This document shows positions 1 through 64,000 of a stretch of 64,000 nucleotides of DNA, piece by piece. Below the pieces are notes generated by a model that searched no databases, had not been told where the DNA came from, and worked only from the letters and a program-made list of their open reading frames with translations. The translations under genes were made by a program, and so were the position numbers. This DNA is from Elusimicrobiaceae bacterium (GTDB taxonomy: Bacteria; Elusimicrobiota; Elusimicrobia; Elusimicrobiales; Elusimicrobiaceae): positions 1 to 64,000 of the forward strand of contig JAFXUJ010000003.1 in NCBI GenBank assembly GCA_017525025.1, in the 5' to 3' direction. Position 1 is the first letter of the stretch. Each line of letters starts with the position of its first letter.

Positions 1-1
1 A

Positions 2-967
2 AGTGATATCGTGCCCAATACAAGCACAGATAGTTACGAGTATATAGCACAAGCGGCCGGTGTAAATGCGCAGAGCAAACAATTGGATTATCAATTACAA
101 ATGCCGTCTTACACGGATGGGCGTATTTGTTGCGAAGGGGCAGGGTGTTCCCAGCTCAACAAAGACTACCCGACTTGTGAAGCTTTGCGGCGCATGCCGG
201 ATTATGAAGCCCCCAATACGGCTTGTACGGCTAATTTGCCGGGGGAAACAAATGATCCGTCCTTGACTTGTATTGGTACTACGCCTGTTCACACACGTCC
301 TTGCCCGGATGGCGCTTGCGGACAAGAAACCAATACCTATTCTTGCAATCAAAATACGTTGCAATGGGAACCCGGTGAATGGGTGGGTACTTGCACCCCT
401 AAAGAAATCAAAACTGTGACCCAGCAACGTCCGTGTCCCGATTCCCAACAGGGGATATTTCCTATGGGTCCGCGCCCACAAGAAACGCGCCGTTGTACCA
501 CTATATATGATTGCGATGGAAACGTGGAGCGTGAACACTGCACGGAGTGGGACACTTCTGCTTGCGCAGGAGAACAAGAAGAGTGGGTGTGGGTAGTACC
601 GGACATTACTAATTTTGGCTATGTTTATAGCTTCAATTTACCAGAGCACGCTCCGTGGGGAGATCTTTCCAGCGGTATTGTGTTCACGGGGACTTGGAAC
701 TTAAATTGGGTATGCGAACACTGCAACCGCATTCCGGAGGAAGATAGGGCATGTAATTCTTACACGGGATATAAAACGGTAAAATGGTTCCAATGTAACC
801 CGCCCGCGTGGCATAACCTGTGGTCATGGCAACGTCACGCCCATTTTGCTTGCTGCGTGAAAGCGGAAAGCATTCCCGAGTGGGAAGAAGTGGGTTGGCA
901 CGTTGCTTACGATTTGGATAACCCTCATGGGGTGGAAAACCCACAAAACCAAAATTGCGACCATTAA
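2..967 (+). CDS. Cys-rich secreted protein, 5' truncated
   Basis: The reading frame is open to the left edge of the window, so the true start lies outside; the first in-frame start codon seen is a GTG at 11. The visible 318 residues are rich in Cys (CCEGAGC, CPDGACG and similar), Trp and Pro, with no transmembrane helix. Repeated Cys-x2-8-Cys spacing suggests a disulfide-stabilised extracellular protein. Pilin-like proteins of this lineage often end in similar Cys-rich domains, so it could be the C-terminal part of a long pilin-like or surface protein. That is inference, and no family is recognised. A strong terminator follows directly. Confidence 0.6.
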   Translation, partial: SDIVPNTSTDSYEYIAQAAGVNAQSKQLDYQLQMPSYTDGRICCEGAGCSQLNKDYPTCEALRRMPDYEAPNTACTANLPGETNDPSLTCIGTTPVHTRPCPDGACGQETNTYSCNQNTLQWEPGEWVGTCTPKEIKTVTQQRPCPDSQQGIFPMGPRPQETRRCTTIYDCDGNVEREHCTEWDTSACAGEQEEWVWVVPDITNFGYVYSFNLPEHAPWGDLSSGIVFTGTWNLNWVCEHCNRIPEEDRACNSYTGYKTVKWFQCNPPAWHNLWSWQRHAHFACCVKAESIPEWEEVGWHVAYDLDNPHGVENPQNQNCDH

Positions 968-988
968 GATATAGGTTACAATATAAAA

Positions 989-1015
989 CCCCCGGGGAAA
1001 GCCCCGGGGGTTTTT
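989..1015 (+). terminator. Rho-independent terminator
   Basis: A perfect 9-bp GC stem (CCCCCGGGG / CCCCGGGGG) with a 4-nt loop is followed by five T. It closes the truncated Cys-rich gene. Confidence 0.85.
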
Positions 1016-1042
1016 AATTACCCAAATATTGATTGGAGATTT

Positions 1043-1903
1043 TTATTGGCCAACCCAATTACGTAAAGCAAACCACGATAGGAAACTAATTCCCAACAGT
1101 AAAAGCAGTAATACAAAAAAACCAATAGCCCGCCAAGCCGACGAGTTGGAGGTTGACGTTTGTGCATCCATGCCGGACGACGCAAAACGTAACATGTTTT
1201 CTACCCGTTTTTCCGTCTTGGAAGGATCGGAAGAAGCGAAAACGGTAGTGGTATCCGGATTGACTTGTTCCAACTTATCCATTAAGGTTTCCAGCTCGCC
1301 CAAGATTTGCATGGCGCGGAAACGGAAAATTTCCATATCTTGCACCGGTACCAAGGTATGTTCGTGGTATATGAGGGCATTTTCGTTAAGTTCTAAATAG
1401 ATTTGCGGGCGAGTTTTAAGCATATTGGTAATTTGCGGCGTAAAAAATAAGCCCGCCGCCGGAGAAGGGGCGTGGATACGGTATTGCCCGTCAATGGCGG
1501 GGATGTTGGTTTTCATCAGCGCATATTGAGACGGCGCAAACGGAGAAGACAACGGCGCGATTTTTAAAAGAGGAAAGTGGCGTTTCTTTAGTTCGGCGGT
1601 AAAAATAGTGATGGTGGTAGGTTTGGTATTGGGTTTATCGTCCAGGTAGATTACATCATCGGCGATACGCAGAAACGCTAAATTATCCGAACAAGTAAAC
1701 ACGTTACGGTATTGGTGAAAAAATTGGGTAAAAAATTCCAACCGCCCGGCCGTTAATTGTGTAGTAACGGACGACTTGCGTTTATCAAACGTGCAACCGT
1801 TTGCCCGTGCCAAACGCGCCAGTTGGGCCGTCCGGGTGCGGGTGGAAGCTATCAGCGCAACCGCGCCGGAAGTGGTAATAAGTGTTAAAGTAATCCAAAT
1901 CAT
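1043..1903 (-). CDS. Two-helix membrane protein, unknown function
   Basis: About 286 residues from the ATG at 1903. An ATG further upstream (1963) would lie inside the hppA terminator, so the 1903 start is preferred, although no clear ribosome binding site is seen. The protein starts with a hydrophobic segment (IWITLTLITTSGAVALIA), continues with a roughly 220-residue soluble domain and ends with a second hydrophobic helix (residues about 260-280). The central part lies on one side of the membrane, with a possible helical stretch (ILGELETLMDKLEQV) before the second helix. I do not recognise the family. It is convergent with the upstream Cys-rich gene and lies downstream of hppA on the same strand, separated by a terminator. 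Confidence 0.6.
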   Translation of the reverse strand: MIWITLTLITTSGAVALIASTRTRTAQLARLARANGCTFDKRKSSVTTQLTAGRLEFFTQFFHQYRNVFTCSDNLAFLRIADDVIYLDDKPNTKPTTITIFTAELKKRHFPLLKIAPLSSPFAPSQYALMKTNIPAIDGQYRIHAPSPAAGLFFTPQITNMLKTRPQIYLELNENALIYHEHTLVPVQDMEIFRFRAMQILGELETLMDKLEQVNPDTTTVFASSDPSKTEKRVENMLRFASSGMDAQTSTSNSSAWRAIGFFVLLLLLLGISFLSWFALRNWVGQ

Positions 1904-1944
1904 ATTTAATATGATATCAAAAAACAAAGCATTTAGCTTATAAT

Positions 1945-1973
1945 AAAAAACCCCCGCTTTCAAAGCGGGGGTT
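1945..1973 (-). terminator. hppA terminator
   Basis: Read on the minus strand: stem CCCCCGCTTT / AAAGCGGGGG (core 1951-1971) followed by a T-rich run. It lies 16 nt after the hppA stop codon. Confidence 0.85.
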
Positions 1974-1988
1974 TAAAAAGAATATCTT

Positions 1989-4358
1989 TTATTTTTGAGC
2001 GGTTACATCCTGCGCCGGTTTTTTGCTGGTTAAAATTGCCCAGCTCAACACGGCCAGCAACGCAATGACAACCACCCAGCCGATCTTACCAAGTGGGGTA
2101 AAATCGTTGTGGTAGTTTACAATGATAGGCGCCACGATGACGGCTACCATGTTCACTACTTTAATAAGCGGATTGACAGCCGGCCCGGCCGTATCTTTTA
2201 ACGGATCCCCTACCGTATCGCCCACTACACTGGCTTTATGGCGTTCAGATCCTTTACCGGTGTTTGCTGCAATATCGGACGGTTCATCCTCTACCACTTT
2301 TTTGGCGTTATCCCAGCTGCCGCCGGCGTTGGACATAAACACCGCCAAGAGTTGTCCGGAAACGATAATCCCGGCCAAGAAACCACCTAAGGCTTCCACG
2401 CCGAAAGTCAACCCTACGATTACCGGGGATACGATCCCTAACAGGGCCAAGATAACGAGTTCCTTTTGGGCTGCAATGGTGGAAATTCCCACTGCGCGGG
2501 TATAATCGGGTTGGGCTTTTCCTTCCAATACGCCACCTTTAAATTGGCGACGCACTTCTTGTACGATTAGTGCGGCCGCACGGCTGACGGCGTTAATAGC
2601 GAAGGACGAGAATAACCACGGCAAGGCCCCACCGATTAACATCCCCACAAACACAACCGGGTTAGACACCACAATGCCTATTTCGGAAAGTAAGGTAAGC
2701 GCTTTGTCGGAACCTGCTTGAGCCCAAGCTTCATTCAACAAGCGTTGCACGTTGCTTACGTCCACCATATATGAGGCGAAAAGCGATACGGCTGCGATTA
2801 CGGCGGAGCCGATAGCTACCCCTTTGGTAATAGCTTTGGTGGTATTTCCTACACCATCTAAGTCAGCCATAATTTGGCGGGCTTTTTTGGTTTCATCGTC
2901 GTTTTGCCCGTGCCAGCTCATCTCGCCGATTCCGTTAGCATTGTCGGCAATCGGGCCGAAGGAGTCCATAGCTACGTTATTGCCGGTCAGCGTGAGCATG
3001 CCGATACCCGTCATAGCCACACCGTAGAGAATAAAATTAAATTTTTCTACGGGTGATAAACCTTCAATAGAACCGAAGATAACCACGGACAAGAAGATGG
3101 AAGCCGCAATTACCAAAGTGGTCCAGACGGCACTTTCAAACCCGACGGCAATACCGGATAAAATAGTCGTGGCGGAACCCGTAGCGGTAGCTTTTTTAAT
3201 TTCCTGTACGGGTTTACCATCCGTGCCGGTAAAATATTCGGTCAAGCGGTCAATGGAAATGGCCAGCAAAATACCGATTGTAGTGGCCGCAAACGGACGC
3301 CACCAACCACCGGGCACGCCTTGCATATAGAAATAAGCGAGCGCACCGAAAATGGCCACGGAAATCACGGCTGAAATGGTGTATCCTTTGAAAATCGCTT
3401 TCATAGCATTTCCGGCCGAGCGTTTGGAATCTTTTACGGCATACGTACCGATAATAGAGCACAATACGCCGATCCCGCGCACCAAAAGCGGATAGACGAT
3501 CCATTCGTGGTGTCCGGTAATGCGCCACAAGGCAATACCTAAAATCAAGCCCGATACAATCGTTACTTCGTACGATTCAAAAATATCGGCCGCCATACCG
3601 GCGCAGTCGCCTACGTTATCGCCTACCAAGTCGGCTACCACGGCGGGGTTGCGCGGATCATCTTCCGGGATACCGGCTTCAACTTTCCCCACGAGGTCGG
3701 CTCCCACGTCAGCGGCTTTGGTGTAAATACCACCGCCCACGCGCATGAAAAGCGCGAGAAGCGTACCGCCGAAACCGAAACCGAGCAAGGCGTCCGGTGC
3801 AGCAATACCGAAGATAATGAAAATAATCGTACCGCCAAAAAGGCCTAAACCGTCTGTTAACATACCGGTTACGGTGCCGGCGCGGTAAGCAATGCGCAAA
3901 GCATCACCAAAGCTACGTTTGGAAGCGGCGGCGACGCGGACGTTAGCATCTACGGCAATGCGCATGCCCAGCTGCCCTACTAAAAGGGAGAACACCGCCC
4001 CCAAGATAAATGCACCCGCCCGTCCAAAAGCAGCGATGAGCTTTACTTTTTCAGGAGATAATCCTACGAAACGTTCCATGGAATCTTGCGACACCGGAAC
4101 GATGTATACAGACAGAAATAAACAAATGGTCAATAACCCAATGAGCGGCAAAATGGTTTTGAGCTGTCTTTTGAGGTAGGCGTTAGCGCCTTCCCGAATG
4201 GCTCCCCAAACTTTTAACATTTCCGGGGTGCCGGTGTCTTCATTCATTACTTGTTTACGTAAGAACAATGCATACAAAAGCCCTAGCACCGCAATGAAAA
4301 GTACGCCAAATAACGCGTATTGTTCAAACGGGCGCAGAGACGAAATTCCGTACCACAT
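1989..4358 (-). CDS. hppA: Membrane pyrophosphatase, K+-independent H+-pumping type
   Basis: A 789-residue integral membrane protein that couples hydrolysis of pyrophosphate to ion pumping across the inner membrane. Substrate-binding motifs are intact: DVGADLVGKVE (217-227), DDPRNPAVVADLVGDNVGD (233-251) and a C-terminal VGDTVGDPLKDTAGPA. The GNTTKAITKG segment (504-513) carries Lys508 and Thr511 at the two positions that separate K+-independent (Lys/Thr) from K+-dependent (Ala/Ala or Gly) enzymes, so a K+-independent proton pump is inferred. It is longer than the usual 660-720 residues because of insertions between helices. A good ribosome binding site (AAGGAG) lies just upstream. Its role is probably to recover energy from biosynthetic pyrophosphate in a fermentative cell. 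Confidence 0.95.
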   Translation of the reverse strand: MWYGISSLRPFEQYALFGVLFIAVLGLLYALFLRKQVMNEDTGTPEMLKVWGAIREGANAYLKRQLKTILPLIGLLTICLFLSVYIVPVSQDSMERFVGLSPEKVKLIAAFGRAGAFILGAVFSLLVGQLGMRIAVDANVRVAAASKRSFGDALRIAYRAGTVTGMLTDGLGLFGGTIIFIIFGIAAPDALLGFGFGGTLLALFMRVGGGIYTKAADVGADLVGKVEAGIPEDDPRNPAVVADLVGDNVGDCAGMAADIFESYEVTIVSGLILGIALWRITGHHEWIVYPLLVRGIGVLCSIIGTYAVKDSKRSAGNAMKAIFKGYTISAVISVAIFGALAYFYMQGVPGGWWRPFAATTIGILLAISIDRLTEYFTGTDGKPVQEIKKATATGSATTILSGIAVGFESAVWTTLVIAASIFLSVVIFGSIEGLSPVEKFNFILYGVAMTGIGMLTLTGNNVAMDSFGPIADNANGIGEMSWHGQNDDETKKARQIMADLDGVGNTTKAITKGVAIGSAVIAAVSLFASYMVDVSNVQRLLNEAWAQAGSDKALTLLSEIGIVVSNPVVFVGMLIGGALPWLFSSFAINAVSRAAALIVQEVRRQFKGGVLEGKAQPDYTRAVGISTIAAQKELVILALLGIVSPVIVGLTFGVEALGGFLAGIIVSGQLLAVFMSNAGGSWDNAKKVVEDEPSDIAANTGKGSERHKASVVGDTVGDPLKDTAGPAVNPLIKVVNMVAVIVAPIIVNYHNDFTPLGKIGWVVVIALLAVLSWAILTSKKPAQDVTAQK

Positions 4359-4470
4359 GTTTTTTCTCCTTGTTGAATATAATTCAAACGGCTACCTAAC
4401 TATTATAATAAAATCCCCGAAAAAATGCGCGTGGGTCTTAGGACCCGGTGGCAAATAGGCCTTTTGCCAC

Positions 4471-4499
4471 TTGTTGTGAGGACGTATCTTTCCTATACT
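4471..4499 (+). promoter_or_regulatory. Sigma70-type promoter giving a leaderless mRNA
   Basis: TTGTTG (4471-4476), 17-bp spacer, TATACT (4494-4499). The -10 box ends exactly 6 nt before the ATG at 4506, so transcription should begin at or next to the start codon. No Shine-Dalgarno sequence is present. Confidence 0.65.
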
Positions 4500-4505
4500 T
4501 AAAAT

Positions 4506-5732
4506 ATGAGGATATGCAGAGCAGGATCCTTTTTGGTAGTTTTATGTATGCTTGTTCCGTCCGTATCAAGGGCACAGTGGTCTTATCGCACGCCCTTTTC
4601 CGTACGGTTGGAAGCAAGCGCAAAAAACTATTTAAGGAAAAGTGATTCGCCCGGGGTGGATCGCTTGCGCCTGATGCGTTTTTATTATCCCGATAATCAC
4701 GTGGAAGAAGCCCCCGGTTTTTGGGAGCGACTCTTAGGTCATAAAAAAATAGAGGAGCAGCAGGAAGAGGCGTTGGCTTTTTTCCTGTTTAATATGTATG
4801 TAAGTACGGCTGCTTATCAGGAAGATATGCCCTCGCAGCTTACCGTAGACTATTTGGGCGTGTTGGACGGATTTTCCAAATGTCGGGAACTCTTTCCTTT
4901 GGGCCAAGTAGATACTTTTTATACTAACCATTTTTCAGGCATTAAAGCGCGTTTGGCAAATTATTTCAAGCGGGCGGGATTGGCTCCCTATGAGCCGTAT
5001 TCTCAGGCAGATGATAGACGAGAAAGAGCCTTTTTGCGTTTGTTAAAACACGCTCCTTCTCGTTATAAATTGCCGGGATATGTGTGGGACGGAAAAACCC
5101 GTTTATCTGCTTCGGCCCGCCCACAAGATCAAGCTTTTTTGCAACAGCTGATTCGTAGCGGTTTGGCAGAAGGGCAAGATAAAGTCGTAACTTTTAAAGT
5201 CCCGCGGATGCAGTGGGAAAATATGGATACACCTTTTGCTTCCCACGGAAATAATATGGCTCGCCTTTACCGTTGCGTAAATGATGAGTGTGCGTATTGC
5301 AGCTATTTATTGGGGAAACAATTTTGCGAAGGCCTAGCGGCCGGACATACGAATTGGGGTATTTCGCGCTTGTATAAAATAACGGCCTATCCCACAGACG
5401 GTCAATTTTTAGTTCCCGCGCAAGGAGAACGCTTTAGATTGGCAAGCGGCGAACAAGCATCCGATTGGTATTATCATACCGCTTTATTGGTTGTCATAAA
5501 TTTAAACGGGCGTTATACACCTTTTGTGGCGGACGCCTTCTTGGCTGGGGAGGAACCGATGCTGTTGGACGAATGGCTATCGCATTTCCGGCCGTTAAAA
5601 ACGTATTTTCAAGTAGATGTGTTTGAACGCAGTGAGACGGTGGAAAAAACCATTGTTACGCCGTCTGCCCGCCGGGGGGATAAGGTGATAGTAGACGGGC
5701 AAGTCTATACTCCATACGACGTTTTACCTTAA
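4506..5732 (+). CDS. Secreted protein with protein-glutaminase-like C-terminal domain
   Basis: 408 residues with an N-terminal signal peptide (hydrophobic about 6-20, cleavage near SRA-QW). The C-terminal half contains a possible Cys-His-Asp triad: a Cys cluster (Cys257, Cys262, Cys265; motif DECAYCSYLLG), WYYHTALLV (His324) and YTPFVADAFL (Asp343), followed by a DEW motif. The order, the WxYH context and the 19-residue His-Asp spacing resemble bacterial protein-glutaminases, which deamidate protein-bound glutamine; the Cys-His distance is longer here. The N-terminal 200 residues are helical and unrecognised and may be a propeptide. It stands alone as a transcription unit with its own leaderless promoter. 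Secreted deamidase is an inference; another papain-like fold enzyme is possible. Confidence 0.5.
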   Translation: MRICRAGSFLVVLCMLVPSVSRAQWSYRTPFSVRLEASAKNYLRKSDSPGVDRLRLMRFYYPDNHVEEAPGFWERLLGHKKIEEQQEEALAFFLFNMYVSTAAYQEDMPSQLTVDYLGVLDGFSKCRELFPLGQVDTFYTNHFSGIKARLANYFKRAGLAPYEPYSQADDRRERAFLRLLKHAPSRYKLPGYVWDGKTRLSASARPQDQAFLQQLIRSGLAEGQDKVVTFKVPRMQWENMDTPFASHGNNMARLYRCVNDECAYCSYLLGKQFCEGLAAGHTNWGISRLYKITAYPTDGQFLVPAQGERFRLASGEQASDWYYHTALLVVINLNGRYTPFVADAFLAGEEPMLLDEWLSHFRPLKTYFQVDVFERSETVEKTIVTPSARRGDKVIVDGQVYTPYDVLP

Positions 5733-5734
5733 TT

Positions 5735-5760
5735 AAAAGCCCTTGTTTCCAAGGGCTTTT
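5735..5760. terminator. Bidirectional terminator
   Basis: Stem AAAAGCCCTT / AAGGGCTTTT with a 6-nt loop and T/A tails on both sides. It serves the converging secreted-protein gene (plus) and the ferritin-like gene (minus). Confidence 0.85.
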
Positions 5761-5763
5761 TAA

Positions 5764-6294
5764 TTATTTTTTCTTACATTCGCAACTGACAAAACCGTTT
5801 AACATCAGTTTATAGTCATTCCCCAAATCTTCCAGTTCTTGTTCGTGCTCAATTTCTTCTTGCAAAATTTGGCGGATAATGTGCGAAGTAATCATATCTT
5901 TATTCAGTACGTATTTAAGCAATTTGTTATATACTTCTATGGCGCAACGTTCTCCCTGCAAATTTTGTTTGAGCAGGTTGGCCGCGTCGTTACTTTTGGG
6001 TATTAAATAACCGCAAGTGCTTTGTTTGTACCACTCGTCCGGACTGAGTACCGGCGTACCGCCGAGCTCAATAATGCGTTTGGATAATTTTTTAGCGTGG
6101 TCCAATTCTTCTTGTGCGTGTTCTTCCAGCTCCGGTCGTAACGTTGGGGCCATAATACCGCTGGCAATTTGCGCTCCTGCCCAATACTGGTAGTAAGCCA
6201 ACCACTCATCACTAAAGGCTTGGTTGAGTAATTGAAGTAATTTTTTTACGTCCAATCCTGCTTCTTCCACAATTTTTCTTCCTTCCATTCCCAT
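5764..6294 (-). CDS. Ferritin-like protein, DPSL/thioferritin type
   Basis: 176 residues forming a predicted four-helix ferritin-like bundle. Di-iron ligand candidates are Glu30 (SDEW), Glu62/Glu63 and His66 (EELDHA), Glu115 or Glu120 (QGERCAIE), and Glu146/Glu147 with His150 (QEEIEH). Two cysteines, Cys94 (STCG) and Cys117, fit the cysteine pair near the metal site of Dps-like thioferritins of anaerobes, which use peroxide to oxidise iron and protect against oxidative stress. A C-terminal tail SCECKKK adds two more Cys. A good ribosome binding site (AGGGGG) precedes the ATG. The function is inferred from these residues. Confidence 0.75.
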   Translation of the reverse strand: MGMEGRKIVEEAGLDVKKLLQLLNQAFSDEWLAYYQYWAGAQIASGIMAPTLRPELEEHAQEELDHAKKLSKRIIELGGTPVLSPDEWYKQSTCGYLIPKSNDAANLLKQNLQGERCAIEVYNKLLKYVLNKDMITSHIIRQILQEEIEHEQELEDLGNDYKLMLNGFVSCECKKK

Positions 6295-6400
6295 AATATA
6301 CCCCCTACTAATTAAATAAGCCGATAGATACCCCTACCGCAGAGTTAGTATATCAATTCACACGGAAATTCCACGTACAGAAAAAGGGTTAGAAATAAAA

Positions 6401-6424
6401 AGCCCGCGCGTGGCGGGCTTTAAA
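6401..6424. terminator. Orphan terminator-like hairpin
   Basis: AGCCCGC / GCGGGCT stem with a strong T-run on the minus strand. It lies between two divergent genes where no terminator is expected. It may mark the left end of the accessory block, a small RNA or a lost gene. Confidence 0.55.
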
Positions 6425-6539
6425 AAGAAGGCTTTAATTCACCTAAACGATCCGGTTTTTATAGTAGATTCCATGCCCCCTTTTTGCTACAATGGAATGG
6501 GCTTTTGTAGAGATTATATAGGCAAAGAGGAAAAATGAT

Positions 6540-7223
6540 ATGACGAAGAAAAGTTTGTTTTTTACGTTATTATTTGTTTTTTTAACTTTCGTTTTGCAAC
6601 TCGCTGTGGCAACTCAAATTACTTTATCACCCGAAGAAGAACAAAAAGTAAGAAAACAAATCCAAGAAAAATTAAATTGTCTTAACGAAAAAAAGGAAAA
6701 ATTACCTGCAAAATACGAAGGGCCCAATTTAAAATTAAAATCCATGCCTCGTAATTTCGATGTCGCAAATATTTCAACCTCAACCGGTATGGAATACTAC
6801 ATTGATTCTGCCGCTGTCGTAGAAATAGGTAAAAAGAATAAAGATACATTACCATCGAAATACATATTAAGTAAGAAATATACTACGAAAAGAGGTGTCG
6901 TAAGCGGAGAATGTGCGGAGTATATACAGATACATCATATAGATGGTTATGCCGGATTTTGGGCGTATGAGGTTACTAATGTTCCGCCAAACAGTTATTT
7001 AAAATATATACCTGAAACTTCAGAAATGCAAGTAATAACCCCGGCAAATGAAGAATATAAAAAATTTATAACTGAATATAAACGGCAAGAAAAGAAGAGG
7101 GAAGAAGAAAGGCCGCAACGCGAGAAGGATAAAAGGAGAACGGAAAAAATATCTGAAAAAATAGCGTGTCGACGTGTCGTCGAGTATTTGGATATAAATT
7201 GTAGGAAGAAAATATTAGCTTGA
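6540..7223 (+). CDS. Secreted Lys/Glu-rich protein, unknown
   Basis: 227 residues with an N-terminal signal peptide (hydrophobic 6-22, cleavage near VAT-Q). The middle contains a small mixed domain (about 70-165), and the C-terminal third is highly charged (KRQEKKREEERPQREKDKRR) and likely a helical or coiled segment. Four cysteines lie in the mature part. A Shine-Dalgarno AGAGG precedes the start. It is AT-rich compared with the flanking core genes and lies next to repeat A, so it belongs to the accessory block. Its function is not recognisable. Confidence 0.6.
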   Translation: MTKKSLFFTLLFVFLTFVLQLAVATQITLSPEEEQKVRKQIQEKLNCLNEKKEKLPAKYEGPNLKLKSMPRNFDVANISTSTGMEYYIDSAAVVEIGKKNKDTLPSKYILSKKYTTKRGVVSGECAEYIQIHHIDGYAGFWAYEVTNVPPNSYLKYIPETSEMQVITPANEEYKKFITEYKRQEKKREEERPQREKDKRRTEKISEKIACRRVVEYLDINCRKKILA

Positions 7224-7253
7224 CTTTTTGGGTATTATAAGTGTGGTGTGGCG

Positions 7254-7323
7254 CATAAAAAAATCCCCGTCGGAGTTAAACTCTAACGGGGATTTATGCT
7301 GAAAATTCAAAACTAAAATACGG
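7254..7323 (-). repeat. tRNA-Asp trailer copy A
   Basis: This matches copy B at 67 of 70 positions without gaps (8855-8924). It contains the terminator hairpin (CCCCGT ... ACGGGG, T-run on the minus strand) and ends at CGG, the last bases of the tRNA-Asp 3' end; similarity stops there. It also acts as the terminator of the ankyrin gene. Confidence 0.8.
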
Positions 7324-7349
7324 TGGTTATAGTTTGGGTAGCAAAGTGC

Positions 7350-8708
7350 TTATTCCTTTGCCCCGGCAGCTTTGAGTAGTTCCACAATTTTGGTATTTCC
7401 GGCTTCTTGGGCTAGTTTGATGGCTGTTTTGCCATCATTGTCTTTTGCATTGACATCTGCTCCTGCTTTTAATAACACGCTGACAATTCCTTCGTAATTC
7501 CCGCTTTTTGCCTTAGTTGCGTAAATTAGTGCTGTTGAACCATTATTGTCTTTGGCATTTACATTCGCTCCTGCTTTAATCAAAGTTTGCAAATAGTCTA
7601 TAAACTCTTTTATATTTGGATAGTTTTCATCGCCAAACATCTGAGCTTCATCAGATAGAGTTTCTTTCCTTTCTTCCAATTTCCCTATAAAATCTAACAA
7701 TACGGTTCTACCTTTATTATCCGTTGCATTAATATCCGACCCTGCTTTTAATAATTTTGTTACAACGGAAGTATAATCATTGAATGTATTTGTAATATAC
7801 ATTAGCACAGTTTTTCCGTTTTTATTTGCTGCATTAACATCTGCCCGTGCAGCAATTAACTTTTCCATTACCTTTTTACTCAGATTTTCTTCATAATAGC
7901 CATACGGTGTAGTGTACATTAGGGCCGTCTTTCCATTTTTATCTTTAGCATTTACATTGGCTCCGGCAGCTAACAAGACCTCTACAACTTCTATATTGGC
8001 CTCGGGACAAGCTAACCGTAATGCTTCGTCTTTATCTTCCTGACTTACATTTATACCAGCATTTAGCAACTGTTGCACATTTTCACCAATGCCTAAATGA
8101 CTTGCCTCTAGAAATGCTTCCCTGCCACCCTGCTTTACATCAGCTCCAGCAGAAAGTAATGCTTTTGTAATTTCTGGGGAACCCGCCGAATAGTACAGTG
8201 CGGTATCACCCTTATCATCTGTTTTATTAACATCTGCTCCCGCTTCAATTAATCCATTAACAATAGCAAGAGGACTGCCCGATAAACTCGCTAATATTAA
8301 AGGAGTAGTTCCACAAGAACAGTTCTCATTCACGTTAGCACCTGCTTGTAATAATAGTTTTACAATATTTTCAGAATGTTCATTGACTGCACGACATAAA
8401 GCGGGACGATAGGCAGAACCTTCCACTTCTTGATTCGGGTTTGCCCCTTGTTTGAGAAGTTCCGCTGCTTTTTCTTCATCTCCTGTTACAATAGCAAACG
8501 AAAATGCTTTGTTTAATCTTTCTAAAACAGGGTCTTTTGGCTCTTTATCATAGGAAGTATCTATTGTATTTGTCTTACTTTCCGTAGGCAATTCATTGAT
8601 AGCTGATTTTAGATCATAATTAGAAGGCTTTTCGGCAATATCCGCAGATTCTTTGTTACACGCAGATAAAGCCAGTAAAATGAAACTACCTAATAAAAGT
8701 TTGCGCAT
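7350..8708 (-). CDS. Ankyrin-repeat lipoprotein
   Basis: 452 residues. A lipoprotein signal peptide ends in the lipobox LSAC (Cys16), followed by about 40 low-complexity residues and roughly ten ankyrin repeats (consensus ...GADVNAKDNNGKTAL...), the last ending near the C-terminus. It is predicted to be membrane-anchored outside the cytoplasm and to act in protein binding. It occupies the segment between trailer copies A and B and is the only gene there, so it is likely cargo of an older or decayed integration at tRNA-Asp. A second ankyrin lipoprotein is encoded at 51150-52730. The partner is unknown. Confidence 0.85.
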   Translation of the reverse strand: MRKLLLGSFILLALSACNKESADIAEKPSNYDLKSAINELPTESKTNTIDTSYDKEPKDPVLERLNKAFSFAIVTGDEEKAAELLKQGANPNQEVEGSAYRPALCRAVNEHSENIVKLLLQAGANVNENCSCGTTPLILASLSGSPLAIVNGLIEAGADVNKTDDKGDTALYYSAGSPEITKALLSAGADVKQGGREAFLEASHLGIGENVQQLLNAGINVSQEDKDEALRLACPEANIEVVEVLLAAGANVNAKDKNGKTALMYTTPYGYYEENLSKKVMEKLIAARADVNAANKNGKTVLMYITNTFNDYTSVVTKLLKAGSDINATDNKGRTVLLDFIGKLEERKETLSDEAQMFGDENYPNIKEFIDYLQTLIKAGANVNAKDNNGSTALIYATKAKSGNYEGIVSVLLKAGADVNAKDNDGKTAIKLAQEAGNTKIVELLKAAGAKE

Positions 8709-8780
8709 ACTATTTCTCCTAAAATCTATATATTCTCATTGTAAAACATTTTAACGGCAACTGCGCGACCTCCTACCTAG

Positions 8781-8934
8781 TGTTGTCAGCATAAAAAGAG
8801 AATATTTACCAAAAAGCACGAAAACCTACCAAATTTTCCATGCTAAAAGTCGTTCATAAAAAAATCCCCGTCGGGGTTTAACCCTAACGGGGATTTATGC
8901 TGAAAATTCAAAACTAAAATACGGAGTCGACGAG
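8781..8934 (-). repeat. tRNA-Asp trailer copy B, candidate att site
   Basis: A 154-bp ungapped alignment to copy C (17711-17864) has 23 mismatches (about 85% identity). It ends in CGGAGTCGACGAG, identical to the last 13 nt of the tRNA-Asp gene. The terminator stem shows compensatory changes relative to A and C (GGGTTTAACCC versus GAGTTAAACTC). It marks the distal end of the island. Confidence 0.8.
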
Positions 8935-8947
8935 TGTTCGTCCTGCA

Positions 8948-9102
8948 TAAATTTCCTGATGGAAATTGCGTCCGGAACCGCCCTCGCGGTTTTTGCCTTG
9001 CATCGCTGCGGACTTTGAATCTGGACGCGGCATAAAGCAGTTTATGCCGCTCGATACTCCTATAAATTTGAAAACCCGCACGAGGCGGGTTTTAAATTTA
9101 TA
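8948..9102. other. Hairpin-dense non-coding segment beside att copy B
   Basis: Consecutive inverted repeats: TTTCC/GGAAA; GCGTCCGGA (about 8969) with TCTGGACGC (about 9020) enclosing AACCGC/GCGGTT; a perfect 10-bp stem GCGGCATAAA/TTTATGCCGC (9027-9050); and a long terminator-like palindrome (9061-9102) with core AAAACCCGC/GCGGGTTTT. No convincing gene is present. It could be a folded RNA, a transfer or recombination site, or stacked terminators. Confidence 0.55.
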
Positions 9103-9141
9103 CGGTGCTTTTAGTTTCCCTAGCACTATGCTGATTTTAAA

Positions 9142-9548
9142 ACAGGCTGAAAACAGGCAGAAAATGGCACTTTTTTCTTTCCAAAGCGGCAATAAAGCGG
9201 CAAAAAGTGCTAGTTTTTTTGTTTTGCCAAAGCGGTAATAAAGCGGTAAAAAATGGCAGTTTTTTTGGAACTCAAAGCGGTAGAAAAGCGGTTGAAAATA
9301 GCATTTTTTAATAAATTTGAAGCGGGGAGAAAGCGGCGAGAATGCTAACTCCCAAAGCGACGATAAAGCGAGGAAAATGGCTTTTAAACAGGCGACAAAC
9401 AGGCGAGAATTTGAATTTTTATTCCCTGCTAAACAGGGAAAATACAGGGAAATTATAAAAATATCTTTAAATTTTAAGTATTTCTTATAAAACTGCCTAG
9501 TACAAATACTCAAAATTCCCTAAAATGTAAGCAGAGAACGAGCAGGGA
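9142..9548. repeat. Array of nine paired repeats with constant 11-bp period
   Basis: Each pair is two near-identical short motifs whose starts are exactly 11 bp apart: ACAGGC (9142/9153), AAAGCGGC (9183/9194), AAAGCGGT (9229/9240), AAAGCGGT (9274/9285), AAGCGG (9320/9331), AAAGCGA (9354/9365), AAACAGGCGA (9386/9397), ACAGGGA (9433/9444) and GCAGAGA/GCAGGGA (9531/9542). The motif changes between pairs but is kept within a pair. Several pairs are followed by an AATGGCA-like word and a T-run. Pair-to-pair spacing is mostly 32-47 bp. An open frame on the minus strand reflects the repeats and is not a gene. Confidence 0.8.
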
Positions 9549-9550
9549 AA

Positions 9551-10600
9551 TTATTTGTTTAACTTATACTTTCGCGCTTTTTTGGATGGATCCGCTACTG
9601 CCACAAAACCTTGTCGTACCCATTTTTGGAGTAACTGCCTAGCCGTCCGGCCTGCAAAGTGGAACAGTTCTTCCACATCTTTGGCGGTTATAAATTCGCT
9701 CTTTTCAAACAAAACAAGGGCCTGTTTTTGCCTTGCATCCAGCGCGTTAATCGCTTTGCTTTGGTCCTTTTCGGCACCTTGTAACTGTAAATGCTTTTGC
9801 ACGCTTTGAAACGAATAAAGCATCCCGGACACAAAGAACTCAATCCAGCCTGTTATATCGGCTTCAGCCCGTCCTATGTAATAATTATGAGAGGGCCCCA
9901 CGGCTAGGGCATTGTAATAATCTTGGATATGCTGACAATAATACTCTTCCAAATTGTAAATACCTTTAAGGTCATACCCGCCTTGGTGTAATAGTAATGT
10001 GGTTAAAATGCGCGCCGTCCTTCCGTTCCCGTCATAATATGGGTGTATGGTTACAAATTGGTAATGGGCAATAGCCGCTACTACTGGGATTGGCAAGGTA
10101 TGTGTACTTTCGTTAATCCACTCTACAAGTCCAGTCATCATGGGGCCAACATCTTTGGCCTCTGGGGGCATGTAGATAATGATACCTGTTTGGGCGTCTA
10201 CTACCGAGTTTTGCTCCGTGCGGTACGGAGTAGGAGTATTTCTGCCGATAATTAAGCCATGTAGGAGTTGGATATTAGACTCCGTAACAATATGCTTTTT
10301 AGCCAATACAGCCACTTCATCCAAGGCATTAAAATACCCTTTCACTTCCTTTTCATCCCGTTCCCGGCCTTGAATGGCTTGCCCTTTTAATACCTCACGC
10401 ACTTCCCGCTCTGTTAAGCGGTTGCCCTCAATAACCGTGGAATAGTGCGTGGTGACAATACGGGATGTTTCTTTAAGCCCGGCCAGCACACGCGGCGTTA
10501 ATGGCATATCCTTGACCTGCTCTTTGATTTGGTCTATTTTATAGAGCTTTTCAAGGATAGATTTTGTAATTTGATAGTTTGGATGAAATATTATTGGCAT
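9551..10600 (-). CDS. Fic/Fido family AMP-transferase with C-terminal winged helix
   Basis: 349 residues. An N-terminal helical region carries the inhibitory motif STVIEGN (54-60; Glu58), which marks class II Fic proteins whose own N-terminal helix blocks the active site. The catalytic Fic motif HPYYDGNGRTAR (186-197) is complete. The last 70 residues look like a winged helix (ITAKDVEELFHFAGRTARQLLQKWVRQGFV). Such proteins typically transfer AMP to a target hydroxyl, and the winged helix suggests DNA binding or autoregulation. The promoter carries tandem TATGCCATTA motifs and the paired-repeat array starts right after the stop codon. The target is unknown; a toxin or regulatory role in the island is inferred. 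Confidence 0.9.
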   Translation of the reverse strand: MPIIFHPNYQITKSILEKLYKIDQIKEQVKDMPLTPRVLAGLKETSRIVTTHYSTVIEGNRLTEREVREVLKGQAIQGRERDEKEVKGYFNALDEVAVLAKKHIVTESNIQLLHGLIIGRNTPTPYRTEQNSVVDAQTGIIIYMPPEAKDVGPMMTGLVEWINESTHTLPIPVVAAIAHYQFVTIHPYYDGNGRTARILTTLLLHQGGYDLKGIYNLEEYYCQHIQDYYNALAVGPSHNYYIGRAEADITGWIEFFVSGMLYSFQSVQKHLQLQGAEKDQSKAINALDARQKQALVLFEKSEFITAKDVEELFHFAGRTARQLLQKWVRQGFVAVADPSKKARKYKLNK

Positions 10601-10617
10601 ATATATTGGCGCTCCTA

Positions 10618-10656
10618 TATGCCATTATTATGCCATTAAAATGACGAGGATGTCAA
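10618..10656 (-). promoter_or_regulatory. fic promoter with 11-bp tandem repeat
   Basis: On the minus strand: TTGACA (10656-10651), 18-bp spacer, CATAAT (10632-10627). The plus strand shows TATGCCATTA twice (10618-10627 and 10629-10638), again with an 11-bp period, covering the -10 box. It looks like an operator. A Shine-Dalgarno AGGAG follows before the ATG. Confidence 0.65.
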
Positions 10657-10751
10657 GGGGTTGTTAGTAAGTTGTTATAAGTGCGTTTGCATAAGTGGAC
10701 AGGTTGTGATTTGCTACAAACGTCGAAGAAAAACAAAATTAGCACTCATGC

Positions 10752-10780
10752 TTGACTTTTGCCAAAAAATATGCTATTAT
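10752..10780 (+). promoter_or_regulatory. Strong promoter for structured RNA
   Basis: TTGACT (10752-10757), exactly 17 bp, TATTAT (10775-10780). The predicted start is near 10787, just before two large hairpins. Confidence 0.7.
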
Positions 10781-10786
10781 AGGGAG

Positions 10787-10906
10787 AATAAAATCCCTTT
10801 GGTAGTAGATCTCAGTGGAATGGAAGCTACTACCAAAGGGAACAAGACAAAAGGTATGCTATGGAGTTCAAAGCACAACCTTTCTGCTCTTAGTATACCT
10901 TTTTGT
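10787..10906 (+). ncRNA. Candidate structured RNA or leader upstream of unknown gene
   Basis: It starts at a consensus promoter. Hairpin 1: perfect 14-bp stem CCCTTTGGTAGTAG (10795-10808) with CTACTACCAAAGGG (10827-10840). Hairpin 2: about 15 bp, ACAAAAGGTATGCTA (10847-10861) with TAGTATACCTTTTTGT (10891-10906), a 29-nt loop, ending in a T-run like a terminator. Transcription might stop here as a roughly 120-nt RNA or read on into the gene at 10968. No plausible protein is encoded in it. Confidence 0.6.
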
Positions 10907-10967
10907 TGAAATGGGTGTCAAGTTGTTTTTGCCCCAAAATTCATACAAAGAGAGGTGATCAACAAAA

Positions 10968-11825
10968 ATGATTACTAAGAGTAAAGTAAGAAATGTAAAG
11001 CAGTATCTTGTTCCCGGCCTGAAATCCTTCCGGCTTGTTTCCCCAGAATTAACCCCCGAAGTCAAAGCCAAATTACGAATTGATGGCTATTCAGATGGTG
11101 ATAAATTTTTGCCGCTGGCCATAGGTCCAGTTAGTAAATTTAATGCGGATGGGGGTTGGTTTCCTTTGAAAGATCAGCCCAAGGAAAATCGGTACGTAAT
11201 GACTGCCCATTGGCAATGGAAAGATTGGCATGGAAAACATTATGAAGCTGAAAAAGATGTTTATAAAGACTGTTACCAACGCCGGCGAATTTTACCGCCA
11301 TCCGAAGAATTGATTTTAGTAAACAACAGGGCCTACAGCGATGTATTAAATGAAGCAGATGAAGAGCATATCAAACATGTTATCAACTTAATGTTAGAGT
11401 TATTTGGCGGGTGCGATTTCGTTCAACCTGATTTTACTGTCCCCGTAGAAATTAAACAAAAGAATTTTGAGTTACTTCCACCGGGGGAATATCCTTTTGA
11501 ACGGATTAAGCGCTTAATAGAGGATGACCCACGGAAGAAAAGGGAGATTTGTCTCCTTGAAGAGCGTTTTCAGTTCTTTCAGAATGCCAATCCTACAACG
11601 ATTGTTATCGGTTGCGGGGGATATCGTGGTTATGTCGGTTTTCAGTATAAACAGTATTTGATACTCGATAATAAATGGTACGGAAATGCCATTTATGTAT
11701 TCCCTGCAAATACGGAGTTAATACTTTCACTTACAAAAAAGGAGGTATTAGACGGCCATTTGCACATAACTCGCATACCCCATACACAGGACTGGCAAAA
11801 AAATGTTGAGCCGTATTTGAAATAA
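10968..11825 (+). CDS. Unknown cytoplasmic island protein
   Basis: 285 residues, soluble, with no signal peptide. A good ribosome binding site (GAGAGGTGATC) precedes the ATG. Notable segments are GGWFPLKDQPKENRYVM near residue 60, a Trp-rich AHWQWKDWHGKHYE, and a Gly/aromatic stretch CGGYRGYVGFQYKQYLILDN (about 220-240) followed by GNAIYVF. The C-terminal part looks like a compact alpha/beta domain. It lies downstream of the structured RNA and ahead of the HEPN-type gene, and a 15-bp inverted repeat follows its stop. I do not recognise the family. The context suggests an accessory or defence role; this is inference. Confidence 0.65.
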   Translation: MITKSKVRNVKQYLVPGLKSFRLVSPELTPEVKAKLRIDGYSDGDKFLPLAIGPVSKFNADGGWFPLKDQPKENRYVMTAHWQWKDWHGKHYEAEKDVYKDCYQRRRILPPSEELILVNNRAYSDVLNEADEEHIKHVINLMLELFGGCDFVQPDFTVPVEIKQKNFELLPPGEYPFERIKRLIEDDPRKKREICLLEERFQFFQNANPTTIVIGCGGYRGYVGFQYKQYLILDNKWYGNAIYVFPANTELILSLTKKEVLDGHLHITRIPHTQDWQKNVEPYLK

Positions 11826-11833
11826 AGCCATTG

Positions 11834-11877
11834 TTGTGGCAGATGGTTGCTTAACAGAGGTTAACCATCTGCCACAA
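11834..11877. repeat. Perfect 15-bp inverted repeat
   Basis: TTGTGGCAGATGGTT (11834-11848) and its exact complement (11863-11877) with a 14-nt spacer. No T-run follows. It could be a terminator, an RNA stem or an operator between two island genes. Confidence 0.65.
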
Positions 11878-11983
11878 CGTCAGGTTTAGCAGTCTGAAGT
11901 TGGTTTAATTAAACATTGCATAATTAAAAACGAATTTAAGGAGTTGAAGGATGTTCTAATCTTCATCAAATAATGGTATAGAT

Positions 11984-12964
11984 ATGAGAAAAAAACGTGA
12001 AGTATTTTCTATCAAAGAGATACTATTGACAAAATCAAGAGAGGCGGCTTTGTCCGCAATTCAAATTTATAATAATCCATTAATAAAATTTAAAACGGAA
12101 ACCTTTATAGTGTTGATGATTATTGCTTGGACCTATTTACTACATGCATTTTACAGGAGCAAGAAAATTGACTACCGGTATGTGGATAAGAAAAAAAGCA
12201 CAGAACAAAGAAAGGTATATTGTAAAATTGAGGGTCGTTATAAGTTGTGGGAACTTTCAACTTGTCTGGAACAAGAGGAATCTCCTGTTAGTTCAGCGTG
12301 CAAACAAAACCTACAATTTCTAATTGGTCTCCGAAATAGGATTGAACATCAAATGGTCCCAATTATTGAAGATATAATAAGTGCGCGACTACATGCTTGT
12401 GGGTTGAACTATAATAAATATATTGTCTCTTTGTTCAATCCTAAATATGCTATTGATAAGAATTTAATGTTTTCTTTACAATTTAATAAAATAAGCGAAA
12501 ATCAACGAAAGCTCACGGATAAGTACACCTTGCCAACTGTGATTAAACAATATATTCAAGACTTCGACAATAGCTTGTCTCCTAATGAATATGAAAGTGA
12601 AGAATTTGCAGTTCGTTATTTTTTTGTTCGAAAAACAAATAACCATAAGGGAACAGCAGATCAAGTTATTGAATTCATTCCTGCTGATTCGGAATTAACT
12701 AAAGACATTAACAAACAATATGTTGTGATAAAAGAAACGGAGAGGAAGAAATTTTTACCTGGGCAGATTGTGCAAATAATGCAAGATAAAGGCTTTAAAA
12801 AATTCAAAATGCATCATTTTGTAGACTTCTGGCATATGCGCGATGCAAAAAATCCCAAATACCATTATGGGGAAAAAATAGCAAAAACCACTTGGTATTG
12901 GTATGAAAAATGGGTAAAAGAAGTGGAAGATTATTGTTTGAAACATGAAAAGGATTTTAAATAA
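11984..12964 (+). CDS. DUF3644/HEPN-type protein
   Basis: 326 residues, soluble. The N-terminus (EAALSAIQIYNNPLIKFKTE, then TFIVLMIIAWTYLLHAF) matches the pattern of DUF3644 proteins. LRNRIEH (Arg117, His122) fits the R-x4-H signature of HEPN ribonucleases. The C-terminal region (FLPGQIVQIMQDKGFKKFKMHHFVDFWHMRDAKNP) resembles a small helical DNA- or RNA-binding module. No strong Shine-Dalgarno sequence is visible before the ATG. HEPN proteins commonly act as RNase toxins in defence or toxin-antitoxin loci; the gene 49 nt downstream is the obvious partner. Family assignment is from pattern memory, not a search. Confidence 0.7.
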   Translation: MRKKREVFSIKEILLTKSREAALSAIQIYNNPLIKFKTETFIVLMIIAWTYLLHAFYRSKKIDYRYVDKKKSTEQRKVYCKIEGRYKLWELSTCLEQEESPVSSACKQNLQFLIGLRNRIEHQMVPIIEDIISARLHACGLNYNKYIVSLFNPKYAIDKNLMFSLQFNKISENQRKLTDKYTLPTVIKQYIQDFDNSLSPNEYESEEFAVRYFFVRKTNNHKGTADQVIEFIPADSELTKDINKQYVVIKETERKKFLPGQIVQIMQDKGFKKFKMHHFVDFWHMRDAKNPKYHYGEKIAKTTWYWYEKWVKEVEDYCLKHEKDFK

Positions 12965-13012
12965 ATACATGCCTTGTTCAACCAATGAATCTCTGTTCTA
13001 TTAATAAGCTAT

Positions 13013-13924
13013 ATGAATCACAATTCACATGGAAGCCAAAATATATTGACAACATTTCACGAAGATATTCGTGCCTTCATAATAGAACAAACCAAAACTA
13101 TTGCGTTGAGCCAGAAATCAATTAAATTCATCAATACAGCGAAAATTGATGATCTTTTATCTCAATTTATTTACTTTCGACAACGATATCCTATTGGAAA
13201 ATATAAGGTGTATATTCCAGCGAGTATGTATCTAACCTCTAAATATGCTAGGTATAAAAACCAAATTCTACATATTAAGATGTTACTGGAAACTGGAAAA
13301 GGTATAGAGAATTATCTGCATAACGATATTACTGATTTTTTATTTCATGACAATCTGCTAAAAGATTGGGGGGTTGTACATATACATTTACGGCCAACAG
13401 GGAGAAGAAAACACCGAGATAATGACCTTCTTTACGCAATACAAATCTCAGATTATATTCTATTTTTGAAAGTTGATACTCATGATTGTTTCTTGAAAAA
13501 AGAATTGTTGGAAATTTTATATCAAAATTATCCTGAATTTTTTGGATTTTCGTCCATTTCTGGAGGCCATTTCAAGGAAGAGGAGATTGAAAATTTACGC
13601 AACAACAATATTGGATATGCTTTAGATCTTGGTGGAAAAAGCTTTTACGGGGGAATAAATCGTTTAATTCCATGGAAAGGTTGCGTGCAAATCTTGGAAA
13701 ATTTGCGGAATCTGTCTATTTTGCTAGATACTAACTCCCAGCAGATTAAACACAAAATAGAACAAATTGGTTATACAGGAAAATTAGATTTCCATTTGGG
13801 TATAAATTTACACAAGAAAGAAGTTTACGTATATGAAAAAAATAGTTGTGTCGAAATCAGATTTTCCGATGCTGATATTATGAAAAAATTGACGAATTGC
13901 TTTGTAAATTTACATTTGTGTTAA
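13013..13924 (+). CDS. Unknown partner of the HEPN-type gene
   Basis: 303 residues, soluble and AT-rich. A helical N-terminal region (1-105) precedes a compact segment DWGVVHIHLRP (118-128; His123, His125), a basic stretch GRRKHRDNDLLYAI and DYILFLKVDTHD (147-158). The order HxHL - Arg-rich - LL - DTHD recalls small nuclease or toxin-like folds found in defence islands, but I cannot name the family. It is 48 nt downstream of the DUF3644-type gene on the same strand, consistent with a two-gene unit. No clear ribosome binding site is seen. Its role as toxin, antitoxin or effector is open. Confidence 0.6.
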   Translation: MNHNSHGSQNILTTFHEDIRAFIIEQTKTIALSQKSIKFINTAKIDDLLSQFIYFRQRYPIGKYKVYIPASMYLTSKYARYKNQILHIKMLLETGKGIENYLHNDITDFLFHDNLLKDWGVVHIHLRPTGRRKHRDNDLLYAIQISDYILFLKVDTHDCFLKKELLEILYQNYPEFFGFSSISGGHFKEEEIENLRNNNIGYALDLGGKSFYGGINRLIPWKGCVQILENLRNLSILLDTNSQQIKHKIEQIGYTGKLDFHLGINLHKKEVYVYEKNSCVEIRFSDADIMKKLTNCFVNLHLC

Positions 13925-14154
13925 TATTACTTCCTTTTTATTTTTATAAAAGAAATGATGGCGATGAAACTCCTTAAAATTCGAAGATTCTTTGTGCCAC
14001 CATCATAGGAGATAGCGTGCCCTGCCTTGATAAGACCTTCTCCTAGACTGTGCCCATTAACCTTAACATCACAAAGGGATCAAAGGAATTAATTACGTCT
14101 ACAATTACGCGATGGGAGTTTGCTATTTTAAGAACAATTCCGATAAATGCTTTA

Positions 14155-14163
14155 TGCTATAAT
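14155..14163 (+). promoter_or_regulatory. Extended -10 promoter
   Basis: TGCTATAAT (TGn plus TATAAT, 14155-14163), about 57 nt before the Sel1 lipoprotein gene, with no clear -35. The 295-bp gap from 13925 also holds an ATGATGG/CCATCAT inverted repeat (about 13955 and 14002), probably the terminator of the preceding gene. Confidence 0.55.
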
Positions 14164-14219
14164 TTAGAGGGTGATATTGCTATGTTGTCGCACCTAAATT
14201 AAGAGGAGATGTTTGAAAC

Positions 14220-15506
14220 ATGAAGAAATGGTTAGTTCTATCTATATTTTCAATATTTTTAATTGGTTGTTCTACAACACAACGTTATTCGTTTCAGGTA
14301 TCCGCGCAGTCAGTTTCGCCAAATAAACATCATTGTAGGGTATATTACACTAATAAAGATGAAAAGACAATCGACGGAAAAAATTATAGCGCTCAGTTAG
14401 AAGACCTTCTGAGGAGCAAAGGCCTGCAGGTTACAAGCAATGAAGAAAAAACGGATTGTTCGATACTCGTTGCACATTCTACCGAGTATGGGAAAGAACA
14501 ACAAATTGGTCATACTTGGGGGCAAACCGGAGTAAATAGCTCAACCTCTTGGACTAACGCACATATTTCTTCGTCTGGACACGGGCAGGCTTCCACATAT
14601 ACCACTTATACTCCTACATATGGAATTACTGGGACTTACACATACGATGTAGCTAAGTCGTACACGACCTTCTCTATGAGCGCTAAAGATTCGGATACGA
14701 AAGATGAGATGTGGAATATCAGCGTATTTTATGCAGGGAATGTTAATGAGAAATTTGTAAATTTATTCCCTATATTCAAATGTATTATGGGACACTTTAT
14801 GTTCAGAAATTTTGACACTTACGTTGAGTTGACCAAGAAGGATATAGAGAATATTTACAACGGTCAATGTGCCCTTGTTCAATGGAAGGATTTCAAAGAG
14901 CTGGAACAAATGGCTCGTAAGGGAGACGCTGAAGCCCAATTTGTTTTGAGTGTCTGGTATTTAACTGGAGATGGTGTTGTACGAGATGAAACTAAGGCAT
15001 TATATTGGGTTACAAAAGCAGCAGAACAGGGACATAAAAGAGCGCAATTTTCGCTAGGTAGAGTATATGAGAGAGGCATATCTGTCCCTGTTGATTATCA
15101 GAAGGCATTTTTCTGGTATTCAAAAGCAGCAGATCAACAGGAACCTGATGGACAAAACGCGTTGGCAAATATGTATTATACGGGAAAAGGTATCGCTCAA
15201 AATCTACCAAAAGCTTTTACGTTATATTCGGCTGCGGCATTGCAGGGAAACCCATCGGCCGAAGCTAAATTGGCGTGTTATGATACCAATATAAAAACAA
15301 TGGAAGAGCACTTTAAGAGATGTTTATCGATGGCTGAGCAGGGAAATGTAAAAGCTCAATATGCTGTTTTTGATATGTATTGGAACGGATATGGTATTCC
15401 GCAAAATAGGGATGTAGCTCAGTCGTGGTTAAAACGGGCCGTTTCTTTAGATCCTAAGTATGAAGATACTCTCTATATGGTGCAGAATATGGCACAAACA
15501 AAGTAG
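14220..15506 (+). CDS. Sel1-repeat lipoprotein
   Basis: 428 residues. The lipoprotein signal peptide ends in LIGC (Cys17). An N-terminal domain (about 25-215) with Thr/Ser/Tyr-rich stretches (TSWTNAHISSSGHGQ, then TYTTYTPTYGITGTYTYD) resembles small outer-membrane lipoprotein domains that precede repeat regions. Sel1-like repeats follow (about 222-420; motifs AEAQFVLSVWYLTGDGV, AQFSLGRVYERG, GQNALANMYYTGKGI, AQYAVFDMYWNGYGI). A clear ribosome binding site (GAGGAG) lies upstream. It is predicted to be anchored in the envelope and to bind proteins. It is likely island cargo rather than part of the integration machinery. Confidence 0.8.
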   Translation: MKKWLVLSIFSIFLIGCSTTQRYSFQVSAQSVSPNKHHCRVYYTNKDEKTIDGKNYSAQLEDLLRSKGLQVTSNEEKTDCSILVAHSTEYGKEQQIGHTWGQTGVNSSTSWTNAHISSSGHGQASTYTTYTPTYGITGTYTYDVAKSYTTFSMSAKDSDTKDEMWNISVFYAGNVNEKFVNLFPIFKCIMGHFMFRNFDTYVELTKKDIENIYNGQCALVQWKDFKELEQMARKGDAEAQFVLSVWYLTGDGVVRDETKALYWVTKAAEQGHKRAQFSLGRVYERGISVPVDYQKAFFWYSKAADQQEPDGQNALANMYYTGKGIAQNLPKAFTLYSAAALQGNPSAEAKLACYDTNIKTMEEHFKRCLSMAEQGNVKAQYAVFDMYWNGYGIPQNRDVAQSWLKRAVSLDPKYEDTLYMVQNMAQTK

Positions 15507-15639
15507 CTAATAATACAAAACAATTATAAAATACATTTGTTTATAATTTTCGTTGTGCGGAAAGATTCTTGTAATGTGTTTTCCTGCAGGGGAAGAGAAA
15601 GAATATAAGCGAATGATATCGCAAGGGTATTAATTCTAC

Positions 15640-15669
15640 TTGACTTCTAGGCCTAGAAGAAGCGGTAAT
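15640..15669 (+). promoter_or_regulatory. Recombinase operon promoter with palindromic operator
   Basis: TTGACT (15640-15645), then about 18 bp to GGTAAT. A perfect 16-bp palindrome CTTCTAGGCCTAGAAG (15644-15659) fills the spacer, which is what a repressor operator looks like. The Shine-Dalgarno TAGGAGAG precedes the DUF2924 gene. Confidence 0.6.
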
Positions 15670-15686
15670 GTGTATAGGAGAGAAAT

Positions 15687-16070
15687 ATGACCGATTACAC
15701 ACAATTAACCGCACGGGAATTACGCTTAAAATGGTCCGAAATTATAGGCCTGCCTATACCGCCAATCGGGCGAAGTCTAATTATCAAATACCTGTTATGG
15801 TATGAACAAGCCAAGCGTGAGAAGCTTTCTCCACTTGGCTTTTTCTATGAAGTAAAACAAGCCGCCCACAATGCGAGTACACGGCCCAAAGCTACATTAG
15901 AAATCGGTTCCAAACTTATTCGGTCGTATTGCGGGGTTAAGTATGAAGTAGAAATTATTCCACAGGGCTATTTATACAAACATAAAACCTATAAAAGTTT
16001 ATCTGGAGTAGCCAAAGCCATTACGGGCAAGAGTTGGAATGGGAATGTATTCTTTGGAGTAAAAAAATGA
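15687..16070 (+). CDS. DUF2924 protein, recombinase partner
   Basis: 127 residues. The pattern LRLKWSEIIGLPIPPIGRSLIIKYLLWYEQ ... IGSKLIRSYCGVKYEVEIIPQGYLYKHKTYKSLSGVAKAITGKSWNGNVFFG (quoted in parts) matches DUF2924, a small family found directly upstream of large serine recombinases in prophages and islands. It overlaps the recombinase gene by 4 nt (ATGA), indicating translational coupling. Its biochemical role is unproven; it may assist or direct recombination. Confidence 0.85.
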   Translation: MTDYTQLTARELRLKWSEIIGLPIPPIGRSLIIKYLLWYEQAKREKLSPLGFFYEVKQAAHNASTRPKATLEIGSKLIRSYCGVKYEVEIIPQGYLYKHKTYKSLSGVAKAITGKSWNGNVFFGVKK

Positions 16071-17683
16071 GTGATAAGAAAATACGTTGCGCTATCTATA
16101 CCCGCAAGTCAACCGAAGAAGGGTTAGAGCAGGAGTTTAACAGTCTGCAGGCCCAACGGGAAGCGTGTGAGGCCTATATTAAAAGCCAAAAGCATGAACA
16201 TTGGCAACTTTTATCTGCCGAATACGATGACGGTGGATATTCTGGTGGTAATATGGAACGCCCGGCCTTAAAACGCCTACTATTGGATGTTCAAAACGGA
16301 CTTATAGATATTATCGTAGTATACAAGATAGACCGCTTAACCCGTAGTTTAATGGACTTTAGCAAAATTGTGGAGATATTAGACAAGCATAATGCCTCGT
16401 TTGTATCTATAACACAGCACTTTAATACCACTACCAGTATGGGTAGATTAACACTTAATATGTTACTCTCATTTGCCCAGTTTGAGCGTGAAGTAACAGG
16501 AGAGCGCATCCGGGATAAGATTAGTGCCAGTAAAAAGAAAGGTATGTGGATGGGTGGCAAACCACCATTAGGATATTACCGCAAAGATAAAAAGATATAT
16601 CCGGATGAAGAAAAATCCATACTTATCAATAATATCTTTAAGAAATACGTAGAACTAAAAAGCACTACACTCCTAAAAGAGTGGTTAAATAAACAAGGGC
16701 ATAATATATCCGTAGGGAACTTAAACTGTATCCTACGTAATAAAGCATATATCGGCCTAGTTGGGCATAAGGGGACATGGTACCCGGGCGAACACCAAGG
16801 GATAATCTCCCAAGAGTTATTTGAGCAAGTCCAAACAGTGATGGCGGATAACCGTATCAACCGTCAACATTATGATCCAAGCAAGAGTCTCTTAGCCGGC
16901 AAGTTGTATGACGATAAAGATAATGCCATGAGCCCGAGTTGGAGTACAGGCAGTGGCGGTAAGAAATATCGCTATTATGTAAGCCAAGCTATTATCCGCA
17001 AGGAGCCAGGCAAAGTGGGGAAAGTCAGTAAAGTTTCACTCCCAAAGTTGGAGCAGTTTATAGATAATTGGTTTAGTGTATTTTTGAAAGACAAGACAAA
17101 AATATATCCGTACATGCAGCAATTTGGGGTAAGCAAGCAAAAGGAAATTATCAAACAACTATCATCCTATCTAATAACCCGAAATATAGAAAAAGAACTA
17201 ATCAAACGTGTGAAATTAAATCCAAACAAGATAGAAGTCACGTTATATCAAGAACAAGTGACTGAATTATTAAATGCCATTTATGAAGACCGGGAAATGC
17301 GCCAACTCAAACCCGAAGAATTGCAACAAGAGAATCCCTACACGGAGCCGTATCATATCGGTACAATAGCCAACGGAGAAAAGATAATTGTGGGGCGGTT
17401 TGTAGAACCAAGCAAAAGGCCTAATACTGAACTTATCAAAATCTTAAATCAAGCATATGCTTGGCACCAAGATATATTAGACGGTAAGACTACCCAAGAA
17501 ATAGCCAATAGAGAGAAGGTATGTGTGCAGTATGTCCGCAGGATCCTTAATTTAAGTTTTTTATCGCCCAAAATTGTACGCTCCATCCTAAACGGCACTC
17601 AACCCGCCGATTGCACGCTCAAAAAATTGCTCGCTATCAAAGAATCTGATTGGCACAAGCAAGAACAAATTCTCATTAAATAA
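16067..17683 (+). CDS. Large serine recombinase / integrase
   Basis: 538 residues from the ATG at 16067, chosen because it overlaps the DUF2924 stop. The N-terminal resolvase domain carries YTRKSTEEG (catalytic Ser in the KST motif) and QRE, then IVVYKIDRLTRSL and GRLTLNMLLSFAQFERE. A Recombinase domain follows (about 155-270; GYYRKDKKIYPDEEK, LNCILRNKAYIG). The C-terminal half lacks an obvious Cys4 zinc ribbon, but ends with a helix-turn-helix-like TTQEIANREKVCVQYVRRILNLSFLSP. It is placed directly beside repeat C and the tRNA-Asp 3' end, so it most likely integrates and excises the island. tRNA 3' ends are usually targets of tyrosine integrases, so this pairing is less common. Confidence 0.93.
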   Translation: MSDKKIRCAIYTRKSTEEGLEQEFNSLQAQREACEAYIKSQKHEHWQLLSAEYDDGGYSGGNMERPALKRLLLDVQNGLIDIIVVYKIDRLTRSLMDFSKIVEILDKHNASFVSITQHFNTTTSMGRLTLNMLLSFAQFEREVTGERIRDKISASKKKGMWMGGKPPLGYYRKDKKIYPDEEKSILINNIFKKYVELKSTTLLKEWLNKQGHNISVGNLNCILRNKAYIGLVGHKGTWYPGEHQGIISQELFEQVQTVMADNRINRQHYDPSKSLLAGKLYDDKDNAMSPSWSTGSGGKKYRYYVSQAIIRKEPGKVGKVSKVSLPKLEQFIDNWFSVFLKDKTKIYPYMQQFGVSKQKEIIKQLSSYLITRNIEKELIKRVKLNPNKIEVTLYQEQVTELLNAIYEDREMRQLKPEELQQENPYTEPYHIGTIANGEKIIVGRFVEPSKRPNTELIKILNQAYAWHQDILDGKTTQEIANREKVCVQYVRRILNLSFLSPKIVRSILNGTQPADCTLKKLLAIKESDWHKQEQILIK

Positions 17684-17710
17684 ATCTTCAGTGAACGACT
17701 TCCTGCTCGG

Positions 17711-17864
17711 TCCGGTCAGCATAAAATGAGAATATTTACTCAAAAGCTAAAAAAACCACCAAATTTTCCATGTTATGAGTGGTGCATAAAAAAATCCCCG
17801 TCGGAGTTAAACTCGAACGGGGATTTATGCTATAAATTCAAAACTAGAATACGGAGTCGACGAG
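17711..17864 (-). repeat. tRNA-Asp trailer copy C, candidate att site
   Basis: The native-position copy of the trailer, with terminator hairpin (about 17786-17830), directly following the tRNA 3' end. It aligns without gaps to copy B over 154 bp. The last 13 bp lie inside the tRNA gene. Confidence 0.8.
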
Positions 17865-17926
17865 ATTCGAACTCGCGGTCTCTGCCTTGACAGGGCAGCG
17901 TGTTAACCAGGCTACACCACGACTCC
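17852..17926 (-). tRNA. tRNA-Asp (GTC)
   Basis: A 75-nt cloverleaf without encoded CCA: acceptor GGAGTCG/CGACTCC, D arm GTGT/ACAC, anticodon arm CTGCC-CTGTCAA-GGCAG (anticodon GTC), T arm GCGAG-TTCGAAT-CTCGT, discriminator G. It is the integration target of the adjacent island. Confidence 0.95.
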
Positions 17927-17993
17927 AAACAAAATCTTTTGTACTTATATTGTAGCTTAAAACGGAGATGTGCGTCAACCGTTTACAAGAAGT

Positions 17994-18893
17994 CTACTTA
18001 AATTCGCCCCAGAGGATCTGTTCCAACTCCAGTTCCACTCCGTGTTTTTCTTTTACTTTCTGACGTACTTGTTGCATGAGTTGGCGGATATCTTCCGGCG
18101 TGGCATGATTAAAATTAACGATAAATCCGGCATGTTTTTCGGACACTTTTGCCCCGCCCACGGTTAAGCCGCGCAACCCTGTATCGTCAATGAGACGCGA
18201 AGCATAGTCGTTTGTCGGTCGTTTGAATACGCTCCCCGCATTTGGGAATTCCAACGGTTGCTTTTCCAATCGTTTGTGCAAAATCGTGTTGCGGGTTTGT
18301 ATCAAATGGGTAAAATCGGCCTTAGCCAGTTGAAACGAGGCGGAAAGTATAATGTAATTTTGTATTCCTTCCACGTGACGGTAAGCGTATTTTAAATCTT
18401 GTTTTAAAAACGTAACGGGGCGTCCTTCCAAATCAATCGCGTCAAAATATTCTAAACAATCAAACGTTTCTTGCCCGAAGGCCCCGGCATTCATATATAC
18501 GGCTCCGCCTACGCTACCCGGTATGCCGGATAATTTTTCCATACCGGCCAGGCCGGCATTACAAGCTTCTTCACATACCTTATCCAACGCGGTGCCGGCT
18601 TGGGCTTTAATATGGCCGTCCTCTACGGTTAAACCTTGCATGCGTTTTGTGGAGCAGACAATCCCGCCCACGCCTTTGCCCCCTACTAGGATGTTAGAGC
18701 CAAAACCAATAATATGTAACGGGATATCAAACGAACGGGCTATTTTTAATACAAAACTCCATTCCTCCGGCGTAGCTGGGTATACATAGGCTTCTGCCGG
18801 CCCGCCGGTGCGGTACGTGGTGTGTAACGCCATCGGCTCATTGAGCCGGCAGTTTTCGCCAAAGAAATTTGCAAGTTCCTGTTTGTAATCCAT
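17994..18893 (-). CDS. murB: UDP-N-acetylenolpyruvoylglucosamine reductase
   Basis: 299 residues, cytoplasmic FAD enzyme that reduces UDP-GlcNAc-enolpyruvate to UDP-MurNAc in peptidoglycan synthesis. Family signatures are visible: TTYRTGGPAEAYVYP at the FAD domain start, IGFGSNILVG, GIPGSVGGAVYMNAGAFGQE, the catalytic-loop Ser in NAGSVFKRP, and SRLIDDTGLRGLTVGGAKVSEKHAGFIVN. Length is typical of the short (type II) form. It starts 15 nt downstream of the outer-membrane protein gene stop and probably shares its transcript. No clear ribosome binding site is seen. Confidence 0.95.
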   Translation of the reverse strand: MDYKQELANFFGENCRLNEPMALHTTYRTGGPAEAYVYPATPEEWSFVLKIARSFDIPLHIIGFGSNILVGGKGVGGIVCSTKRMQGLTVEDGHIKAQAGTALDKVCEEACNAGLAGMEKLSGIPGSVGGAVYMNAGAFGQETFDCLEYFDAIDLEGRPVTFLKQDLKYAYRHVEGIQNYIILSASFQLAKADFTHLIQTRNTILHKRLEKQPLEFPNAGSVFKRPTNDYASRLIDDTGLRGLTVGGAKVSEKHAGFIVNFNHATPEDIRQLMQQVRQKVKEKHGVELELEQILWGEFK

Positions 18894-18908
18894 GCCCGTT
18901 TAGTCCGT

Positions 18909-19604
18909 TTAGAAATTAAGTCCGAGCCCGGCGTTAAACCCTTCGCTGCCGGAGGTTTTGGTGTAAGCGCCAAACACGTAAATAAAGGGGAACGGATGGA
19001 AGTTTACCCCGGCGGTGTAGCGCATGCTGCCGTCGCTTGTAGAACGGGTGTCTATGCGGCGTACGGCAAAGTCTCCGTAGTCATATCCCACGCCTACATA
19101 CGGCGTTACAACCGGCAAAGAGGCAGACACGACTGCAGAAGCGGAATAGTGGTCCAGCGTGTAATAATCCGTTTTGGCACGGTCATAAAAACCGGACACA
19201 GACAAGTGGGCGATTTCTAAAAAGTCATAAGAATATTTTAATCCGCCGCCGATAGATTCAAATCCGTTAAAATCCGTTCCGCGTACGGCCACGGTTACAC
19301 CCACAACGGGGATGTACGTTTCCGCGCGTAAGAAGCCGGTCATTAAATAGTCTTCGCCGGAGTTGTGATTATTTTGGCCTACTTTTACGGCACTGAAACT
19401 GCCGCCGATATCAAAGCCGGGGAAAGTGGTCGCTTTACCGGTATGAAAATCGGATAAACCGATTAACGCGCTGATATCTTTATTGTAGGCAGACAAACTG
19501 GTAGGATCATAGTGATCGCGGAAGTCGTCGGAAATATTGGTGGAAGCAGACGCGTTTACCGCCAATACGAGGGAGCTGAAGAGTACAACAAACAGTTTTT
19601 TCAT
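18909..19604 (-). CDS. Small outer-membrane beta-barrel protein
   Basis: 231 residues with a signal peptide (MKKLFVVLFSSLVLAVNASA). The mature part has alternating aromatic/hydrophobic strands with Gly-rich turns (FDIGGSFSAVKVG, GGGLKYSYDF, VGVGYDYGDFAVR) and ends in GLGLNF, a terminal aromatic residue as in outer-membrane barrels. Eight to ten strands are likely. The specific function is unknown. A Shine-Dalgarno (GGAGAAT) lies upstream of the ATG. Confidence 0.75.
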   Translation of the reverse strand: MKKLFVVLFSSLVLAVNASASTNISDDFRDHYDPTSLSAYNKDISALIGLSDFHTGKATTFPGFDIGGSFSAVKVGQNNHNSGEDYLMTGFLRAETYIPVVGVTVAVRGTDFNGFESIGGGLKYSYDFLEIAHLSVSGFYDRAKTDYYTLDHYSASAVVSASLPVVTPYVGVGYDYGDFAVRRIDTRSTSDGSMRYTAGVNFHPFPFIYVFGAYTKTSGSEGFNAGLGLNF

Positions 19605-19706
19605 AGATTCTCCATTTGCGTAATTTTAAGATATATAATATGATAGAAAAAGAAAGGCAGAAGTGCAACTTGTCCCCTACCCATAATTTTGTATAAAGAG
19701 GAAACT

Positions 19707-21260
19707 ATGATAAGCGAACTAGCCGGAACACTTTCAACACAAAAAATTGATACGCAATCTTTACGCCAAGCATTTTACCAGCCCAAAGAAAACCCGGTAC
19801 CGGTTAAGTTCGGTACGTCGGGGCATAGGGGAACCTTGGGCGCCGGCTTTTGCGCGTTGCACGCACGGGCCATTGCACAAGCGGTGGCGCGTATTCACCG
19901 AGAACAAAAAATTTCCGGGCCGATACTGGTTGGGGGGGACACGCGTTTAATGTCTCGCGATACGGCCAACCTTTGTGCCGAAGTGTTAGCCGGCAACGGC
20001 CTACCTGTTATCTTGCCCGATATTCCGGTGCCGACGCCCATTTTTTCATTTGAGATTATAAACGGCCGCGCCGTGGCGTGTTTAAACGGAACAGCCAGCC
20101 ACAATCCACCGCAGGAAATGGGCCTTAAGTACAATCCTTCCCACGGCGGTCCGGCCGACAGCGCGCTGACGGCTCAAATTGAAAAATATGCCAATGAATA
20201 TATGGCTCGCCCGCAAGAGATCAAATCGCTTGATTTAGCACAAGCCCGTCAACAAGGGCTCGTGCGCGGGGCGGATATCGTTACGCCGTATGTGGAAGCG
20301 TTGGGCCAGAAAATTGATTTTAAAAAAATTGCTTCTTCGCCCCTAAAGTTTGCCGTGCACCCGTTGGGCGGTACCAGCTTGCCTTTTTATCACGCTATCA
20401 AAGAAAAATACGGTTTACATAATTTGGATATTATCAGTGAAGTGCAAGATCCTACTTTTTGTTTCATTCCGCTGGACCACGATGGGAAAATTCGCATGGA
20501 TCCCTCTTCTGTTTATCCCATGAAACCGTTAGTGGAGTGTGTGCAAAAAGGAACGTATGCTTTTGCCGGAGCGAGTGATCCGGATGCGGACCGTTTCGGT
20601 TGTGCTACCCAAGCGGGGGGGCTCATATCTCCTAACCATGCTTTGTGTGTAATGACCGATTATCTTATTAGAAAGCAGCGTGTTCCCGGGGCCAGTGCAC
20701 TTGGGCGTACGTTAGGGACTACCTTTTTATTGGATAAAATTGCTACTTCTTACGGTTTAGAGCTGGACGAGGTAAACGTAGGTTTTAAATATTTTGTTCC
20801 CGGTTTGGTGGCGCGCCGATATGTGCTGGCAGGTGAGGAAAGCGCGGGAATGTCCGTCAGCGGTTGGACCACGGAAAAAGATGGCATGTTTGCCGTAAGT
20901 TTGCTTATGGAGATACAAGCGTGCGAAGGAGATATCGCCACGTTGTACGAGCAACTGGCTAAGCAACACGGTATGCCTTACTACACGCGGGTGGACATCC
21001 CAACGGACAGCGAAACCAAAAAACGCGTCAAAGCGTTAAAAGCAACAGACTTTACTACCCTCACGCAAGTGGCGGGAGAAAAAGTTTTGCGCGTGCGCGA
21101 CACGGATGGTATAAAAGTCTACTTGGAAAATTCGTGGTTTTTGGTACGGCCGAGCGGTACGGAAAATATTTTAAAAATATATGCGGAAACTTTCGTGAGT
21201 GAAAAACATTTGCAAGAGTTGATTGCCCAAGCGCAGGAAATACTTGCCCAACTTTCCTAA
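19707..21260 (+). CDS. pgm: Phosphoglucomutase, alpha-D-glucose specific
   Basis: 517 residues from the ATG at 19707, which has a good Shine-Dalgarno (AAAGAGGAAA); an upstream ATG at 19689 lacks one. It interconverts glucose-1-phosphate and glucose-6-phosphate in the cytoplasm. Motifs: FGTSGHRG near the N-terminus, the phosphoserine loop TASHNPPQ, the metal-binding DPDADRFG, the sugar-binding GEESAGMS and the phosphate-binding RPSGTENILKIYAE. This is the E. coli Pgm-type subfamily. It is monocistronic with a strong terminator. Confidence 0.95.
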   Translation: MISELAGTLSTQKIDTQSLRQAFYQPKENPVPVKFGTSGHRGTLGAGFCALHARAIAQAVARIHREQKISGPILVGGDTRLMSRDTANLCAEVLAGNGLPVILPDIPVPTPIFSFEIINGRAVACLNGTASHNPPQEMGLKYNPSHGGPADSALTAQIEKYANEYMARPQEIKSLDLAQARQQGLVRGADIVTPYVEALGQKIDFKKIASSPLKFAVHPLGGTSLPFYHAIKEKYGLHNLDIISEVQDPTFCFIPLDHDGKIRMDPSSVYPMKPLVECVQKGTYAFAGASDPDADRFGCATQAGGLISPNHALCVMTDYLIRKQRVPGASALGRTLGTTFLLDKIATSYGLELDEVNVGFKYFVPGLVARRYVLAGEESAGMSVSGWTTEKDGMFAVSLLMEIQACEGDIATLYEQLAKQHGMPYYTRVDIPTDSETKKRVKALKATDFTTLTQVAGEKVLRVRDTDGIKVYLENSWFLVRPSGTENILKIYAETFVSEKHLQELIAQAQEILAQLS

Positions 21261-21280
21261 TGTATGAGGACTTTATAAAA

Positions 21281-21304
21281 AACCCGGCATTAGCCGGGTT
21301 TTTT
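21281..21304 (+). terminator. pgm terminator
   Basis: Stem AACCCGGC / GCCGGGTT with a short loop and a T-run. Confidence 0.85.
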
Positions 21305-21327
21305 ATAGGGGAAAACAAGTTTTTCTT

Positions 21328-22584
21328 TTATTCTCCGTAGTATTCGGTTGTCCGTTGTTCCCAGAAATTATAAGTTACCCGTTTGAGCGGTCGGCTTACC
21401 AATTCCCCGGCGGGAGACCAACTGACTTTAAAAACGTCCAGCCCTATATGTGTCGGGAAAAGTTCTTTGATTTGTTTCTCAATTTGTGAATAAGAAAATT
21501 TTTTCATAGGCCCCGACCCCCACAAGAAATTTCCTTCCTCATCAAACAGATAAACCTGTTTTACCCACTCATCTGTGCCTAATTGCATAATAGTTTGGTT
21601 GTTTAATTGTAGCGGAAAAGTGGCTTTGCCGCCGTTTCGGTAAGCTTCTACCACCGTTTTTATAGAAGATAGCGGTGCCAGATATCCGGTATCTAATTCA
21701 CCCGGTGTTTCGGTACTTCTCGGCCCGATAAATACCCCGGCCAATTGCCCATTTTTATCCAAAGCCGGGGAACCGCACAAACCCGAATGTTGGGCAAGCG
21801 TTCCGGGCAAGTGCACTTGCATGAAAGTCGGTGTAGTGCGAAAGACGGATAAACCGGCTAAATGTATAAGTTTTGGTTCCAGGTTATTAAAACCTTGAAT
21901 GTGTAAACGGGTATCCGCGGTAATTTCTTCTTGGCGTAAAGACAGAGGAGACAGAAACTTTTCATCTTCCGGGCGGAATTTAATGAGTGATATGTCTTGC
22001 ATGGACCCCAATTGGACAACTTCTCCCCGCAGGATAGTAGCCGAGCCGAGTTCGTTGTAAACTTCCAGTTCAAACTTTTTACTTAGGGAAGCCATGGCAA
22101 AAAGTTCTTCAAGCGAATTGTTGGTTTGCCAACGCAAAGCGTGCGTAGGGACTAGCCCGAATATATCGTCACCGTCTTTAAAAATAGTTCCGGTATAAGT
22201 AACACGTTGGGCGGCTTGTAAAACTTGATCACCGAAGATATTTTCGGCCCCCCAAAAAGTGTGGGTGGAAGCGGGCCCTCGTAAAGATTTCGCATGAGGG
22301 CGGAACGTAGCGCCGGGTATTAAATCGGTTTGAGGGAAAATAGAAGATCGCGTGGAAGTAGGAGATATTTTCATTGGGAAACTATACAAAGAAGGGCGCG
22401 CAGCTGCGGCCACTTTTTCCTGCAACTCTTGCTGTGTGAATGCCTTTTTGGCGGCGCTTTTCATGCTGTGACGGGCGGATCTTGGGCCTCGAACAGGATT
22501 TCGCTGGGCATTTAGAGGTGTTGCCGATATAAGAAGGCCTAAAGCAAGCACTAAGCAAGGAATAGATATTTTTTTAGTAATCAT
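21328..22584 (-). CDS. Secreted chymotrypsin-fold protease-like protein with Cys nucleophile
   Basis: 418 residues from the ATG at 22584, which gives a proper signal peptide (KKISIPCLVLALGLLISATPLNA) and sits 6 nt after a TACAAT box. The region about 125-310 follows the trypsin-fold order: FGLVPTHAL (His148, as in the AH motif), MQDISLIKF (Asp197, as in DIALLK) and HSGLCGSPALDKNGQLAGVF (Cys270 where GxSGxP has Ser). A His-Asp-Cys triad would make it a cysteine protease of chymotrypsin fold, as in viral 3C proteases. The C-terminal 110 residues form a separate unrecognised domain. The substrate is unknown. Alternatively it could be a non-catalytic relative. Confidence 0.65.
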   Translation of the reverse strand: MITKKISIPCLVLALGLLISATPLNAQRNPVRGPRSARHSMKSAAKKAFTQQELQEKVAAAARPSLYSFPMKISPTSTRSSIFPQTDLIPGATFRPHAKSLRGPASTHTFWGAENIFGDQVLQAAQRVTYTGTIFKDGDDIFGLVPTHALRWQTNNSLEELFAMASLSKKFELEVYNELGSATILRGEVVQLGSMQDISLIKFRPEDEKFLSPLSLRQEEITADTRLHIQGFNNLEPKLIHLAGLSVFRTTPTFMQVHLPGTLAQHSGLCGSPALDKNGQLAGVFIGPRSTETPGELDTGYLAPLSSIKTVVEAYRNGGKATFPLQLNNQTIMQLGTDEWVKQVYLFDEEGNFLWGSGPMKKFSYSQIEKQIKELFPTHIGLDVFKVSWSPAGELVSRPLKRVTYNFWEQRTTEYYGE

Positions 22585-22590
22585 ACTAAA

Positions 22591-22620
22591 ATTGTATAAA
22601 TTGCCATTTGACGGGGACAA
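22591..22620 (-). promoter_or_regulatory. Promoter giving a leaderless mRNA
   Basis: On the minus strand TTGTCC (22620-22615), 18 bp, TACAAT (22596-22591), then exactly 6 nt to the ATG at 22584. No Shine-Dalgarno. Confidence 0.65.
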
Positions 22621-22688
22621 GGGCCTTTGGACCTAAAAAAGGAATAGGCCCTTATGCGTAAGCGAATTGAATTTTGTTGTGGTTAAGA

Positions 22689-23627
22689 TTATTCCGTGCG
22701 GCGGTCTATCACATAGTAGCTACCGGTTGGATGTTGTTTGGCCAAACACTTAAGTTCGGCTCCGATGTGGCTGACTTGCGCAAAAGAAGTAATCGGGCGT
22801 TTCGTGTTATGCACGATTCCTACGCCAATTGCCAAAAAATTAAATTTTTCGGTTTCGCCTTTGCGGTTTTTGGCTAACATAAAACCTTGTGTACGGTCTT
22901 GTTCATCGTAAAAAGAAGGAGCAATTTCATCTATGCGGGTTACGATTTCTTTAGCAATAGGTTCCGCTTTGTTAAAATCACAGACGATAATAAAATCATC
23001 CCCGCCAATATGTCCTACAAAGGAATTTTCATCTTGCCTGGCGGCTTGTACCAAGACGTCAGCGGTTTGTTTAAGTACGCGGTCCCCGGCCTCAAAGCCG
23101 TATTTATCGTTAAAAGATTTGAAATTATTTAAATCACAATATAAAACGGCAAATGGTTTGTTGCCGGAGATAGCTGCCTCCACCCGGGCTTGGATAGACG
23201 GATTCCCCGGCAGACGCGTCAGCGGATTACAGTCCATTTTTTGTTTGTTGCGTTTTAAGAGCAACTTCACGCGCGCGACGATTTCATCCCCGTCGGCCGG
23301 TTTCGTTAAATAGTCATCAATGTCCAGGCCCAACCCTTGGAGCTTGGTGGATTTTTCCGTATTGGCGGTAAAAATAATAATCGGGGTATGCAAATAACCG
23401 GTGCGACTGCGCACTTCGCTTACCACTTCAAATCCGGATTTTTGCGGCATTTCATAATCCAAGATAAGCAGATCCGGATTTTCTTTGTAGGTTTTTTCAA
23501 TGGCTTCCTGCCCATCGTGCGCTTCAATAACGCCGAATCCGGCATCCCGTAATATTTCAGATACGAGAGCCAAAATAGCAGGCGAATCGTCCGCCAATAA
23601 AATTTTTGCAGAGGGTTCCATAGGCAT
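22689..23627 (-). CDS. Response regulator with GGDEF-type output domain
   Basis: 312 residues. Receiver domain (about 6-125): LLADDS acidic pair, LILDYEMP phospho-acceptor Asp, IIFTAN and YLTKP. A GGDEF-type domain follows (about 130-310): NPLTRLPGNPSIQARVEAAI, FAVLYCDLNNFKSFNDKYGFEAGD and IGGDDFIIV in place of GGDEF/GGEEF. Asp at the last acidic position is uncommon, and the LTRLPGN start is typical of divergent members, so cyclic-di-GMP synthesis is possible but not certain. The gene begins 8 nt after the pgeF stop and ends a murI-pgeF-regulator operon. Either of two close ATGs (23627 or 23621) could be the start. Confidence 0.85.
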   Translation of the reverse strand: MPMEPSAKILLADDSPAILALVSEILRDAGFGVIEAHDGQEAIEKTYKENPDLLILDYEMPQKSGFEVVSEVRSRTGYLHTPIIIFTANTEKSTKLQGLGLDIDDYLTKPADGDEIVARVKLLLKRNKQKMDCNPLTRLPGNPSIQARVEAAISGNKPFAVLYCDLNNFKSFNDKYGFEAGDRVLKQTADVLVQAARQDENSFVGHIGGDDFIIVCDFNKAEPIAKEIVTRIDEIAPSFYDEQDRTQGFMLAKNRKGETEKFNFLAIGVGIVHNTKRPITSFAQVSHIGAELKCLAKQHPTGSYYVIDRRTE

Positions 23628-23635
23628 ATTCTATT

Positions 23636-24352
23636 TTAATTTTGTTTTTCGCGCAAGGTGTCCGGCTTGTAAATAAAGGATAGCAAGTGTGTCCGTACGT
23701 GGTCTCGCCGCCATGAAAAAAAATTTTCCGGATCGCAACAAGTGCAATGGTAAGGGGTTTTTACTTGGGTAGGTTCTACCCCGGCTTCTTGCAATTGGTG
23801 TAAAATTTCAATATTTAAATTGACGAGTATTCTTCCGTTCTTTTCGCGCACGCTGGCAGCGGAAAATTGATTAGCTACGTCGGCTTGCACTTCAAAACAA
23901 CAATCTTGAATATGCGGTCCTAACCAGCCTTGCACGCGTCCGCGGGCACCGGCTTTATATAAGGTTTGTGCTGTTTTAAACGGCAAGCGTTTTACAACCC
24001 CTTTCCATCCGCAGTGGGACAACGCAAATAGGTGGGCATTTTCGTCCCACAGAAAAAGCGGTACGCAGTCAGCCGTTAAGATGGCCCCTCCCCACCCTTC
24101 GGTAGAGAATAGCCAACCGTCAGCATCAGGTACGGGCGCTTGTTGAAATTGGATAGCTTGTTGCGTATTGGAAATAGAAATCAACGTATCACTATGTGTT
24201 TGGTGAAAATGGAGTATTCGTTGCGGAGGAATATCCAATTTTTGGTAAACCGGTTTTTGGGCCTCGGGTTCTTTCATATCTCCCTGATGGCGCGATACCG
24301 TTCCGCCTATTAATCCGGCCGCCAACATGCGGTTATCTGTATAAATGCTCAT
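23636..24352 (-). CDS. pgeF: Multicopper-like purine nucleoside phosphorylase (YfiH/PgeF family)
   Basis: 238 residues from the ATG at 24352, overlapping the murI stop by 4 nt. The family acts on purine nucleosides and in E. coli also edits peptidoglycan precursors (PgeF). Metal-site motifs: FHQTHSDT (two His), GGAILTADCVPLFLWD (Cys) and ALSHCGWKG (His/Cys), with a later HCTCCDPENFFSWRRD. It is coupled to murI, which makes D-glutamate; this fits a role in muropeptide quality control. It is cytoplasmic with no signal peptide. Confidence 0.9.
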   Translation of the reverse strand: MSIYTDNRMLAAGLIGGTVSRHQGDMKEPEAQKPVYQKLDIPPQRILHFHQTHSDTLISISNTQQAIQFQQAPVPDADGWLFSTEGWGGAILTADCVPLFLWDENAHLFALSHCGWKGVVKRLPFKTAQTLYKAGARGRVQGWLGPHIQDCCFEVQADVANQFSAASVREKNGRILVNLNIEILHQLQEAGVEPTQVKTPYHCTCCDPENFFSWRRDHVRTHLLSFIYKPDTLREKQN

Positions 24353-25149
24353 GCGTTTAGTTTTTTCAAGTGTACGGTACTGATTTTGTCCGCCAGTAAA
24401 CAAGATGCCATCCGCTTGAAACGGACGGGATCATCACTGGCATAAACAGTCAGTTTACCCCTACCGGTTTGTTCCAATTGTTTGTGTTGTTGTAAAAAAT
24501 GTTTAGCTGCTTGCGCCAAAACTTCGGCAGAGTCCACCAAGTGGATGCGCTTGCCCAGCAAAGAAGCGAGCACCGGTTTTAATACCGGGTAGTGGGTGCA
24601 GCCCAAAATGACAGTGTCGGCTTTGCTTTGGCGAACGGAAGCTAAGTAGGTTTTGGCAATTAGGCGCGCGGCGGGGGTATTTGTCCAGCTTTCTTCTACG
24701 AGCGGTACAAAAAGCGGGCAAGCTTGTTGCACCACGTGTAAACGGGCATTGCGTTTTAAAATGGCTTTGGGATAAGCTCTACTTTTAACGGTAGCTTCCG
24801 TGCCCAGCACGGCGATACGCCCGTTGCGGGTGGTTTGTACTGCTTTTTGGGCGCCGGGTTCAATAACCCCCAAGACGGGAATTTGACACTGTTTGCGCAG
24901 TTCGGTCAAGGCCAAAGCGGACGCCGTATTGCACGCAATAACAAGCATTTTAATCCCTTGTGTTTCCAAAAACCGTGCAATGTCTAATGAAAAACGGGTA
25001 ACGGTTTGCTTGGATTTTGAACCATACGGCACGTTAGCCGTATCGCCGAAATAGATTAAATTTTCATGTGGCAAAACGCGGTGTAATTCTTTTAAAATGG
25101 TTAGGCCGCCCAGGCCAGAATCAAAAACGCCGATAGCTTTTTTAGTCAT
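24349..25149 (-). CDS. murI: Glutamate racemase
   Basis: 266 residues from the ATG at 25149. It converts L-glutamate to D-glutamate for peptidoglycan. Signatures: IGVFDSGLGGLTIL with the catalytic Asp/Ser, YFGDTANVPYGSKS, VIACNTASALAL (first catalytic Cys) and VILGCTHYPVLKP (second catalytic Cys with His). The coding frame extends further upstream, but only the 25149 ATG gives the conserved N-terminus. TATAAT ends 7 nt before this ATG and no Shine-Dalgarno is present. First gene of the murI-pgeF-REC/GGDEF operon. Confidence 0.95.
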   Translation of the reverse strand: MTKKAIGVFDSGLGGLTILKELHRVLPHENLIYFGDTANVPYGSKSKQTVTRFSLDIARFLETQGIKMLVIACNTASALALTELRKQCQIPVLGVIEPGAQKAVQTTRNGRIAVLGTEATVKSRAYPKAILKRNARLHVVQQACPLFVPLVEESWTNTPAARLIAKTYLASVRQSKADTVILGCTHYPVLKPVLASLLGKRIHLVDSAEVLAQAAKHFLQQHKQLEQTGRGKLTVYASDDPVRFKRMASCLLADKISTVHLKKLNA

Positions 25150-25156
25150 ATAAGGT

Positions 25157-25226
25157 ATTATATGAATTATTGCGCGGCGCGTGCAGTTGAAAAAAATGCC
25201 CGGGAACCGTCTCTTTGTGCTAAAAT
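25157..25226. promoter_or_regulatory. Divergent leaderless promoters for murI and the kinase
   Basis: Minus strand: TATAAT (25162-25157), 7 nt before murI. Plus strand: extended -10 TGCTAAAAT (25218-25226), exactly 6 nt before the ATG at 25233. No convincing -35 boxes and no Shine-Dalgarno for either gene. Confidence 0.5.
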
Positions 25227-25232
25227 ATGTAT

Positions 25233-26741
25233 ATGTATTGTAAAAAGCTTGTGTTGTTTGTGGCGATTTTTTTATTAGGGGTCGCAGGTTATGCGGCGCC
25301 CGAAAATGCTTCCTCCCCCTTGTTGGTGGGAGGGAACTTTTCCGCACAGACAAATACAGCAACTCCGCGGCCCGTCTTTGATCGGGATGCCCGCAATGCC
25401 GAAGTCGCTTCCCTTAATTCTCAACTGAGAAACAGACAATTTTCGGAAGTTATTACCCGTATTAATCAATTAACGGCTCAAAATTTCCGCGATAATCGTT
25501 TTTACTTATTACTCGCCATTGCCTATGACGGCCTTGGGAAATATGATGACGTGATTTATTCGGCCGGGCAAGCAATGGCCGTTGCTCCGCAAGATCCGCG
25601 CCCTTACTTGCTGCGGGCCGGAGCTTATTTGCAACAAGGTCAATACGAACGGTGCCAACTTGATTTGGATATGGCCCTGCGGCTCAATCCGTCTTCCCGC
25701 TTGGCCCAGCGCATTCAAGCGGAGCTCAATGAGAAAACTTTTGTCCCCAAACAACCGCAACGCACGCAAAAACAACCGGTTCCCCAACAACGTACTTCTA
25801 TTTGGTTAGTGCTTTATTTCGCGGCGGTATTGATTGCTATTTTGTTGTTTGTATACTGGCGGTATGAAGATGTGTTCCGCCGCCCGAAAAATTCCTTTGC
25901 CCGCCGGGAAGTGGAAGTGAAAGAACAGTATGATTTCATCCGCCAAATCGGCGAAGGCGGTATGGGAAAAGTATACGAGGCTTATGATAAAGTGCTCAAA
26001 CGCAAAGTGGCCATTAAACGGGTACGCCCGGAGTTGGTACGAAGTTCCTACGTGCGGGAACAATTTTTGGCCGAGGCCCGTATGGTGGCGTTGCTTCGCC
26101 ACCCGTGCATTGTAGAAATTTATACCGTCATAGAATCGGAAAGCTCCCTTTATCTGGTGTTTGAATATGTGGACGGCCAAACGTTGGAAACGCGTTTGGA
26201 TATTGACGGCCGGTTACCGTTTTCCAAGGTTAAACAAATTTTTGACTATGTATGCCGCGGTTTGCAATACGCCCATTCGCAAGATATTATTCATTGCGAT
26301 TTAAAACCGGGTAATATTATGATTTATTGGGATGAAAAAGCCAAACAGGATAAAGCTAAGGTCATGGATTTTGGTGTAGCCAAACGGGCCATTGACCACG
26401 ATACCGGTGCCCGGACGGTAGCCGGTACACCCGCATATATGGCGCCCGAGCAACAAAAAGGTTTTATGCGCAAACAGTCGGATGTATACTCATTGGCCCT
26501 TTGTTTATATGAAGCGTTGGTGGGGCAAGTCCCGTGGGCGGTAAAAGGATTTGACATTGCGCGCAAACAGATTGTGCCGGCCTCCCAGCTGGCTCCGCAC
26601 GTGCCCCCACAAGTGGATGCTTTGTTAGCGCAAGCTTTGAAGGAAGATCCCAAAGAGCGTATCCAATCTATTGAAGAGTTTTGGAAACGTTTAGAAGCCA
26701 TTGAGCCGTTGCCGGACGAGTTTGAGCAAACACACTATTAA
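25233..26741 (+). CDS. Membrane Ser/Thr protein kinase with N-terminal TPR domain
   Basis: 502 residues. Signal peptide (about 1-22), TPR-like repeats in about 50-160 (YLLLAIAYDGLGKYDDVI, YLLRAGAYLQQGQYERC), a transmembrane helix (about 190-210), then a Hanks-type kinase domain (about 230-490): IGEGGMGKVYEA, VAIKRV lysine, catalytic HCDLKPGN (354-361; HRD Arg replaced by Cys355), DFG (Asp379) and AGTPAYMAPEQ. Predicted topology places the TPR region in the periplasm as sensor and the kinase inside, the reverse order of PASTA kinases. The missing HRD Arg implies activation without classical activation-loop phosphorylation. The start at 25233 is preferred over 25227 from the -10 position. Confidence 0.9.
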   Translation: MYCKKLVLFVAIFLLGVAGYAAPENASSPLLVGGNFSAQTNTATPRPVFDRDARNAEVASLNSQLRNRQFSEVITRINQLTAQNFRDNRFYLLLAIAYDGLGKYDDVIYSAGQAMAVAPQDPRPYLLRAGAYLQQGQYERCQLDLDMALRLNPSSRLAQRIQAELNEKTFVPKQPQRTQKQPVPQQRTSIWLVLYFAAVLIAILLFVYWRYEDVFRRPKNSFARREVEVKEQYDFIRQIGEGGMGKVYEAYDKVLKRKVAIKRVRPELVRSSYVREQFLAEARMVALLRHPCIVEIYTVIESESSLYLVFEYVDGQTLETRLDIDGRLPFSKVKQIFDYVCRGLQYAHSQDIIHCDLKPGNIMIYWDEKAKQDKAKVMDFGVAKRAIDHDTGARTVAGTPAYMAPEQQKGFMRKQSDVYSLALCLYEALVGQVPWAVKGFDIARKQIVPASQLAPHVPPQVDALLAQALKEDPKERIQSIEEFWKRLEAIEPLPDEFEQTHY

Positions 26742-26810
26742 GTTTCTCTTTACAAGGCAAAATACAGGTGCTATGATTAGGTTATAGTGTGCTGCGGATA
26801 GGATAAGAAA

Positions 26811-27725
26811 ATGCTTAAAAAGTATATAATTGCTAATAAAAAATTGCAGGAAACCGATGCCGAACGCGCCCAAGTATACGTTTATACCAACCCGACGGCA
26901 GAGGAACAACGGTTTTTGGTGGATCATTACCAAATTGACGAGCACACCCTTTCTTCCGCGTTAGATCCGGATGAACTCCCGCGCTTGGAGTTTGAACCGG
27001 AACATATTGTGATGATCTACAAACGGCCTAAAAATTATTCCGGCAAAGATCAGTTGGAATTTAAAGTAGCTTCTGTCGGGATGTTCTTGTTTGAAGATAA
27101 GCTGATTTTGGTGTTGGCGGAAGATATCCCGCTGTTTGTGGGGAAACGTTTTCAAGCGGTTAGCTCCATTAAAGAAATTTTCCTTAAACTCATGTACAAT
27201 GCCATTTCCCATTACGTAGAACATTTGCGTATTATTCACATGATTTCCGAAGAAATTGAAGATAAAATGACGGAATCTATGGATAATACCTACTTGCTTA
27301 ATTTGTTCAGCTTGGAAAAGAGCTTGGTTTACTACGCCGAAGCCATTACTTCTAACGGTTTTGTGTTTGAAAAAATGCGTAACTTATCGGCCCGTATCGG
27401 TTTTGAAGAAAAAGATGAAGAAATGCTGGATGATATGATTGTGGAAAATATGCAGTGCAAAACGCAAGCCGATATTCACTCCAACATTTTGGCCCAACTG
27501 TTGGGGGCGCGCGCTTCTATCGTTAGCAATAATTTAAACTTACTGATTAAAAAATTAAACGTAATTACCATTTGGATGATGGTGCCTACTTTCGTGGTAA
27601 GTGCCTACGGGATGAACGTGGCCTTGCCGTTGGCAGACCATCCGGAAGCGTTTTGGATGCTGATGGGAATTTGTTTGATTTTGGTGTGGTTGGTCATGAT
27701 CTATTGGCGCCATAAAAATTGGTAA
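26811..27725 (+). CDS. corA: CorA-family divalent cation transporter
   Basis: 304 residues. A large cytoplasmic N-terminal domain with a long helical region precedes two C-terminal transmembrane helices. The signature GMN appears in AYGMNVALP at the end of the first helix. The C-terminal helix (FWMLMGICLILVWLVMIYW) ends in basic residues. It imports Mg2+ (or Co2+/Ni2+) through a pentameric channel in the inner membrane. A Shine-Dalgarno-like AGGATAAG precedes the ATG. Single gene with a terminator. Confidence 0.92.
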   Translation: MLKKYIIANKKLQETDAERAQVYVYTNPTAEEQRFLVDHYQIDEHTLSSALDPDELPRLEFEPEHIVMIYKRPKNYSGKDQLEFKVASVGMFLFEDKLILVLAEDIPLFVGKRFQAVSSIKEIFLKLMYNAISHYVEHLRIIHMISEEIEDKMTESMDNTYLLNLFSLEKSLVYYAEAITSNGFVFEKMRNLSARIGFEEKDEEMLDDMIVENMQCKTQADIHSNILAQLLGARASIVSNNLNLLIKKLNVITIWMMVPTFVVSAYGMNVALPLADHPEAFWMLMGICLILVWLVMIYWRHKNW

Positions 27726-27744
27726 GTCTTTTTATAAATACAAA

Positions 27745-27779
27745 ACGGACGCAACTTATACAAGTTGCGCCCGTTTTTT
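27745..27779 (+). terminator. corA terminator
   Basis: Stem ACGGACGCAACTT / AAGTTGCGCCCGT with a small mismatch and a run of seven T. Confidence 0.85.
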
Positions 27780-27789
27780 TATTGCAAAT

Positions 27790-28587
27790 TTATTTTTCTA
27801 CTTTGATGCGGCGAAAAGCCCGGTACAGTACCGCCAGTAACCCAAACAGTACATATAACGAGAACACAATGAATACCACATCTTGCGGGAATTTGATGGT
27901 CATGACTACTAAGAAAACAATAAATAAAAGGAACCAAGGGCTATTGTGCCGTTTGTTGTCTTTTGTTTTGAAAGTGGCATACGGGATGTTGGATACCATT
28001 AACAACGACAGAATCAACATAGCAAACCATACAAAGTTATATAGGTGCGGCAAATAGTTGGCAAGCAGATGGATGTTTCGTCCGCCGCTATTGCCTTCCA
28101 TAATACTATATGAAACGGCAAACGAAGCCAAGATGGCCGCTCCGGTGGGAGTAGGCAATCCGGTAAAATATTTTTTGGAACCTTCTCCGGCATAGGCCAT
28201 GGCATTAAATTTAGCCAAGCGAAGCACCCCAAAGCACGCATATACGCAAGCGATAGGGGCTCCCCATACCGGTTGGGTATGTAGCACGAAGAAGTACATC
28301 AACATGGCCGGTGCAGTACAGAACGATACGGCGTCCGCCAGCGAGTCCATCTCTATGCCAAAATTACTTTCTGTGCCAAATAGCCGAGCCATGCGTCCGT
28401 CAAACATATCAAATATCATGGCAAATAAAATAAGCCATCCGGCTTGGGCAAAATTTCCCTTGGCCGATGCCAAGATTGAAAAAAATCCGCACGCTAAATT
28501 ACCCAGCGTGAATAGGGAAGGTACTGTAACCGCCCCGGTATGTTTTAACTTAGCCACTACTTTTGTTTGTTCTTTTTCTTCTTGCAT
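27790..28587 (-). CDS. pssA: CDP-diacylglycerol-serine O-phosphatidyltransferase
   Basis: 265 residues, multi-pass inner-membrane enzyme making phosphatidylserine from CDP-diacylglycerol and serine. The CDP-alcohol phosphotransferase motif is complete: FDGRMARLFGTESNFGIEMD plus SLAD. Several hydrophobic helices follow. It starts 1 nt after the psd stop, so the two successive steps of phosphatidylethanolamine synthesis are encoded in one operon. Confidence 0.93.
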   Translation of the reverse strand: MQEEKEQTKVVAKLKHTGAVTVPSLFTLGNLACGFFSILASAKGNFAQAGWLILFAMIFDMFDGRMARLFGTESNFGIEMDSLADAVSFCTAPAMLMYFFVLHTQPVWGAPIACVYACFGVLRLAKFNAMAYAGEGSKKYFTGLPTPTGAAILASFAVSYSIMEGNSGGRNIHLLANYLPHLYNFVWFAMLILSLLMVSNIPYATFKTKDNKRHNSPWFLLFIVFLVVMTIKFPQDVVFIVFSLYVLFGLLAVLYRAFRRIKVEK

Positions 28588-28588
28588 A

Positions 28589-29257
28589 TTACTTCCACAA
28601 AGCCAAAACCGTTAAACCACCTTGTACTTTTTGGCCTTCTTTTACCACTACACGTACTTTGTCCTTCGGTAAATAAACGGCCACTTGCGAACCGAACCGT
28701 ACTAAACCGATTCGTTCGCCGATTTTTACTTCTTGCCCCGGATGACGCCACGATTCAATGCGCCGGGCAATCGCTCCGGTAATTTGCTCTACGTGGGCAT
28801 AATGTTCCGGGTCTGCGTTTTTGAAAATTTGGATAAGGTTCCGTTCGTTTTTATTCGCATCCGGGTTATTGGCAAACAGGAATGTTCCTTTATTATAAAA
28901 AATCTCACCGATTTTTCCGGCCACGGTGGCCCGTTGGACGTGCACGTCAAAAATAGAAAGGAAAATACGCACTACCACGGAGTGGGGATCGTCCTCGGTT
29001 TTAATAGAAAGAACGGTGCCGTCGGCCGGGCAGGCAATTTCGTCTTCGGCAAAGGCGGCTTCTCGGTTTGGATCGCGAAAGAAGAACGCACAAAAACAAC
29101 TGGCCACCACAAATAGCAAACTGAGCGTCCGCCAATTGAAGAACAGGCAGATGATAGCTACCGTAACACCGATCCCAAAAAATTTAAGCCCCAAAGGGAG
29201 AACGGTGGAAACCCAACTAAAACTTTTAGCAAGTGTGCGTTGTATATCTTCTAGCAT
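28589..29257 (-). CDS. psd: Phosphatidylserine decarboxylase
   Basis: 222 residues, the short archaeal/Bacteroidetes-type proenzyme. Two N-terminal hydrophobic helices anchor it in the inner membrane. The self-cleavage site is in LVRFGSQVAVYLP, where the Gly-Ser bond yields the pyruvoyl cofactor. ACPADGTVLSI and FLSIFDVHVQRATVAGKI match family motifs. It makes phosphatidylethanolamine from the product of PssA, encoded directly downstream. Confidence 0.95.
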   Translation of the reverse strand: MLEDIQRTLAKSFSWVSTVLPLGLKFFGIGVTVAIICLFFNWRTLSLLFVVASCFCAFFFRDPNREAAFAEDEIACPADGTVLSIKTEDDPHSVVVRIFLSIFDVHVQRATVAGKIGEIFYNKGTFLFANNPDANKNERNLIQIFKNADPEHYAHVEQITGAIARRIESWRHPGQEVKIGERIGLVRFGSQVAVYLPKDKVRVVVKEGQKVQGGLTVLALWK

Positions 29258-29304
29258 AATTGGATATCGCCGGTGGGGTAATTTGAATGGCAGATTTAAA
29301 AGAG

Positions 29305-29387
29305 TGGGCAGGGGGGGACTTGAACCCCCACGACCTTGCGGTCAACAGATTTTAAGTCTGTCGCGTCTGCCATTCCGCCACCAGCCC
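29305..29387 (-). tRNA. tRNA-Leu (TAA)
   Basis: An 83-nt tRNA with a class II long variable arm. The anticodon stem-loop CAGACTTAAAATCTG reads anticodon TAA. Acceptor GGGCTGG/CCTGCCC (one mismatch), discriminator A, T arm with GGTTCAAGTCC. CCA is not encoded. Confidence 0.93.
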
Positions 29388-29443
29388 TCTATAATTATTT
29401 TAACAAAAATTGTATGCTTTTGCACATTTTTTAAAGAATGAAG

Positions 29444-29854
29444 TTATTTTTCCGGTATTTTTAAACTCTGGTAAAACTTGCGACAAAATAAACTTTTCAC
29501 GCCCAAACTTTTAAGAGTTTCTTGCAATTGGCGGTCATCCGTTACGGCTATGACGCGTTGCCCGCTTTGAGCTAAAAAGTTGGCCCGTTCGCAAATAATT
29601 TGGTCGGCACTGTCTTCTTCGGCAAAGGATATATGTACACCTCCGCGGTAGAGTGGCCCCAGGGGGCGGAACGTGCCGTCAAAAATAACTTCGTATGTGT
29701 GCATACAGTAACGTTCGGTTTGGGATATGTCTTCTAAAAAATCCAGGAAATCGGCGGTAACTTCTTCTTCAGGGCGGGTAAATTCATATAAAAAGCTCCG
29801 TATTAAATTTAGGCCGTCAATAAGATAAATAGTAGGTTTGGTGCTGGTATACAT
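29444..29854 (-). CDS. NYN-domain RNase, YacP/Rae1-like
   Basis: About 136 residues from the ATG at 29854; an in-frame TTG at 29878 is an alternative start. It follows the YacP/NYN pattern of PIN-like nucleases: IYLIDGLNLIRSFL (first Asp), YEVIFDGT, SADQIICERA (Asp) and VIAVTDDRQLQETLKSLGV (Asp pair). Family members such as Rae1 cleave mRNA on the ribosome. It lies next to tRNA-Leu and opposite tmRNA, which is suggestive but not proof of a translation-quality role. Confidence 0.85.
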   Translation of the reverse strand: MYTSTKPTIYLIDGLNLIRSFLYEFTRPEEEVTADFLDFLEDISQTERYCMHTYEVIFDGTFRPLGPLYRGGVHISFAEEDSADQIICERANFLAQSGQRVIAVTDDRQLQETLKSLGVKSLFCRKFYQSLKIPEK

Positions 29855-29951
29855 ATTTAAAGTTGCCTTTACCGCCAAAAATTGTTATAAGAAAATGATA
29901 CAATATAATACCATTAGACTCAAAGCGGTCTTTGACAATTTCCGTATTTAC

Positions 29952-30293
29952 GGGGGTGTAATAGATTCGACGGGTATCTGTTGCCACCCGGGAGCAGGTG
30001 CCGGTTGGCCAGGCCGGCTAAAATAGGGCCAAAAAAATAAGCAACAACAATCAAGTTGCCTGGGCTAACGCTTAGTCCACGGCGCCTTTTGTGTTTCCCA
30101 TGCATGAAAGGAACGCCGTCAAACCATGGGATGCGGCAAAGAAGGCGCGGTTCGTCCGCCTTTGCCTAAGCTATACGAACCAAACCGCAGCCGTGCCGTC
30201 CTGCGCTTAGACTGCGGTTACTCAGCAGGACTAAACTTGTAGCGCCCGAGAGGAGAAGATGTTCGGACGGGGGTGCGAATCCCCCCACCTCCA
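29952..30293 (+). ncRNA. ssrA: tmRNA
   Basis: 342 nt. The tRNA-like ends pair (GGGGGTG 5', CACCTCC 3') with the typical 5' segment TAGATTCGACGGG and a T arm GGGGG-TGCGAAT-CCCCC. Tag frame: AGC AAC AAC AAT CAA GTT GCC TGG GCT AAC GCT TAG (30040-30075), reading SNNNQVAWANA. Pseudoknot-like G/C stems follow. CCA is not encoded; a T-run ends the gene. A TATAAT at 29904-29909 is a likely promoter element. It tags and releases stalled nascent proteins. Confidence 0.95.
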
Positions 30294-30367
30294 CTTTTTA
30301 GATGGCGTATGAAATGATTTGAATACGGAAATTGGAACAAGATTTACCTATATAAACGGGAGAAAAT

Positions 30368-31774
30368 ATGGCATCGGAAATTAGATTTGGCACAGACGGA
30401 TGGAGAGGGATTATCGGGTGGAATTTTACATTTGCAAACGTCCGCCGCACAGCACAAGCTTTGGCGGATTATATCAACGAGAATGCCCCCGGAGAAGGCA
30501 AAAGCCCCAAGATTTTTGTAGGTTTTGATCGCCGCTTTATGTCCGATTTGTTCGCCGCCGACATCGCCAGCATCTTCCGTTCAAATAAGTTAGATGTTAC
30601 TTTGTCCGATCATCCCGTTACAAGCCCGGTGGCTTCTTGCTTAAGTTTGAACAAATTTTGGATGAGCGTTATGGTTACCGCAAGCCATAACCCGGCCCAA
30701 TATAATGGTATTAAAATTAAAATCGGCGGCGGAGCCGCGGCAGAAAGAGTTACCAAAGAAGTGGAAGAGTTGGTAGATAAAAGCTCTATTTTGTTCTTGT
30801 ATGGGCAAAAGGCCGAGCAAAAAGACTTGACCGATTTGTATTTTAAATATGTTTCTTCTCACGTAAACATGAAGAAACTGAAAACTTTCAAAGGCAAAGT
30901 GGCCGTAGATTACATGTTTGGAGCTTCCGCCGGATACATGGAAAAAATATTGTCGCCTAAGCAAGTAATTGCTTTGCATCCCGAGCATGATCCTACCTTT
31001 GGCGGAGGCCAACCGGAACCGGTGGAAAAGAATTTAAGTGAACTTAAAAAGACCGTAGTGGCCAAAAAGGCCGCCTTGGGGGTGGCCTTTGACGGAGATG
31101 GAGACCGCGTCGCCTTAGTGGATGAAAAAGGCACTTATCTTACGCCGTGCGTAATCGCAGCGGTATTGTGCAACTACCTCATTAAGCACAAAAAATTGAA
31201 AGGTAAGATTGTACAAACGATTTCCATGGGTTATTTGCTTAAACGTATCGCACGACAACATGAAATGTTATTTGAAGAAGTGGGCGTGGGCTTTAAAAAC
31301 GTGGCGGAGCTCATGGCATTGGAAGATATTGCTTTTGGGGTGGAAGAATCCGGTGGTTTTGCCTGGAAAGGTAACCTGCCCGACCGCGACGGTTTAACGG
31401 TAGCGCTCGCTTTCTTGGAAATCATGGCCGTTACCGGTAAAAAAGCCAGCGAGTTATGTGCCGAAGTGGCCAAAGAATACGGAGCCTCTTTTTACCAACG
31501 GCGTGATGTGGCCTTACTTAAACCGTTGGATAAAGAAATGTTTACCGATAAAATCCGCCGTAAATTGCCGAAAAAAATTAACGGCCGTAAAGTAGCGGAA
31601 TTGCTTACTTTTGATGGATTGAAAATTTTGTTTGATAATGATGAATGGCTGCTCATCCGGCCTTCCGGCACGGAGCCGGTCCTGCGTATTTATGCGGAGA
31701 CGGCTGTTAAAAAAGACACCCAAGCGTTGTTGGACTTTGGCGAAAAATTAGCCATGCCCCATATTAATAAATAG
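30368..31774 (+). CDS. Phosphohexomutase (phosphoglucomutase/phosphomannomutase family)
   Basis: 468 residues of the alpha-D-phosphohexomutase family: IRFGTDGWRG start, phosphoserine loop TASHNPAQYNG (Ser106), metal loop FDGDGDRVALVD, sugar loop GVEESGGFA and phosphate loop RPSGTEPVLRIYAET. It differs from the Pgm at 19707, so mannose, glucose or glucosamine phosphates are all possible substrates; GlmM proper usually has MSAS or SASHN features and a slightly shorter chain. The Shine-Dalgarno GGGAGAA precedes the ATG. It is followed 3 nt later by a response regulator gene. Confidence 0.88.
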   Translation: MASEIRFGTDGWRGIIGWNFTFANVRRTAQALADYINENAPGEGKSPKIFVGFDRRFMSDLFAADIASIFRSNKLDVTLSDHPVTSPVASCLSLNKFWMSVMVTASHNPAQYNGIKIKIGGGAAAERVTKEVEELVDKSSILFLYGQKAEQKDLTDLYFKYVSSHVNMKKLKTFKGKVAVDYMFGASAGYMEKILSPKQVIALHPEHDPTFGGGQPEPVEKNLSELKKTVVAKKAALGVAFDGDGDRVALVDEKGTYLTPCVIAAVLCNYLIKHKKLKGKIVQTISMGYLLKRIARQHEMLFEEVGVGFKNVAELMALEDIAFGVEESGGFAWKGNLPDRDGLTVALAFLEIMAVTGKKASELCAEVAKEYGASFYQRRDVALLKPLDKEMFTDKIRRKLPKKINGRKVAELLTFDGLKILFDNDEWLLIRPSGTEPVLRIYAETAVKKDTQALLDFGEKLAMPHINK

Positions 31775-31777
31775 AAC

Positions 31778-32143
31778 ATGGTCAAAATTGCATTGGTAGA
31801 TGATTCGGGAATTTTACGTTCCGCCTTGCGAAACGTATTAGAGTCGTCCGGCTTTGAGGTATCATTTGAAGCAGACGGTTCCCAGGTGCTTTTTGAACGT
31901 TTGCAACAACATCCGGTAGAGATTATCCTACTGGATGTCTTTTTCCCAACGGAAAACGGATTGGATATTTTGACCGAATTAAAAAAGCGCTACCCCAAAA
32001 TTAAGGTGCTCATGGTAACGGGTTTACAGCAAAATGCCGTGTTGGAAGAAGCACAAAAGCGCGGAGCGGACGGAGTGCTTTATAAGCCGTTTGACACGGA
32101 TGACCTGTTGGGGGCCGTTACCCGATTGGGAATAAAAAAATAA
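31778..32143 (+). CDS. Single-domain response regulator
   Basis: 121 residues, CheY-like receiver only. Acidic pair Asp8/Asp9 (VDDS), phospho-acceptor Asp53 (LLDVFFP), Thr81 (VTG) and Lys103 (YKP) are all present. There is no output domain, so it acts by protein interaction. It begins 3 nt after the phosphohexomutase stop. The kinase partner is not in the window. Confidence 0.92.
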   Translation: MVKIALVDDSGILRSALRNVLESSGFEVSFEADGSQVLFERLQQHPVEIILLDVFFPTENGLDILTELKKRYPKIKVLMVTGLQQNAVLEEAQKRGADGVLYKPFDTDDLLGAVTRLGIKK

Positions 32144-32158
32144 ATTTTAAACATAAAA

Positions 32159-32184
32159 AAGCGGGCTGTTTAGCCCGCTTTTTT
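32159..32184. terminator. Bidirectional terminator
   Basis: AAGCGGGCT / AGCCCGCTT stem with a T-run on the plus strand and an A/T tail on the minus side. It lies between the response regulator and the convergent pilin gene. Confidence 0.85.
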
Positions 32185-32203
32185 GTATACCAAAGAATTT
32201 GTT

Positions 32204-32725
32204 TTAACGTCCCTGTTTGTAATAACGCATGGTGTATGGCCCACCAAAAGGGTAAGTAACGTTGCTTTGAGCAATAACGTTGTTGCTAAAACCCAAGGCT
32301 TGGCATAAACCATAAGCATTAGTTGTTTTATCCGCTGCGCAGATAAAACCTGGGCCAGCTGCCATATTAGTGTGGTTATAATTAATTTGTATTTGATAAA
32401 CTCCATCTCGAAATTTTTTAACGGCATAAAGACAGTCGCGGTTTGTACATTTACGCCAGGTATAATTCCCACCGTTAAAGAAAAAAGCATCACCCCGGCT
32501 GTCATACGGGAGCTGAATATCCAGTTCTTCAAAATCTAGAGTATAGGAACCATTAGTCAAATAATAAACTTCTTGTGCTTTTCCAATAGCAGATAAAAGC
32601 GTATATGCTTCACTCGCCCGTGATTTTTCTACAGCTTTTTGGTATTGCGGTAAAGCAATGCTGGCTAAAATACCAATGATAAGTACCACGACCAATAATT
32701 CAATTAAAGTAAAACCTTTTTTCAT
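32204..32725 (-). CDS. Type IV pilin-like protein
   Basis: 173 residues. A short basic leader MKKG is followed by the prepilin cleavage site G-FTLIE (Glu at +5), the hydrophobic N-terminal helix [31 protein letters not shown] and a globular domain with four Cys (TNRDC ... CAADK ... LCQAL). It should be processed by a prepilin peptidase and assembled as a pilus or pseudopilus subunit, or act as a minor pilin. The N-terminus is nearly identical to those of the two pilin-like genes near 49 and 59 kb. A ribosome binding site (AGGATAT) lies in the 33-bp gap after lptG. The structured RNA seen before the other two pilins is absent here. Confidence 0.9.
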
Positions 32726-32758
32726 ATATATCCTGTTTTGTATAGTGTATAAAAAAAT

Positions 32759-33874
32759 TTATAACTTCAACCACTTAAATTCCAAAAAGACCAGCGGGCC
32801 GAACACAAGCACCGGGCCCCACCCGGCCAAAAAAGGATTGATGTACCCGTTCTCACCGATAGAGGTACACATGGAAATTAACCACCAGAACGTAAAGGCA
32901 ATAACCATGGAGGCAATAATATTTAAAATTTTACTTTTGCGACGCGTGCTGATGGCAAACGGCATACCTAAAAGGCACATGATCAGCGTAGCCAACGGAG
33001 TGGCCAATTTGCTCTGCCGGAAAGTTTCCGCCGAATAGGAAGACAACCCGGTCAGTTTGTGAAATTTAATCCGCTTGGTTAAATCCCGTATACTCATGAT
33101 ATCTTCGTCCACGCGCCCTAAGGACATTTGATCCGGGCGGATTTGCACCGGGGAAGGGGCGGATTCAAAGGCTTTTTCTTGGGTTTCCATAGGGTTTGTA
33201 AATAGGCGGTGTACCCCCTGTTGGAAAACCCATTGGGCGTTCTCCGGATCCCAATTCATATGATCTGCCACCACTTGCTCGGCGATGTTCCATTTTTCAT
33301 CGTACGTGTCCAGAGAAACTTTTGTCATCGTTCCGGCGGTTAAATCTACTTCCTTAGCGTAAAGCATTTGAGAAGGCGATATTTTAACCAGCACATCTTT
33401 TTGCAGGAAAGCGTTATAATTCTCCCGCGGTTTAAGGCGGGTGTAATAAATGTAATCGGCCTTGATATTTAGCGGAGGTACCACAAATTCCTGCATAAGC
33501 AGGGTGGCGGTCGCTACGATTAAAATACAAGCGATAATCGGTTTAAAAAGTTGTCGGGGGGCAAAACCGCCCGCCACACAAGCCGTCCATTCGCCGTTGG
33601 CTACCATCTCGGAAATGACAGAAATAGCACCCAATAAACAGGCCACCGGCATAATAGTGGCCAACCAATTAGGAAAAGTTGTTACGGAATAGTATAAGAT
33701 ATCCAAGATAGTGGTTACCCCGTTGCCGAGGTTTTTCATCTTTTCAAAAGTATCGCCCAGCACCACCAGCGTGGCAAATACGCCCAACGCAAAAAAGAAC
33801 GGTCCCCAAAATTTTTTGGCGATATACTTAAACAACAGCGAGGAATTAACTAAATGTTTAGTCTCTTTTTCCAT
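32759..33874 (-). CDS. lptG: LPS export permease LptG (YjgP/YjgQ family)
   Basis: 371 residues from the ATG at 33874; the coding frame extends further but inside lptF. One N-terminal transmembrane segment with two more, a periplasmic jellyroll (about 135-270), and three C-terminal helices, as in LptF/LptG. Motifs include GEWTACVAGGFAPRQLFKPII (coupling region) and LATLIMCLLGMPFAISTRR. It pairs with LptF to extract lipopolysaccharide from the inner membrane, driven by LptB (not in this window). It overlaps lptF by 25 nt. Confidence 0.88.
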   Translation of the reverse strand: MEKETKHLVNSSLLFKYIAKKFWGPFFFALGVFATLVVLGDTFEKMKNLGNGVTTILDILYYSVTTFPNWLATIMPVACLLGAISVISEMVANGEWTACVAGGFAPRQLFKPIIACILIVATATLLMQEFVVPPLNIKADYIYYTRLKPRENYNAFLQKDVLVKISPSQMLYAKEVDLTAGTMTKVSLDTYDEKWNIAEQVVADHMNWDPENAQWVFQQGVHRLFTNPMETQEKAFESAPSPVQIRPDQMSLGRVDEDIMSIRDLTKRIKFHKLTGLSSYSAETFRQSKLATPLATLIMCLLGMPFAISTRRKSKILNIIASMVIAFTFWWLISMCTSIGENGYINPFLAGWGPVLVFGPLVFLEFKWLKL

Positions 33875-34944
33875 AACCAGTGTCCTATTACCAACCCTAC
33901 TGCCAGCGGTAGCCAAGGCCCGGGGTACGAAATCCAAACGTATTTTTTACCCAAAGAAAGGCCCAGCGTCATAAGTAAATAGAAAGAAAATATAATAATT
34001 ACGCTCCACAACATGCCCCAACCTTTGTTCGTGCGTTTACCCAAAGAAAACGCAATCGGGCAACTGACAAAAAGTAAAATAAGCGGCGAAAGGGCCAACA
34101 CGTTGCGCATACTGATAGCGGAACGGTATTCGTTGGCTACTTTGTCGGTCAAAGGATCTTTGTGTAGGCGGCGTAGGAGCTTGGAGGTGGTCATTTCGCC
34201 TACGCGCAGACGCCGGTTACGCGCTTTAAGAAGGGAAATACTCATGGTGTAGTTATCAAAATTGGCGGCTATAATAGAGCCGGGGTCTTTATCGGCCACG
34301 CGTTGCATTTGCCCGTCTTTTAATTGTAAGCCGACGGCCGTATCGGTTAAAATAATCTTGCCGGAAGAAGCATTCACTTTGGTGCTTAATGCACCGGAAT
34401 CATTTTTATTAACCAAATGAATCATGCGTGCCGCGCCGGAATGACTATCCAGTTCATCCAAATACAAATCCCAATCTCCCAGATTTAAGAAAGTTTTAGG
34501 TTCCAAGGTAACTTTGGTAATCTTGCTGTAAGCTTCTTCCTTGCGGTTGATAAACTTTCGGTAACTGCGTGGGGTGAGCCAATTGTTCATTACCACCAGT
34601 AACATGGATAAGATAATCGCACATATGAGTAGCGGTCGCACCATCTCTTTAAATGAAAATCCGGCGGCCCGAAGCGCAATCAGTTCGCCCTGTTCGCTCA
34701 TGTTGGTAAGCGTTAACAAAATGGCAATTTGAAAGGCCATCGGCGCGCTGAGACAAAATACATCCGGCAAGATATTGAGTAGGGACGAAACAATCCACCC
34801 GAAACTGGTGCCGTAAGTCATGGCCATATCCAACACTTTGATGAAGTGGTTCATGAATATAACAAACGTCAAAATGCCTACCACCCCCGCAAAAAAGGTA
34901 AGTAAGCTTTTGGCAATATAACGGCTGAAAATACTGACGCGCAT
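33850..34944 (-). CDS. lptF: LPS export permease LptF (YjgP/YjgQ family)
   Basis: 364 residues with six predicted transmembrane helices and a central periplasmic jellyroll domain. GELIALRAAGFSFKEMVRPLL is the conserved coupling-helix region that contacts LptB. It is first in the lptF-lptG operon and divergent from the SprA-like gene, so this stretch handles outer-membrane biogenesis. A short intergenic region (34945-35063) holds both promoters. Confidence 0.88.
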   Translation of the reverse strand: MRVSIFSRYIAKSLLTFFAGVVGILTFVIFMNHFIKVLDMAMTYGTSFGWIVSSLLNILPDVFCLSAPMAFQIAILLTLTNMSEQGELIALRAAGFSFKEMVRPLLICAIILSMLLVVMNNWLTPRSYRKFINRKEEAYSKITKVTLEPKTFLNLGDWDLYLDELDSHSGAARMIHLVNKNDSGALSTKVNASSGKIILTDTAVGLQLKDGQMQRVADKDPGSIIAANFDNYTMSISLLKARNRRLRVGEMTTSKLLRRLHKDPLTDKVANEYRSAISMRNVLALSPLILLFVSCPIAFSLGKRTNKGWGMLWSVIIIFSFYLLMTLGLSLGKKYVWISYPGPWLPLAVGLVIGHWLWKKRLNI

Positions 34945-35063
34945 ACTTCAATTTTAACAAAATATATGCTTCGGGGGGAATTTTTTAAAAATATACGGGC
35001 CGGAATACATAAACAAATAGCGGAAATATTATAGAATGGAATAATGAGGTATTTTTTCTTCTT

Positions 35064-38000
35064 ATGAAAATACTGCGGTTGCTTGTTGCCCTGGCAATAC
35101 TGCTGCAATGCTTTTCGGCCCCATTGGTTGGAGCCGAAACCTTGCCGTACAGCTTGGTAGACAAAGAGCAGTATGCTATTTTTGAGGAAGAACAAGCCGC
35201 CAAACGGGAAGCCGCCCTTACCGTGGAAGATCCGCCTGATGATGCACAACTTTTACATTATTCTACCGAGTTTTGGCGCCAGGCCGTTACCTCGGTTGAA
35301 GGGGCGTATGCCTTGGATAAAGAGCCGGAACCTATCCCGGATTTAACGCTTCTCAATCCTACCCTTTCCTTGCCGCTCTATGGTACCAGCATTGCGCTTA
35401 CCGGCCGCTACGTAGTAGGGCTTAAAATGGCAGCCAAACGATATAAAGAAGCTTCCAAAAGCGGTAGCGGGGCCAACACGAACCAACACAATGTGGAAAT
35501 GAACCAACAAATGCAACTCAAAATGCAGGGTAAGATTATGGACCGTGTGTTTGTGGATATTGATTACGACGACCAGCGAGAAGATGAAAAAACCCTTTCC
35601 GTAGCTTACCGCGGTAAACCCGGCGAAATTGTACAACTGGCTGAATTTGGCGATATTGATTTATCCTTGCCGCAAACCGAACTCATTGCCTATCAAAAAC
35701 AACTGTTTGGGGCTAAAATGCATTTGCAACATAAGAACGCCAACTTGTATTTAATCGGTTCCCAGACGAAAGGTACAAGCAAACAAAAACGCTTTGTGGG
35801 CAGCAGTGTGTCGGAAATTGTTTCTTTAAAAGATACGGACTACGTCCGCCGGACGTATTATGATTTAACTTTCGGTGGCAACATCCACGATGATCCGCAA
35901 CTTCAGCCGGATGCAAATGATGACTGGCGCGCGGATATGCGCAACATCGCCCCGGGGAGTGAAGAAATCTATTTGGATAGCAATTCCACTTCGTATACGT
36001 ATGTGCCGGTTGAAAAAACCGCTACCGATTACAGCGGCACCCTGCCTTACCAAACACAGTGGGAGCTTTTAACACGCGGGGTGGATTATACCGTAGATTA
36101 CGCACGCGGAATTATCACATTTAAACGTTCTATTACGGCGGCCAGTGTGATTGCGGTAGATTACCGGAATATGCAGGGAGAATGGTTAAACACCAAAGGG
36201 GCCACTCCCAACACCATTAAACTTATTAAAACCGAAAACGAAAAACCGTGGGAAGGAAGTGCAATCGAAACAGCTGATAAGTTGGAAATGAAAACATTTT
36301 ATCGCGTCGGGGCACAAAACATTACCCAAGACAACGGTAAAGGTAATTTTATTCTCACCCTTTTGGATGCCAACGGTCAAGAGGTGGGGCAAACCGCTGT
36401 CCCGCAGCAGATTTATCCCACCAAAATTGAAATGGATTTTGATGCCGGTGTTTTTGAACTGCAAAAGCGCATGCAGGACGATCCGGGGTTATATAACGCT
36501 ACGCCGGTTTCTTCCAAAAACCGTACTTTCAAAATCCAGTACGAATCTACCGTCAAAACATATTTTGTGGAATCGGGGATGGTGGTGCAGTCGGAAAAGG
36601 TCAAATTAAACAGCCGTTTGCTTACCCGTAATAACGATTACTTTATTGATTATACTTCCGGTTTTATTACGTTTTACAAAGGGGATGAAATTACCGAAAA
36701 TTCCGTCATTGATATTACGTATGATACGGTGGGCGGGAACAACTCCAATAACTCAGTGCTCGGCGGCCGGCTGGATTACAAATTGTTTGACAAAATTATC
36801 ATGGGTGCCACCATGATTCAGGAAGGGGGCGAAAAACCCACTACCGTTCCGCAAGTTGGCGCGTACAGCAAGGAACTTTTGGTATACGGTGCGGATGTAA
36901 ACGGACGGGATATTAAATTGGCCGCCCCGGTTTCCATGGACTTCCGTGCCGAAGCGGCCCGCAGCCAAAAGAAACAAAATATGTTTGGCTATGCCATGGT
37001 AGATAGCATGAACGATACGTATGAACAGGTAGGCGGATCCATGGTATTTAAGGATTGGGTGATTGCGGCCAACCCCAGCGGACAACCGAACTTTTTAAAT
37101 GCTATTACGTGGGATACGCAAGATTTACCTTCGTTGGAAATTAACCCGCATTCCATTGCCAATGCGGATGACAAACAGCAAGTGCTTGTTATTAACTACG
37201 ATTTTACCCAAGGTATAGATTTTGATGGCCGCGATGAAGTATCTATCGTTTATCCGCTGAGTACAAGTGGATTGGATTTATCTTCCAAAACCTCTTTTCA
37301 GTTGACTATGCTGGGCGAGGAAGGTGGCCCGCAGATGAATTTTACATTCGGTAACATTTCCGAATATTCCGATAATTCCGCCGGCATGGATACGCAATGC
37401 GGTACGGACGTACCCAAGACGGAAGATGTGAACTGCCGCAACAGTCTGGCTCCCAACGAAGATATCGGGTGGTTGTACACCAACCCGGATAACAGTGAGC
37501 AACGCTATAATCCGTTCGTGCATAACCTCTATAACCCTGAATCGCAACCCAACGGACGCATTGATACACAAGATTTAAACGGGAACGGAAAATTTGACGA
37601 TGAGGATATCCCCGATCAAGGAAATTTCGGTTTCGCCGGCGCAGCGATTGATTTGGCCGCCGGGCAGGCAGAACCGGGCACCATGGCCTCGTGGCAGACG
37701 TACACCATGCCCCTTTCCATTGCGGATAAATCCCAATGGACGGCGGTACGCCATTTGCGTATTACCCTCAAAAAGGGAAGTAGATTGAGAGGACAAATTA
37801 AAATTGCCAACGTGGCGCTTTCCGGCACTTCTTGGAACACCGATGATGCTTCTATCGGTTCATTTGAAATCTCGGGTATTAATAACGTAGATAATACCAC
37901 CTACGAACCAATTTTCAATTCCCCCGGTGACGGCCAACAGGTATTTAGTTATTTATACGGTTCCGTGCGCAATTATCAATCGGCCATGAATTCCGTTAAT

Positions 38001-40349
38001 GTATTGGACCAATCCCTTCAACTAAAATCAGACGCGGCTTGTACCGAAGATGTCTGTTATGCTTCGCGTAATTTTAAGAGTATGGATTTTTCGCAACACA
38101 GGCAAATGCGTTTCTTGGTTTATAAAGACGCCGGGCAGGCGGGGGATAAATTCTTCCTTAAAGTAGGTACGGAAACAAATTACGATAAAATTATTGTTCC
38201 GCTTAATGATGATTTTACCGGATGGCGGCTTATTAGCGTTAGAATGGCGGATACCAACGGAGACGGTATTGCCGATGCGTTTATAAACGATTCGGACGAA
38301 TCCTATGGCGTTACCGTAGAAAATGTACGTAACGGTGGGGTGCTTAATTTCCGCGAAGTCAGTTTAATTACGGCCGGTTTAGAAACGGCCGGTGCCGGCA
38401 CAACAGTTTGGCTCAATGTAATTCACTTGGCCGAAGCTATCACGCTTACCGGCGAAGCTTACAAAGGAAATGTAACCGTCAAGTGGGACGGTTGGGGCAG
38501 TGCCGGCGCCAAATATAAACATCAAGACAGCAATTTTGAAACGCCTTTGGCCGTAGCCAAAAACCAAGAAACAACGGAAGAAGAATATTTTGTGAAGGTA
38601 AACCGCATTAAAGAGTTCCCGATGTCGGCTACTCTTTTACGCAGCAGCGTAACGACTCCTTTGATTACCGATAGTTCCAACTATAACACGGTCAGCTTAC
38701 TTGATAAGGGAAAAGTAGAGCGCCAAAATGCGGTCGTGCGGGGCGATTTTATCAAGGATAATCTGCCCAAAATCGGTTTGGCATATGTATTGGATCAAAC
38801 CGATTACCAACTTATGAAGCGCAAAGATGACAGCCGCACGTACGGCGCTACGCTTACACACAATGTCGGCTCGTTCAAAAATATATCGGCCGGGTATCAC
38901 ATCACGGATTCAGCGGTTGATTATGACGCCGTCCGTCATTCGGATACTTATTACAATACCGACGAAAACACCCATAAAATGGATGTAAAGTTTACATACC
39001 AACCGAACAATAAATTTACGGTAATTCCTTCTTATAGTTTAAGCAAAAGTACGGAAGACCGCACCAATTATTACACGGCCGAAAAGATGCATTACGATAA
39101 AGCGCTTACCCAGCGTACCGGTTTTAATAGTACATGGAAAATTAACCGTTGGTTGGCTCCGTCTCTTAGCTACAACGTCAGTACAGTGGAAAATAACAAC
39201 TTAACTGCTAAAACGATTACGGCGGAAGGAAGCTCGGTTGATGTGGGGGTAGGAGATGTAAAAACCATTACCCGCAATGCGGACGGGGGGGTATCGCTTA
39301 CCTTAAACGGGAACGATTTATTCCCTAAGAGTAAATTATTCAGTACGCTGGTAATTTCTTCCGGTTATCGCATTCAAGACGCGGATGCGTGGGCAGATGT
39401 AGATAATGATTTTGATTCCCGCAAAGAATTGTGGATCCGCCATTCCCTTAAAGATGTAGGGGCTTATGGGTATCGGCGCAGTATGACGTTGCGTGATACG
39501 TTTACGTCTACCCAGCGTTGGAATCCGCTTTCCAAATATTCTTTTTCCGGTGCGGCCGCTCCGTTAAAAACAATTTCTATCATCAACAACTTCAGCAAAA
39601 CTTTGCAGAAAAACGCCCAAACCGGCACGGAATATGATTCTACCAGTATGACACTGCCGGACTTAACATTCTCTATTTCCGAGTTGGAAAAATTCTTTGC
39701 AGCCGGCCGTTGGCTGAGCTCTACGAATTTGAAATTGCGTTACAGTTGGTTGGAACAAACCAATATCGGGACCGATGAACAATATACCACTCAGTACGGC
39801 GGCGACTTGCGCTTTATGTTATTTAATCGTTTTGATACGGTGTTTAATTATACCAGCAAAGATTCCGATACGACTGACTTGCGCCAACACACCAGCTTGG
39901 ACCGTATGCGGGAAAGGAATCTTTCGGCCCAAACCTCGTTCTATGTCAAAACCATGCGCGTGACGCCTAAAATTATGTACAACTCGTATGATAAGTGGCT
40001 AGCGACCGGACGTATTAATAAAAGCAGTACGGAGCTTGTTCCCAGCTTGAATTTGCGTTGGGACTTCAACTTGCCCCACGGTATCAAATTACCGTTTAGT
40101 GACCGACGCTATGCGGCCACGAACCGCGTTATTTGGAACACCAACTTCAGTTATACGGATAAACACTCTGACGTGGAAGTGAAAGATAATTACAAAAAGT
40201 TTGATATGGCTACTTCGTTAGATTACGAAGTGTCACAAAACTTGCGTTTTACACTCTCCGGCGGATTTACCTTGTTGGATCATGCCTATGTGGAAACGGA
40301 AGATTATACCTCTTACAACGTAGCTGCTAACATGACGGTACAGTTCTAA
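35064..40349 (+). CDS. Giant outer-membrane barrel protein, SprA-like
   Basis: 1761 residues. Signal peptide (about 1-24). Repeated blocks of the type LTRGVDYTVDYARGIITFKRSI and LLTRNNDYFIDYTSGFITFYKGD (quoted in part) resemble the repeated N-terminal domains of SprA, the roughly 2400-residue type 9 secretion translocon. A calcium-loop-like segment DTQDLNGNGKFDDEDI lies at about 835-850. The last 500-600 residues alternate polar and aromatic residues as barrel strands and the protein ends in TVQF, an outer-membrane C-terminal signature. It is shorter than SprA, and no other type 9 genes are visible here, so SprA-like is a best guess; a general outer-membrane export or adhesion protein is possible. 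TATTAT about 30 nt upstream may be the -10. Confidence 0.65.
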   Translation: MKILRLLVALAILLQCFSAPLVGAETLPYSLVDKEQYAIFEEEQAAKREAALTVEDPPDDAQLLHYSTEFWRQAVTSVEGAYALDKEPEPIPDLTLLNPTLSLPLYGTSIALTGRYVVGLKMAAKRYKEASKSGSGANTNQHNVEMNQQMQLKMQGKIMDRVFVDIDYDDQREDEKTLSVAYRGKPGEIVQLAEFGDIDLSLPQTELIAYQKQLFGAKMHLQHKNANLYLIGSQTKGTSKQKRFVGSSVSEIVSLKDTDYVRRTYYDLTFGGNIHDDPQLQPDANDDWRADMRNIAPGSEEIYLDSNSTSYTYVPVEKTATDYSGTLPYQTQWELLTRGVDYTVDYARGIITFKRSITAASVIAVDYRNMQGEWLNTKGATPNTIKLIKTENEKPWEGSAIETADKLEMKTFYRVGAQNITQDNGKGNFILTLLDANGQEVGQTAVPQQIYPTKIEMDFDAGVFELQKRMQDDPGLYNATPVSSKNRTFKIQYESTVKTYFVESGMVVQSEKVKLNSRLLTRNNDYFIDYTSGFITFYKGDEITENSVIDITYDTVGGNNSNNSVLGGRLDYKLFDKIIMGATMIQEGGEKPTTVPQVGAYSKELLVYGADVNGRDIKLAAPVSMDFRAEAARSQKKQNMFGYAMVDSMNDTYEQVGGSMVFKDWVIAANPSGQPNFLNAITWDTQDLPSLEINPHSIANADDKQQVLVINYDFTQGIDFDGRDEVSIVYPLSTSGLDLSSKTSFQLTMLGEEGGPQMNFTFGNISEYSDNSAGMDTQCGTDVPKTEDVNCRNSLAPNEDIGWLYTNPDNSEQRYNPFVHNLYNPESQPNGRIDTQDLNGNGKFDDEDIPDQGNFGFAGAAIDLAAGQAEPGTMASWQTYTMPLSIADKSQWTAVRHLRITLKKGSRLRGQIKIANVALSGTSWNTDDASIGSFEISGINNVDNTTYEPIFNSPGDGQQVFSYLYGSVRNYQSAMNSVNVLDQSLQLKSDAACTEDVCYASRNFKSMDFSQHRQMRFLVYKDAGQAGDKFFLKVGTETNYDKIIVPLNDDFTGWRLISVRMADTNGDGIADAFINDSDESYGVTVENVRNGGVLNFREVSLITAGLETAGAGTTVWLNVIHLAEAITLTGEAYKGNVTVKWDGWGSAGAKYKHQDSNFETPLAVAKNQETTEEEYFVKVNRIKEFPMSATLLRSSVTTPLITDSSNYNTVSLLDKGKVERQNAVVRGDFIKDNLPKIGLAYVLDQTDYQLMKRKDDSRTYGATLTHNVGSFKNISAGYHITDSAVDYDAVRHSDTYYNTDENTHKMDVKFTYQPNNKFTVIPSYSLSKSTEDRTNYYTAEKMHYDKALTQRTGFNSTWKINRWLAPSLSYNVSTVENNNLTAKTITAEGSSVDVGVGDVKTITRNADGGVSLTLNGNDLFPKSKLFSTLVISSGYRIQDADAWADVDNDFDSRKELWIRHSLKDVGAYGYRRSMTLRDTFTSTQRWNPLSKYSFSGAAAPLKTISIINNFSKTLQKNAQTGTEYDSTSMTLPDLTFSISELEKFFAAGRWLSSTNLKLRYSWLEQTNIGTDEQYTTQYGGDLRFMLFNRFDTVFNYTSKDSDTTDLRQHTSLDRMRERNLSAQTSFYVKTMRVTPKIMYNSYDKWLATGRINKSSTELVPSLNLRWDFNLPHGIKLPFSDRRYAATNRVIWNTNFSYTDKHSDVEVKDNYKKFDMATSLDYEVSQNLRFTLSGGFTLLDHAYVETEDYTSYNVAANMTVQF

Positions 40350-40350
40350 T

Positions 40351-41085
40351 ATGTCAATCGGATGGAATGATTGCGTAAAATATTTATTACATTTTTGCTT
40401 CCCGCGTGTTTGTGCATCTTGCGGGCGGGATTTATCATGGCGGGCAGAAGAATTTTTATGTAGTACCTGCATACAAGAGCTTGCGCACCCGGGACCGCTT
40501 ATTTGCCGTCGTTGCGGGGTAAACCTTCCCGGTGGCGGAGCCCATTGTTATGCTTGCCGCGGCAGCAAAGCCAAGCAATATAAATGTAAAGTAATCCGCT
40601 CCGCGTGGATATTTAATACGCCTTCCCGCGCGCTCGTACATAGTTTAAAATATGCCGGGGCGGATTATATGGCCGCTTCCATGGGTAAACAAATGGCTCG
40701 TAATTTCTGCCGCTATCCGGAGTTGGTCGCTGCGGAAGTGGTGGTTCCGGTGCCGCTTTATCCGGCCAAGTTGCGTGCGCGCGGCTACAACCAAAGCGAA
40801 CGGTTGGCACATTACTTTGCTCGGCATACCGGGCTAAAATTAGTAACAAATGCACTTAAACGTACACGCAATACGATAAGCCAAACGGAACTAAACCGTA
40901 AAGGGCGGCTGACAAATATGGTGGGCGCTTTCACTTGTGTACAAGCTGCGGAAATCAAAGGGAAAGTCATTCTACTGATAGATGATGTGGCAACTACGGG
41001 AGCCACCTTGGAAGGTTGTGCCGTTGCTTTAAAAGCGGCCGGTGCTAAACAAGTATTGGCGTATACGTATGCCCGGGAAAACTAA
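40351..41085 (+). CDS. ComF-family phosphoribosyltransferase-like protein
   Basis: 244 residues. An N-terminal zinc-ribbon-like region with CxxC pairs (CASC, CSTC, CRRC, CYAC) precedes a PRTase fold: VVPVPLYPAKLRARGYNQSERLA and the PRPP loop VILLIDDVATTGATLEG. ComF proteins assist uptake of single-stranded DNA in transformation. Together with the pilin genes this suggests competence capacity, as inference. It begins 1 nt after the SprA-like stop and is likely cotranscribed. Confidence 0.9.
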   Translation: MSIGWNDCVKYLLHFCFPRVCASCGRDLSWRAEEFLCSTCIQELAHPGPLICRRCGVNLPGGGAHCYACRGSKAKQYKCKVIRSAWIFNTPSRALVHSLKYAGADYMAASMGKQMARNFCRYPELVAAEVVVPVPLYPAKLRARGYNQSERLAHYFARHTGLKLVTNALKRTRNTISQTELNRKGRLTNMVGAFTCVQAAEIKGKVILLIDDVATTGATLEGCAVALKAAGAKQVLAYTYAREN

Positions 41086-41097
41086 CCGATAATCAAC

Positions 41098-41805
41098 TCA
41101 ATGCCCGGCATTGGGAATATTCAAGTATCCGGCCCCGTTAAAACTATAATATCCGTTTTTTGCAATGATTAAATGATCAAACAACGTAATGTTGAGCAGG
41201 TGAGCCGCTTGTTGGGTTTTGAGTGTCCATTCAATATCTTGCGGAGAAGGGGGCGGATCGCCGGAAGGGTGGTTATGCACAATGATAAGGGCGGATGCTT
41301 TCTCGCGTAAAGCATATTCTACAATTTGTCTGGGTTCTACCGCAGCGTGGGAAATAGAACCTTTGGCCACCACGCGCGTACTAATCACAGTAAAACGGGT
41401 GGACAAGAAAATAACTTCTACAAATTCTTCGTGTTTGCCGGCTAAAGAGGCCCGGCAATATTCCAACACATCGTGCAAGGTTTCTATTTTTATGCGCTTG
41501 TGCATTTTAGCAAGAGTGTAGCGTTTAAAGGCACTGCGTACCAGCATAATTAAACGGGCGGTGGCCGGGCCGATACCCTCTACCTCCATGAGCGCATTTT
41601 CGTCTGCATCCAAAACATCTGCAACAGAACCAAACCGTTTGAGCAAGGCCCACGCCAAAGGTTTTGTATCTTTACGCGCAATAGAATAAGTAAGCAAAAG
41701 CTCTAAAAATTCATGATCCAAGAAGGAATCTATACCAACATTAGATAAACGTTGCTTTAAACGTTTGCGGTGGCCGATATGTGCAGAAGGGGTGGGTTTT
41801 TCCAT
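41098..41805 (-). CDS. radC: RadC/JAB-domain protein
   Basis: 235 residues. Helix-hairpin-helix-like N-terminus (LMEVEGIGPATARLIML) and a C-terminal JAB/MPN domain with the metal motif HNHPSGDPPPSPQD. Role uncertain: historically DNA repair, probably a metalloprotease fold. A TATAAT box lies 18 nt before the ATG with AAGGAA as ribosome binding site. It is divergent from lpd. Confidence 0.93.
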   Translation of the reverse strand: MEKPTPSAHIGHRKRLKQRLSNVGIDSFLDHEFLELLLTYSIARKDTKPLAWALLKRFGSVADVLDADENALMEVEGIGPATARLIMLVRSAFKRYTLAKMHKRIKIETLHDVLEYCRASLAGKHEEFVEVIFLSTRFTVISTRVVAKGSISHAAVEPRQIVEYALREKASALIIVHNHPSGDPPPSPQDIEWTLKTQQAAHLLNITLFDHLIIAKNGYYSFNGAGYLNIPNAGH

Positions 41806-41884
41806 AGTTAAATTCCTTTTTTTATTATACCGTTTTTAATGGTACAATGGTAATAAGTTGCTGCATGAACGGTAAGGGGGAAAT

Positions 41885-43252
41885 ATGAAACAAATAGTAG
41901 TGATTGGAGGAGGCCCGGCCGGATATCCCGCCGCGTTGAAAGCTGCCGGCTTGGGGGCGCAGGTTACGTTGGTGGAAAAAAACAAATTGGGAGGAGTGTG
42001 TTTAAATTGCGGTTGTATCCCCTCTAAATCCTTTTTAGATGCAGCGCACCGTTTTCAAACAGCTTTGTCGGTGGTGGATTTGTGCCGTCCGGAGGCTGCG
42101 ACGGTTGCCGATAACTTGGCCAATTTGTGTGATTTTCAAAAAATAAAAAACCGCCAACAAGCAGCTACGCAAAAACTAAAACAAGGGATTGCATTTTTAC
42201 TAAAAAAGGCCCAGGTGCATGTGGTAGAAGCGGAAGCCTCTTTTATAGATGAACACACGCTTGCATTACGAACGGCGCAAGGGACACAAAACCTCTCATT
42301 TGACGGGGTTATCATCGCTACCGGTTCGGAAGCTTTTTACCCGGCCCCTTTTGATATTCTGCGGGGACAAATTTACGATAATACCAATTTTTTTGACATG
42401 CCGGCCTTACCTACCCGTTTAGCTATTGTAGGAGGCGGAGTTATCGGTTGTGAAATGGCCCATGCCATGCGGGGGTTAGGAGTAGAAGTACATTTAATAG
42501 AAATGCAACCACGCCTTTTACCGCAAGAACAACCCGGCGTTTCACGGGTTATAAATCAGACTTTTGTAAAACAAGGCATTCATATTTACACCGGTGTTCG
42601 GACAGAAGCAGTGCGGAAAACCGAAACCGGTTTTGAAATCACATTATCCGATGGGAGAACCTTGCAGGTACAAACCATTTTGGCCGCTATCGGCCGCCGG
42701 GTGGATTTAGCATCACTCCACGTGGAACGTTTAGGTTTGGAGTGGGATGCTAAAGGCCTGCGTGTAAACCCGGCTACTTTGCAGGTAAAAGATTCTATAT
42801 ACGCAGCCGGAGATGTAACCGGGCAGTGGCAACTGGCCCATGCGGCAACCCGGCAAGGTGAAGTGGCCGCCAGTAATTTATGCGGCGTCCCCGCCCGATA
42901 TCACAACGAACGTGTTCCGCGGGTTATTTATACCACGCCGGAAGTTGCTTCCGTTGGATTTTCCCCATCACAAGCGCAGGTACAGGGGATAGAAGTAACC
43001 GTTCATAAATCCTTTTTTCTGGCTAACGGCCGGGCCGTGGCGCAAGATCAAACCGAGGGCTATGTGGAATGGGTAAGTGACACATCTTCGGGTAAACTTT
43101 TGGGAGCTACGGTGGTAGGTCCGCAAGCGGCGGAACTTATCCACATTGCGGCGGTAGCCTTGGCCGGAGAAATGACGGTCGCCCAATTGCGGGAAGTTAT
43201 TTTTGCTCATCCGACCTTTTCGGAAAGTGTCATAGAGGCGTTAAACCGATGA
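41885..43252 (+). CDS. lpd: Dihydrolipoyl dehydrogenase
   Basis: 455 residues. FAD site GGGPAGYPAALKAAGLG, redox-active disulfide GGVCLNCGCIPSK, NAD site IVGGGVIGCEMAHAMRGLGVEVHLIE, second FAD motif DSIYAAGDVTG, and the C-terminal His-Glu pair in FAHPTFSESVIEAL. It reoxidises lipoamide in 2-oxoacid dehydrogenase or glycine cleavage complexes. No E1/E2 genes are near, but ptb and buk lie downstream as in branched-chain 2-oxoacid operons. TACAAT and AAGGGGGA provide -10 and ribosome binding site. It overlaps the next gene by 4 nt. Confidence 0.95.
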   Translation: MKQIVVIGGGPAGYPAALKAAGLGAQVTLVEKNKLGGVCLNCGCIPSKSFLDAAHRFQTALSVVDLCRPEAATVADNLANLCDFQKIKNRQQAATQKLKQGIAFLLKKAQVHVVEAEASFIDEHTLALRTAQGTQNLSFDGVIIATGSEAFYPAPFDILRGQIYDNTNFFDMPALPTRLAIVGGGVIGCEMAHAMRGLGVEVHLIEMQPRLLPQEQPGVSRVINQTFVKQGIHIYTGVRTEAVRKTETGFEITLSDGRTLQVQTILAAIGRRVDLASLHVERLGLEWDAKGLRVNPATLQVKDSIYAAGDVTGQWQLAHAATRQGEVAASNLCGVPARYHNERVPRVIYTTPEVASVGFSPSQAQVQGIEVTVHKSFFLANGRAVAQDQTEGYVEWVSDTSSGKLLGATVVGPQAAELIHIAAVALAGEMTVAQLREVIFAHPTFSESVIEALNR

Positions 43253-43962
43253 AGTCTTTTTGTGTAGTGTTAGTTCGTCCGCGTGACCCTAATAACATCG
43301 GGGCTGCGGCCCGGGCCATGGCCAATTTCGGCCTGTCCGATTTGCGGGTAGTGGAGCCCTTTGCCGTTGCTTGGCGCGAGGCCGTTAGTGCCGTAGGTGC
43401 CGAAGATATCATGCAACAGGCCCGGCAGTACGATACGCTGGATGCTGCGCTAGGAGATACCGTTTTTTCACTGGCGGCTACAGCCTTGCGTAACCGCCGT
43501 TTGGAACAAGAAATTGTCACGTTACCCGCCCTTAACAAACGTTTAGAATCAGTCCCGGCGGGTAATATCGCTTTGGTCTTTGGTAATGAAAAAACAGGCC
43601 TAAGCGGAGAAGATATTGAGCGTTGTACATCGGTACTTAACATCCCAACGGTTTCCAAGCAACCCTCTATCAATTTAGCGCAGGCGGTTATTTTGACGTG
43701 TTATGAACTTTCCCGCCGTGCGGATTTTACCCCGCTACGTTCCGGCGGAAGCAAAATGGCCCCTTCCCCAACCGATTCCCAAAAAGAAATTTTAGTAGAG
43801 GCCCTGTACCGTTTGTGTGAACAAGCGGATCTCCGCCCGGATCTTACCCCGGACCAACGCAAAGCTTTCCTGCGACGGATGGTAAGTAATTTATCTTTAA
43901 ATGAAGTACAACTGTTTTTTGCCAAATCTTTGGCTCAGCGTATTTCGCAACGTATTTCTTAA
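43249..43962 (+). CDS. TrmH/TrmJ-family RNA 2'-O-methyltransferase
   Basis: 237 residues with SPOUT signatures: VLVRPRDPNNIGAAARAMANFGL (motif 1, catalytic Arg), ALVFGNEKTGLSGEDIERC (motif 2) and LNIPTVSKQPSINLAQAVILTCYEL (motif 3). This is the TrmJ-like pattern, so 2'-O-methylation of tRNA position 32 is the likely role; rRNA is an alternative. Translationally coupled to lpd by an ATGA overlap. Confidence 0.88.
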   Translation: MKSFCVVLVRPRDPNNIGAAARAMANFGLSDLRVVEPFAVAWREAVSAVGAEDIMQQARQYDTLDAALGDTVFSLAATALRNRRLEQEIVTLPALNKRLESVPAGNIALVFGNEKTGLSGEDIERCTSVLNIPTVSKQPSINLAQAVILTCYELSRRADFTPLRSGGSKMAPSPTDSQKEILVEALYRLCEQADLRPDLTPDQRKAFLRRMVSNLSLNEVQLFFAKSLAQRISQRIS

Positions 43963-44022
43963 AGCAATCCCTGTCAAACGTCTCATATTTTGTTAAAATA
44001 TAAGAAATCATAAGGGGGCCGC

Positions 44023-45132
44023 ATGGACTACAATATACTCGTTATCAATCCGGGTTCTACATCGGATGATATCGGCTATTACCGGGGGGAAAAACCGGTA
44101 TTTGAAGTAACGGCCCGTTACTCGGTAAAGGATTTGGCTCCTTACGAAGGAAAAAACGTTACCGAACAACTTCCCCTGCGCCGCCAGTTGATTCTGGATT
44201 ATTTAGCTAACCATAAAATTCCACTTGAAGAGATTGATGCCGTCATCGGCCGTGGGGGCCTTTTGCATGCGTTAGAAGGCGGGGTATACGCCGTTAATGA
44301 CGCTATGATTCGTGATCTGGAAACGGGACATTACGGTATTCATGCCAGCAACTTGGGCGGCATTTTGGCCCAGGATATTGCGGCCCGCGCCCATTGCCCC
44401 AGCTTTATTGCCGATCCTGTAATTGTAGATGAATTTGAGCCGGTAGCACGCTATTCCGGCATGCCGGAAAATCCGCGCATTTCCATTTTTCATGCCCTCA
44501 GCCAAAAACGGGTAGCTCGGTTAATTGCGGAAAAACTGGGCAAATCTTACGAAGATATTGACTGCATTGTTTGTCATGGCGGAGGGGGTGTTTCCGTAGG
44601 GGCGCACCACAAAGGGCGTGTGATTGACGTAACAAACGGTTTTGAAGGGGACGGCCCCATGACGCCTCAGCGCAGCGGCAGTACGCCCGGTGCTAAGTTG
44701 GTGCATATGTGTTTTTCCGGCCAATACACAGAGCGCGAAATCCGCTTTAAAATGCAAGGCAAAGGGGGGTTGGTTGCCTATACCGGTACGTCTGATGTAA
44801 AAGAGTTGGAAGAATTTATTGCCAGCGGTAAAAAACAACCGGGGAGTGTCATTACCTGCTCGGTGGAAGAAGCTAAATTAGCTTTAGAAGCCCTCATTTA
44901 TCAGTTGTCAAAAGCCATTGGCGAGATGGCTGTTGTATTGAAAGGAGAGGTTCTTTTTATCGCTCTAACGGGCGGGCTCATGCATAGCCGATACATTCCG
45001 CAAAGAATTAGCCAATATGTGGGATGGATTGCACCTATCTATGTGTTCCCGGGGAGTGAGGAAAAAGATGCTTTGCGGGTGGCCGCTTGCCGGGCCCTGC
45101 AACATCCTGAAATTGTCCGGCAATACAGTTGA
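44023..45132 (+). CDS. buk: Butyrate kinase
   Basis: 369 residues of the acetate/butyrate kinase family: ILVINPGSTSDDIGYY start, AVIGRGGLLHALEGGVY, VCHGGGGVSVGAHHKGRVIDV and ALTGGLMHS. It transfers phosphate from butyryl-phosphate (or branched acyl-phosphates) to ADP, giving ATP. A TAAAAT box and AAGGGGGC ribosome binding site lie upstream. It is followed by ptb, so the two form a substrate-level phosphorylation pair. The order buk-ptb is reversed from the common ptb-buk. Confidence 0.95.
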   Translation: MDYNILVINPGSTSDDIGYYRGEKPVFEVTARYSVKDLAPYEGKNVTEQLPLRRQLILDYLANHKIPLEEIDAVIGRGGLLHALEGGVYAVNDAMIRDLETGHYGIHASNLGGILAQDIAARAHCPSFIADPVIVDEFEPVARYSGMPENPRISIFHALSQKRVARLIAEKLGKSYEDIDCIVCHGGGGVSVGAHHKGRVIDVTNGFEGDGPMTPQRSGSTPGAKLVHMCFSGQYTEREIRFKMQGKGGLVAYTGTSDVKELEEFIASGKKQPGSVITCSVEEAKLALEALIYQLSKAIGEMAVVLKGEVLFIALTGGLMHSRYIPQRISQYVGWIAPIYVFPGSEEKDALRVAACRALQHPEIVRQYS

Positions 45133-45166
45133 TTTTATTTTATTCTAAATGAAGGAGAATGTAAGT

Positions 45167-46084
45167 ATGAAATTCAAGAGTTTTGCTGATTTGATTAACC
45201 AAGTGAAAGGTAAATCAAACCGGGTAGTTGTGCCAGGCGCGAATAATCGCGAAGCGTTAGAAGCTATTAAAATGGCGGATGAAAACGGCCTTATTTCCCA
45301 TGGAATTTTAATCGGCCCGATCACCGCTGTAAAGGAAATGGTACAAAAGGTCGGTCTAAACGAAGGGAAATTTGAATTTATTGATTGTGAAGACGTCCCC
45401 ACGATGTGTAAATTGGCCGTGGATCAAATTTTGGCCGGCAAAGGGGATTTCCTCATTAAGGGCTTGGTAGACACGAAATATTACATGAAAGCTATTTTAA
45501 ATAAAGAAGCGCACCTCGTGCCGGAAGGAGCTTTGCTTTCCCACTTTGTGCTTTTCAGCACCCCTAAATATAAAAAACCGTTTGCTGTGACGGATTCCGC
45601 AGTGGTGATTGCGCCGACGTTGGAACAAAAAGTAAAAATTGTTCAAAATGCGGTGAATACCATGCACAAACTGGGGGTTGAAACTCCTAAAGTAGCGTGT
45701 GTGTGCCCGGTGGAAAAAGTAAACGAAAAAATCCCCAGCACCGTAGAAGCGGCCGCATTAGCGCAGATGAACGCCGAAGGGAAAATTACCGGCTGCAAAG
45801 TGGAAGGTCCGTACGATTTATATATTTCCCTATCCGCTGAAAAAGCCGCAGAAAAGGGCATTAAGGATAAAGTCGTTCCCGGCGATGCAGATATTTTAAT
45901 GTTGCCGGATTTGGACGCAGCTAACCCGCTTTACAAAGCGCTTGCGTTCTTTGGCGACCATATGGAAGCGGCGGCGGTGCTCGTCGGGCCGAAAATCCCG
46001 GTAATTTTGCCCTCCCGGGCAGATGATCCGAAAGTTAAGCTCAACGCGATTGCTTTGTGCTCTTTCTTAAAAGACGCTAAATAA
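45167..46084 (+). CDS. ptb: Phosphate butyryltransferase
   Basis: 305 residues from the ATG at 45167, which has a strong Shine-Dalgarno (AAGGAG); an ATG at 45149 lies upstream of that site and is rejected. Phosphate acetyl/butyryltransferase family: VVVPGANNREALEAIKMADENGL, KGLVDTKYYMKAILNKE, PFAVTDSAVVIAPTLEQKV and LMLPDLDAANPLYKAL. It converts butyryl-CoA or a branched acyl-CoA to the acyl-phosphate used by Buk. Confidence 0.94.
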   Translation: MKFKSFADLINQVKGKSNRVVVPGANNREALEAIKMADENGLISHGILIGPITAVKEMVQKVGLNEGKFEFIDCEDVPTMCKLAVDQILAGKGDFLIKGLVDTKYYMKAILNKEAHLVPEGALLSHFVLFSTPKYKKPFAVTDSAVVIAPTLEQKVKIVQNAVNTMHKLGVETPKVACVCPVEKVNEKIPSTVEAAALAQMNAEGKITGCKVEGPYDLYISLSAEKAAEKGIKDKVVPGDADILMLPDLDAANPLYKALAFFGDHMEAAAVLVGPKIPVILPSRADDPKVKLNAIALCSFLKDAK

Positions 46085-46090
46085 TATATA

Positions 46091-46112
46091 GGGGGCGGCT
46101 TCGGCCGCCCCC
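46091..46112 (+). terminator. GC hairpin after ptb
   Basis: GGGGGCGGC-TTCG-GCCGCCCCC, a 9-bp stem closed by a TTCG tetraloop without a T-run. A stable hairpin that could end or attenuate the buk-ptb transcript or protect its 3' end. Confidence 0.6.
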
Positions 46113-46124
46113 GACAGGCATCCT

Positions 46125-47396
46125 ATGAAGAGAAAACTGTTATTGTTTTTCACCTCTCATTACCGGCGATATCACGACGTGATTTTTTATACCATCACGC
46201 TTGCCATTATTGCCGGGTGTGCCTGGCTGTCCATGAATGTAGCACACCAAAAAAATGAGTTGGAACGCGAAAACCTGCACACGCGGGATATCCCCACGCA
46301 AGAATTTACCGTTGAACAAAAACCGATTTATGTGGCCTTGCAGGAGGCCAACCTTTCCAAACAAGAAATTATCAATATCGTACAGAAATTGAACTCTGTA
46401 GTAGACACCCGCAAATTGCAAAAGAAAGATACCTATACGCTTTCGGTAGAGGACGGACAATTTGTCATGTTGCTTTTAACGCAAGGGTTCAAGCGTTTTT
46501 TTGTAGCCAATGTGGATGGCGGGTTGATAGCCGGAATGAGCGATGTGGAAATTAAAACGCGCATCAAAACCGCAGCCGGGAAAGTGCATAATTCGCTTTT
46601 TAACTCTATGTTGGCGGATGGTTTACAGGTGCCGCTTATTTTAGATTTTACGGATGCGTTTTCCTGGACGGTTGATTTCAATACCGATACCCGCAACGGG
46701 GACGAATACGCCGCCTTGTGGGAGGAAAATTATACATCCACCGGGGAAATTACCAGCCAGGATTTGCTGGCGGCTTATTACAAGGGTGCCGAAAATCGCA
46801 CTACAACCTATGCCTTTTACTTTGATGGGGAGTTTTATGATGAAAGCGGCAAAATTAGTAAAAAAATGTTCTTAAAATCGCCTATCAGCTTCCGCGGATA
46901 CCGTATTTCTTCACGTTTCTCCTACGGGCGTTTGCACCCTATTTTAAAAATCCGCCGCCCGCATTTGGGCATTGACTACGCCGCCCCCGTGGGTACACCC
47001 GTGCAAGCCGTAGCGGACGGAACGGTTAAATTCAACGGTTGGAAAGGCGGATTCGGCAATTTTGTAGAAATCAAACATGCTAACGGTTATACCACCATGT
47101 ACGGACATTTAAAAAGTTTTGGCAAGGGAATCAAAGAGGGGGCCAAGGTCAAACAAGGCCAAACGGTGGGATATATCGGCAGTACGGGGCTGTCCACCGG
47201 GCCGCACTTGGATTTCCGCATTAAAGAGCGGGATAAATTTGTAGATTTCCTGCGGATGAAAAACCGCAATTCTGCCGTGCGGGATGTGCCGGCTGAAAAA
47301 AAACAAGAATTTGAAGAGTTAAAAGTGTTATACTTAAAAGAATTGAACGCGGCGGCAGGCCCGAAACAACCGTCCGCAGTGCAGGAGGAAAAATGA
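46125..47396 (+). CDS. M23-family metallopeptidase, membrane anchored
   Basis: 423 residues. N-terminal signal anchor (about 13-30, VIFYTITLAIIAGCAWLSM), a helical/mixed middle region (OapA/LysM-like EQKPIYVALQEANLSKQEI), and a C-terminal LytM domain: RRPHLGIDYAAPVGTPV (His280, Asp284), GNFVEIKHANGYTTMYGHL and TGPHLDFRI (His361, Asp363). In most M23 enzymes the last motif is HxH; here Asp363 replaces the third zinc ligand His, a variant known in some lineages, so activity is plausible but not assured. It probably cuts peptidoglycan cross-links. It overlaps the next gene by 4 nt. Confidence 0.85.
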   Translation: MKRKLLLFFTSHYRRYHDVIFYTITLAIIAGCAWLSMNVAHQKNELERENLHTRDIPTQEFTVEQKPIYVALQEANLSKQEIINIVQKLNSVVDTRKLQKKDTYTLSVEDGQFVMLLLTQGFKRFFVANVDGGLIAGMSDVEIKTRIKTAAGKVHNSLFNSMLADGLQVPLILDFTDAFSWTVDFNTDTRNGDEYAALWEENYTSTGEITSQDLLAAYYKGAENRTTTYAFYFDGEFYDESGKISKKMFLKSPISFRGYRISSRFSYGRLHPILKIRRPHLGIDYAAPVGTPVQAVADGTVKFNGWKGGFGNFVEIKHANGYTTMYGHLKSFGKGIKEGAKVKQGQTVGYIGSTGLSTGPHLDFRIKERDKFVDFLRMKNRNSAVRDVPAEKKQEFEELKVLYLKELNAAAGPKQPSAVQEEK

Positions 47397-47962
47397 AGCG
47401 TAAAAAAATAGCTTTAACCGGCGGCCCTAACAGCGGTAAAACCACCGCATTATCGGTTTTAAAAGAGACTTTCGGCCCGCAAGTGGAACTCGTACGCGAA
47501 GCGGCCACCCTCGTATTTAGCGGCGGATTTCCCCGCCAAGATAACAGTATTCCCCATATTGAAGCGGCCCAGCGTATCATCTTTTTTACCACCAAGCAAT
47601 TGGAAAGTTTGGCAGAAAAATCTTCGGACGCTCCGCTGATTGTGTGTGATCGCGGTACGGTGGATGCGGCCGTATACTGGCCCGGCGGGGTGGAAGATTT
47701 CTTTAATCAAATGGGCACTACGCTGGATAAAGAGCTGGCCCGCTACGACGCAGTATTACATTTGTCCCCGCCCACAAACCCGGCTTTCTATCAGTCCACG
47801 CATGTCCGTACCGAAAGTTTGGATCAAGCGTTTGAAATTGACCGCAAAATTTTAAAAATTTGGGAAAAACACCCCAACCGTGTGATTATTGGCGGAACGG
47901 AACATTTTTTAGAGAAGGCAGAAGCCATTAAAAAATTTGTAGAAAAAATCATTAAAGGATAA
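47393..47962 (+). CDS. P-loop ATPase (AAA_28/NadR-like), copy 1
   Basis: 189 residues. Walker A GGPNSGKTT near the N-terminus, REAATLVFSGGFPRQDN, Walker B-like LIVCDRGTVDAAVYWPG, and a lid segment HVRTESLDQAFEIDRKILKIWEKHPN. It resembles the small NTPase/kinase domain found in NadR and in many uncharacterised single-domain proteins. The substrate is unknown. It is coupled to the M23 gene (4-nt overlap) and followed 3 nt later by a close paralogue. Confidence 0.82.
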   Translation: MKRKKIALTGGPNSGKTTALSVLKETFGPQVELVREAATLVFSGGFPRQDNSIPHIEAAQRIIFFTTKQLESLAEKSSDAPLIVCDRGTVDAAVYWPGGVEDFFNQMGTTLDKELARYDAVLHLSPPTNPAFYQSTHVRTESLDQAFEIDRKILKIWEKHPNRVIIGGTEHFLEKAEAIKKFVEKIIKG

Positions 47963-47965
47963 ACT

Positions 47966-48529
47966 ATGAAAAAAATCGTTTTAACCGGTGGCCCCAGCGG
48001 TGGCAAAACAACGGCTCTTTCTATTTTGAAAGAGACCTTCGGTAATAAAATAGCACTCGTGCAAGAAGCTGCTACGCTTGTATACAGCGGTGGCTTCCCA
48101 CGCAAAGATAATAGCCCTGTGCATATTGAACACGCACAGAATATTATTTTTTACACCGTGCACCAATTGGAAGAATTAGCCCGGCGTACTTCGGACGCTT
48201 CCGTCATGGTGTGTGACCGTGGATCCATTGACGGGGCGGTATATTGGCCGCATGGGCCGGAGGATTTCTTTAAATCTATGCACACTTCGTTAGAAGCGGA
48301 GTTGGCCCGGTATGATGCGGTAATTCACTTGTCTCCGCCGCCGGAGAAAGATTTTTATCAAGCCACGAACGTTCGTACGGAAAATTTGCAACAGGCGTTT
48401 GAAATTGATGATAAAATTTTAAAAATTTGGGAAAAACATCCCAATCGTTTGGTTGTTCCGCGTGAAAAACATTATTTTGAAAAAGCGGAAATCATCAAAA
48501 ATTATGTGGAAAAAATGATTTCTAAATAA
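47966..48529 (+). CDS. P-loop ATPase (AAA_28/NadR-like), copy 2
   Basis: 187 residues, a tandem paralogue of the preceding gene with the same architecture: GGPSGGKTT, QEAATLVYSGGFPRKDN, VMVCDRGSIDGAVYWPHG, NVRTENLQQAFEIDDKILKIWEKHPN. The two are clearly homologous throughout, indicating a gene duplication followed by divergence in the C-terminal tail. They may form a heterodimer or have different substrates. The function is unknown. Confidence 0.82.
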   Translation: MKKIVLTGGPSGGKTTALSILKETFGNKIALVQEAATLVYSGGFPRKDNSPVHIEHAQNIIFYTVHQLEELARRTSDASVMVCDRGSIDGAVYWPHGPEDFFKSMHTSLEAELARYDAVIHLSPPPEKDFYQATNVRTENLQQAFEIDDKILKIWEKHPNRLVVPREKHYFEKAEIIKNYVEKMISK

Positions 48530-48544
48530 GAGGGATGTGTATTT

Positions 48545-48928
48545 ATGATTTGGAATCCGTTTAAGAAGAAAAATGAAGAAGCAGGTGCCGAACAAAAACC
48601 GGCTAAAAAAGAATCTATTGAAGAACGTATTGAGCGGGAAATTGATTCTTTGCCGGCTATGCTAAAAGGCAAACTAAAAGATCCGGAAGTTAAAAAACGT
48701 TTCTTGGATATTGCCAAACGTATGGAAAAAGACGGCGTAGATTTTAAGAGTATTCGCCAAATGAAAAAATGGATGAAAGCCCACGAGGCCGAATTGCGCG
48801 CCGAAGGTGGGGCAAACGTGCCCAAAGTGGAAACCGTGGTGCATGAGGGCCCGCGTATCGGCCGTAACGATCCGTGTCCTTGCGGCAGCGGCAAGAAATA
48901 CAAAAAGTGCTGCGGTGCCGGTAAATAA
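48545..48928 (+). CDS. SEC-C motif protein
   Basis: 127 residues. The C-terminus [24 protein letters not shown] is the SEC-C zinc-binding motif known from the SecA tail, where it binds SecB and ribosomes. The N-terminal 100 residues are charged and helical with no other known domain. It lacks SecA motor domains. A possible role is at the ribosome or as an adaptor. Same strand as and 15 nt after the P-loop gene. Confidence 0.85.
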
Positions 48929-48943
48929 AAAGCATTGAAATAT

Positions 48944-48977
48944 AAAACTCCCCCTCGTTGAACGGAGGGGGAGTTTT
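48944..48977. terminator. Bidirectional terminator
   Basis: AAAACTCCCCCTC / GGAGGGGGAGTTTT stem with T/A tails on both sides, between the SEC-C gene and the convergent pilin gene. Confidence 0.85.
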
Positions 48978-48991
48978 GATTCGTTAAATTA

Positions 48992-49474
48992 CTAATGTAA
49001 ATTCAGAGATCTGCATATAGATTCCCCTAATGGCGTATACCCTTCGCAGGAAGTAGTAGGAGAAGGCATTGAACTTGGATATTCTTTAAAGATCTCATAT
49101 TCTCTTTCGTCATCTTGAGGATAGCAGTCTTTGTCGTAGCATTCTCCTTTGCAGCGGTATATATCTACACCAGATCCGTCGCCGAAGTTATATATAAAGT
49201 AACGAGTAGTATAACAGAAAGTACCCGTCCAAGTGCCACCCGTTAGTTCTACGTCCCAGTTTGCATGGTCGGTTCGGTCGCTATCTATGTGTCCGGCCAA
49301 CGCAGCCATTTCTACATTTCGGACAATGATATTCATATTGGATATTGCCTCTGCCGCGCGCGATTTTTCCACTGCTTTTTGATATTGCGGTAATGCAATG
49401 CTGGCCAGAATACCAATAATTAGCACTACTACTAGTAATTCTATTAGTGTAAATCCTTGAAAAGTTGTTTTCAT
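48992..49474 (-). CDS. Type IV pilin-like protein
   Basis: 160 residues. Leader MKTTFQG, cleavage before FTLIE, hydrophobic helix [31 protein letters not shown], then a small globular domain with several Cys (CYTTR, YRCKGECYDKDC, TSCEGY, ICRSL) likely forming disulfides. A pilin or pseudopilin subunit after prepilin peptidase processing. A ribosome binding site (AAAGG) is 7 nt upstream. Immediately upstream lies a structured RNA with terminator (copy 1), so expression is probably attenuated. Confidence 0.9.
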   Translation of the reverse strand: MKTTFQGFTLIELLVVVLIIGILASIALPQYQKAVEKSRAAEAISNMNIIVRNVEMAALAGHIDSDRTDHANWDVELTGGTWTGTFCYTTRYFIYNFGDGSGVDIYRCKGECYDKDCYPQDDEREYEIFKEYPSSMPSPTTSCEGYTPLGESICRSLNLH

Positions 49475-49497
49475 AAAATACCTTTTCTTTTAAACCG

Positions 49498-49724
49498 GGC
49501 TCAAATGGCAAAAAAACGGCTGCTACACTTGAGCCATTCAGACTAACCCACATGTAACAGCCGCGGTTTGCCGTCCCTGACATGCAGGAACGACAAACAC
49601 TCGGCACAAAGTGAACGGGTAATTAGTCCGTTTGCTTTGTGCCTAAAACGACTGCTTTTGGAGTCTGAATGTGCCACCGGTATCCCGGTAGCGTACCATA
49701 TTTGCATATGGTTCCAAAAACAGT
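49498..49724 (-). ncRNA. Structured leader RNA, copy 1, upstream of a pilin gene
   Basis: Read on the minus strand. Shared with copy 2 (59141-59360): hairpin 1 CCATAT/ATATGG, hairpin 2 ACCGG/CCGGT, a long-range helix ATTCAGACT (49536-49544) with AGTCTGAAT (49662-49670), an internal long hairpin GGCACAAAG/CTTTGTGCC, a TTTG(T/C)CGT hairpin, and a final stem CGGCTG/CAGCCG with T-run (terminator, 49510-49563). An alternative helix GGCTCAAATG (49498-49507) with CACTTGAGCC (49526-49535) would block the terminator. A TATAAT box lies farther upstream. No protein is encoded. Confidence 0.75.
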
Positions 49725-49870
49725 TAAAATTTTTTAGTTATGTGGGCTTGCGCGCCCAAAATTTACTCCTTGTTTTGCTTCTTTTATTATACTTATTTTC
49801 CAAATCAAAAGGGAATGTTATGAGTGAAAGTCCTAGGTCTTTAAACCGTAAGATAGTACCCAAAGGGCCC

Positions 49871-49900
49871 ATGACATTTGAAGGAATTTTGTTTTACAAT
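49871..49900 (+). promoter_or_regulatory. Promoter giving a leaderless mRNA
   Basis: ATGACA (49871-49876), 18 bp, TACAAT (49895-49900), then exactly 6 nt to the ATG at 49907. No Shine-Dalgarno. The start codon is set by the signal peptide it produces. Confidence 0.65.
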
Positions 49901-49906
49901 AAAATC

Positions 49907-51082
49907 ATGCGGGTTATTAAGGCAATTATTTGTATTCTCTGTGTAACAGCAGGCGGTATCGTTCAAGGGCAAGTGCCCGGCGAAACCGCACAAACTACCG
50001 GACGAATCGTCGTCGGGAGCAAGGCGACGCCCCGGGGGGCCGTGGTTGCGTCGGATTTGACAACCCGGTTGCAGGCACAAGTGCAGCGTTCGTACCGGCA
50101 GGCCCAGCGGGTACAGCGTCAATACCCGGATGTTTTACCCTTGAATGGGCCCAGTAAAAATTTTCCTGCTACGTCCGATATAACCTGGTTAAAAAAGATG
50201 TATCCGCAGGAGCGTGCATTATCTTTAAGGCAACTTGCCTCTTATTTTTTAATTCAGCATAATTTGCGTTTGCGAGAATGGCTGCCTAAATTGGGCAGCC
50301 GGGAAGAGATGTTATTGAAGTACAGGGACGAATTAAAAAAACATTTGCGGGAAGTTAAACAACCGGCTCATGAGGATATGCGGTGGCTGGCGGAGCGGGT
50401 AACGGAAAAAACGAAGTATTTTCTAATCGGGGAACGACACGGACATTTTGAAATTACAAACGCGGTAGCCACTTGGTTGCGTATCCTTCGTTCGCAACAA
50501 CCACGACGGGAGATTTTTTTATTCACGGAATTTCTGCCGGAAGGCCAAATTTGGCACCAAGATTTTGCCGAAGATATGTTTAAGCCCAAATTATCTGTTT
50601 TTAGCACAGCTGAGGCCCTGAATATCTCAGTCATCGGATTGGAGCCGGGATTTGTGAAAGATGCAGAATGTATATCGGTAAAATGTATCAACGCTTTTGG
50701 TTGGCAAACCGAAAGAAACATTTGGATGACGTTAGAGGGGATTCGCTTACGCAACGAGCGTTGGATGCAGGTTATACAGGAATACCGTGCCAAACATCCG
50801 GATGCCTTATTTATCATTTACGGGGGCGGCGGTCACATGAAATATACATCGCCGCATTCTATTGGACGGCAGCTGGCCGGGGAGCATACGCAGGTGGCTT
50901 TGATTTATCCAAGGACCGTGTATACCCTGGAAGGTAGCTTAACGGCTGCGGTAGACGATTTTGACTATGTAACAACGTTGCACTTTCCCCAACGGGTGCT
51001 TTGGTGGGATAATCCTGTTGCGGCGATGCTGGCGGGTTTTGATATCCGTGTCAAAGTATCGGTAGCTCATCCAAAAGATTAG
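49907..51082 (+). CDS. Secreted TIKI/ChaN-like protein
   Basis: 391 residues from the ATG at 49907, which gives a signal peptide (MRVIKAIICILCVTAGGIVQG). The frame is open upstream but crosses the structured-RNA region. The region about 160-385 contains KYFLIGERHGHFEI (GExH motif, 175-180), FLFTEFLPEG and LFIIYGGGGHMKY, the order of conserved residues in the TIKI/ChaN/EreA superfamily (metal-dependent proteases, haem-binding ChaN, erythromycin esterases). The exact activity is unknown. An N-terminal 130-residue region is helical. Confidence 0.65.
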   Translation: MRVIKAIICILCVTAGGIVQGQVPGETAQTTGRIVVGSKATPRGAVVASDLTTRLQAQVQRSYRQAQRVQRQYPDVLPLNGPSKNFPATSDITWLKKMYPQERALSLRQLASYFLIQHNLRLREWLPKLGSREEMLLKYRDELKKHLREVKQPAHEDMRWLAERVTEKTKYFLIGERHGHFEITNAVATWLRILRSQQPRREIFLFTEFLPEGQIWHQDFAEDMFKPKLSVFSTAEALNISVIGLEPGFVKDAECISVKCINAFGWQTERNIWMTLEGIRLRNERWMQVIQEYRAKHPDALFIIYGGGGHMKYTSPHSIGRQLAGEHTQVALIYPRTVYTLEGSLTAAVDDFDYVTTLHFPQRVLWWDNPVAAMLAGFDIRVKVSVAHPKD

Positions 51083-51096
51083 TTTTTCCTACCCTA

Positions 51097-51140
51097 TACA
51101 ATAAAAACCCCCGAGTTACTCCCCGGGGTTTTTTATTGTA
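51097..51140. terminator. Bidirectional terminator
   Basis: Inverted repeat TACAATAAAAACCCC / GGGGTTTTTTATTGTA with an inner G/C stem, between convergent genes. Confidence 0.8.
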
Positions 51141-51149
51141 TAGGTTGAA

Positions 51150-52730
51150 TTAGTTACTTTTTTTAGCTGCTTCGCGCAGTAATTTTTCCATTTCACCGCT
51201 TGTCATGTTTATGGCTGTTTGTCCGTTTCTACTCTCTAGTAAAACATCCGCTCCGGCCTCCAGCAAGAGATTAACTACCTCCCGATTCTCCCGCCAAACG
51301 GCACGCATCAGAGCGGTTTTCCCTTCAACATCTTGGGCGTTCACATCTGCCCCGGCTTGAAGTAACAAGGATACAATTTGCGAAAACTCCGGTGAGGGGG
51401 CTTTTTCACAAACCATCATCAAAGCCGTCTCGTTAGATTGGTCTCGGGTGTTTACATCGGCGCCCGCTTGCAACAATTTTTGTACTAATTGGGGAGATTT
51501 ACAACCGTAATCACTTAACGCCCACATTAATACCGACTGCTTAGTACCCGTTTGGGCATTTACATCCGCCCCGGCGGCAATCAGCGCGTCCACCAACGGC
51601 AATTGTTCGCGTTGGTTTGTTAAAATAAGGGCGGTTTTCTCGCGATAGTCTTTAGCGTTTACATCGGCTCCGGCTTGAAGTAACGCCTGCACCACTGGCA
51701 AGTGCCCGTAATAACAGGCTTGCATTAAGGGAGTTCTCTTTTCATTATCCGGCAGGTTGACGTTTGCCTTGGCGGCCAGCAGAGTTTGCAGTGTTTTCAA
51801 ATGTCCGTTCTGTGTGGCCCACCACAAAGCTGTATGCCCGCCGTAATCTTGGGTATTGGGGTTTACTCCGGCCGCTAACAGTTTTGATACCGTAGCAGTA
51901 TCACCTTTAATGGCGGCATTGATGAAGCGGATTTCCTCCTGTTTGTCTGTTTTAACTCCGGCCGCTAATAGCGCTTGCACGACCTCTACATGGCCGTTTT
52001 GGCTGGCCAAGTTTAAAGGTAAAGATCCGGAGTTATACCCTTCAGGGTTGGCATCTACCCCCGCTTGCAAAAGTAATTTTACGAGTTCTAATTGCCCGTA
52101 TTCACTGGCGTGGCGCAGGGCGTATTCTCCGTCCCGAGTTTGTGCATTTACTCCGCCCTTAATCAGAGCACGCGTTAGACGTACATCTCCGCAGGAACTT
52201 GCCTCTGCAAAAGCTTTTTCGCCGTCTTCGTTTTTTATATTTGCTCCGGCTTGCACCAGTAAATACATGACCTCTAACTGATGTTCTTCGGTAGCGTAAC
52301 GAAGAGGTGTGCGTCCGTTGGGGTCTTGGACATTATTTACGTTGGCTCCGGCACCAATGAGGAGTTTGATGACTTCCAAATAGTGGTGATTAAAGCGACG
52401 AATATAATGCACATGTTCATGCCTGCTTTTCGGGTTAGGCAAATACTCACTGCCTATAGCTAGCATAAGCGGTGTTATTTGAAGACATCCTTGCCCTTGC
52501 GGTTGGTTGACATCGATGCCGGATTTAATAAGGGCTTTTACTTGCTTCAAATCTCCGTTTTGGATGGCTTGAGTAAAAGCTTCTTCATCATGGGTAGTAT
52601 TTTCTGTATTCATAGTATCAGTAATGTTTTCTGTTTCTGCTGCAGGGGGGGAAGCCGGATTACGGCAAGCTGCCAGTGCGACTGCCGCCATAAGCACCAA
52701 ATATAACCATTTGTGTTGATTAAAAGTCAT
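51150..52730 (-). CDS. Ankyrin-repeat lipoprotein
   Basis: 526 residues. Lipoprotein signal with lipobox ALAAC (Cys22), a 25-residue Thr/Asn-rich spacer, then 13 or so ankyrin repeats (consensus LLLQAGADVNAQDVEGKTALM) up to the C-terminus. Predicted to be anchored in the outer or inner membrane and to bind proteins. The architecture equals the ankyrin lipoprotein at 7350-8708, but base composition here matches the core genome. A Shine-Dalgarno-like AAGGAG lies about 24 nt before the ATG, unusually far. Confidence 0.88.
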   Translation of the reverse strand: MTFNQHKWLYLVLMAAVALAACRNPASPPAAETENITDTMNTENTTHDEEAFTQAIQNGDLKQVKALIKSGIDVNQPQGQGCLQITPLMLAIGSEYLPNPKSRHEHVHYIRRFNHHYLEVIKLLIGAGANVNNVQDPNGRTPLRYATEEHQLEVMYLLVQAGANIKNEDGEKAFAEASSCGDVRLTRALIKGGVNAQTRDGEYALRHASEYGQLELVKLLLQAGVDANPEGYNSGSLPLNLASQNGHVEVVQALLAAGVKTDKQEEIRFINAAIKGDTATVSKLLAAGVNPNTQDYGGHTALWWATQNGHLKTLQTLLAAKANVNLPDNEKRTPLMQACYYGHLPVVQALLQAGADVNAKDYREKTALILTNQREQLPLVDALIAAGADVNAQTGTKQSVLMWALSDYGCKSPQLVQKLLQAGADVNTRDQSNETALMMVCEKAPSPEFSQIVSLLLQAGADVNAQDVEGKTALMRAVWRENREVVNLLLEAGADVLLESRNGQTAINMTSGEMEKLLREAAKKSN

Positions 52731-52820
52731 ATTGTGTAAATTCCAAGCTGGATGCTCCTTTTATGTGGATTTTCTAGATTGTATCATAGAGTTGCATAAT
52801 TTGTTAAGTCTGATGCTAAA

Positions 52821-52842
52821 TCCCCCGGAGTAACCCGGGGGA
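52821..52842. terminator. Terminator hairpin
   Basis: TCCCCCGG / CCGGGGGA stem after the TPR gene stop (minus strand), with a T-rich tail on the plus side. Confidence 0.65.
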
Positions 52843-52850
52843 TAAATTTT

Positions 52851-54104
52851 TTATTTTGCCAATCGGTTTAACCGTTTCTGTGCCCGGGTTGCGTAACGGT
52901 CGGTCGGGGCTTTGAGGATTAACCTTCTATACACCTCTTTAGCCTTGGCCGGTTGGGTTTCCTCATAGGATTGGCCCAGTTCATACATGAGAGACGGTGC
53001 ATTTTCCGTGTTTGGGTTTAGCACAAGCGCTTTTTCAATCGATTGGGCATATTTAGCCGGATCGTGTAGTCGGTTTTTGGCTATCTTGGCGGCAGTTAAT
53101 ATTGCTTGGGAAGACGCCTCTTTATCATTTTGGAACAGTGCGGACGTTTTATGCAATAAATTATAAGCGTCTTCGTACCGTTTCGTTTTTACAAAAACAT
53201 CGGCTTTGCCGCGGTATGCTTCATAGGCCGCCGGCGAGGTAGCTAACAATTCAATGGCTTTATCGTAGTTGATAAGTGCACTGTCATACTGTTTACGGTT
53301 TTCATCTAAAATAGCCATGTGTTTATAGACGATACCCGTTTCGGACGAGTCGGGGAATTGGCGTAACACTTGCGTGTAGATTTGCAAAGCCCTTTCGCTA
53401 TCTTTCAAATTATCGGCGTAGATATCCCCGATCAGACGCATGCTGGCCGCTTTGTAGGGCGATTGCGGATAAAGATCGTCTGCTTTTTTATATTGCAAGA
53501 TAGCCGCTAAATAATTGTCATTTAAGCGGTGCAAATCTCCGTACCAAAGTTCTACTTCATTATTGCCCTCGTAATCCGGGTAGCGCGTAAAGAAATTTTC
53601 AAAAGCGCGTACAGCTGCCGGATAAAAATTAGAACCCGTTAATTTGGATAGGTCATACAAAGCTTGGGCTTCTTGTTCGGCCGCAGAAGTAGCTGCCCCG
53701 GCCGGGGCCGTTTTAAAAAGACGGGTGGCTTCTTCACGGGAGTTTACATTTAAACAAGGCGAAGCTTCCGTTAACAATGGCAGAAGTGCATTGACATCTA
53801 ACCCCGGGAACAACCGGTGCAATTTAAAGAGCGTTACCACCGCCCGCCCGTTTTCTTGGGCGCGGAGCAATAGTTTGGCTTGCATAAAAAGGGCATCTTG
53901 GGCGGCAGGTTGGGTACTGTTTTGTAAAGCCCACGTTTCAAGCCCGTCTGCCAAAGCAGAGGCATAAAGGCGGTTGATGCGGCTATTTTGCGTGGGGAAG
54001 GATTTAATTTCTTGTTTGTAGAAATTAAGTGCGTCTTGCGCACTGGCAGCATACAAAGCCGGAGAAAAGGCCATTATCAATGATAGAAGTAGTAATTTGC
54101 GCAT
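52851..54104 (-). CDS. Secreted TPR-repeat protein
   Basis: 417 residues. Signal peptide (MRKLLLLSLIMAFSPALYA), then TPR-like helical repeats throughout: VELWYGDLHRLNDNYLAAILQYKKADDLYP, SMRLIGDIYADNLKDSERALQIYTQVLRQFPDS, VYKHMAILDENRKQYDSALINYDKAIEL (quoted in parts). Similar to periplasmic tol-pal YbgF/BamD-like scaffolds, but no specific family is assigned. It starts 5 nt after the yajQ stop codon and is probably cotranslated. Confidence 0.82.
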   Translation of the reverse strand: MRKLLLLSLIMAFSPALYAASAQDALNFYKQEIKSFPTQNSRINRLYASALADGLETWALQNSTQPAAQDALFMQAKLLLRAQENGRAVVTLFKLHRLFPGLDVNALLPLLTEASPCLNVNSREEATRLFKTAPAGAATSAAEQEAQALYDLSKLTGSNFYPAAVRAFENFFTRYPDYEGNNEVELWYGDLHRLNDNYLAAILQYKKADDLYPQSPYKAASMRLIGDIYADNLKDSERALQIYTQVLRQFPDSSETGIVYKHMAILDENRKQYDSALINYDKAIELLATSPAAYEAYRGKADVFVKTKRYEDAYNLLHKTSALFQNDKEASSQAILTAAKIAKNRLHDPAKYAQSIEKALVLNPNTENAPSLMYELGQSYEETQPAKAKEVYRRLILKAPTDRYATRAQKRLNRLAK

Positions 54105-54109
54105 ATTAG

Positions 54110-54604
54110 TTACCGATAGTTCGTGAATTGGAGTTCTACGCCAAAATCCTGTCCACGCAACAGGGCCATGGTGTTTTGGAGTTCATCTTTGGACTTGGAA
54201 GACACCCGCAGTTGATCCCCTTGAATAGAGGCACTTACTTTTAATTTGGCGTCTTTAATAGCTTTTGAAATTTGTTTAGCTTTTTCAGCCGGGATGCCTT
54301 GCTGAATTTTGACGCTTTGCTTGGCATTTCCGCCCAATGCGGATTCTATTTTTTGCGGCATCATGTTTTTAAGAGGGATTCCGCGCTTAGCAATACGGGT
54401 AAAAATAATATCCCGTAGCGTATTCACTTTAAATTCATCACTGGAGGCCAGCTTGAGCTCGTTATCTTTTGGGTTCAGCTCAATGGAAGAATTGGTCCCT
54501 TTGAAATCATAACGGTTGGCAATCTCTTTATTGGCGGCGGTGACGGCTTCCGAAATTATATTTAAATCTACTTTGGATACAATGTCAAAACTGTAATCTG
54601 CCAT
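54110..54604 (-). CDS. yajQ: YajQ-family nucleotide-binding protein
   Basis: 164 residues from the ATG at 54604, which has a consensus Shine-Dalgarno (AGGAGG); the open frame further upstream has no support. Signatures: MADYSFDIVSKVDLNI, NEVAN-like KEIANRYDFKG, VQIQQGIPAEKAKQI-type VKIQQGIPAEKAKQISK and the terminal LRGQDFGVELQFTNYR. YajQ proteins have two RNP-like folds and bind nucleic acid or nucleotides; some bind cyclic-di-GMP. First gene of the operon with the TPR protein; TATAAT at 54658-54653 (minus) is a likely -10. Confidence 0.93.
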   Translation of the reverse strand: MADYSFDIVSKVDLNIISEAVTAANKEIANRYDFKGTNSSIELNPKDNELKLASSDEFKVNTLRDIIFTRIAKRGIPLKNMMPQKIESALGGNAKQSVKIQQGIPAEKAKQISKAIKDAKLKVSASIQGDQLRVSSKSKDELQNTMALLRGQDFGVELQFTNYR

Positions 54605-54773
54605 ATTAAATTTCCTCCTGATATAGGGCGTGGGGCCCGGTTGATTTCCTACATTATAGCTTTTTTTGTACAATAAATTTAACAGCGTGCCGGCTTGTTC
54701 GGGACGCGTTAATCTACGGAGGCTACACCTGTACTGTTGTGGGGCCGGGTTGTTAACCGGCTTTAAAAAACCT

Positions 54774-56072
54774 ATGTATATCAAAACTCGTTTAACTGTC
54801 ATGAACTTCTTCCAGTTCGCCGTCTGGGGTGCTTATTTGACGTCCATGGGCGCCTTTTTGGCCGGGGCTGGATTGGCCCATCAAATCGGTTGGTTTTATG
54901 CCGTGCAAGGGTTTGTTTCTTTGTTTATGCCGGCGGTAATCGGCATTATCGCGGACCGTTGGGTGCCGGCTCAAAAAATGTTGGCCTTGTGCCATTTCTT
55001 GGCGGCCGTATTTATGGCGGGGGCTGCTTATTACGGTTCTCAAACGACCATTTGCTTTGCCAGCTTGTTTACCTGTTACACGCTTAGCGTGGCATTCTAT
55101 ATGCCTACGTTGGCGCTTTCTAACTCGGTAGCTTATACAGCTTTGCGCCAAAAAGGGTTAGATACGGTAAAAGTTTTCCCGCCGATTCGCGTGTTTGGTA
55201 CAGTCGGTTTTATTGTAGCGATGTTAACTACCAACTTTGCCCATTTCCAGGGTAGCTACGTACAGTGGTATTTTTCCGCGGTATTGGGAATTGTTTTGGC
55301 GGTTTATTGTTTAACGTTACCCGCCTGCCCGGTAGCGCAAGGGGAATCCAAGACGTTAGCCGATGCTTTGGGGCTCAAGGCGTTTGCTTTATTTAAAGAG
55401 AAAAAAATGGCTATTTTCTTCATTTTCTCTATGATGCTCGGGATGTGCTTGCAAGTAACCAACGGGTTTGCTAATCCGTTCATTACCGGGTTTAATAACT
55501 TAGCGGGTTTTACCGGTTCTTGGGGAGCCAATAATGCCAACGCGCTGATTTCTCTTTCCCAAATTTCCGAAACGCTTTGTATCTTACTCATTCCGTTCTT
55601 CTTAAAACGCTACGGTATCAAAAAGGTAATGCTCATCAGTATGTTTGCCTGGGTATTGCGCTTTGGATTTTTAGGTTTGGGTAACCCGTCTACGGCTACG
55701 GGGATCGTACTGTTGGTAACGTCCATGATTGTATATGGGGTGGCGTTTGATTTCTTTAATATTTCCGGTTCGTTGTTTGTAGACCAGGAAACAGATGCCT
55801 CCATTCGTTCCAGTGCACAGGGTGTATTTATGCTGATGACGAACGGTTTTGGGGCTGCCATTGGTTCTTTGGCTGCGCAAAAGGTAGTTAATACACTTGT
55901 TTATGCGCATACGAACCCGGCTCTAATGGTAGACGGAGTCTATCCGCCGGCGCTTTCGCAAACGATTATGACGGGTTGGAGCAATGCTTGGTTCGTGTTT
56001 GCGGGCTTTGCGTTGGTTGTGGCGTTGCTCTTTGCGGTGTGCTTTAAGTACGAACATAAAGCCCAAGCGTAA
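54774..56072 (+). CDS. MFS transporter, nucleoside:H+ symporter (NupG-like)
   Basis: 432 residues from the ATG at 54774; further upstream frame is open but lacks conservation. Twelve predicted transmembrane helices. MNFFQFAVWGAYLTSMGAFL, FYAVQGFVSLFMPAVIGIIADRW and VFPPIRVFGTVGFI follow the NupG/XapB pattern of nucleoside proton symporters. The central loop (about 195-215) is short. It imports nucleosides for salvage or fermentation. No clear Shine-Dalgarno is visible. A hairpin follows the gene. Confidence 0.85.
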   Translation: MYIKTRLTVMNFFQFAVWGAYLTSMGAFLAGAGLAHQIGWFYAVQGFVSLFMPAVIGIIADRWVPAQKMLALCHFLAAVFMAGAAYYGSQTTICFASLFTCYTLSVAFYMPTLALSNSVAYTALRQKGLDTVKVFPPIRVFGTVGFIVAMLTTNFAHFQGSYVQWYFSAVLGIVLAVYCLTLPACPVAQGESKTLADALGLKAFALFKEKKMAIFFIFSMMLGMCLQVTNGFANPFITGFNNLAGFTGSWGANNANALISLSQISETLCILLIPFFLKRYGIKKVMLISMFAWVLRFGFLGLGNPSTATGIVLLVTSMIVYGVAFDFFNISGSLFVDQETDASIRSSAQGVFMLMTNGFGAAIGSLAAQKVVNTLVYAHTNPALMVDGVYPPALSQTIMTGWSNAWFVFAGFALVVALLFAVCFKYEHKAQA

Positions 56073-56090
56073 GTATTTGTATTCACAAGA

Positions 56091-56122
56091 AACGGGGCAT
56101 CCTTTTTAGGGATGCCCCGTTG
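56091..56122 (+). terminator. Terminator hairpin
   Basis: Long stem AACGGGGCATCCC / GGGATGCCCCGTT with a short loop and a T-rich tail, between the transporter and the next gene. Its position 14 nt before the next start codon also allows attenuation. Confidence 0.7.
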
Positions 56123-56135
56123 TATAGGAGTGTAC

Positions 56136-56837
56136 ATGAAAGATAAAAACATTTTTTGGTTATTTGTTTTTTTAGGGATTGTGTTACTGATTGCTATTTT
56201 AATGCATGCATTTTCCCGTTACGAATTAACCATTACCAAAACACCCAGCACGATGGTTATATCGCTGCATCATGCTTCTTCCAAAGCCAAAACCGCCGGA
56301 CCGGAAAAGCCGATAGTGCCAATCCCCGGGCCCCACGTGTCCCGTATGCCTATGCCTCGGCCACATCCCTGGCTGGAAGAAACTCCTATTATTTCCGAAG
56401 AAGAAATGGCGGATGAAGTGGCGCACGTAAGCGGAATTATGCCGTTGGTACAAGAATTATGTGCGGCCCGTTTAGCTTGTGTAGAGGCCCACTCCGTGAC
56501 GGAGTGTTCGCTAGATGCGTTATCTATGGATTTGAAAGATAGCCAAGGGCAACCGATTACAAACAGCCGTTTGGAATCTGCCGATCATATGTCACCTATT
56601 ATGCTGGATGATAAATGGGCTATTTATAAGGAGGGAAACGGTTGGATGTTGATGCGTGCCCCGTACGGAGGGAATAACCAATGGTTTACCCGGTTTATAG
56701 TTGGGGATTCATCTTGCACGTTGCAGACGAACGGCAATCACCGTAAAGGGGTGGAATTGATGAAACAAGTATTCCCGGACTTTACTCCTTGTCCCCGTGG
56801 CCGCTGGTGTACGTTGAGTATTATAGGTATTTCTTGA
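56136..56837 (+). CDS. Membrane-anchored protein, unknown
   Basis: 233 residues from the ATG at 56136 (Shine-Dalgarno TAGGAG). A single N-terminal transmembrane helix (about 6-24, FWLFVFLGIVLLIAILMHAF) is followed by a Pro-rich linker (KPIVPIPGPHVSRMPMPRPHPW) and an extracytoplasmic domain with six Cys in about 110-230, likely disulfide bonded (CAARLACVEAHSVTECS; SSCTLQ; PCPRGRWC). No family recognised. Its last part (NNQWFTRFIVGDSSC) has a pilin-domain flavour, but no pilin leader is present. Confidence 0.7.
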   Translation: MKDKNIFWLFVFLGIVLLIAILMHAFSRYELTITKTPSTMVISLHHASSKAKTAGPEKPIVPIPGPHVSRMPMPRPHPWLEETPIISEEEMADEVAHVSGIMPLVQELCAARLACVEAHSVTECSLDALSMDLKDSQGQPITNSRLESADHMSPIMLDDKWAIYKEGNGWMLMRAPYGGNNQWFTRFIVGDSSCTLQTNGNHRKGVELMKQVFPDFTPCPRGRWCTLSIIGIS

Positions 56838-56852
56838 GTGGAATGAAGACAC

Positions 56853-56888
56853 ACAAACCCCCCGCTCGTATAGGAGCGGGGGGTTTGT
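56853..56888. terminator. Bidirectional terminator
   Basis: ACAAACCCCCCGCTC / GAGCGGGGGGTTTGT stem with T tails, between the unknown gene and rpsT. Confidence 0.88.
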
Positions 56889-56901
56889 TTTATTCCAAAA
56901 T

Positions 56902-57177
56902 TTATTTGGCTTTGTTAGCGGCTTTGGCTAAGCGAGATTTCTTGCGGGCGGCCGTTTTCCAGTGAATAACTTTCTTTTTAGCGGCTTTGTCAATGCAAGA
57001 ATTTGCTTTTTTCAAATCTTCTTTTAAAGAAGCAGCTTTCGTGCTAGCGGAAGCTTTTACCGTTTTAGTGGCCAAGCGAACTTTTTTGGTTAAGCCTTTA
57101 TTGGCGGAAGTTCTTTTGACGGCTTGGCGTTGCGCTTTGATGGCGCTTGTGTGTCTACCAGTTTTTAATTTTGCCAT
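56902..57177 (-). CDS. rpsT: 30S ribosomal protein S20
   Basis: 91 residues, very rich in Lys/Ala and helical. SAIKAQRQAVKRTSANKGLTKKVR at the N-terminus and KGVIHWKTAARKKSRLAK-like KKVIHWKTAARKKSRLAKA at the C-terminus match S20. It binds 16S rRNA in the small subunit. Monocistronic, divergent from uvrC. Confidence 0.92.
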   Translation of the reverse strand: MAKLKTGRHTSAIKAQRQAVKRTSANKGLTKKVRLATKTVKASASTKAASLKEDLKKANSCIDKAAKKKVIHWKTAARKKSRLAKAANKAK

Positions 57178-57249
57178 TTATAATTCCTCTATACAAAAAA
57201 TCGGGTTATTCATATTTTATCCAATTTCCGCCCTCGCGGTCAAGTATGT

Positions 57250-57255
57250 TACAAT
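57250..57255 (+). promoter_or_regulatory. -10 box for leaderless uvrC
   Basis: TACAAT, exactly 6 nt before the uvrC ATG at 57262, no Shine-Dalgarno, and only a weak -35. Confidence 0.55.
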
Positions 57256-57261
57256 GTACTC

Positions 57262-58626
57262 ATGGACCCGCGAATAGACATTTTACCCAAAAGCCCCGGC
57301 GTGTATATCATGCGCGATAAATCGGGCACGATTATTTATATCGGCAAGGCCAAGAACTTAGCCGATCGGGTCAAACAGTATTTTCAAGAGTCTAACCTCT
57401 ATTCTCGCGGCTGGAAACTCCCCAGTTTGCTGCCGCTTATTGCCAAAATTGATTACGTTACGTGCGATAGCGAGCGCGATGCGCTTGTATTGGAAGAAAA
57501 ACTAATCAAGGAATATCAACCGTTTTTTAATTCCATGGGCAAAGACGGCAAAAGCTACCCGTATCTTAAAATTACCATGGGGGAAGATTACCCGCGCCTG
57601 GTGCTTACCCGCCGCGTGATAAAAGGGAAAGATTTGTATTTCGGGCCGTATCCCAAGTCCTATATAGTGCGCAGTTTAATGCGTTTTTTGTGGAAAAGTA
57701 AATATGCGCCCTTGCGTCCGTGTAAATGGAGTTTTTCCCGCCACAAACCGCTTGCGCCTATCAAGATTAATACTTGTATTTATTACCATACGGGCCAATG
57801 CCCGGCCCCGTGTGCGGGGAAAATTTCGTATGAAGATTACCGCGTACTTGCTACGCGCATGGCTGATTTTTTGGATGGAAATTTCGGTAACATTACCGCA
57901 ACGTTGAGTGCATTGATGCGCGCACATTCACAAAAAATGGAATACGAGCAAGCGGCTGTATTTCGCAATTTTTTGCAAGCACTTGAACACATGAAAGAAC
58001 GTGTCATTGTGGGTAAATTTAAGGAAGAAAAAATCACTACCGCCATGCAAAATACCGATAAATTAAAACGGTTGGCCGAGGTAATCGGTCTAAAAAAATT
58101 GCCTGCACACATTGAAGCGTTTGATAACTCGCACTTGTTCGGGCGCGAGGCGGTGGGTTGTATGGTATGTTATATCAACGGCGAGAAAAACCACGAGCAC
58201 TACCGCCGCTTTAAAATCCGTTCCAAGCTTCCTGCACGCGGCGGAAGCGATTTTGCCATGATGGAAGAAAGTGTATACCGCCGTTTGCGCCAAATCAAGC
58301 GCGACCCGGCCCACGCGCCGGATTTGATTTTACTGGACGGAGGAAAAAGCCAAATTACCGCGGCCCTTAACGCGTTTGAGCGCGCGGATTTGTATATTCC
58401 GTTTATCGCGCTTGCCGAAACGCACGAAGGCATTTATCTGCCCGGTGCGGCGGAAAGTATTAAACTGCCCATCGGGGACCCGGCCCTTAATCTTTTAATG
58501 GAAATCCGCGACGAAGTGCACCGCTTTGCCGTTACCTACCACCGCAAACTGCGCGACAAGGCCGAACTGCACGGCCACGAAAAACAAGAGGGCCTTTTAG
58601 ACGGCCAAGATCCCGCCGGACGGTAA
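57262..58626 (+). CDS. uvrC: UvrC excinuclease subunit, short form lacking HhH
   Basis: 454 residues; most UvrC are about 600. N-terminal GIY-YIG nuclease (GVYIMRDKSGTIIYIGKAKNLADRVKQYF), a Cys-containing region (CIYYHTGQCPAPC), a UVR-like helix pair for UvrB binding (about 205-240, EYEQAAVFRNFLQAL), and the RNase H-type nuclease domain (EAFDNSHLFGREAVGCMV, LILLDGGKSQI, RDEVHRFAVTYHRK). The frame ends soon after this, so the C-terminal tandem helix-hairpin-helix is missing. The stop is clean, with no sign of frameshift, so a genuinely short UvrC is likely. Incises DNA on both sides of bulky lesions. Confidence 0.92.
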   Translation: MDPRIDILPKSPGVYIMRDKSGTIIYIGKAKNLADRVKQYFQESNLYSRGWKLPSLLPLIAKIDYVTCDSERDALVLEEKLIKEYQPFFNSMGKDGKSYPYLKITMGEDYPRLVLTRRVIKGKDLYFGPYPKSYIVRSLMRFLWKSKYAPLRPCKWSFSRHKPLAPIKINTCIYYHTGQCPAPCAGKISYEDYRVLATRMADFLDGNFGNITATLSALMRAHSQKMEYEQAAVFRNFLQALEHMKERVIVGKFKEEKITTAMQNTDKLKRLAEVIGLKKLPAHIEAFDNSHLFGREAVGCMVCYINGEKNHEHYRRFKIRSKLPARGGSDFAMMEESVYRRLRQIKRDPAHAPDLILLDGGKSQITAALNAFERADLYIPFIALAETHEGIYLPGAAESIKLPIGDPALNLLMEIRDEVHRFAVTYHRKLRDKAELHGHEKQEGLLDGQDPAGR

Positions 58627-58627
58627 A

Positions 58628-59119
58628 TTAGCAGCAACCGCAACCGGTGTATCCGACATCCCGTACGTGTAGAAGTTTAGCGTAATCAAAAGAGGGGGCT
58701 TTGGCTACACATCCTGCCTCATCATGGTCTTGCGAAAGAATAATTTCTCCCGTTTGTAAATAACACAGACACACATCCTCATCACGGTATTGTACGGCCG
58801 CCCAAATGGGAACGCCTCCGGCTGCGTCGCTTGTCCAAGCGTTATACCAGAAATGTTGTGTCGCTCGGCCTCCTTGATTAGGGCCGCCTGGTTCCCCTAT
58901 TTCAATGGACAAGTCTTCAAACGTACAACCTTCCCCTTTTCCCAAAAAACATACTTGGTGAGCCTGGGCGATACTGTTTAAGTTGGTAATAGCTTCGGCA
59001 AAGCGACTTTTGGCCACAGCTTTTTGATACTGCGGCAGGGCGATACTGGCTAATATACCGATAATAAGTACAACAACTAACAATTCTATTAGGGTAAAAC
59101 CCATATTTTGTCTTTTCAT
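58628..59119 (-). CDS. Type IV pilin-like protein
   Basis: 163 residues from the ATG at 59119. Leader MKRQNMG, cleavage before FTLIE, then [31 protein letters not shown] and a Cys-rich globular domain (CFLGKGEGCTF, CLCYLQ, GCVAK) ending in TGCGCC. A pilin/pseudopilin subunit. A ribosome binding site (AGGATCC) lies upstream, preceded by structured RNA copy 2 with a terminator. The gene converges with uvrC; their stop codons are 1 nt apart. Confidence 0.9.
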   Translation of the reverse strand: MKRQNMGFTLIELLVVVLIIGILASIALPQYQKAVAKSRFAEAITNLNSIAQAHQVCFLGKGEGCTFEDLSIEIGEPGGPNQGGRATQHFWYNAWTSDAAGGVPIWAAVQYRDEDVCLCYLQTGEIILSQDHDEAGCVAKAPSFDYAKLLHVRDVGYTGCGCC

Positions 59120-59140
59120 ACAGGGATCCTTTAAGTTATT

Positions 59141-59360
59141 TCGGGTCCGGGCATAAAAAACGGCTGTCATACCCGAGCCATCTCTACTAACCCAAGGTAC
59201 AACAGCCGCGGTTTGCCGTCCTTGCGGACGGCAAACACTTAGCACAAAACAAGGGGATTATAAAGCCCGTGATCTTATGCTTAACACGACTGCTTTTGGA
59301 GTAGAGATGTGCCAGCCGAGGCTAGCGCACCGTATTCTGCACACGGTTCCAAAAACAGAT
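59141..59360 (-). ncRNA. Structured leader RNA, copy 2, upstream of a pilin gene
   Basis: Minus-strand homologue of copy 1, with compensatory changes: long-range helix ATCTCTACT (59180-59188) with AGTAGAGAT (59300-59308); hairpin 2 AGCC/GGCT; hairpin TTTGCCGTCC-GCAA-GGACGGCAAA; terminator CGGCTGT (59161-59167) with ACAGCCG (59202-59208) and T-run. Alternative helices CGGGCAT (59148-59154) with ATACCCG (59169-59175), or TCGGGT with ACCCGA, would disrupt the terminator. Unpaired words such as CTCCAAAAGCAGTCGT, GGGTTAGT and TTTTTGGAACC are conserved. It follows the MscS-like gene stop. Confidence 0.75.
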
Positions 59361-59399
59361 TAAATTATTTTATTTACCGCTTGGAGCGGTAGTTTCCTC

Positions 59400-60083
59400 C
59401 TATTTCTCTTCTTTTTTAAATAAATCGCGTAAAAATTCTTCGGCCAGGGTTTTGGAGCCGAGCCCTACGCCGATAGCAAAGGCCAACCCCAAGGAAGCCA
59501 GCACAATGACTACAATATTATTGACCAGTTGCGTGGCAATGCCCAGATTTTCCACCGCCACTAACGCGCCGAAAAATATAATAAACACGTTAACGGCTTT
59601 GGCAATCAATACGCCGCCTTTTAGGTTGTTGGCCCGGGAAGAGTTTTCAATGATGTTTCCCATCAGCTTACCGAACAACATGCCCGCAAACAAGATGAGC
59701 ACGGACACGAAGAGCGTTGGGATAAACGTTAAAAATTGGGTGAACAAATCACGCAAGATAGTTAAGTGTAAAACTTCCGCTGCCAGTATGAGCGCATAAA
59801 AGATAACGGCCCAAGCGAGTACAAACGCAATAATATAAGTGGGAGATTTACCTAACCCAAAACGTACGCACAATTCATTGATACCTAATTTAGAAGTTTT
59901 TTCATCAAAGGCAATTTTGTTAAGTAGTTTTTTAGCAAAAGAACTGACAAACCGTGAGATGTATAGTCCCAACACCAAGATGAGCATGGCAATGACCAAA
60001 GCAACCAGCACTTTGGCACTTTGCTGCCCCAATTGTAATAACTGTTCACTCATTTTTTGTGAAATCATTTCCAAGGTTTCCAT
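59400..60083 (-). CDS. Small mechanosensitive-channel-like membrane protein
   Basis: 227 residues from the ATG at 60083 (Shine-Dalgarno AAGGAGG). Four or so transmembrane helices; LGLAFAIGVGLGSKTLAEEFLRDLF near the C-terminus is the conserved TM-helix-repeat/MscS pore-like motif. It lacks the MscS cytoplasmic beta domain. It may gate ions in osmotic stress; function is inferred. Divergent from recG. Confidence 0.78.
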   Translation of the reverse strand: METLEMISQKMSEQLLQLGQQSAKVLVALVIAMLILVLGLYISRFVSSFAKKLLNKIAFDEKTSKLGINELCVRFGLGKSPTYIIAFVLAWAVIFYALILAAEVLHLTILRDLFTQFLTFIPTLFVSVLILFAGMLFGKLMGNIIENSSRANNLKGGVLIAKAVNVFIIFFGALVAVENLGIATQLVNNIVVIVLASLGLAFAIGVGLGSKTLAEEFLRDLFKKEEK

Positions 60084-60149
60084 GATCGGGCCTCCTTTTT
60101 TAAAATTGTAGCAAATCGTAACGCATATTATTTGTAAAATAAAATAACT

Positions 60150-62246
60150 ATGAGTGTGTCTACCCAAATTCAATACTTAAAAGGGATTGGCCCGGCGAAA
60201 GCAAAACTTTTTGAGCGGTTGGAAATTCAAACAGTGGAAGATTTACTCCACTACTACCCGCGCACGTATCAAGACCGTCGGCCGGGTGCCGCCCCGAACG
60301 AGTACAATGCCGAATCTTTGGTTGTTTTCAAAGGGCGGGTGTTGCGCACGCAAACGGTGCCGGCACGCAGTGTGCTTATTTTTAAGGCATTTTTGGAAGA
60401 CGAAAAAGGCAACCAAATTGAGTGTACATGGTTTAAAAAACGGATGTATGGACATTTTCGGTTTGATCCGTTTGGGCAGCTTAAGAAAGATTTTCACTTG
60501 AATAATGAGGTGTGGGTAATTGGACGTCGGGAAGATAAAAATAATTTTTTCGGCAATAAAATTATCGTGGAAGAACAATACCCGGCGGCAGACGTGCTGA
60601 CGGGTTTGCACGCCGGGCGTCTAACCCCTATCTATGCACTAACCGAAGGGCTTACCAATAAACAGTTCCGGCTTTTTGTGCACGAAGCGTTGCAAACGGA
60701 ATCATTGGCGCGCGAACCGGAAATTTTGCCATCGGCGTTACTAGCCAAGCGCAAATTATTAAGTGCTCCGCAAGCACTTCAATCTATCCATTTTCCTAAT
60801 TCTTTGCCGGAATTGGAAAGTGCCCGCACGCGCCTTGCCTATGAGGAATTTTTGCTTTTGGCTACGGCGTGGGGGATTAAACGTACGCAAACCAAAGTGT
60901 TGGCTAAAGATTATTCGTACGAAATTAAAAAGAATTTACTGACGCCGTTTCGCGAGCAGTTGGGTTTTGAATTTACAAATAGCCAGCGTAAAGTAATTAA
61001 CGAAATTTTTAAAGATTTATGTTCTGCCCGTCCCATGAACCGCCTGTTGCAGGGGGACGTCGGCTCCGGTAAAACGGTGGTGGCCTTGTGCGCGATGTTA
61101 TTGGCGGTGGAAAACGGTTATCAGGCCGCGCTGATGGCTCCGACCGAAATCTTAGCCGAACAGCATTATCTTACTTTTAAACATATGCTTAAAGGGCTTC
61201 CCGTCAATGTGGCCGTCCTTACCAGCAGTACCAAAGCTGCCGCGCGTAAGAAAATTTTAAAAGAACTCGCTGACGGAACACTGCATATTTTGGTGGGGAC
61301 ACATGCGGTTATTCAGGAGGATGTAAAATTTCATAATTTACGTTTAGCGGTAATTGACGAACAACACCGCTTTGGTGTAAAACAACGAAGCCGCCTCAAG
61401 GAAAAAACCGCTAAATTAGATTTGCTCACGATGACGGCCACTCCTATTCCGCGTACGCTCGCACTCGCCTTTTACGGAGATTTGGATGTTTCTACGTTAA
61501 GTGAATTGCCGCCGGGCCGCCAGCCGATTCAAACGGAAACGGCCACTTCTAAACTGGCCTATGACCGCGTGCGCGAACAAGTTAAACAAGGCCGTCAGGC
61601 GTACATCGTATTTCCGCTTATTGAAGAGAGCGAAAAGATTTCCGCCAAAGCCGTAACGGCCGAATTTGAGAAGTTGAAAACAGTATTTCCGGAGTTTCGT
61701 TTGGCCGTTCTGCATGGGCAGATGAGCCAAGCGGAAAAAGAACGCGTGATGGCCGATTTTGCCGAGCATAAAACCGATATTCTAGTGGCAACCCCCGTGA
61801 TTGAAGTGGGCATTGATGTCAAAAACGCAACCGTTATGGTGATTGAAAATGCCGAGCGTTTTGGATTGGCCAGTTTGCACCAACTGCGCGGGCGCGTGGG
61901 GCGCGGCGAGCACGAGAGTTACTGTATTTTAGTGCCCCAACATGCCGGGAGTGTTGCCAAGGAGCGGGTGGATATTATATGTTCTACGCGCGACGGATTT
62001 AAAATAGGTGAGCGTGATATGCAACTGCGCGGCCCGGGAGAAATTTTAGGTACGCGCCAATCGGGGGAGCTGGAATTTAAGGCCGGGGACATTTTTAAAG
62101 ACCGCGAAGTGTTGCGCTGGGCCATTGAAGACCGGGATGAAATTTTATCCCATGATCCGGGGCTTACCAAACCCGAACATGCGCTTTTTCGCCGAAAACT
62201 CCAAGAGTTATACCAACAAAACTGGCACTTGATTGATTTGAGTTAG
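60150..62246 (+). CDS. recG: ATP-dependent DNA helicase RecG
   Basis: 698 residues. N-terminal wedge/OB domain (LKGIGPAKAKLFERLEI; YPRTYQDRR), helicase lobe 1 with RLLQGDVGSGKTVVALCAM (Walker A), MAPTEILAEQH, VIDEQHRFGVKQR (DEQH) and TATPIPRTLAL, and lobe 2 with LVATPVIEVGIDV and LHQLRGRVGRGEHESYCIL, plus the C-terminal RDGFKIGERDMQLRGPGEILGTRQSG. Remodels stalled forks and Holliday junctions. Two overlapping TAAAAT boxes (60135-60145) end 4-9 nt before the ATG and no Shine-Dalgarno is present, so a leaderless or very short leader is likely. Confidence 0.97.
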   Translation: MSVSTQIQYLKGIGPAKAKLFERLEIQTVEDLLHYYPRTYQDRRPGAAPNEYNAESLVVFKGRVLRTQTVPARSVLIFKAFLEDEKGNQIECTWFKKRMYGHFRFDPFGQLKKDFHLNNEVWVIGRREDKNNFFGNKIIVEEQYPAADVLTGLHAGRLTPIYALTEGLTNKQFRLFVHEALQTESLAREPEILPSALLAKRKLLSAPQALQSIHFPNSLPELESARTRLAYEEFLLLATAWGIKRTQTKVLAKDYSYEIKKNLLTPFREQLGFEFTNSQRKVINEIFKDLCSARPMNRLLQGDVGSGKTVVALCAMLLAVENGYQAALMAPTEILAEQHYLTFKHMLKGLPVNVAVLTSSTKAAARKKILKELADGTLHILVGTHAVIQEDVKFHNLRLAVIDEQHRFGVKQRSRLKEKTAKLDLLTMTATPIPRTLALAFYGDLDVSTLSELPPGRQPIQTETATSKLAYDRVREQVKQGRQAYIVFPLIEESEKISAKAVTAEFEKLKTVFPEFRLAVLHGQMSQAEKERVMADFAEHKTDILVATPVIEVGIDVKNATVMVIENAERFGLASLHQLRGRVGRGEHESYCILVPQHAGSVAKERVDIICSTRDGFKIGERDMQLRGPGEILGTRQSGELEFKAGDIFKDREVLRWAIEDRDEILSHDPGLTKPEHALFRRKLQELYQQNWHLIDLS

Positions 62247-62252
62247 CATAAA

Positions 62253-62279
62253 AAAACGGCCTTTTAACAGGCCGTTTTT
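62253..62279. terminator. Bidirectional terminator
   Basis: AAAACGGCCT / AGGCCGTTTTT stem between the convergent recG and metG, with T/A tails on both sides. Confidence 0.88.
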
Positions 62280-62282
62280 AAA

Positions 62283-63791
62283 TTATTTCTTTTCCTCTAA
62301 GCGCGGGAAAAGAGGTGGGTATTTTTCAATTTTCCCGGGTTGTAAACGCCGGGCCATTTCCGGGCCGACCGTTGGCATAAACGGGGTCAGCCACTTAGCT
62401 ACGTAGCGTAAACACGCTACCAGTTCCAGCAACACTTCTTTAGCGGCCGCTGCATCCGTTTTGGCCAATTCCCAGGGTTTTTTCTCATCTACCAGTTTAT
62501 TTAACTCGCTGGCAAAGGCATAAATTTGCTCTAAGACTTTATCAAAGGCCAGGTCGTTATAAGCAACATCAATGGTTTTTTCCACCTCGGCGGTTTTAGC
62601 AAGTAATTTGTAATCGCCCTCAATTTTTTCCGGCAATTCGCCGATATTCTTGGCCGCCATGTTGAGGGTGCGGGAAACCAGGTTGCCGATATTGTTGGCC
62701 AGGTCTGAATTATAGCGGTTTTTGAAACTGGCCATGGAAAAATCCCCATCTTGTCCGAAAGGCACTTCGCGGAATAAAAACGCGCGCACGGGATCTACCC
62801 CGTATTTTTCAGCCACCTCGGCCGGGTTTACAATGTTCCCCAGTGACTTGGACATTTTTTCCCCTTCTACCGTCCACCAACCATGGGCAAATACTTTTTT
62901 GGGAAGTGGCAAGTTGAGTGCCATCAAAACAGCCGGCCAAATCACGGTGTGGAAGCGGAATATTTCCTTTCCTACCATATGTAAATCGGCGGGCCATGCA
63001 TCTTCAAATTTTTCTGTTCCGATTTTTTTCAATTGTGCTTCGTGAAGCGTTTTGTCTGCACAAATTTGCGTGCCGAATCCGGCAGCAGAAATGTAATTGA
63101 TTAACGCGTCAAACCATACGTAAATTGTATGTTTGGGGTTGCTGGGGACCGGAATTCCCCAGGCGACTTTAGTGCGGGTAACGGATAAATCTTGTAAACC
63201 GCTTTTGACGAAATTTATAATTTCGTTCGCGCGTGTTTTGGGACTTAAGAATTCCGGATGTTCCTCGTAGTATTTTAAGAGGGGTTTTTCATAGCGGGAA
63301 AGTTTAAAAAAATACGTTTCTTCGTGTACTTCGGTTAAAGGGCGTTTGTGAACGGGGCACAAGCCGCCTTCTAAAATTTCGCTATCGTTGTAATACTGCT
63401 CGCAAGATAGGCAGTATTTCCCGGAGTAAGAACCTAAATAAATATCTCCTGTCTTTAAGAGTTTCTCAAAAATAGCTTGCACGACCTGTTCGTGGTGAGG
63501 ATCCGTCGTACGGATGAAATCGTCATAGGAAATGTTTAAAATTTTCCACATTTCTTTATATTTGGCAGCTACTTGGTCCGTCCATTCTTTGGGGGTAACG
63601 TTGTTGGCTGCGGCCGTTTTTTCAATGTTGGCACCGTGTTCATCCGTACCCGTTAAAAAGTGGACATCAAAACCTTGTTGGCGTTTGTAGCGGGCAAAAA
63701 TATCTTGCGCAATAGTAGTATACGCATGTCCAATGTGTGGAACGGAATTTACATAGTAAAGCGGGGTGGTAATATAGAATTTTTTAGTCAT
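62283..63791 (-). CDS. metG: Methionyl-tRNA synthetase
   Basis: 502 residues from the ATG at 63791 (Shine-Dalgarno GGAG). Class I synthetase: TTPLYYVNSVPHIGHAYTT (HIGH), FLTGTDEHGANIEK, zinc knuckle region CLSCEQYYNDSEILEGGLCPVHK, and EKMSKSLGN (KMSKS). It lacks the C-terminal tRNA-binding EMAP domain, as in the short forms. It overlaps the end of the upstream holB-like gene by 8 nt. Confidence 0.97.
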   Translation of the reverse strand: MTKKFYITTPLYYVNSVPHIGHAYTTIAQDIFARYKRQQGFDVHFLTGTDEHGANIEKTAAANNVTPKEWTDQVAAKYKEMWKILNISYDDFIRTTDPHHEQVVQAIFEKLLKTGDIYLGSYSGKYCLSCEQYYNDSEILEGGLCPVHKRPLTEVHEETYFFKLSRYEKPLLKYYEEHPEFLSPKTRANEIINFVKSGLQDLSVTRTKVAWGIPVPSNPKHTIYVWFDALINYISAAGFGTQICADKTLHEAQLKKIGTEKFEDAWPADLHMVGKEIFRFHTVIWPAVLMALNLPLPKKVFAHGWWTVEGEKMSKSLGNIVNPAEVAEKYGVDPVRAFLFREVPFGQDGDFSMASFKNRYNSDLANNIGNLVSRTLNMAAKNIGELPEKIEGDYKLLAKTAEVEKTIDVAYNDLAFDKVLEQIYAFASELNKLVDEKKPWELAKTDAAAAKEVLLELVACLRYVAKWLTPFMPTVGPEMARRLQPGKIEKYPPLFPRLEEKK

Positions 63792-64000
63792 GGGTATTCT
63801 CCGTATCAAAAATATGTAAAGGTAAACCGTCTAAGCTGGCCAAGGCTGTTTCCAATACAAGTGCGGGCGATACATTGCGGGTTAAACTGCGTTTGTAACG
63901 CTCAAACTGCTGTAGTGTTTTGGTCAATCGGTGTTCCTCTTGCGAGGTTTGGGCGTTGGCCCATTGCTGGTGCAAAGCAATTAAAAGCACATCCAGCACG
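63784..64000 (-). CDS. DNA polymerase III delta'-like, C-terminal part
   Basis: Only the last roughly 70 residues are inside the window. LLIALHQQWANAQTSQEEHRLTKTLQQFERYKRSLTRNVSPALVLETALASLDG resembles the collar domain of delta' (HolB) or gamma/tau clamp-loader subunits. The neighbourhood (holB-metG in one operon) is common in bacteria and supports HolB. The assignment rests on this tail alone. Confidence 0.6.
   Translation of the reverse strand, partial: VLDVLLIALHQQWANAQTSQEEHRLTKTLQQFERYKRSLTRNVSPALVLETALASLDGLPLHIFDTENTHD

What the first reader, a model, noticed from the sequence alone, without database searches (positions are those of the whole stretch)
11984..13924. Candidate two-gene defence or toxin system: DUF3644/HEPN-type protein plus unknown partner
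The first protein has the DUF3644-like N-terminus and an R-x4-H motif (Arg117/His122). The second has a compact HIHL...Arg-rich...DTHD core. They are adjacent, both AT-rich, and lie in an integrated island with fic and a structured RNA, the usual place for defence modules. I do not recognise this pair as a described system.
Basis: partly seen in the sequence, partly recalled or inferred. Interest (0 to 1): 0.62.

Follow-up and report, generated by a model that had tools for sequence, protein, structure and literature searches.

The report
Two unrelated single-gene defence candidates, adjacent
Two neighbouring genes on a small mobile DNA island each belong to a different, already catalogued family of stand-alone anti-virus proteins (probable RNA-cutting toxins), and they look like chance cargo neighbours rather than a new two-gene defence system.

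Summary
The two ORFs are real, but they are not a new two-gene system. ORF1 (11984-12964) is a DUF3644 protein with a HEPN-fold N-terminus and an invariant Arg117-x4-His122. It matches the PADLOC candidate PDC-S19 at E 1e-129. ORF2 (13013-13924) is a divergent PD-T4-7 homologue (PADLOC 2e-15), a family reported in an E. coli screen as toxin-like and abortive. Its predicted core (residues 62-179) resembles RelE/HigB/YafQ-type mRNA-cleaving toxins and keeps the family's conserved Asp, His and Arg residues.

None of 29 PD-T4-7 loci carries DUF3644 nearby, and none of about 22 DUF3644 loci carries PD-T4-7. Among 341 genomes of the phylum, both occur only here. ORF2 has no recurrent neighbour. ORF1's recurrent neighbour elsewhere is type I restriction.

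Both genes are cargo of an ~8.9-kb tRNA-Asp island with Fic, DUF2924 and a serine recombinase. The same core recurs in sister genomes with other cargo in the same slot. Most likely these are two independent RNase-type, infection-triggered effectors (activity inferred): new members of known kinds, of low to moderate interest.

The parts
11984..12964 (+). DUF3644 protein (326 aa): HEPN-fold N-terminus (about residues 7-154, R117-x4-H122), low-confidence middle, C-terminal alpha/beta domain (about 255-325)
   Evidence: Pfam 9.3e-55; PADLOC PDC-S19 1.4e-129; AF2 model with HEPN structures at the top, Z 9.1-7.2; invariant R117, E121, H122
13013..13924 (+). Divergent PD-T4-7 homologue (303 aa) with predicted RelE-like core (residues 62-179)
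   Evidence: PADLOC PD-T4-7 2.2e-15 and 1.5e-10; conserved core in 24 aligned sequences; AF2 pLDDT 81.5, RelE/HigB/YafQ/Cami1 top matches, Z up to 5.8
11944..15637 (+). Cargo cassette that differs from the sister island (DUF3644, PD-T4-7, Sel1-repeat lipoprotein)
   Evidence: DNA homology to L100 stops at 11943 and resumes at 15638; L101, L102, L112 and L114 resume at 15638-15639; junction alignments
14220..15506 (+). Sel1-repeat lipoprotein-like protein in the same cassette (428 aa)
   Evidence: Pfam Sel1 1.9e-38
15687..16070 (+). DUF2924 protein, overlaps the start of the recombinase gene
   Evidence: Pfam 1.6e-23; 80-83% identical in sister islands
16034..17683 (+). Large serine recombinase of the island (start may be 16061)
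   Evidence: Pfam Resolvase 2e-38 and Recombinase 3.6e-12; 87-91% identical in four sister islands with an unbroken gene
10968..11825 (+). Unknown 285-aa protein of the island
   Evidence: No Pfam or PADLOC match; 91% identical in one sister island only
9551..10600 (-). Fic protein of the island
   Evidence: Pfam Fic 2.8e-17; PADLOC SoFic 3.4e-51; 93-94% identical in sister islands
8766..8934 (.). Left direct repeat (att-like), ends in a 3' tRNA-Asp fragment
   Evidence: 169 nt, 83% identical to 17696-17864
17696..17864 (.). Right direct repeat, runs into the 3' end of tRNA-Asp (17851-17927, minus strand)
11833..11878 (+). Hairpin with 16-bp perfect stem after the 285-aa gene, nearly identical in the sister island
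   Evidence: I5

Best explanation
The finding is two independent single-gene, infection-triggered effectors that lie next to each other as cargo of a mobile tRNA-Asp island. ORF1 is a DUF3644 protein. Its HEPN domain, probably as a dimer, would cleave RNA with Arg117 and His122 once its C-terminal part senses a trigger; some relatives sit inside type I restriction operons, where they may guard the restriction enzyme. ORF2 is a PD-T4-7-type protein. Its central RelE-like domain would cleave mRNA, probably on the ribosome, when its flanking regions are released by a phage cue, stopping translation and aborting infection. Shown here: family membership by profile, conserved residues, predicted folds, the island structure, and the lack of linkage elsewhere. 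Inferred: RNA cleavage, triggers, dimerisation and phage protection.
For: Profile matches: DUF3644 9.3e-55, PDC-S19 1.4e-129 and PD-T4-7 2.2e-15. The ORF1 model's best PDB matches are HEPN proteins (2hsb Z 9.1, MntA-HepT toxins Z 8.8-8.5, Csm6 Z 8.1). The ORF2 model's best matches are HigB1, HP0894, YoeB, YafQ, RelE and Cami1 (Z 5.8-4.7, residues about 62-179). No linkage: 0 of 29 PD-T4-7 loci and 0 of about 22 DUF3644 loci carry the other gene; DUF3644 is in 13 and PD-T4-7 in 2 of 341 phylum genomes, both only in this one; 1 of 23 other PD-T4-7 genomes has DUF3644 anywhere. ORF2 homologues have no recurrent neighbour, apart from two unlike resolvases. DUF3644 recurs with hsdS/hsdR. Five same-genus sister islands keep the recombinase (in one of them broken) but carry other cargo, including Dsr1-like SIR2, PDC-M43-like and IetA-like AAA genes. 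PMC9519451 reports PD-T4-7 as toxin-like and abortive.
Against: ORF2 is a distant family member (15-23% identity to the others) and has lost the glycine-rich stretch around residue 213-223 that most members have, so its function may have drifted. The RelE resemblance is weak in absolute terms (Foldseek E 0.1; Z below 6) and profile searches of sequence do not find it. Both genes point the same way, 48 nt apart, with no promoter-like site between them in the scan, so co-expression is possible. No activity data exist for either protein.
Confidence: 0.78

Rival explanations
1. The two genes form a rare, lineage-specific two-gene defence system in which the HEPN and RelE-like proteins cooperate or control each other.
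For: Same strand, 48-nt gap, same unusually low GC (0.319 and 0.311), inside one exchanged cassette.
Against: Neither gene is found with the other anywhere else searched; both families otherwise stand alone or have other partners. Neither protein looks like an antitoxin.
Confidence: 0.08
2. A toxin-antitoxin pair in which ORF2 neutralises the HEPN toxin ORF1, or the reverse.
For: HEPN toxins of the HepT type have adjacent antitoxins (e.g. MntA, whose partner toxin is a top structural match); the gene order would fit.
Against: HepT antitoxins are MNT nucleotidyltransferases, and ORF2 has no such domain and looks like a toxin itself. Neither family has a constant partner. No type III-like RNA repeat array lies beside ORF1.
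Confidence: 0.05
3. ORF1 is a restriction-associated guard that works in trans with the genome's only detected type I restriction system; ORF2 is unrelated cargo.
For: Its closest relative found (58% identical, in G291) and three same-genus relatives lie between hsdS and hsdR; this genome has one HsdR gene on another contig.
Against: Here it is not in a restriction operon. Plasmid and phage relatives mostly lack restriction neighbours, so restriction is not obligatory.
Confidence: 0.15
4. The genes are degraded remnants without function.
For: ORF2 is divergent and lacks a conserved glycine-rich stretch; the cassette's left joint falls at the ribosome-binding site of a gene present in the sister island.
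Against: Both frames are intact, full length, and keep every invariant core residue.
Confidence: 0.07

Closest known systems
PD-T4-7 (Vassallo et al. 2022, PMC9519451)
   Same: ORF2 matches both PADLOC PD-T4-7 profiles over most of their length (2.2e-15, 1.5e-10), shares the D-D-W-G-x2-H-x-H / R / H core, and like its homologues has no constant partner.
   Different: 15-23% identity to other members; glycine-rich stretch missing; it lies beside a DUF3644 gene; its host is an Elusimicrobiota bacterium.
PDC-S19 / DUF3644 (Pfam PF12358; HEPN superfamily, Anantharaman et al. 2013, PMC3710099)
   Same: Whole-length match to one PDC-S19 model (1.4e-129), the DUF3644 domain, HEPN fold and R-x4-H. PMC3710099 lists DUF3644 as a HEPN family.
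   Different: Several Elusimicrobiota relatives are embedded in type I restriction operons; this one is not.
RelE-superfamily mRNA interferases (RelE, HigB, YoeB, YafQ) and the CRISPR-linked Cami1
   Same: Predicted fold order beta-alpha-alpha-beta-beta-beta-alpha at residues 62-172 and structural matches. Conserved His on the second strand and after the fourth are where YafQ-like toxins carry active-site His (own knowledge).
   Different: About 300 aa with extra N- and C-terminal regions; no sequence-level match; no antitoxin gene.
PrrC in a type Ic restriction operon (own knowledge)
   Same: A HEPN RNase encoded inside a type I restriction operon, as DUF3644 is in some relatives.
   Different: DUF3644 has no ABC-ATPase domain, and the copy here is outside any restriction operon.

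Membership tests
DUF3644 / PDC-S19 | Significant match to the family profile over its length | tested here: met
   PF12358 9.3e-55, profile 2-183 of 183; PDC-S19 1.4e-129, profile 3-322 of 325
HEPN superfamily | R-x4-6-H motif | tested here: met
   R117-x4-H122 invariant in A2 and A5
HEPN superfamily | Four-helix HEPN fold | tested here: met
   AF2 helices 10-30, 37-59, 104-120, 129-150; HEPN-type structures fill the top rows, Z 9.1-7.2. pLDDT of the whole model is only 73.9
HEPN superfamily | RNase activity | not testable with these tools
   Needs an assay
PD-T4-7 | Match to the family profile | tested here: met
   2.2e-15 and 1.5e-10, weaker than three other members tested (best profile 1e-31 to 1e-43)
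PD-T4-7 | Conserved core residues | tested here: met
   D113, D118, W119, G120, H123, H125 and P174 invariant, R135 and H157 at least 90%, in 24 sequences
PD-T4-7 | Glycine-rich stretch near residue 213-223 found in most members | tested here: not met
   Window protein has a gap there; not known to be essential, and not a published defining feature
PD-T4-7 | Abortive defence against phage | not testable with these tools
   Reported for the E. coli system in PMC9519451
RelE superfamily | RelE fold | tested here: inconclusive
   Nearly all best rows are RelE-like, but Z is at most 5.8 and Foldseek E at best 0.1
RelE superfamily | Ribosome-dependent mRNA cleavage | not testable with these tools
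   Needs an assay
Two-gene DUF3644 + ORF2 system | Adjacency conserved across genomes | tested here: not met
Protein toxin-antitoxin pair | Constant partner gene | tested here: not met
   No constant partner of either family
Type III TenpIN toxin | Profile score above cut-off and adjacent RNA repeat array | tested here: not met
   23.8 bits against a cut-off of 90; no array near ORF1

The most novel reading that the evidence does not exclude
A HEPN RNase and a RelE-like mRNase form one functional double-toxin unit in this lineage, for example two layers triggered by the same phage cue, or one toxin restrained by the other.
Probability: 0.06. Interest if true: 0.55.

Novelty: new member of a known kind. 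Interest (0 to 1): 0.24.

Why it matters
It removes a proposed new two-gene system from the list and replaces it with two filed genes. Three modest points remain useful. ORF2 extends the PD-T4-7 family in Elusimicrobiota, and its model suggests how that poorly understood family may work (a RelE-like mRNase inside a larger single protein). DUF3644 repeatedly sits between hsdS and hsdR in this phylum, which suggests a restriction guard. A tRNA-Asp serine-recombinase island in this genus swaps defence-like cargo at fixed joints, which gives a place to look for further systems.

Tried and rejected
1) ORF1+ORF2 as a conserved pair: rejected on neighbourhood data. 2) Toxin-antitoxin with MNT antitoxin: ORF2 has no such domain. 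3) Type III TA: the TenpIN match is far below cut-off and no RNA repeats were found. 4) Rfam RNA in the island: none apart from the tRNA. 5) Relatives of ORF2 in phages: none; in plasmids only two weak ones. 6) Single-sequence scan of genomes with ORF2: none; the alignment scan then gave 23 loci. 7) PDB sequence search with both proteins or their profiles: nothing useful. 8) Searches in other phyla centred on loci were not accepted by the tool, which needs genome handles; the search of the 23 PD-T4-7 genomes was used instead. 9) The C-terminal parts of both models had no usable structural match; they were not predicted alone.

Full report
Observation. Both ORFs exist at the stated coordinates, on the + strand, 326 and 303 codons, 48 nt apart. 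Dinucleotide Markov shuffles of the stretch never gave an open frame above 163 codons in 500 trials. Both are AT-rich (GC 0.319 and 0.311 against 0.446 for the window).

ORF1. It is a DUF3644 protein (PF12358, 9.3e-55) and matches one PADLOC model of the candidate PDC-S19 over its full length (1.4e-129). DUF3644 was placed in the HEPN superfamily by Anantharaman et al. (PMC3710099). Arg117, Glu121 and His122 are invariant in the alignments. The AF2 model (pLDDT 73.9, only 7 sequences) has a four-helix N-terminus. HEPN toxins, archaeal HEPN proteins and Csm6 fill the top rows (Z 9.1 to about 7). Relatives occur on plasmids (29 records) and in Streptococcus satellite phages. In several Elusimicrobiota genomes they lie between hsdS and hsdR. 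The closest relative found (58% identical) is one of those.

ORF2. It has no Pfam match but matches both PADLOC PD-T4-7 models (2.2e-15, 1.5e-10). In an alignment of 24 sequences, the other 23 from a wide range of bacterial phyla and viral contigs, D113, D118-W119-G120, H123, H125 and P174 are invariant, and R135 and H157 nearly so. The AF2 model is fair (pLDDT 81.5, pTM 0.78). Its residues 62-172 follow the order beta-alpha-alpha-beta-beta-beta-alpha. The structural matches are led by HigB1, HP0894, YoeB, YafQ, RelE, HigB2 and the CRISPR-associated Cami1 (Z 5.8 to 4.7; Foldseek best E 0.1, probability 0.96). These scores are weak one by one, but nearly all top rows are one superfamily. The E. 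coli paper lists PD-T4-7 among toxin-like, abortive systems. It also describes one system as RelE-like joined to a tail-sheath-like region. By elimination this may be PD-T4-7, and one homologue here gave a very weak Phage_sheath_1 match (0.053). I treat that identification as inference.

Is it a system? Profiles of both families were run over every locus fetched by then. None of 29 PD-T4-7 loci (L007, L008, L033-L036, L044-L066; one element counted twice) carries DUF3644, and none of about 22 DUF3644 loci carries PD-T4-7. Flanks differ: 4-6 kb for most, 1.5 kb for some genome-search loci, and some are cut by contig ends. In 341 Elusimicrobiota genomes DUF3644 is found in 13 (10 above cut-off) and PD-T4-7 in 2; only this genome has both. 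Of 23 genomes that carry the other PD-T4-7 genes, one has DUF3644 anywhere, not within the fetched neighbourhood. That 4% is close to the 3-4% background of DUF3644 in the phylum. Among 68 neighbours of PD-T4-7 genes no family recurs except two dissimilar resolvases. The pair is therefore best read as chance cargo neighbours.

Island. A 169-nt direct repeat (8766-8934 and 17696-17864, 83% identical) ends in the 3' part of tRNA-Asp (17851-17927) and bounds about 8.9 kb with Fic, the 285-aa protein, DUF3644, PD-T4-7, a Sel1 protein, DUF2924 and a serine recombinase. Same-genus genomes show the same tRNA-Asp and murB, with no recombinase found there in some and sister islands in others. The sister island L100 is 85% identical over 9382-11943 and 84% over 15638-17670, but different in between. 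L101, L102, L112 and L114 share the right joint at 15638-15639. The left joint falls just after an AAGGAG ribosome-binding site. Cargo of the sister islands includes a Dsr1-like SIR2 gene, PDC-M43-like genes, an IetA-like AAA protein and a kinase. Viral contig L035, identical in this gene to Afipia locus L052, joins PD-T4-7 to a DUF2924/serine-recombinase module and a gene read by eye as Fic.

Mechanism and status. Shown: family membership, conserved residues, predicted folds, island anatomy, absence of linkage. Inferred from the families: HEPN RNA cleavage by ORF1; RelE-like mRNA cleavage by ORF2; triggering by infection; abortive outcome. Not shown: expression, toxicity, protection.

Verdict. 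Two new members of known kinds sit side by side in a variable cargo slot. Interest is low to moderate, mostly for the RelE-like model of PD-T4-7 and for the hsd-linked DUF3644.

Noticed in passing
window 9127-9480: About eight units of ~45 nt beside the 3' end of fic, each with a pair of near-identical ~8-nt words 11 nt apart (e.g. AAAGCGGT AAT AAAGCGGT, CAGGC..CAGGC). The word changes between units while the two halves of a unit mostly agree. Unit number differs in sister islands L099, L100 and L112. No Rfam match.
   Followed up: partly
window 7248-8924: A third partial copy of the tRNA-Asp terminator repeat (7248-7323) lies left of the left att copy (8849-8924), with an ankyrin-repeat lipoprotein gene (7350-8708) between: looks like serial insertion at the same tRNA.
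   Followed up: partly
window 8766-17864; L099-L102, L112, L114: tRNA-Asp hot spot of a DUF2924/serine-recombinase island with a fixed right joint at 15638 and exchangeable, often defence-like cargo in the same genus.
   Followed up: yes
window 15638-15687: Conserved block before DUF2924 starts with TTGACTTCTAGGCCTAGAAGAAG, holding a perfect palindrome TTCTAGGCCTAGAA: possible operator of the recombinase operon.
   Followed up: no
window 10968-11825: 285-aa protein without any Pfam, PADLOC, PHROG or NCBIfam match of note; found in one of 65 other same-genus genomes, 91% identical.
   Followed up: partly
L114:1275-5235: SIR2 protein (Dsr1 profile 1.1e-44, SIR2_2 5.9e-14) followed by an overlapping 1009-aa gene without any match, in the same tRNA-Asp island of a sister genome: a possible two-gene SIR2 system.
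   Followed up: no
window 11984-12964, residues 107-204: Weak match of DUF3644 to NCBIfam TenpIN type III toxin (4.3e-5, 23.8 bits, cut-off 90), over the stretch with the HEPN motif. Chance, or a sign of how that model was built.
   Followed up: no
L027, L028, L029, L030: DUF3644 genes lie next to hsdS and hsdR in Elusimicrobiota (in L027 with a further 226-aa gene): a recurrent restriction-embedded HEPN arrangement.
   Followed up: partly
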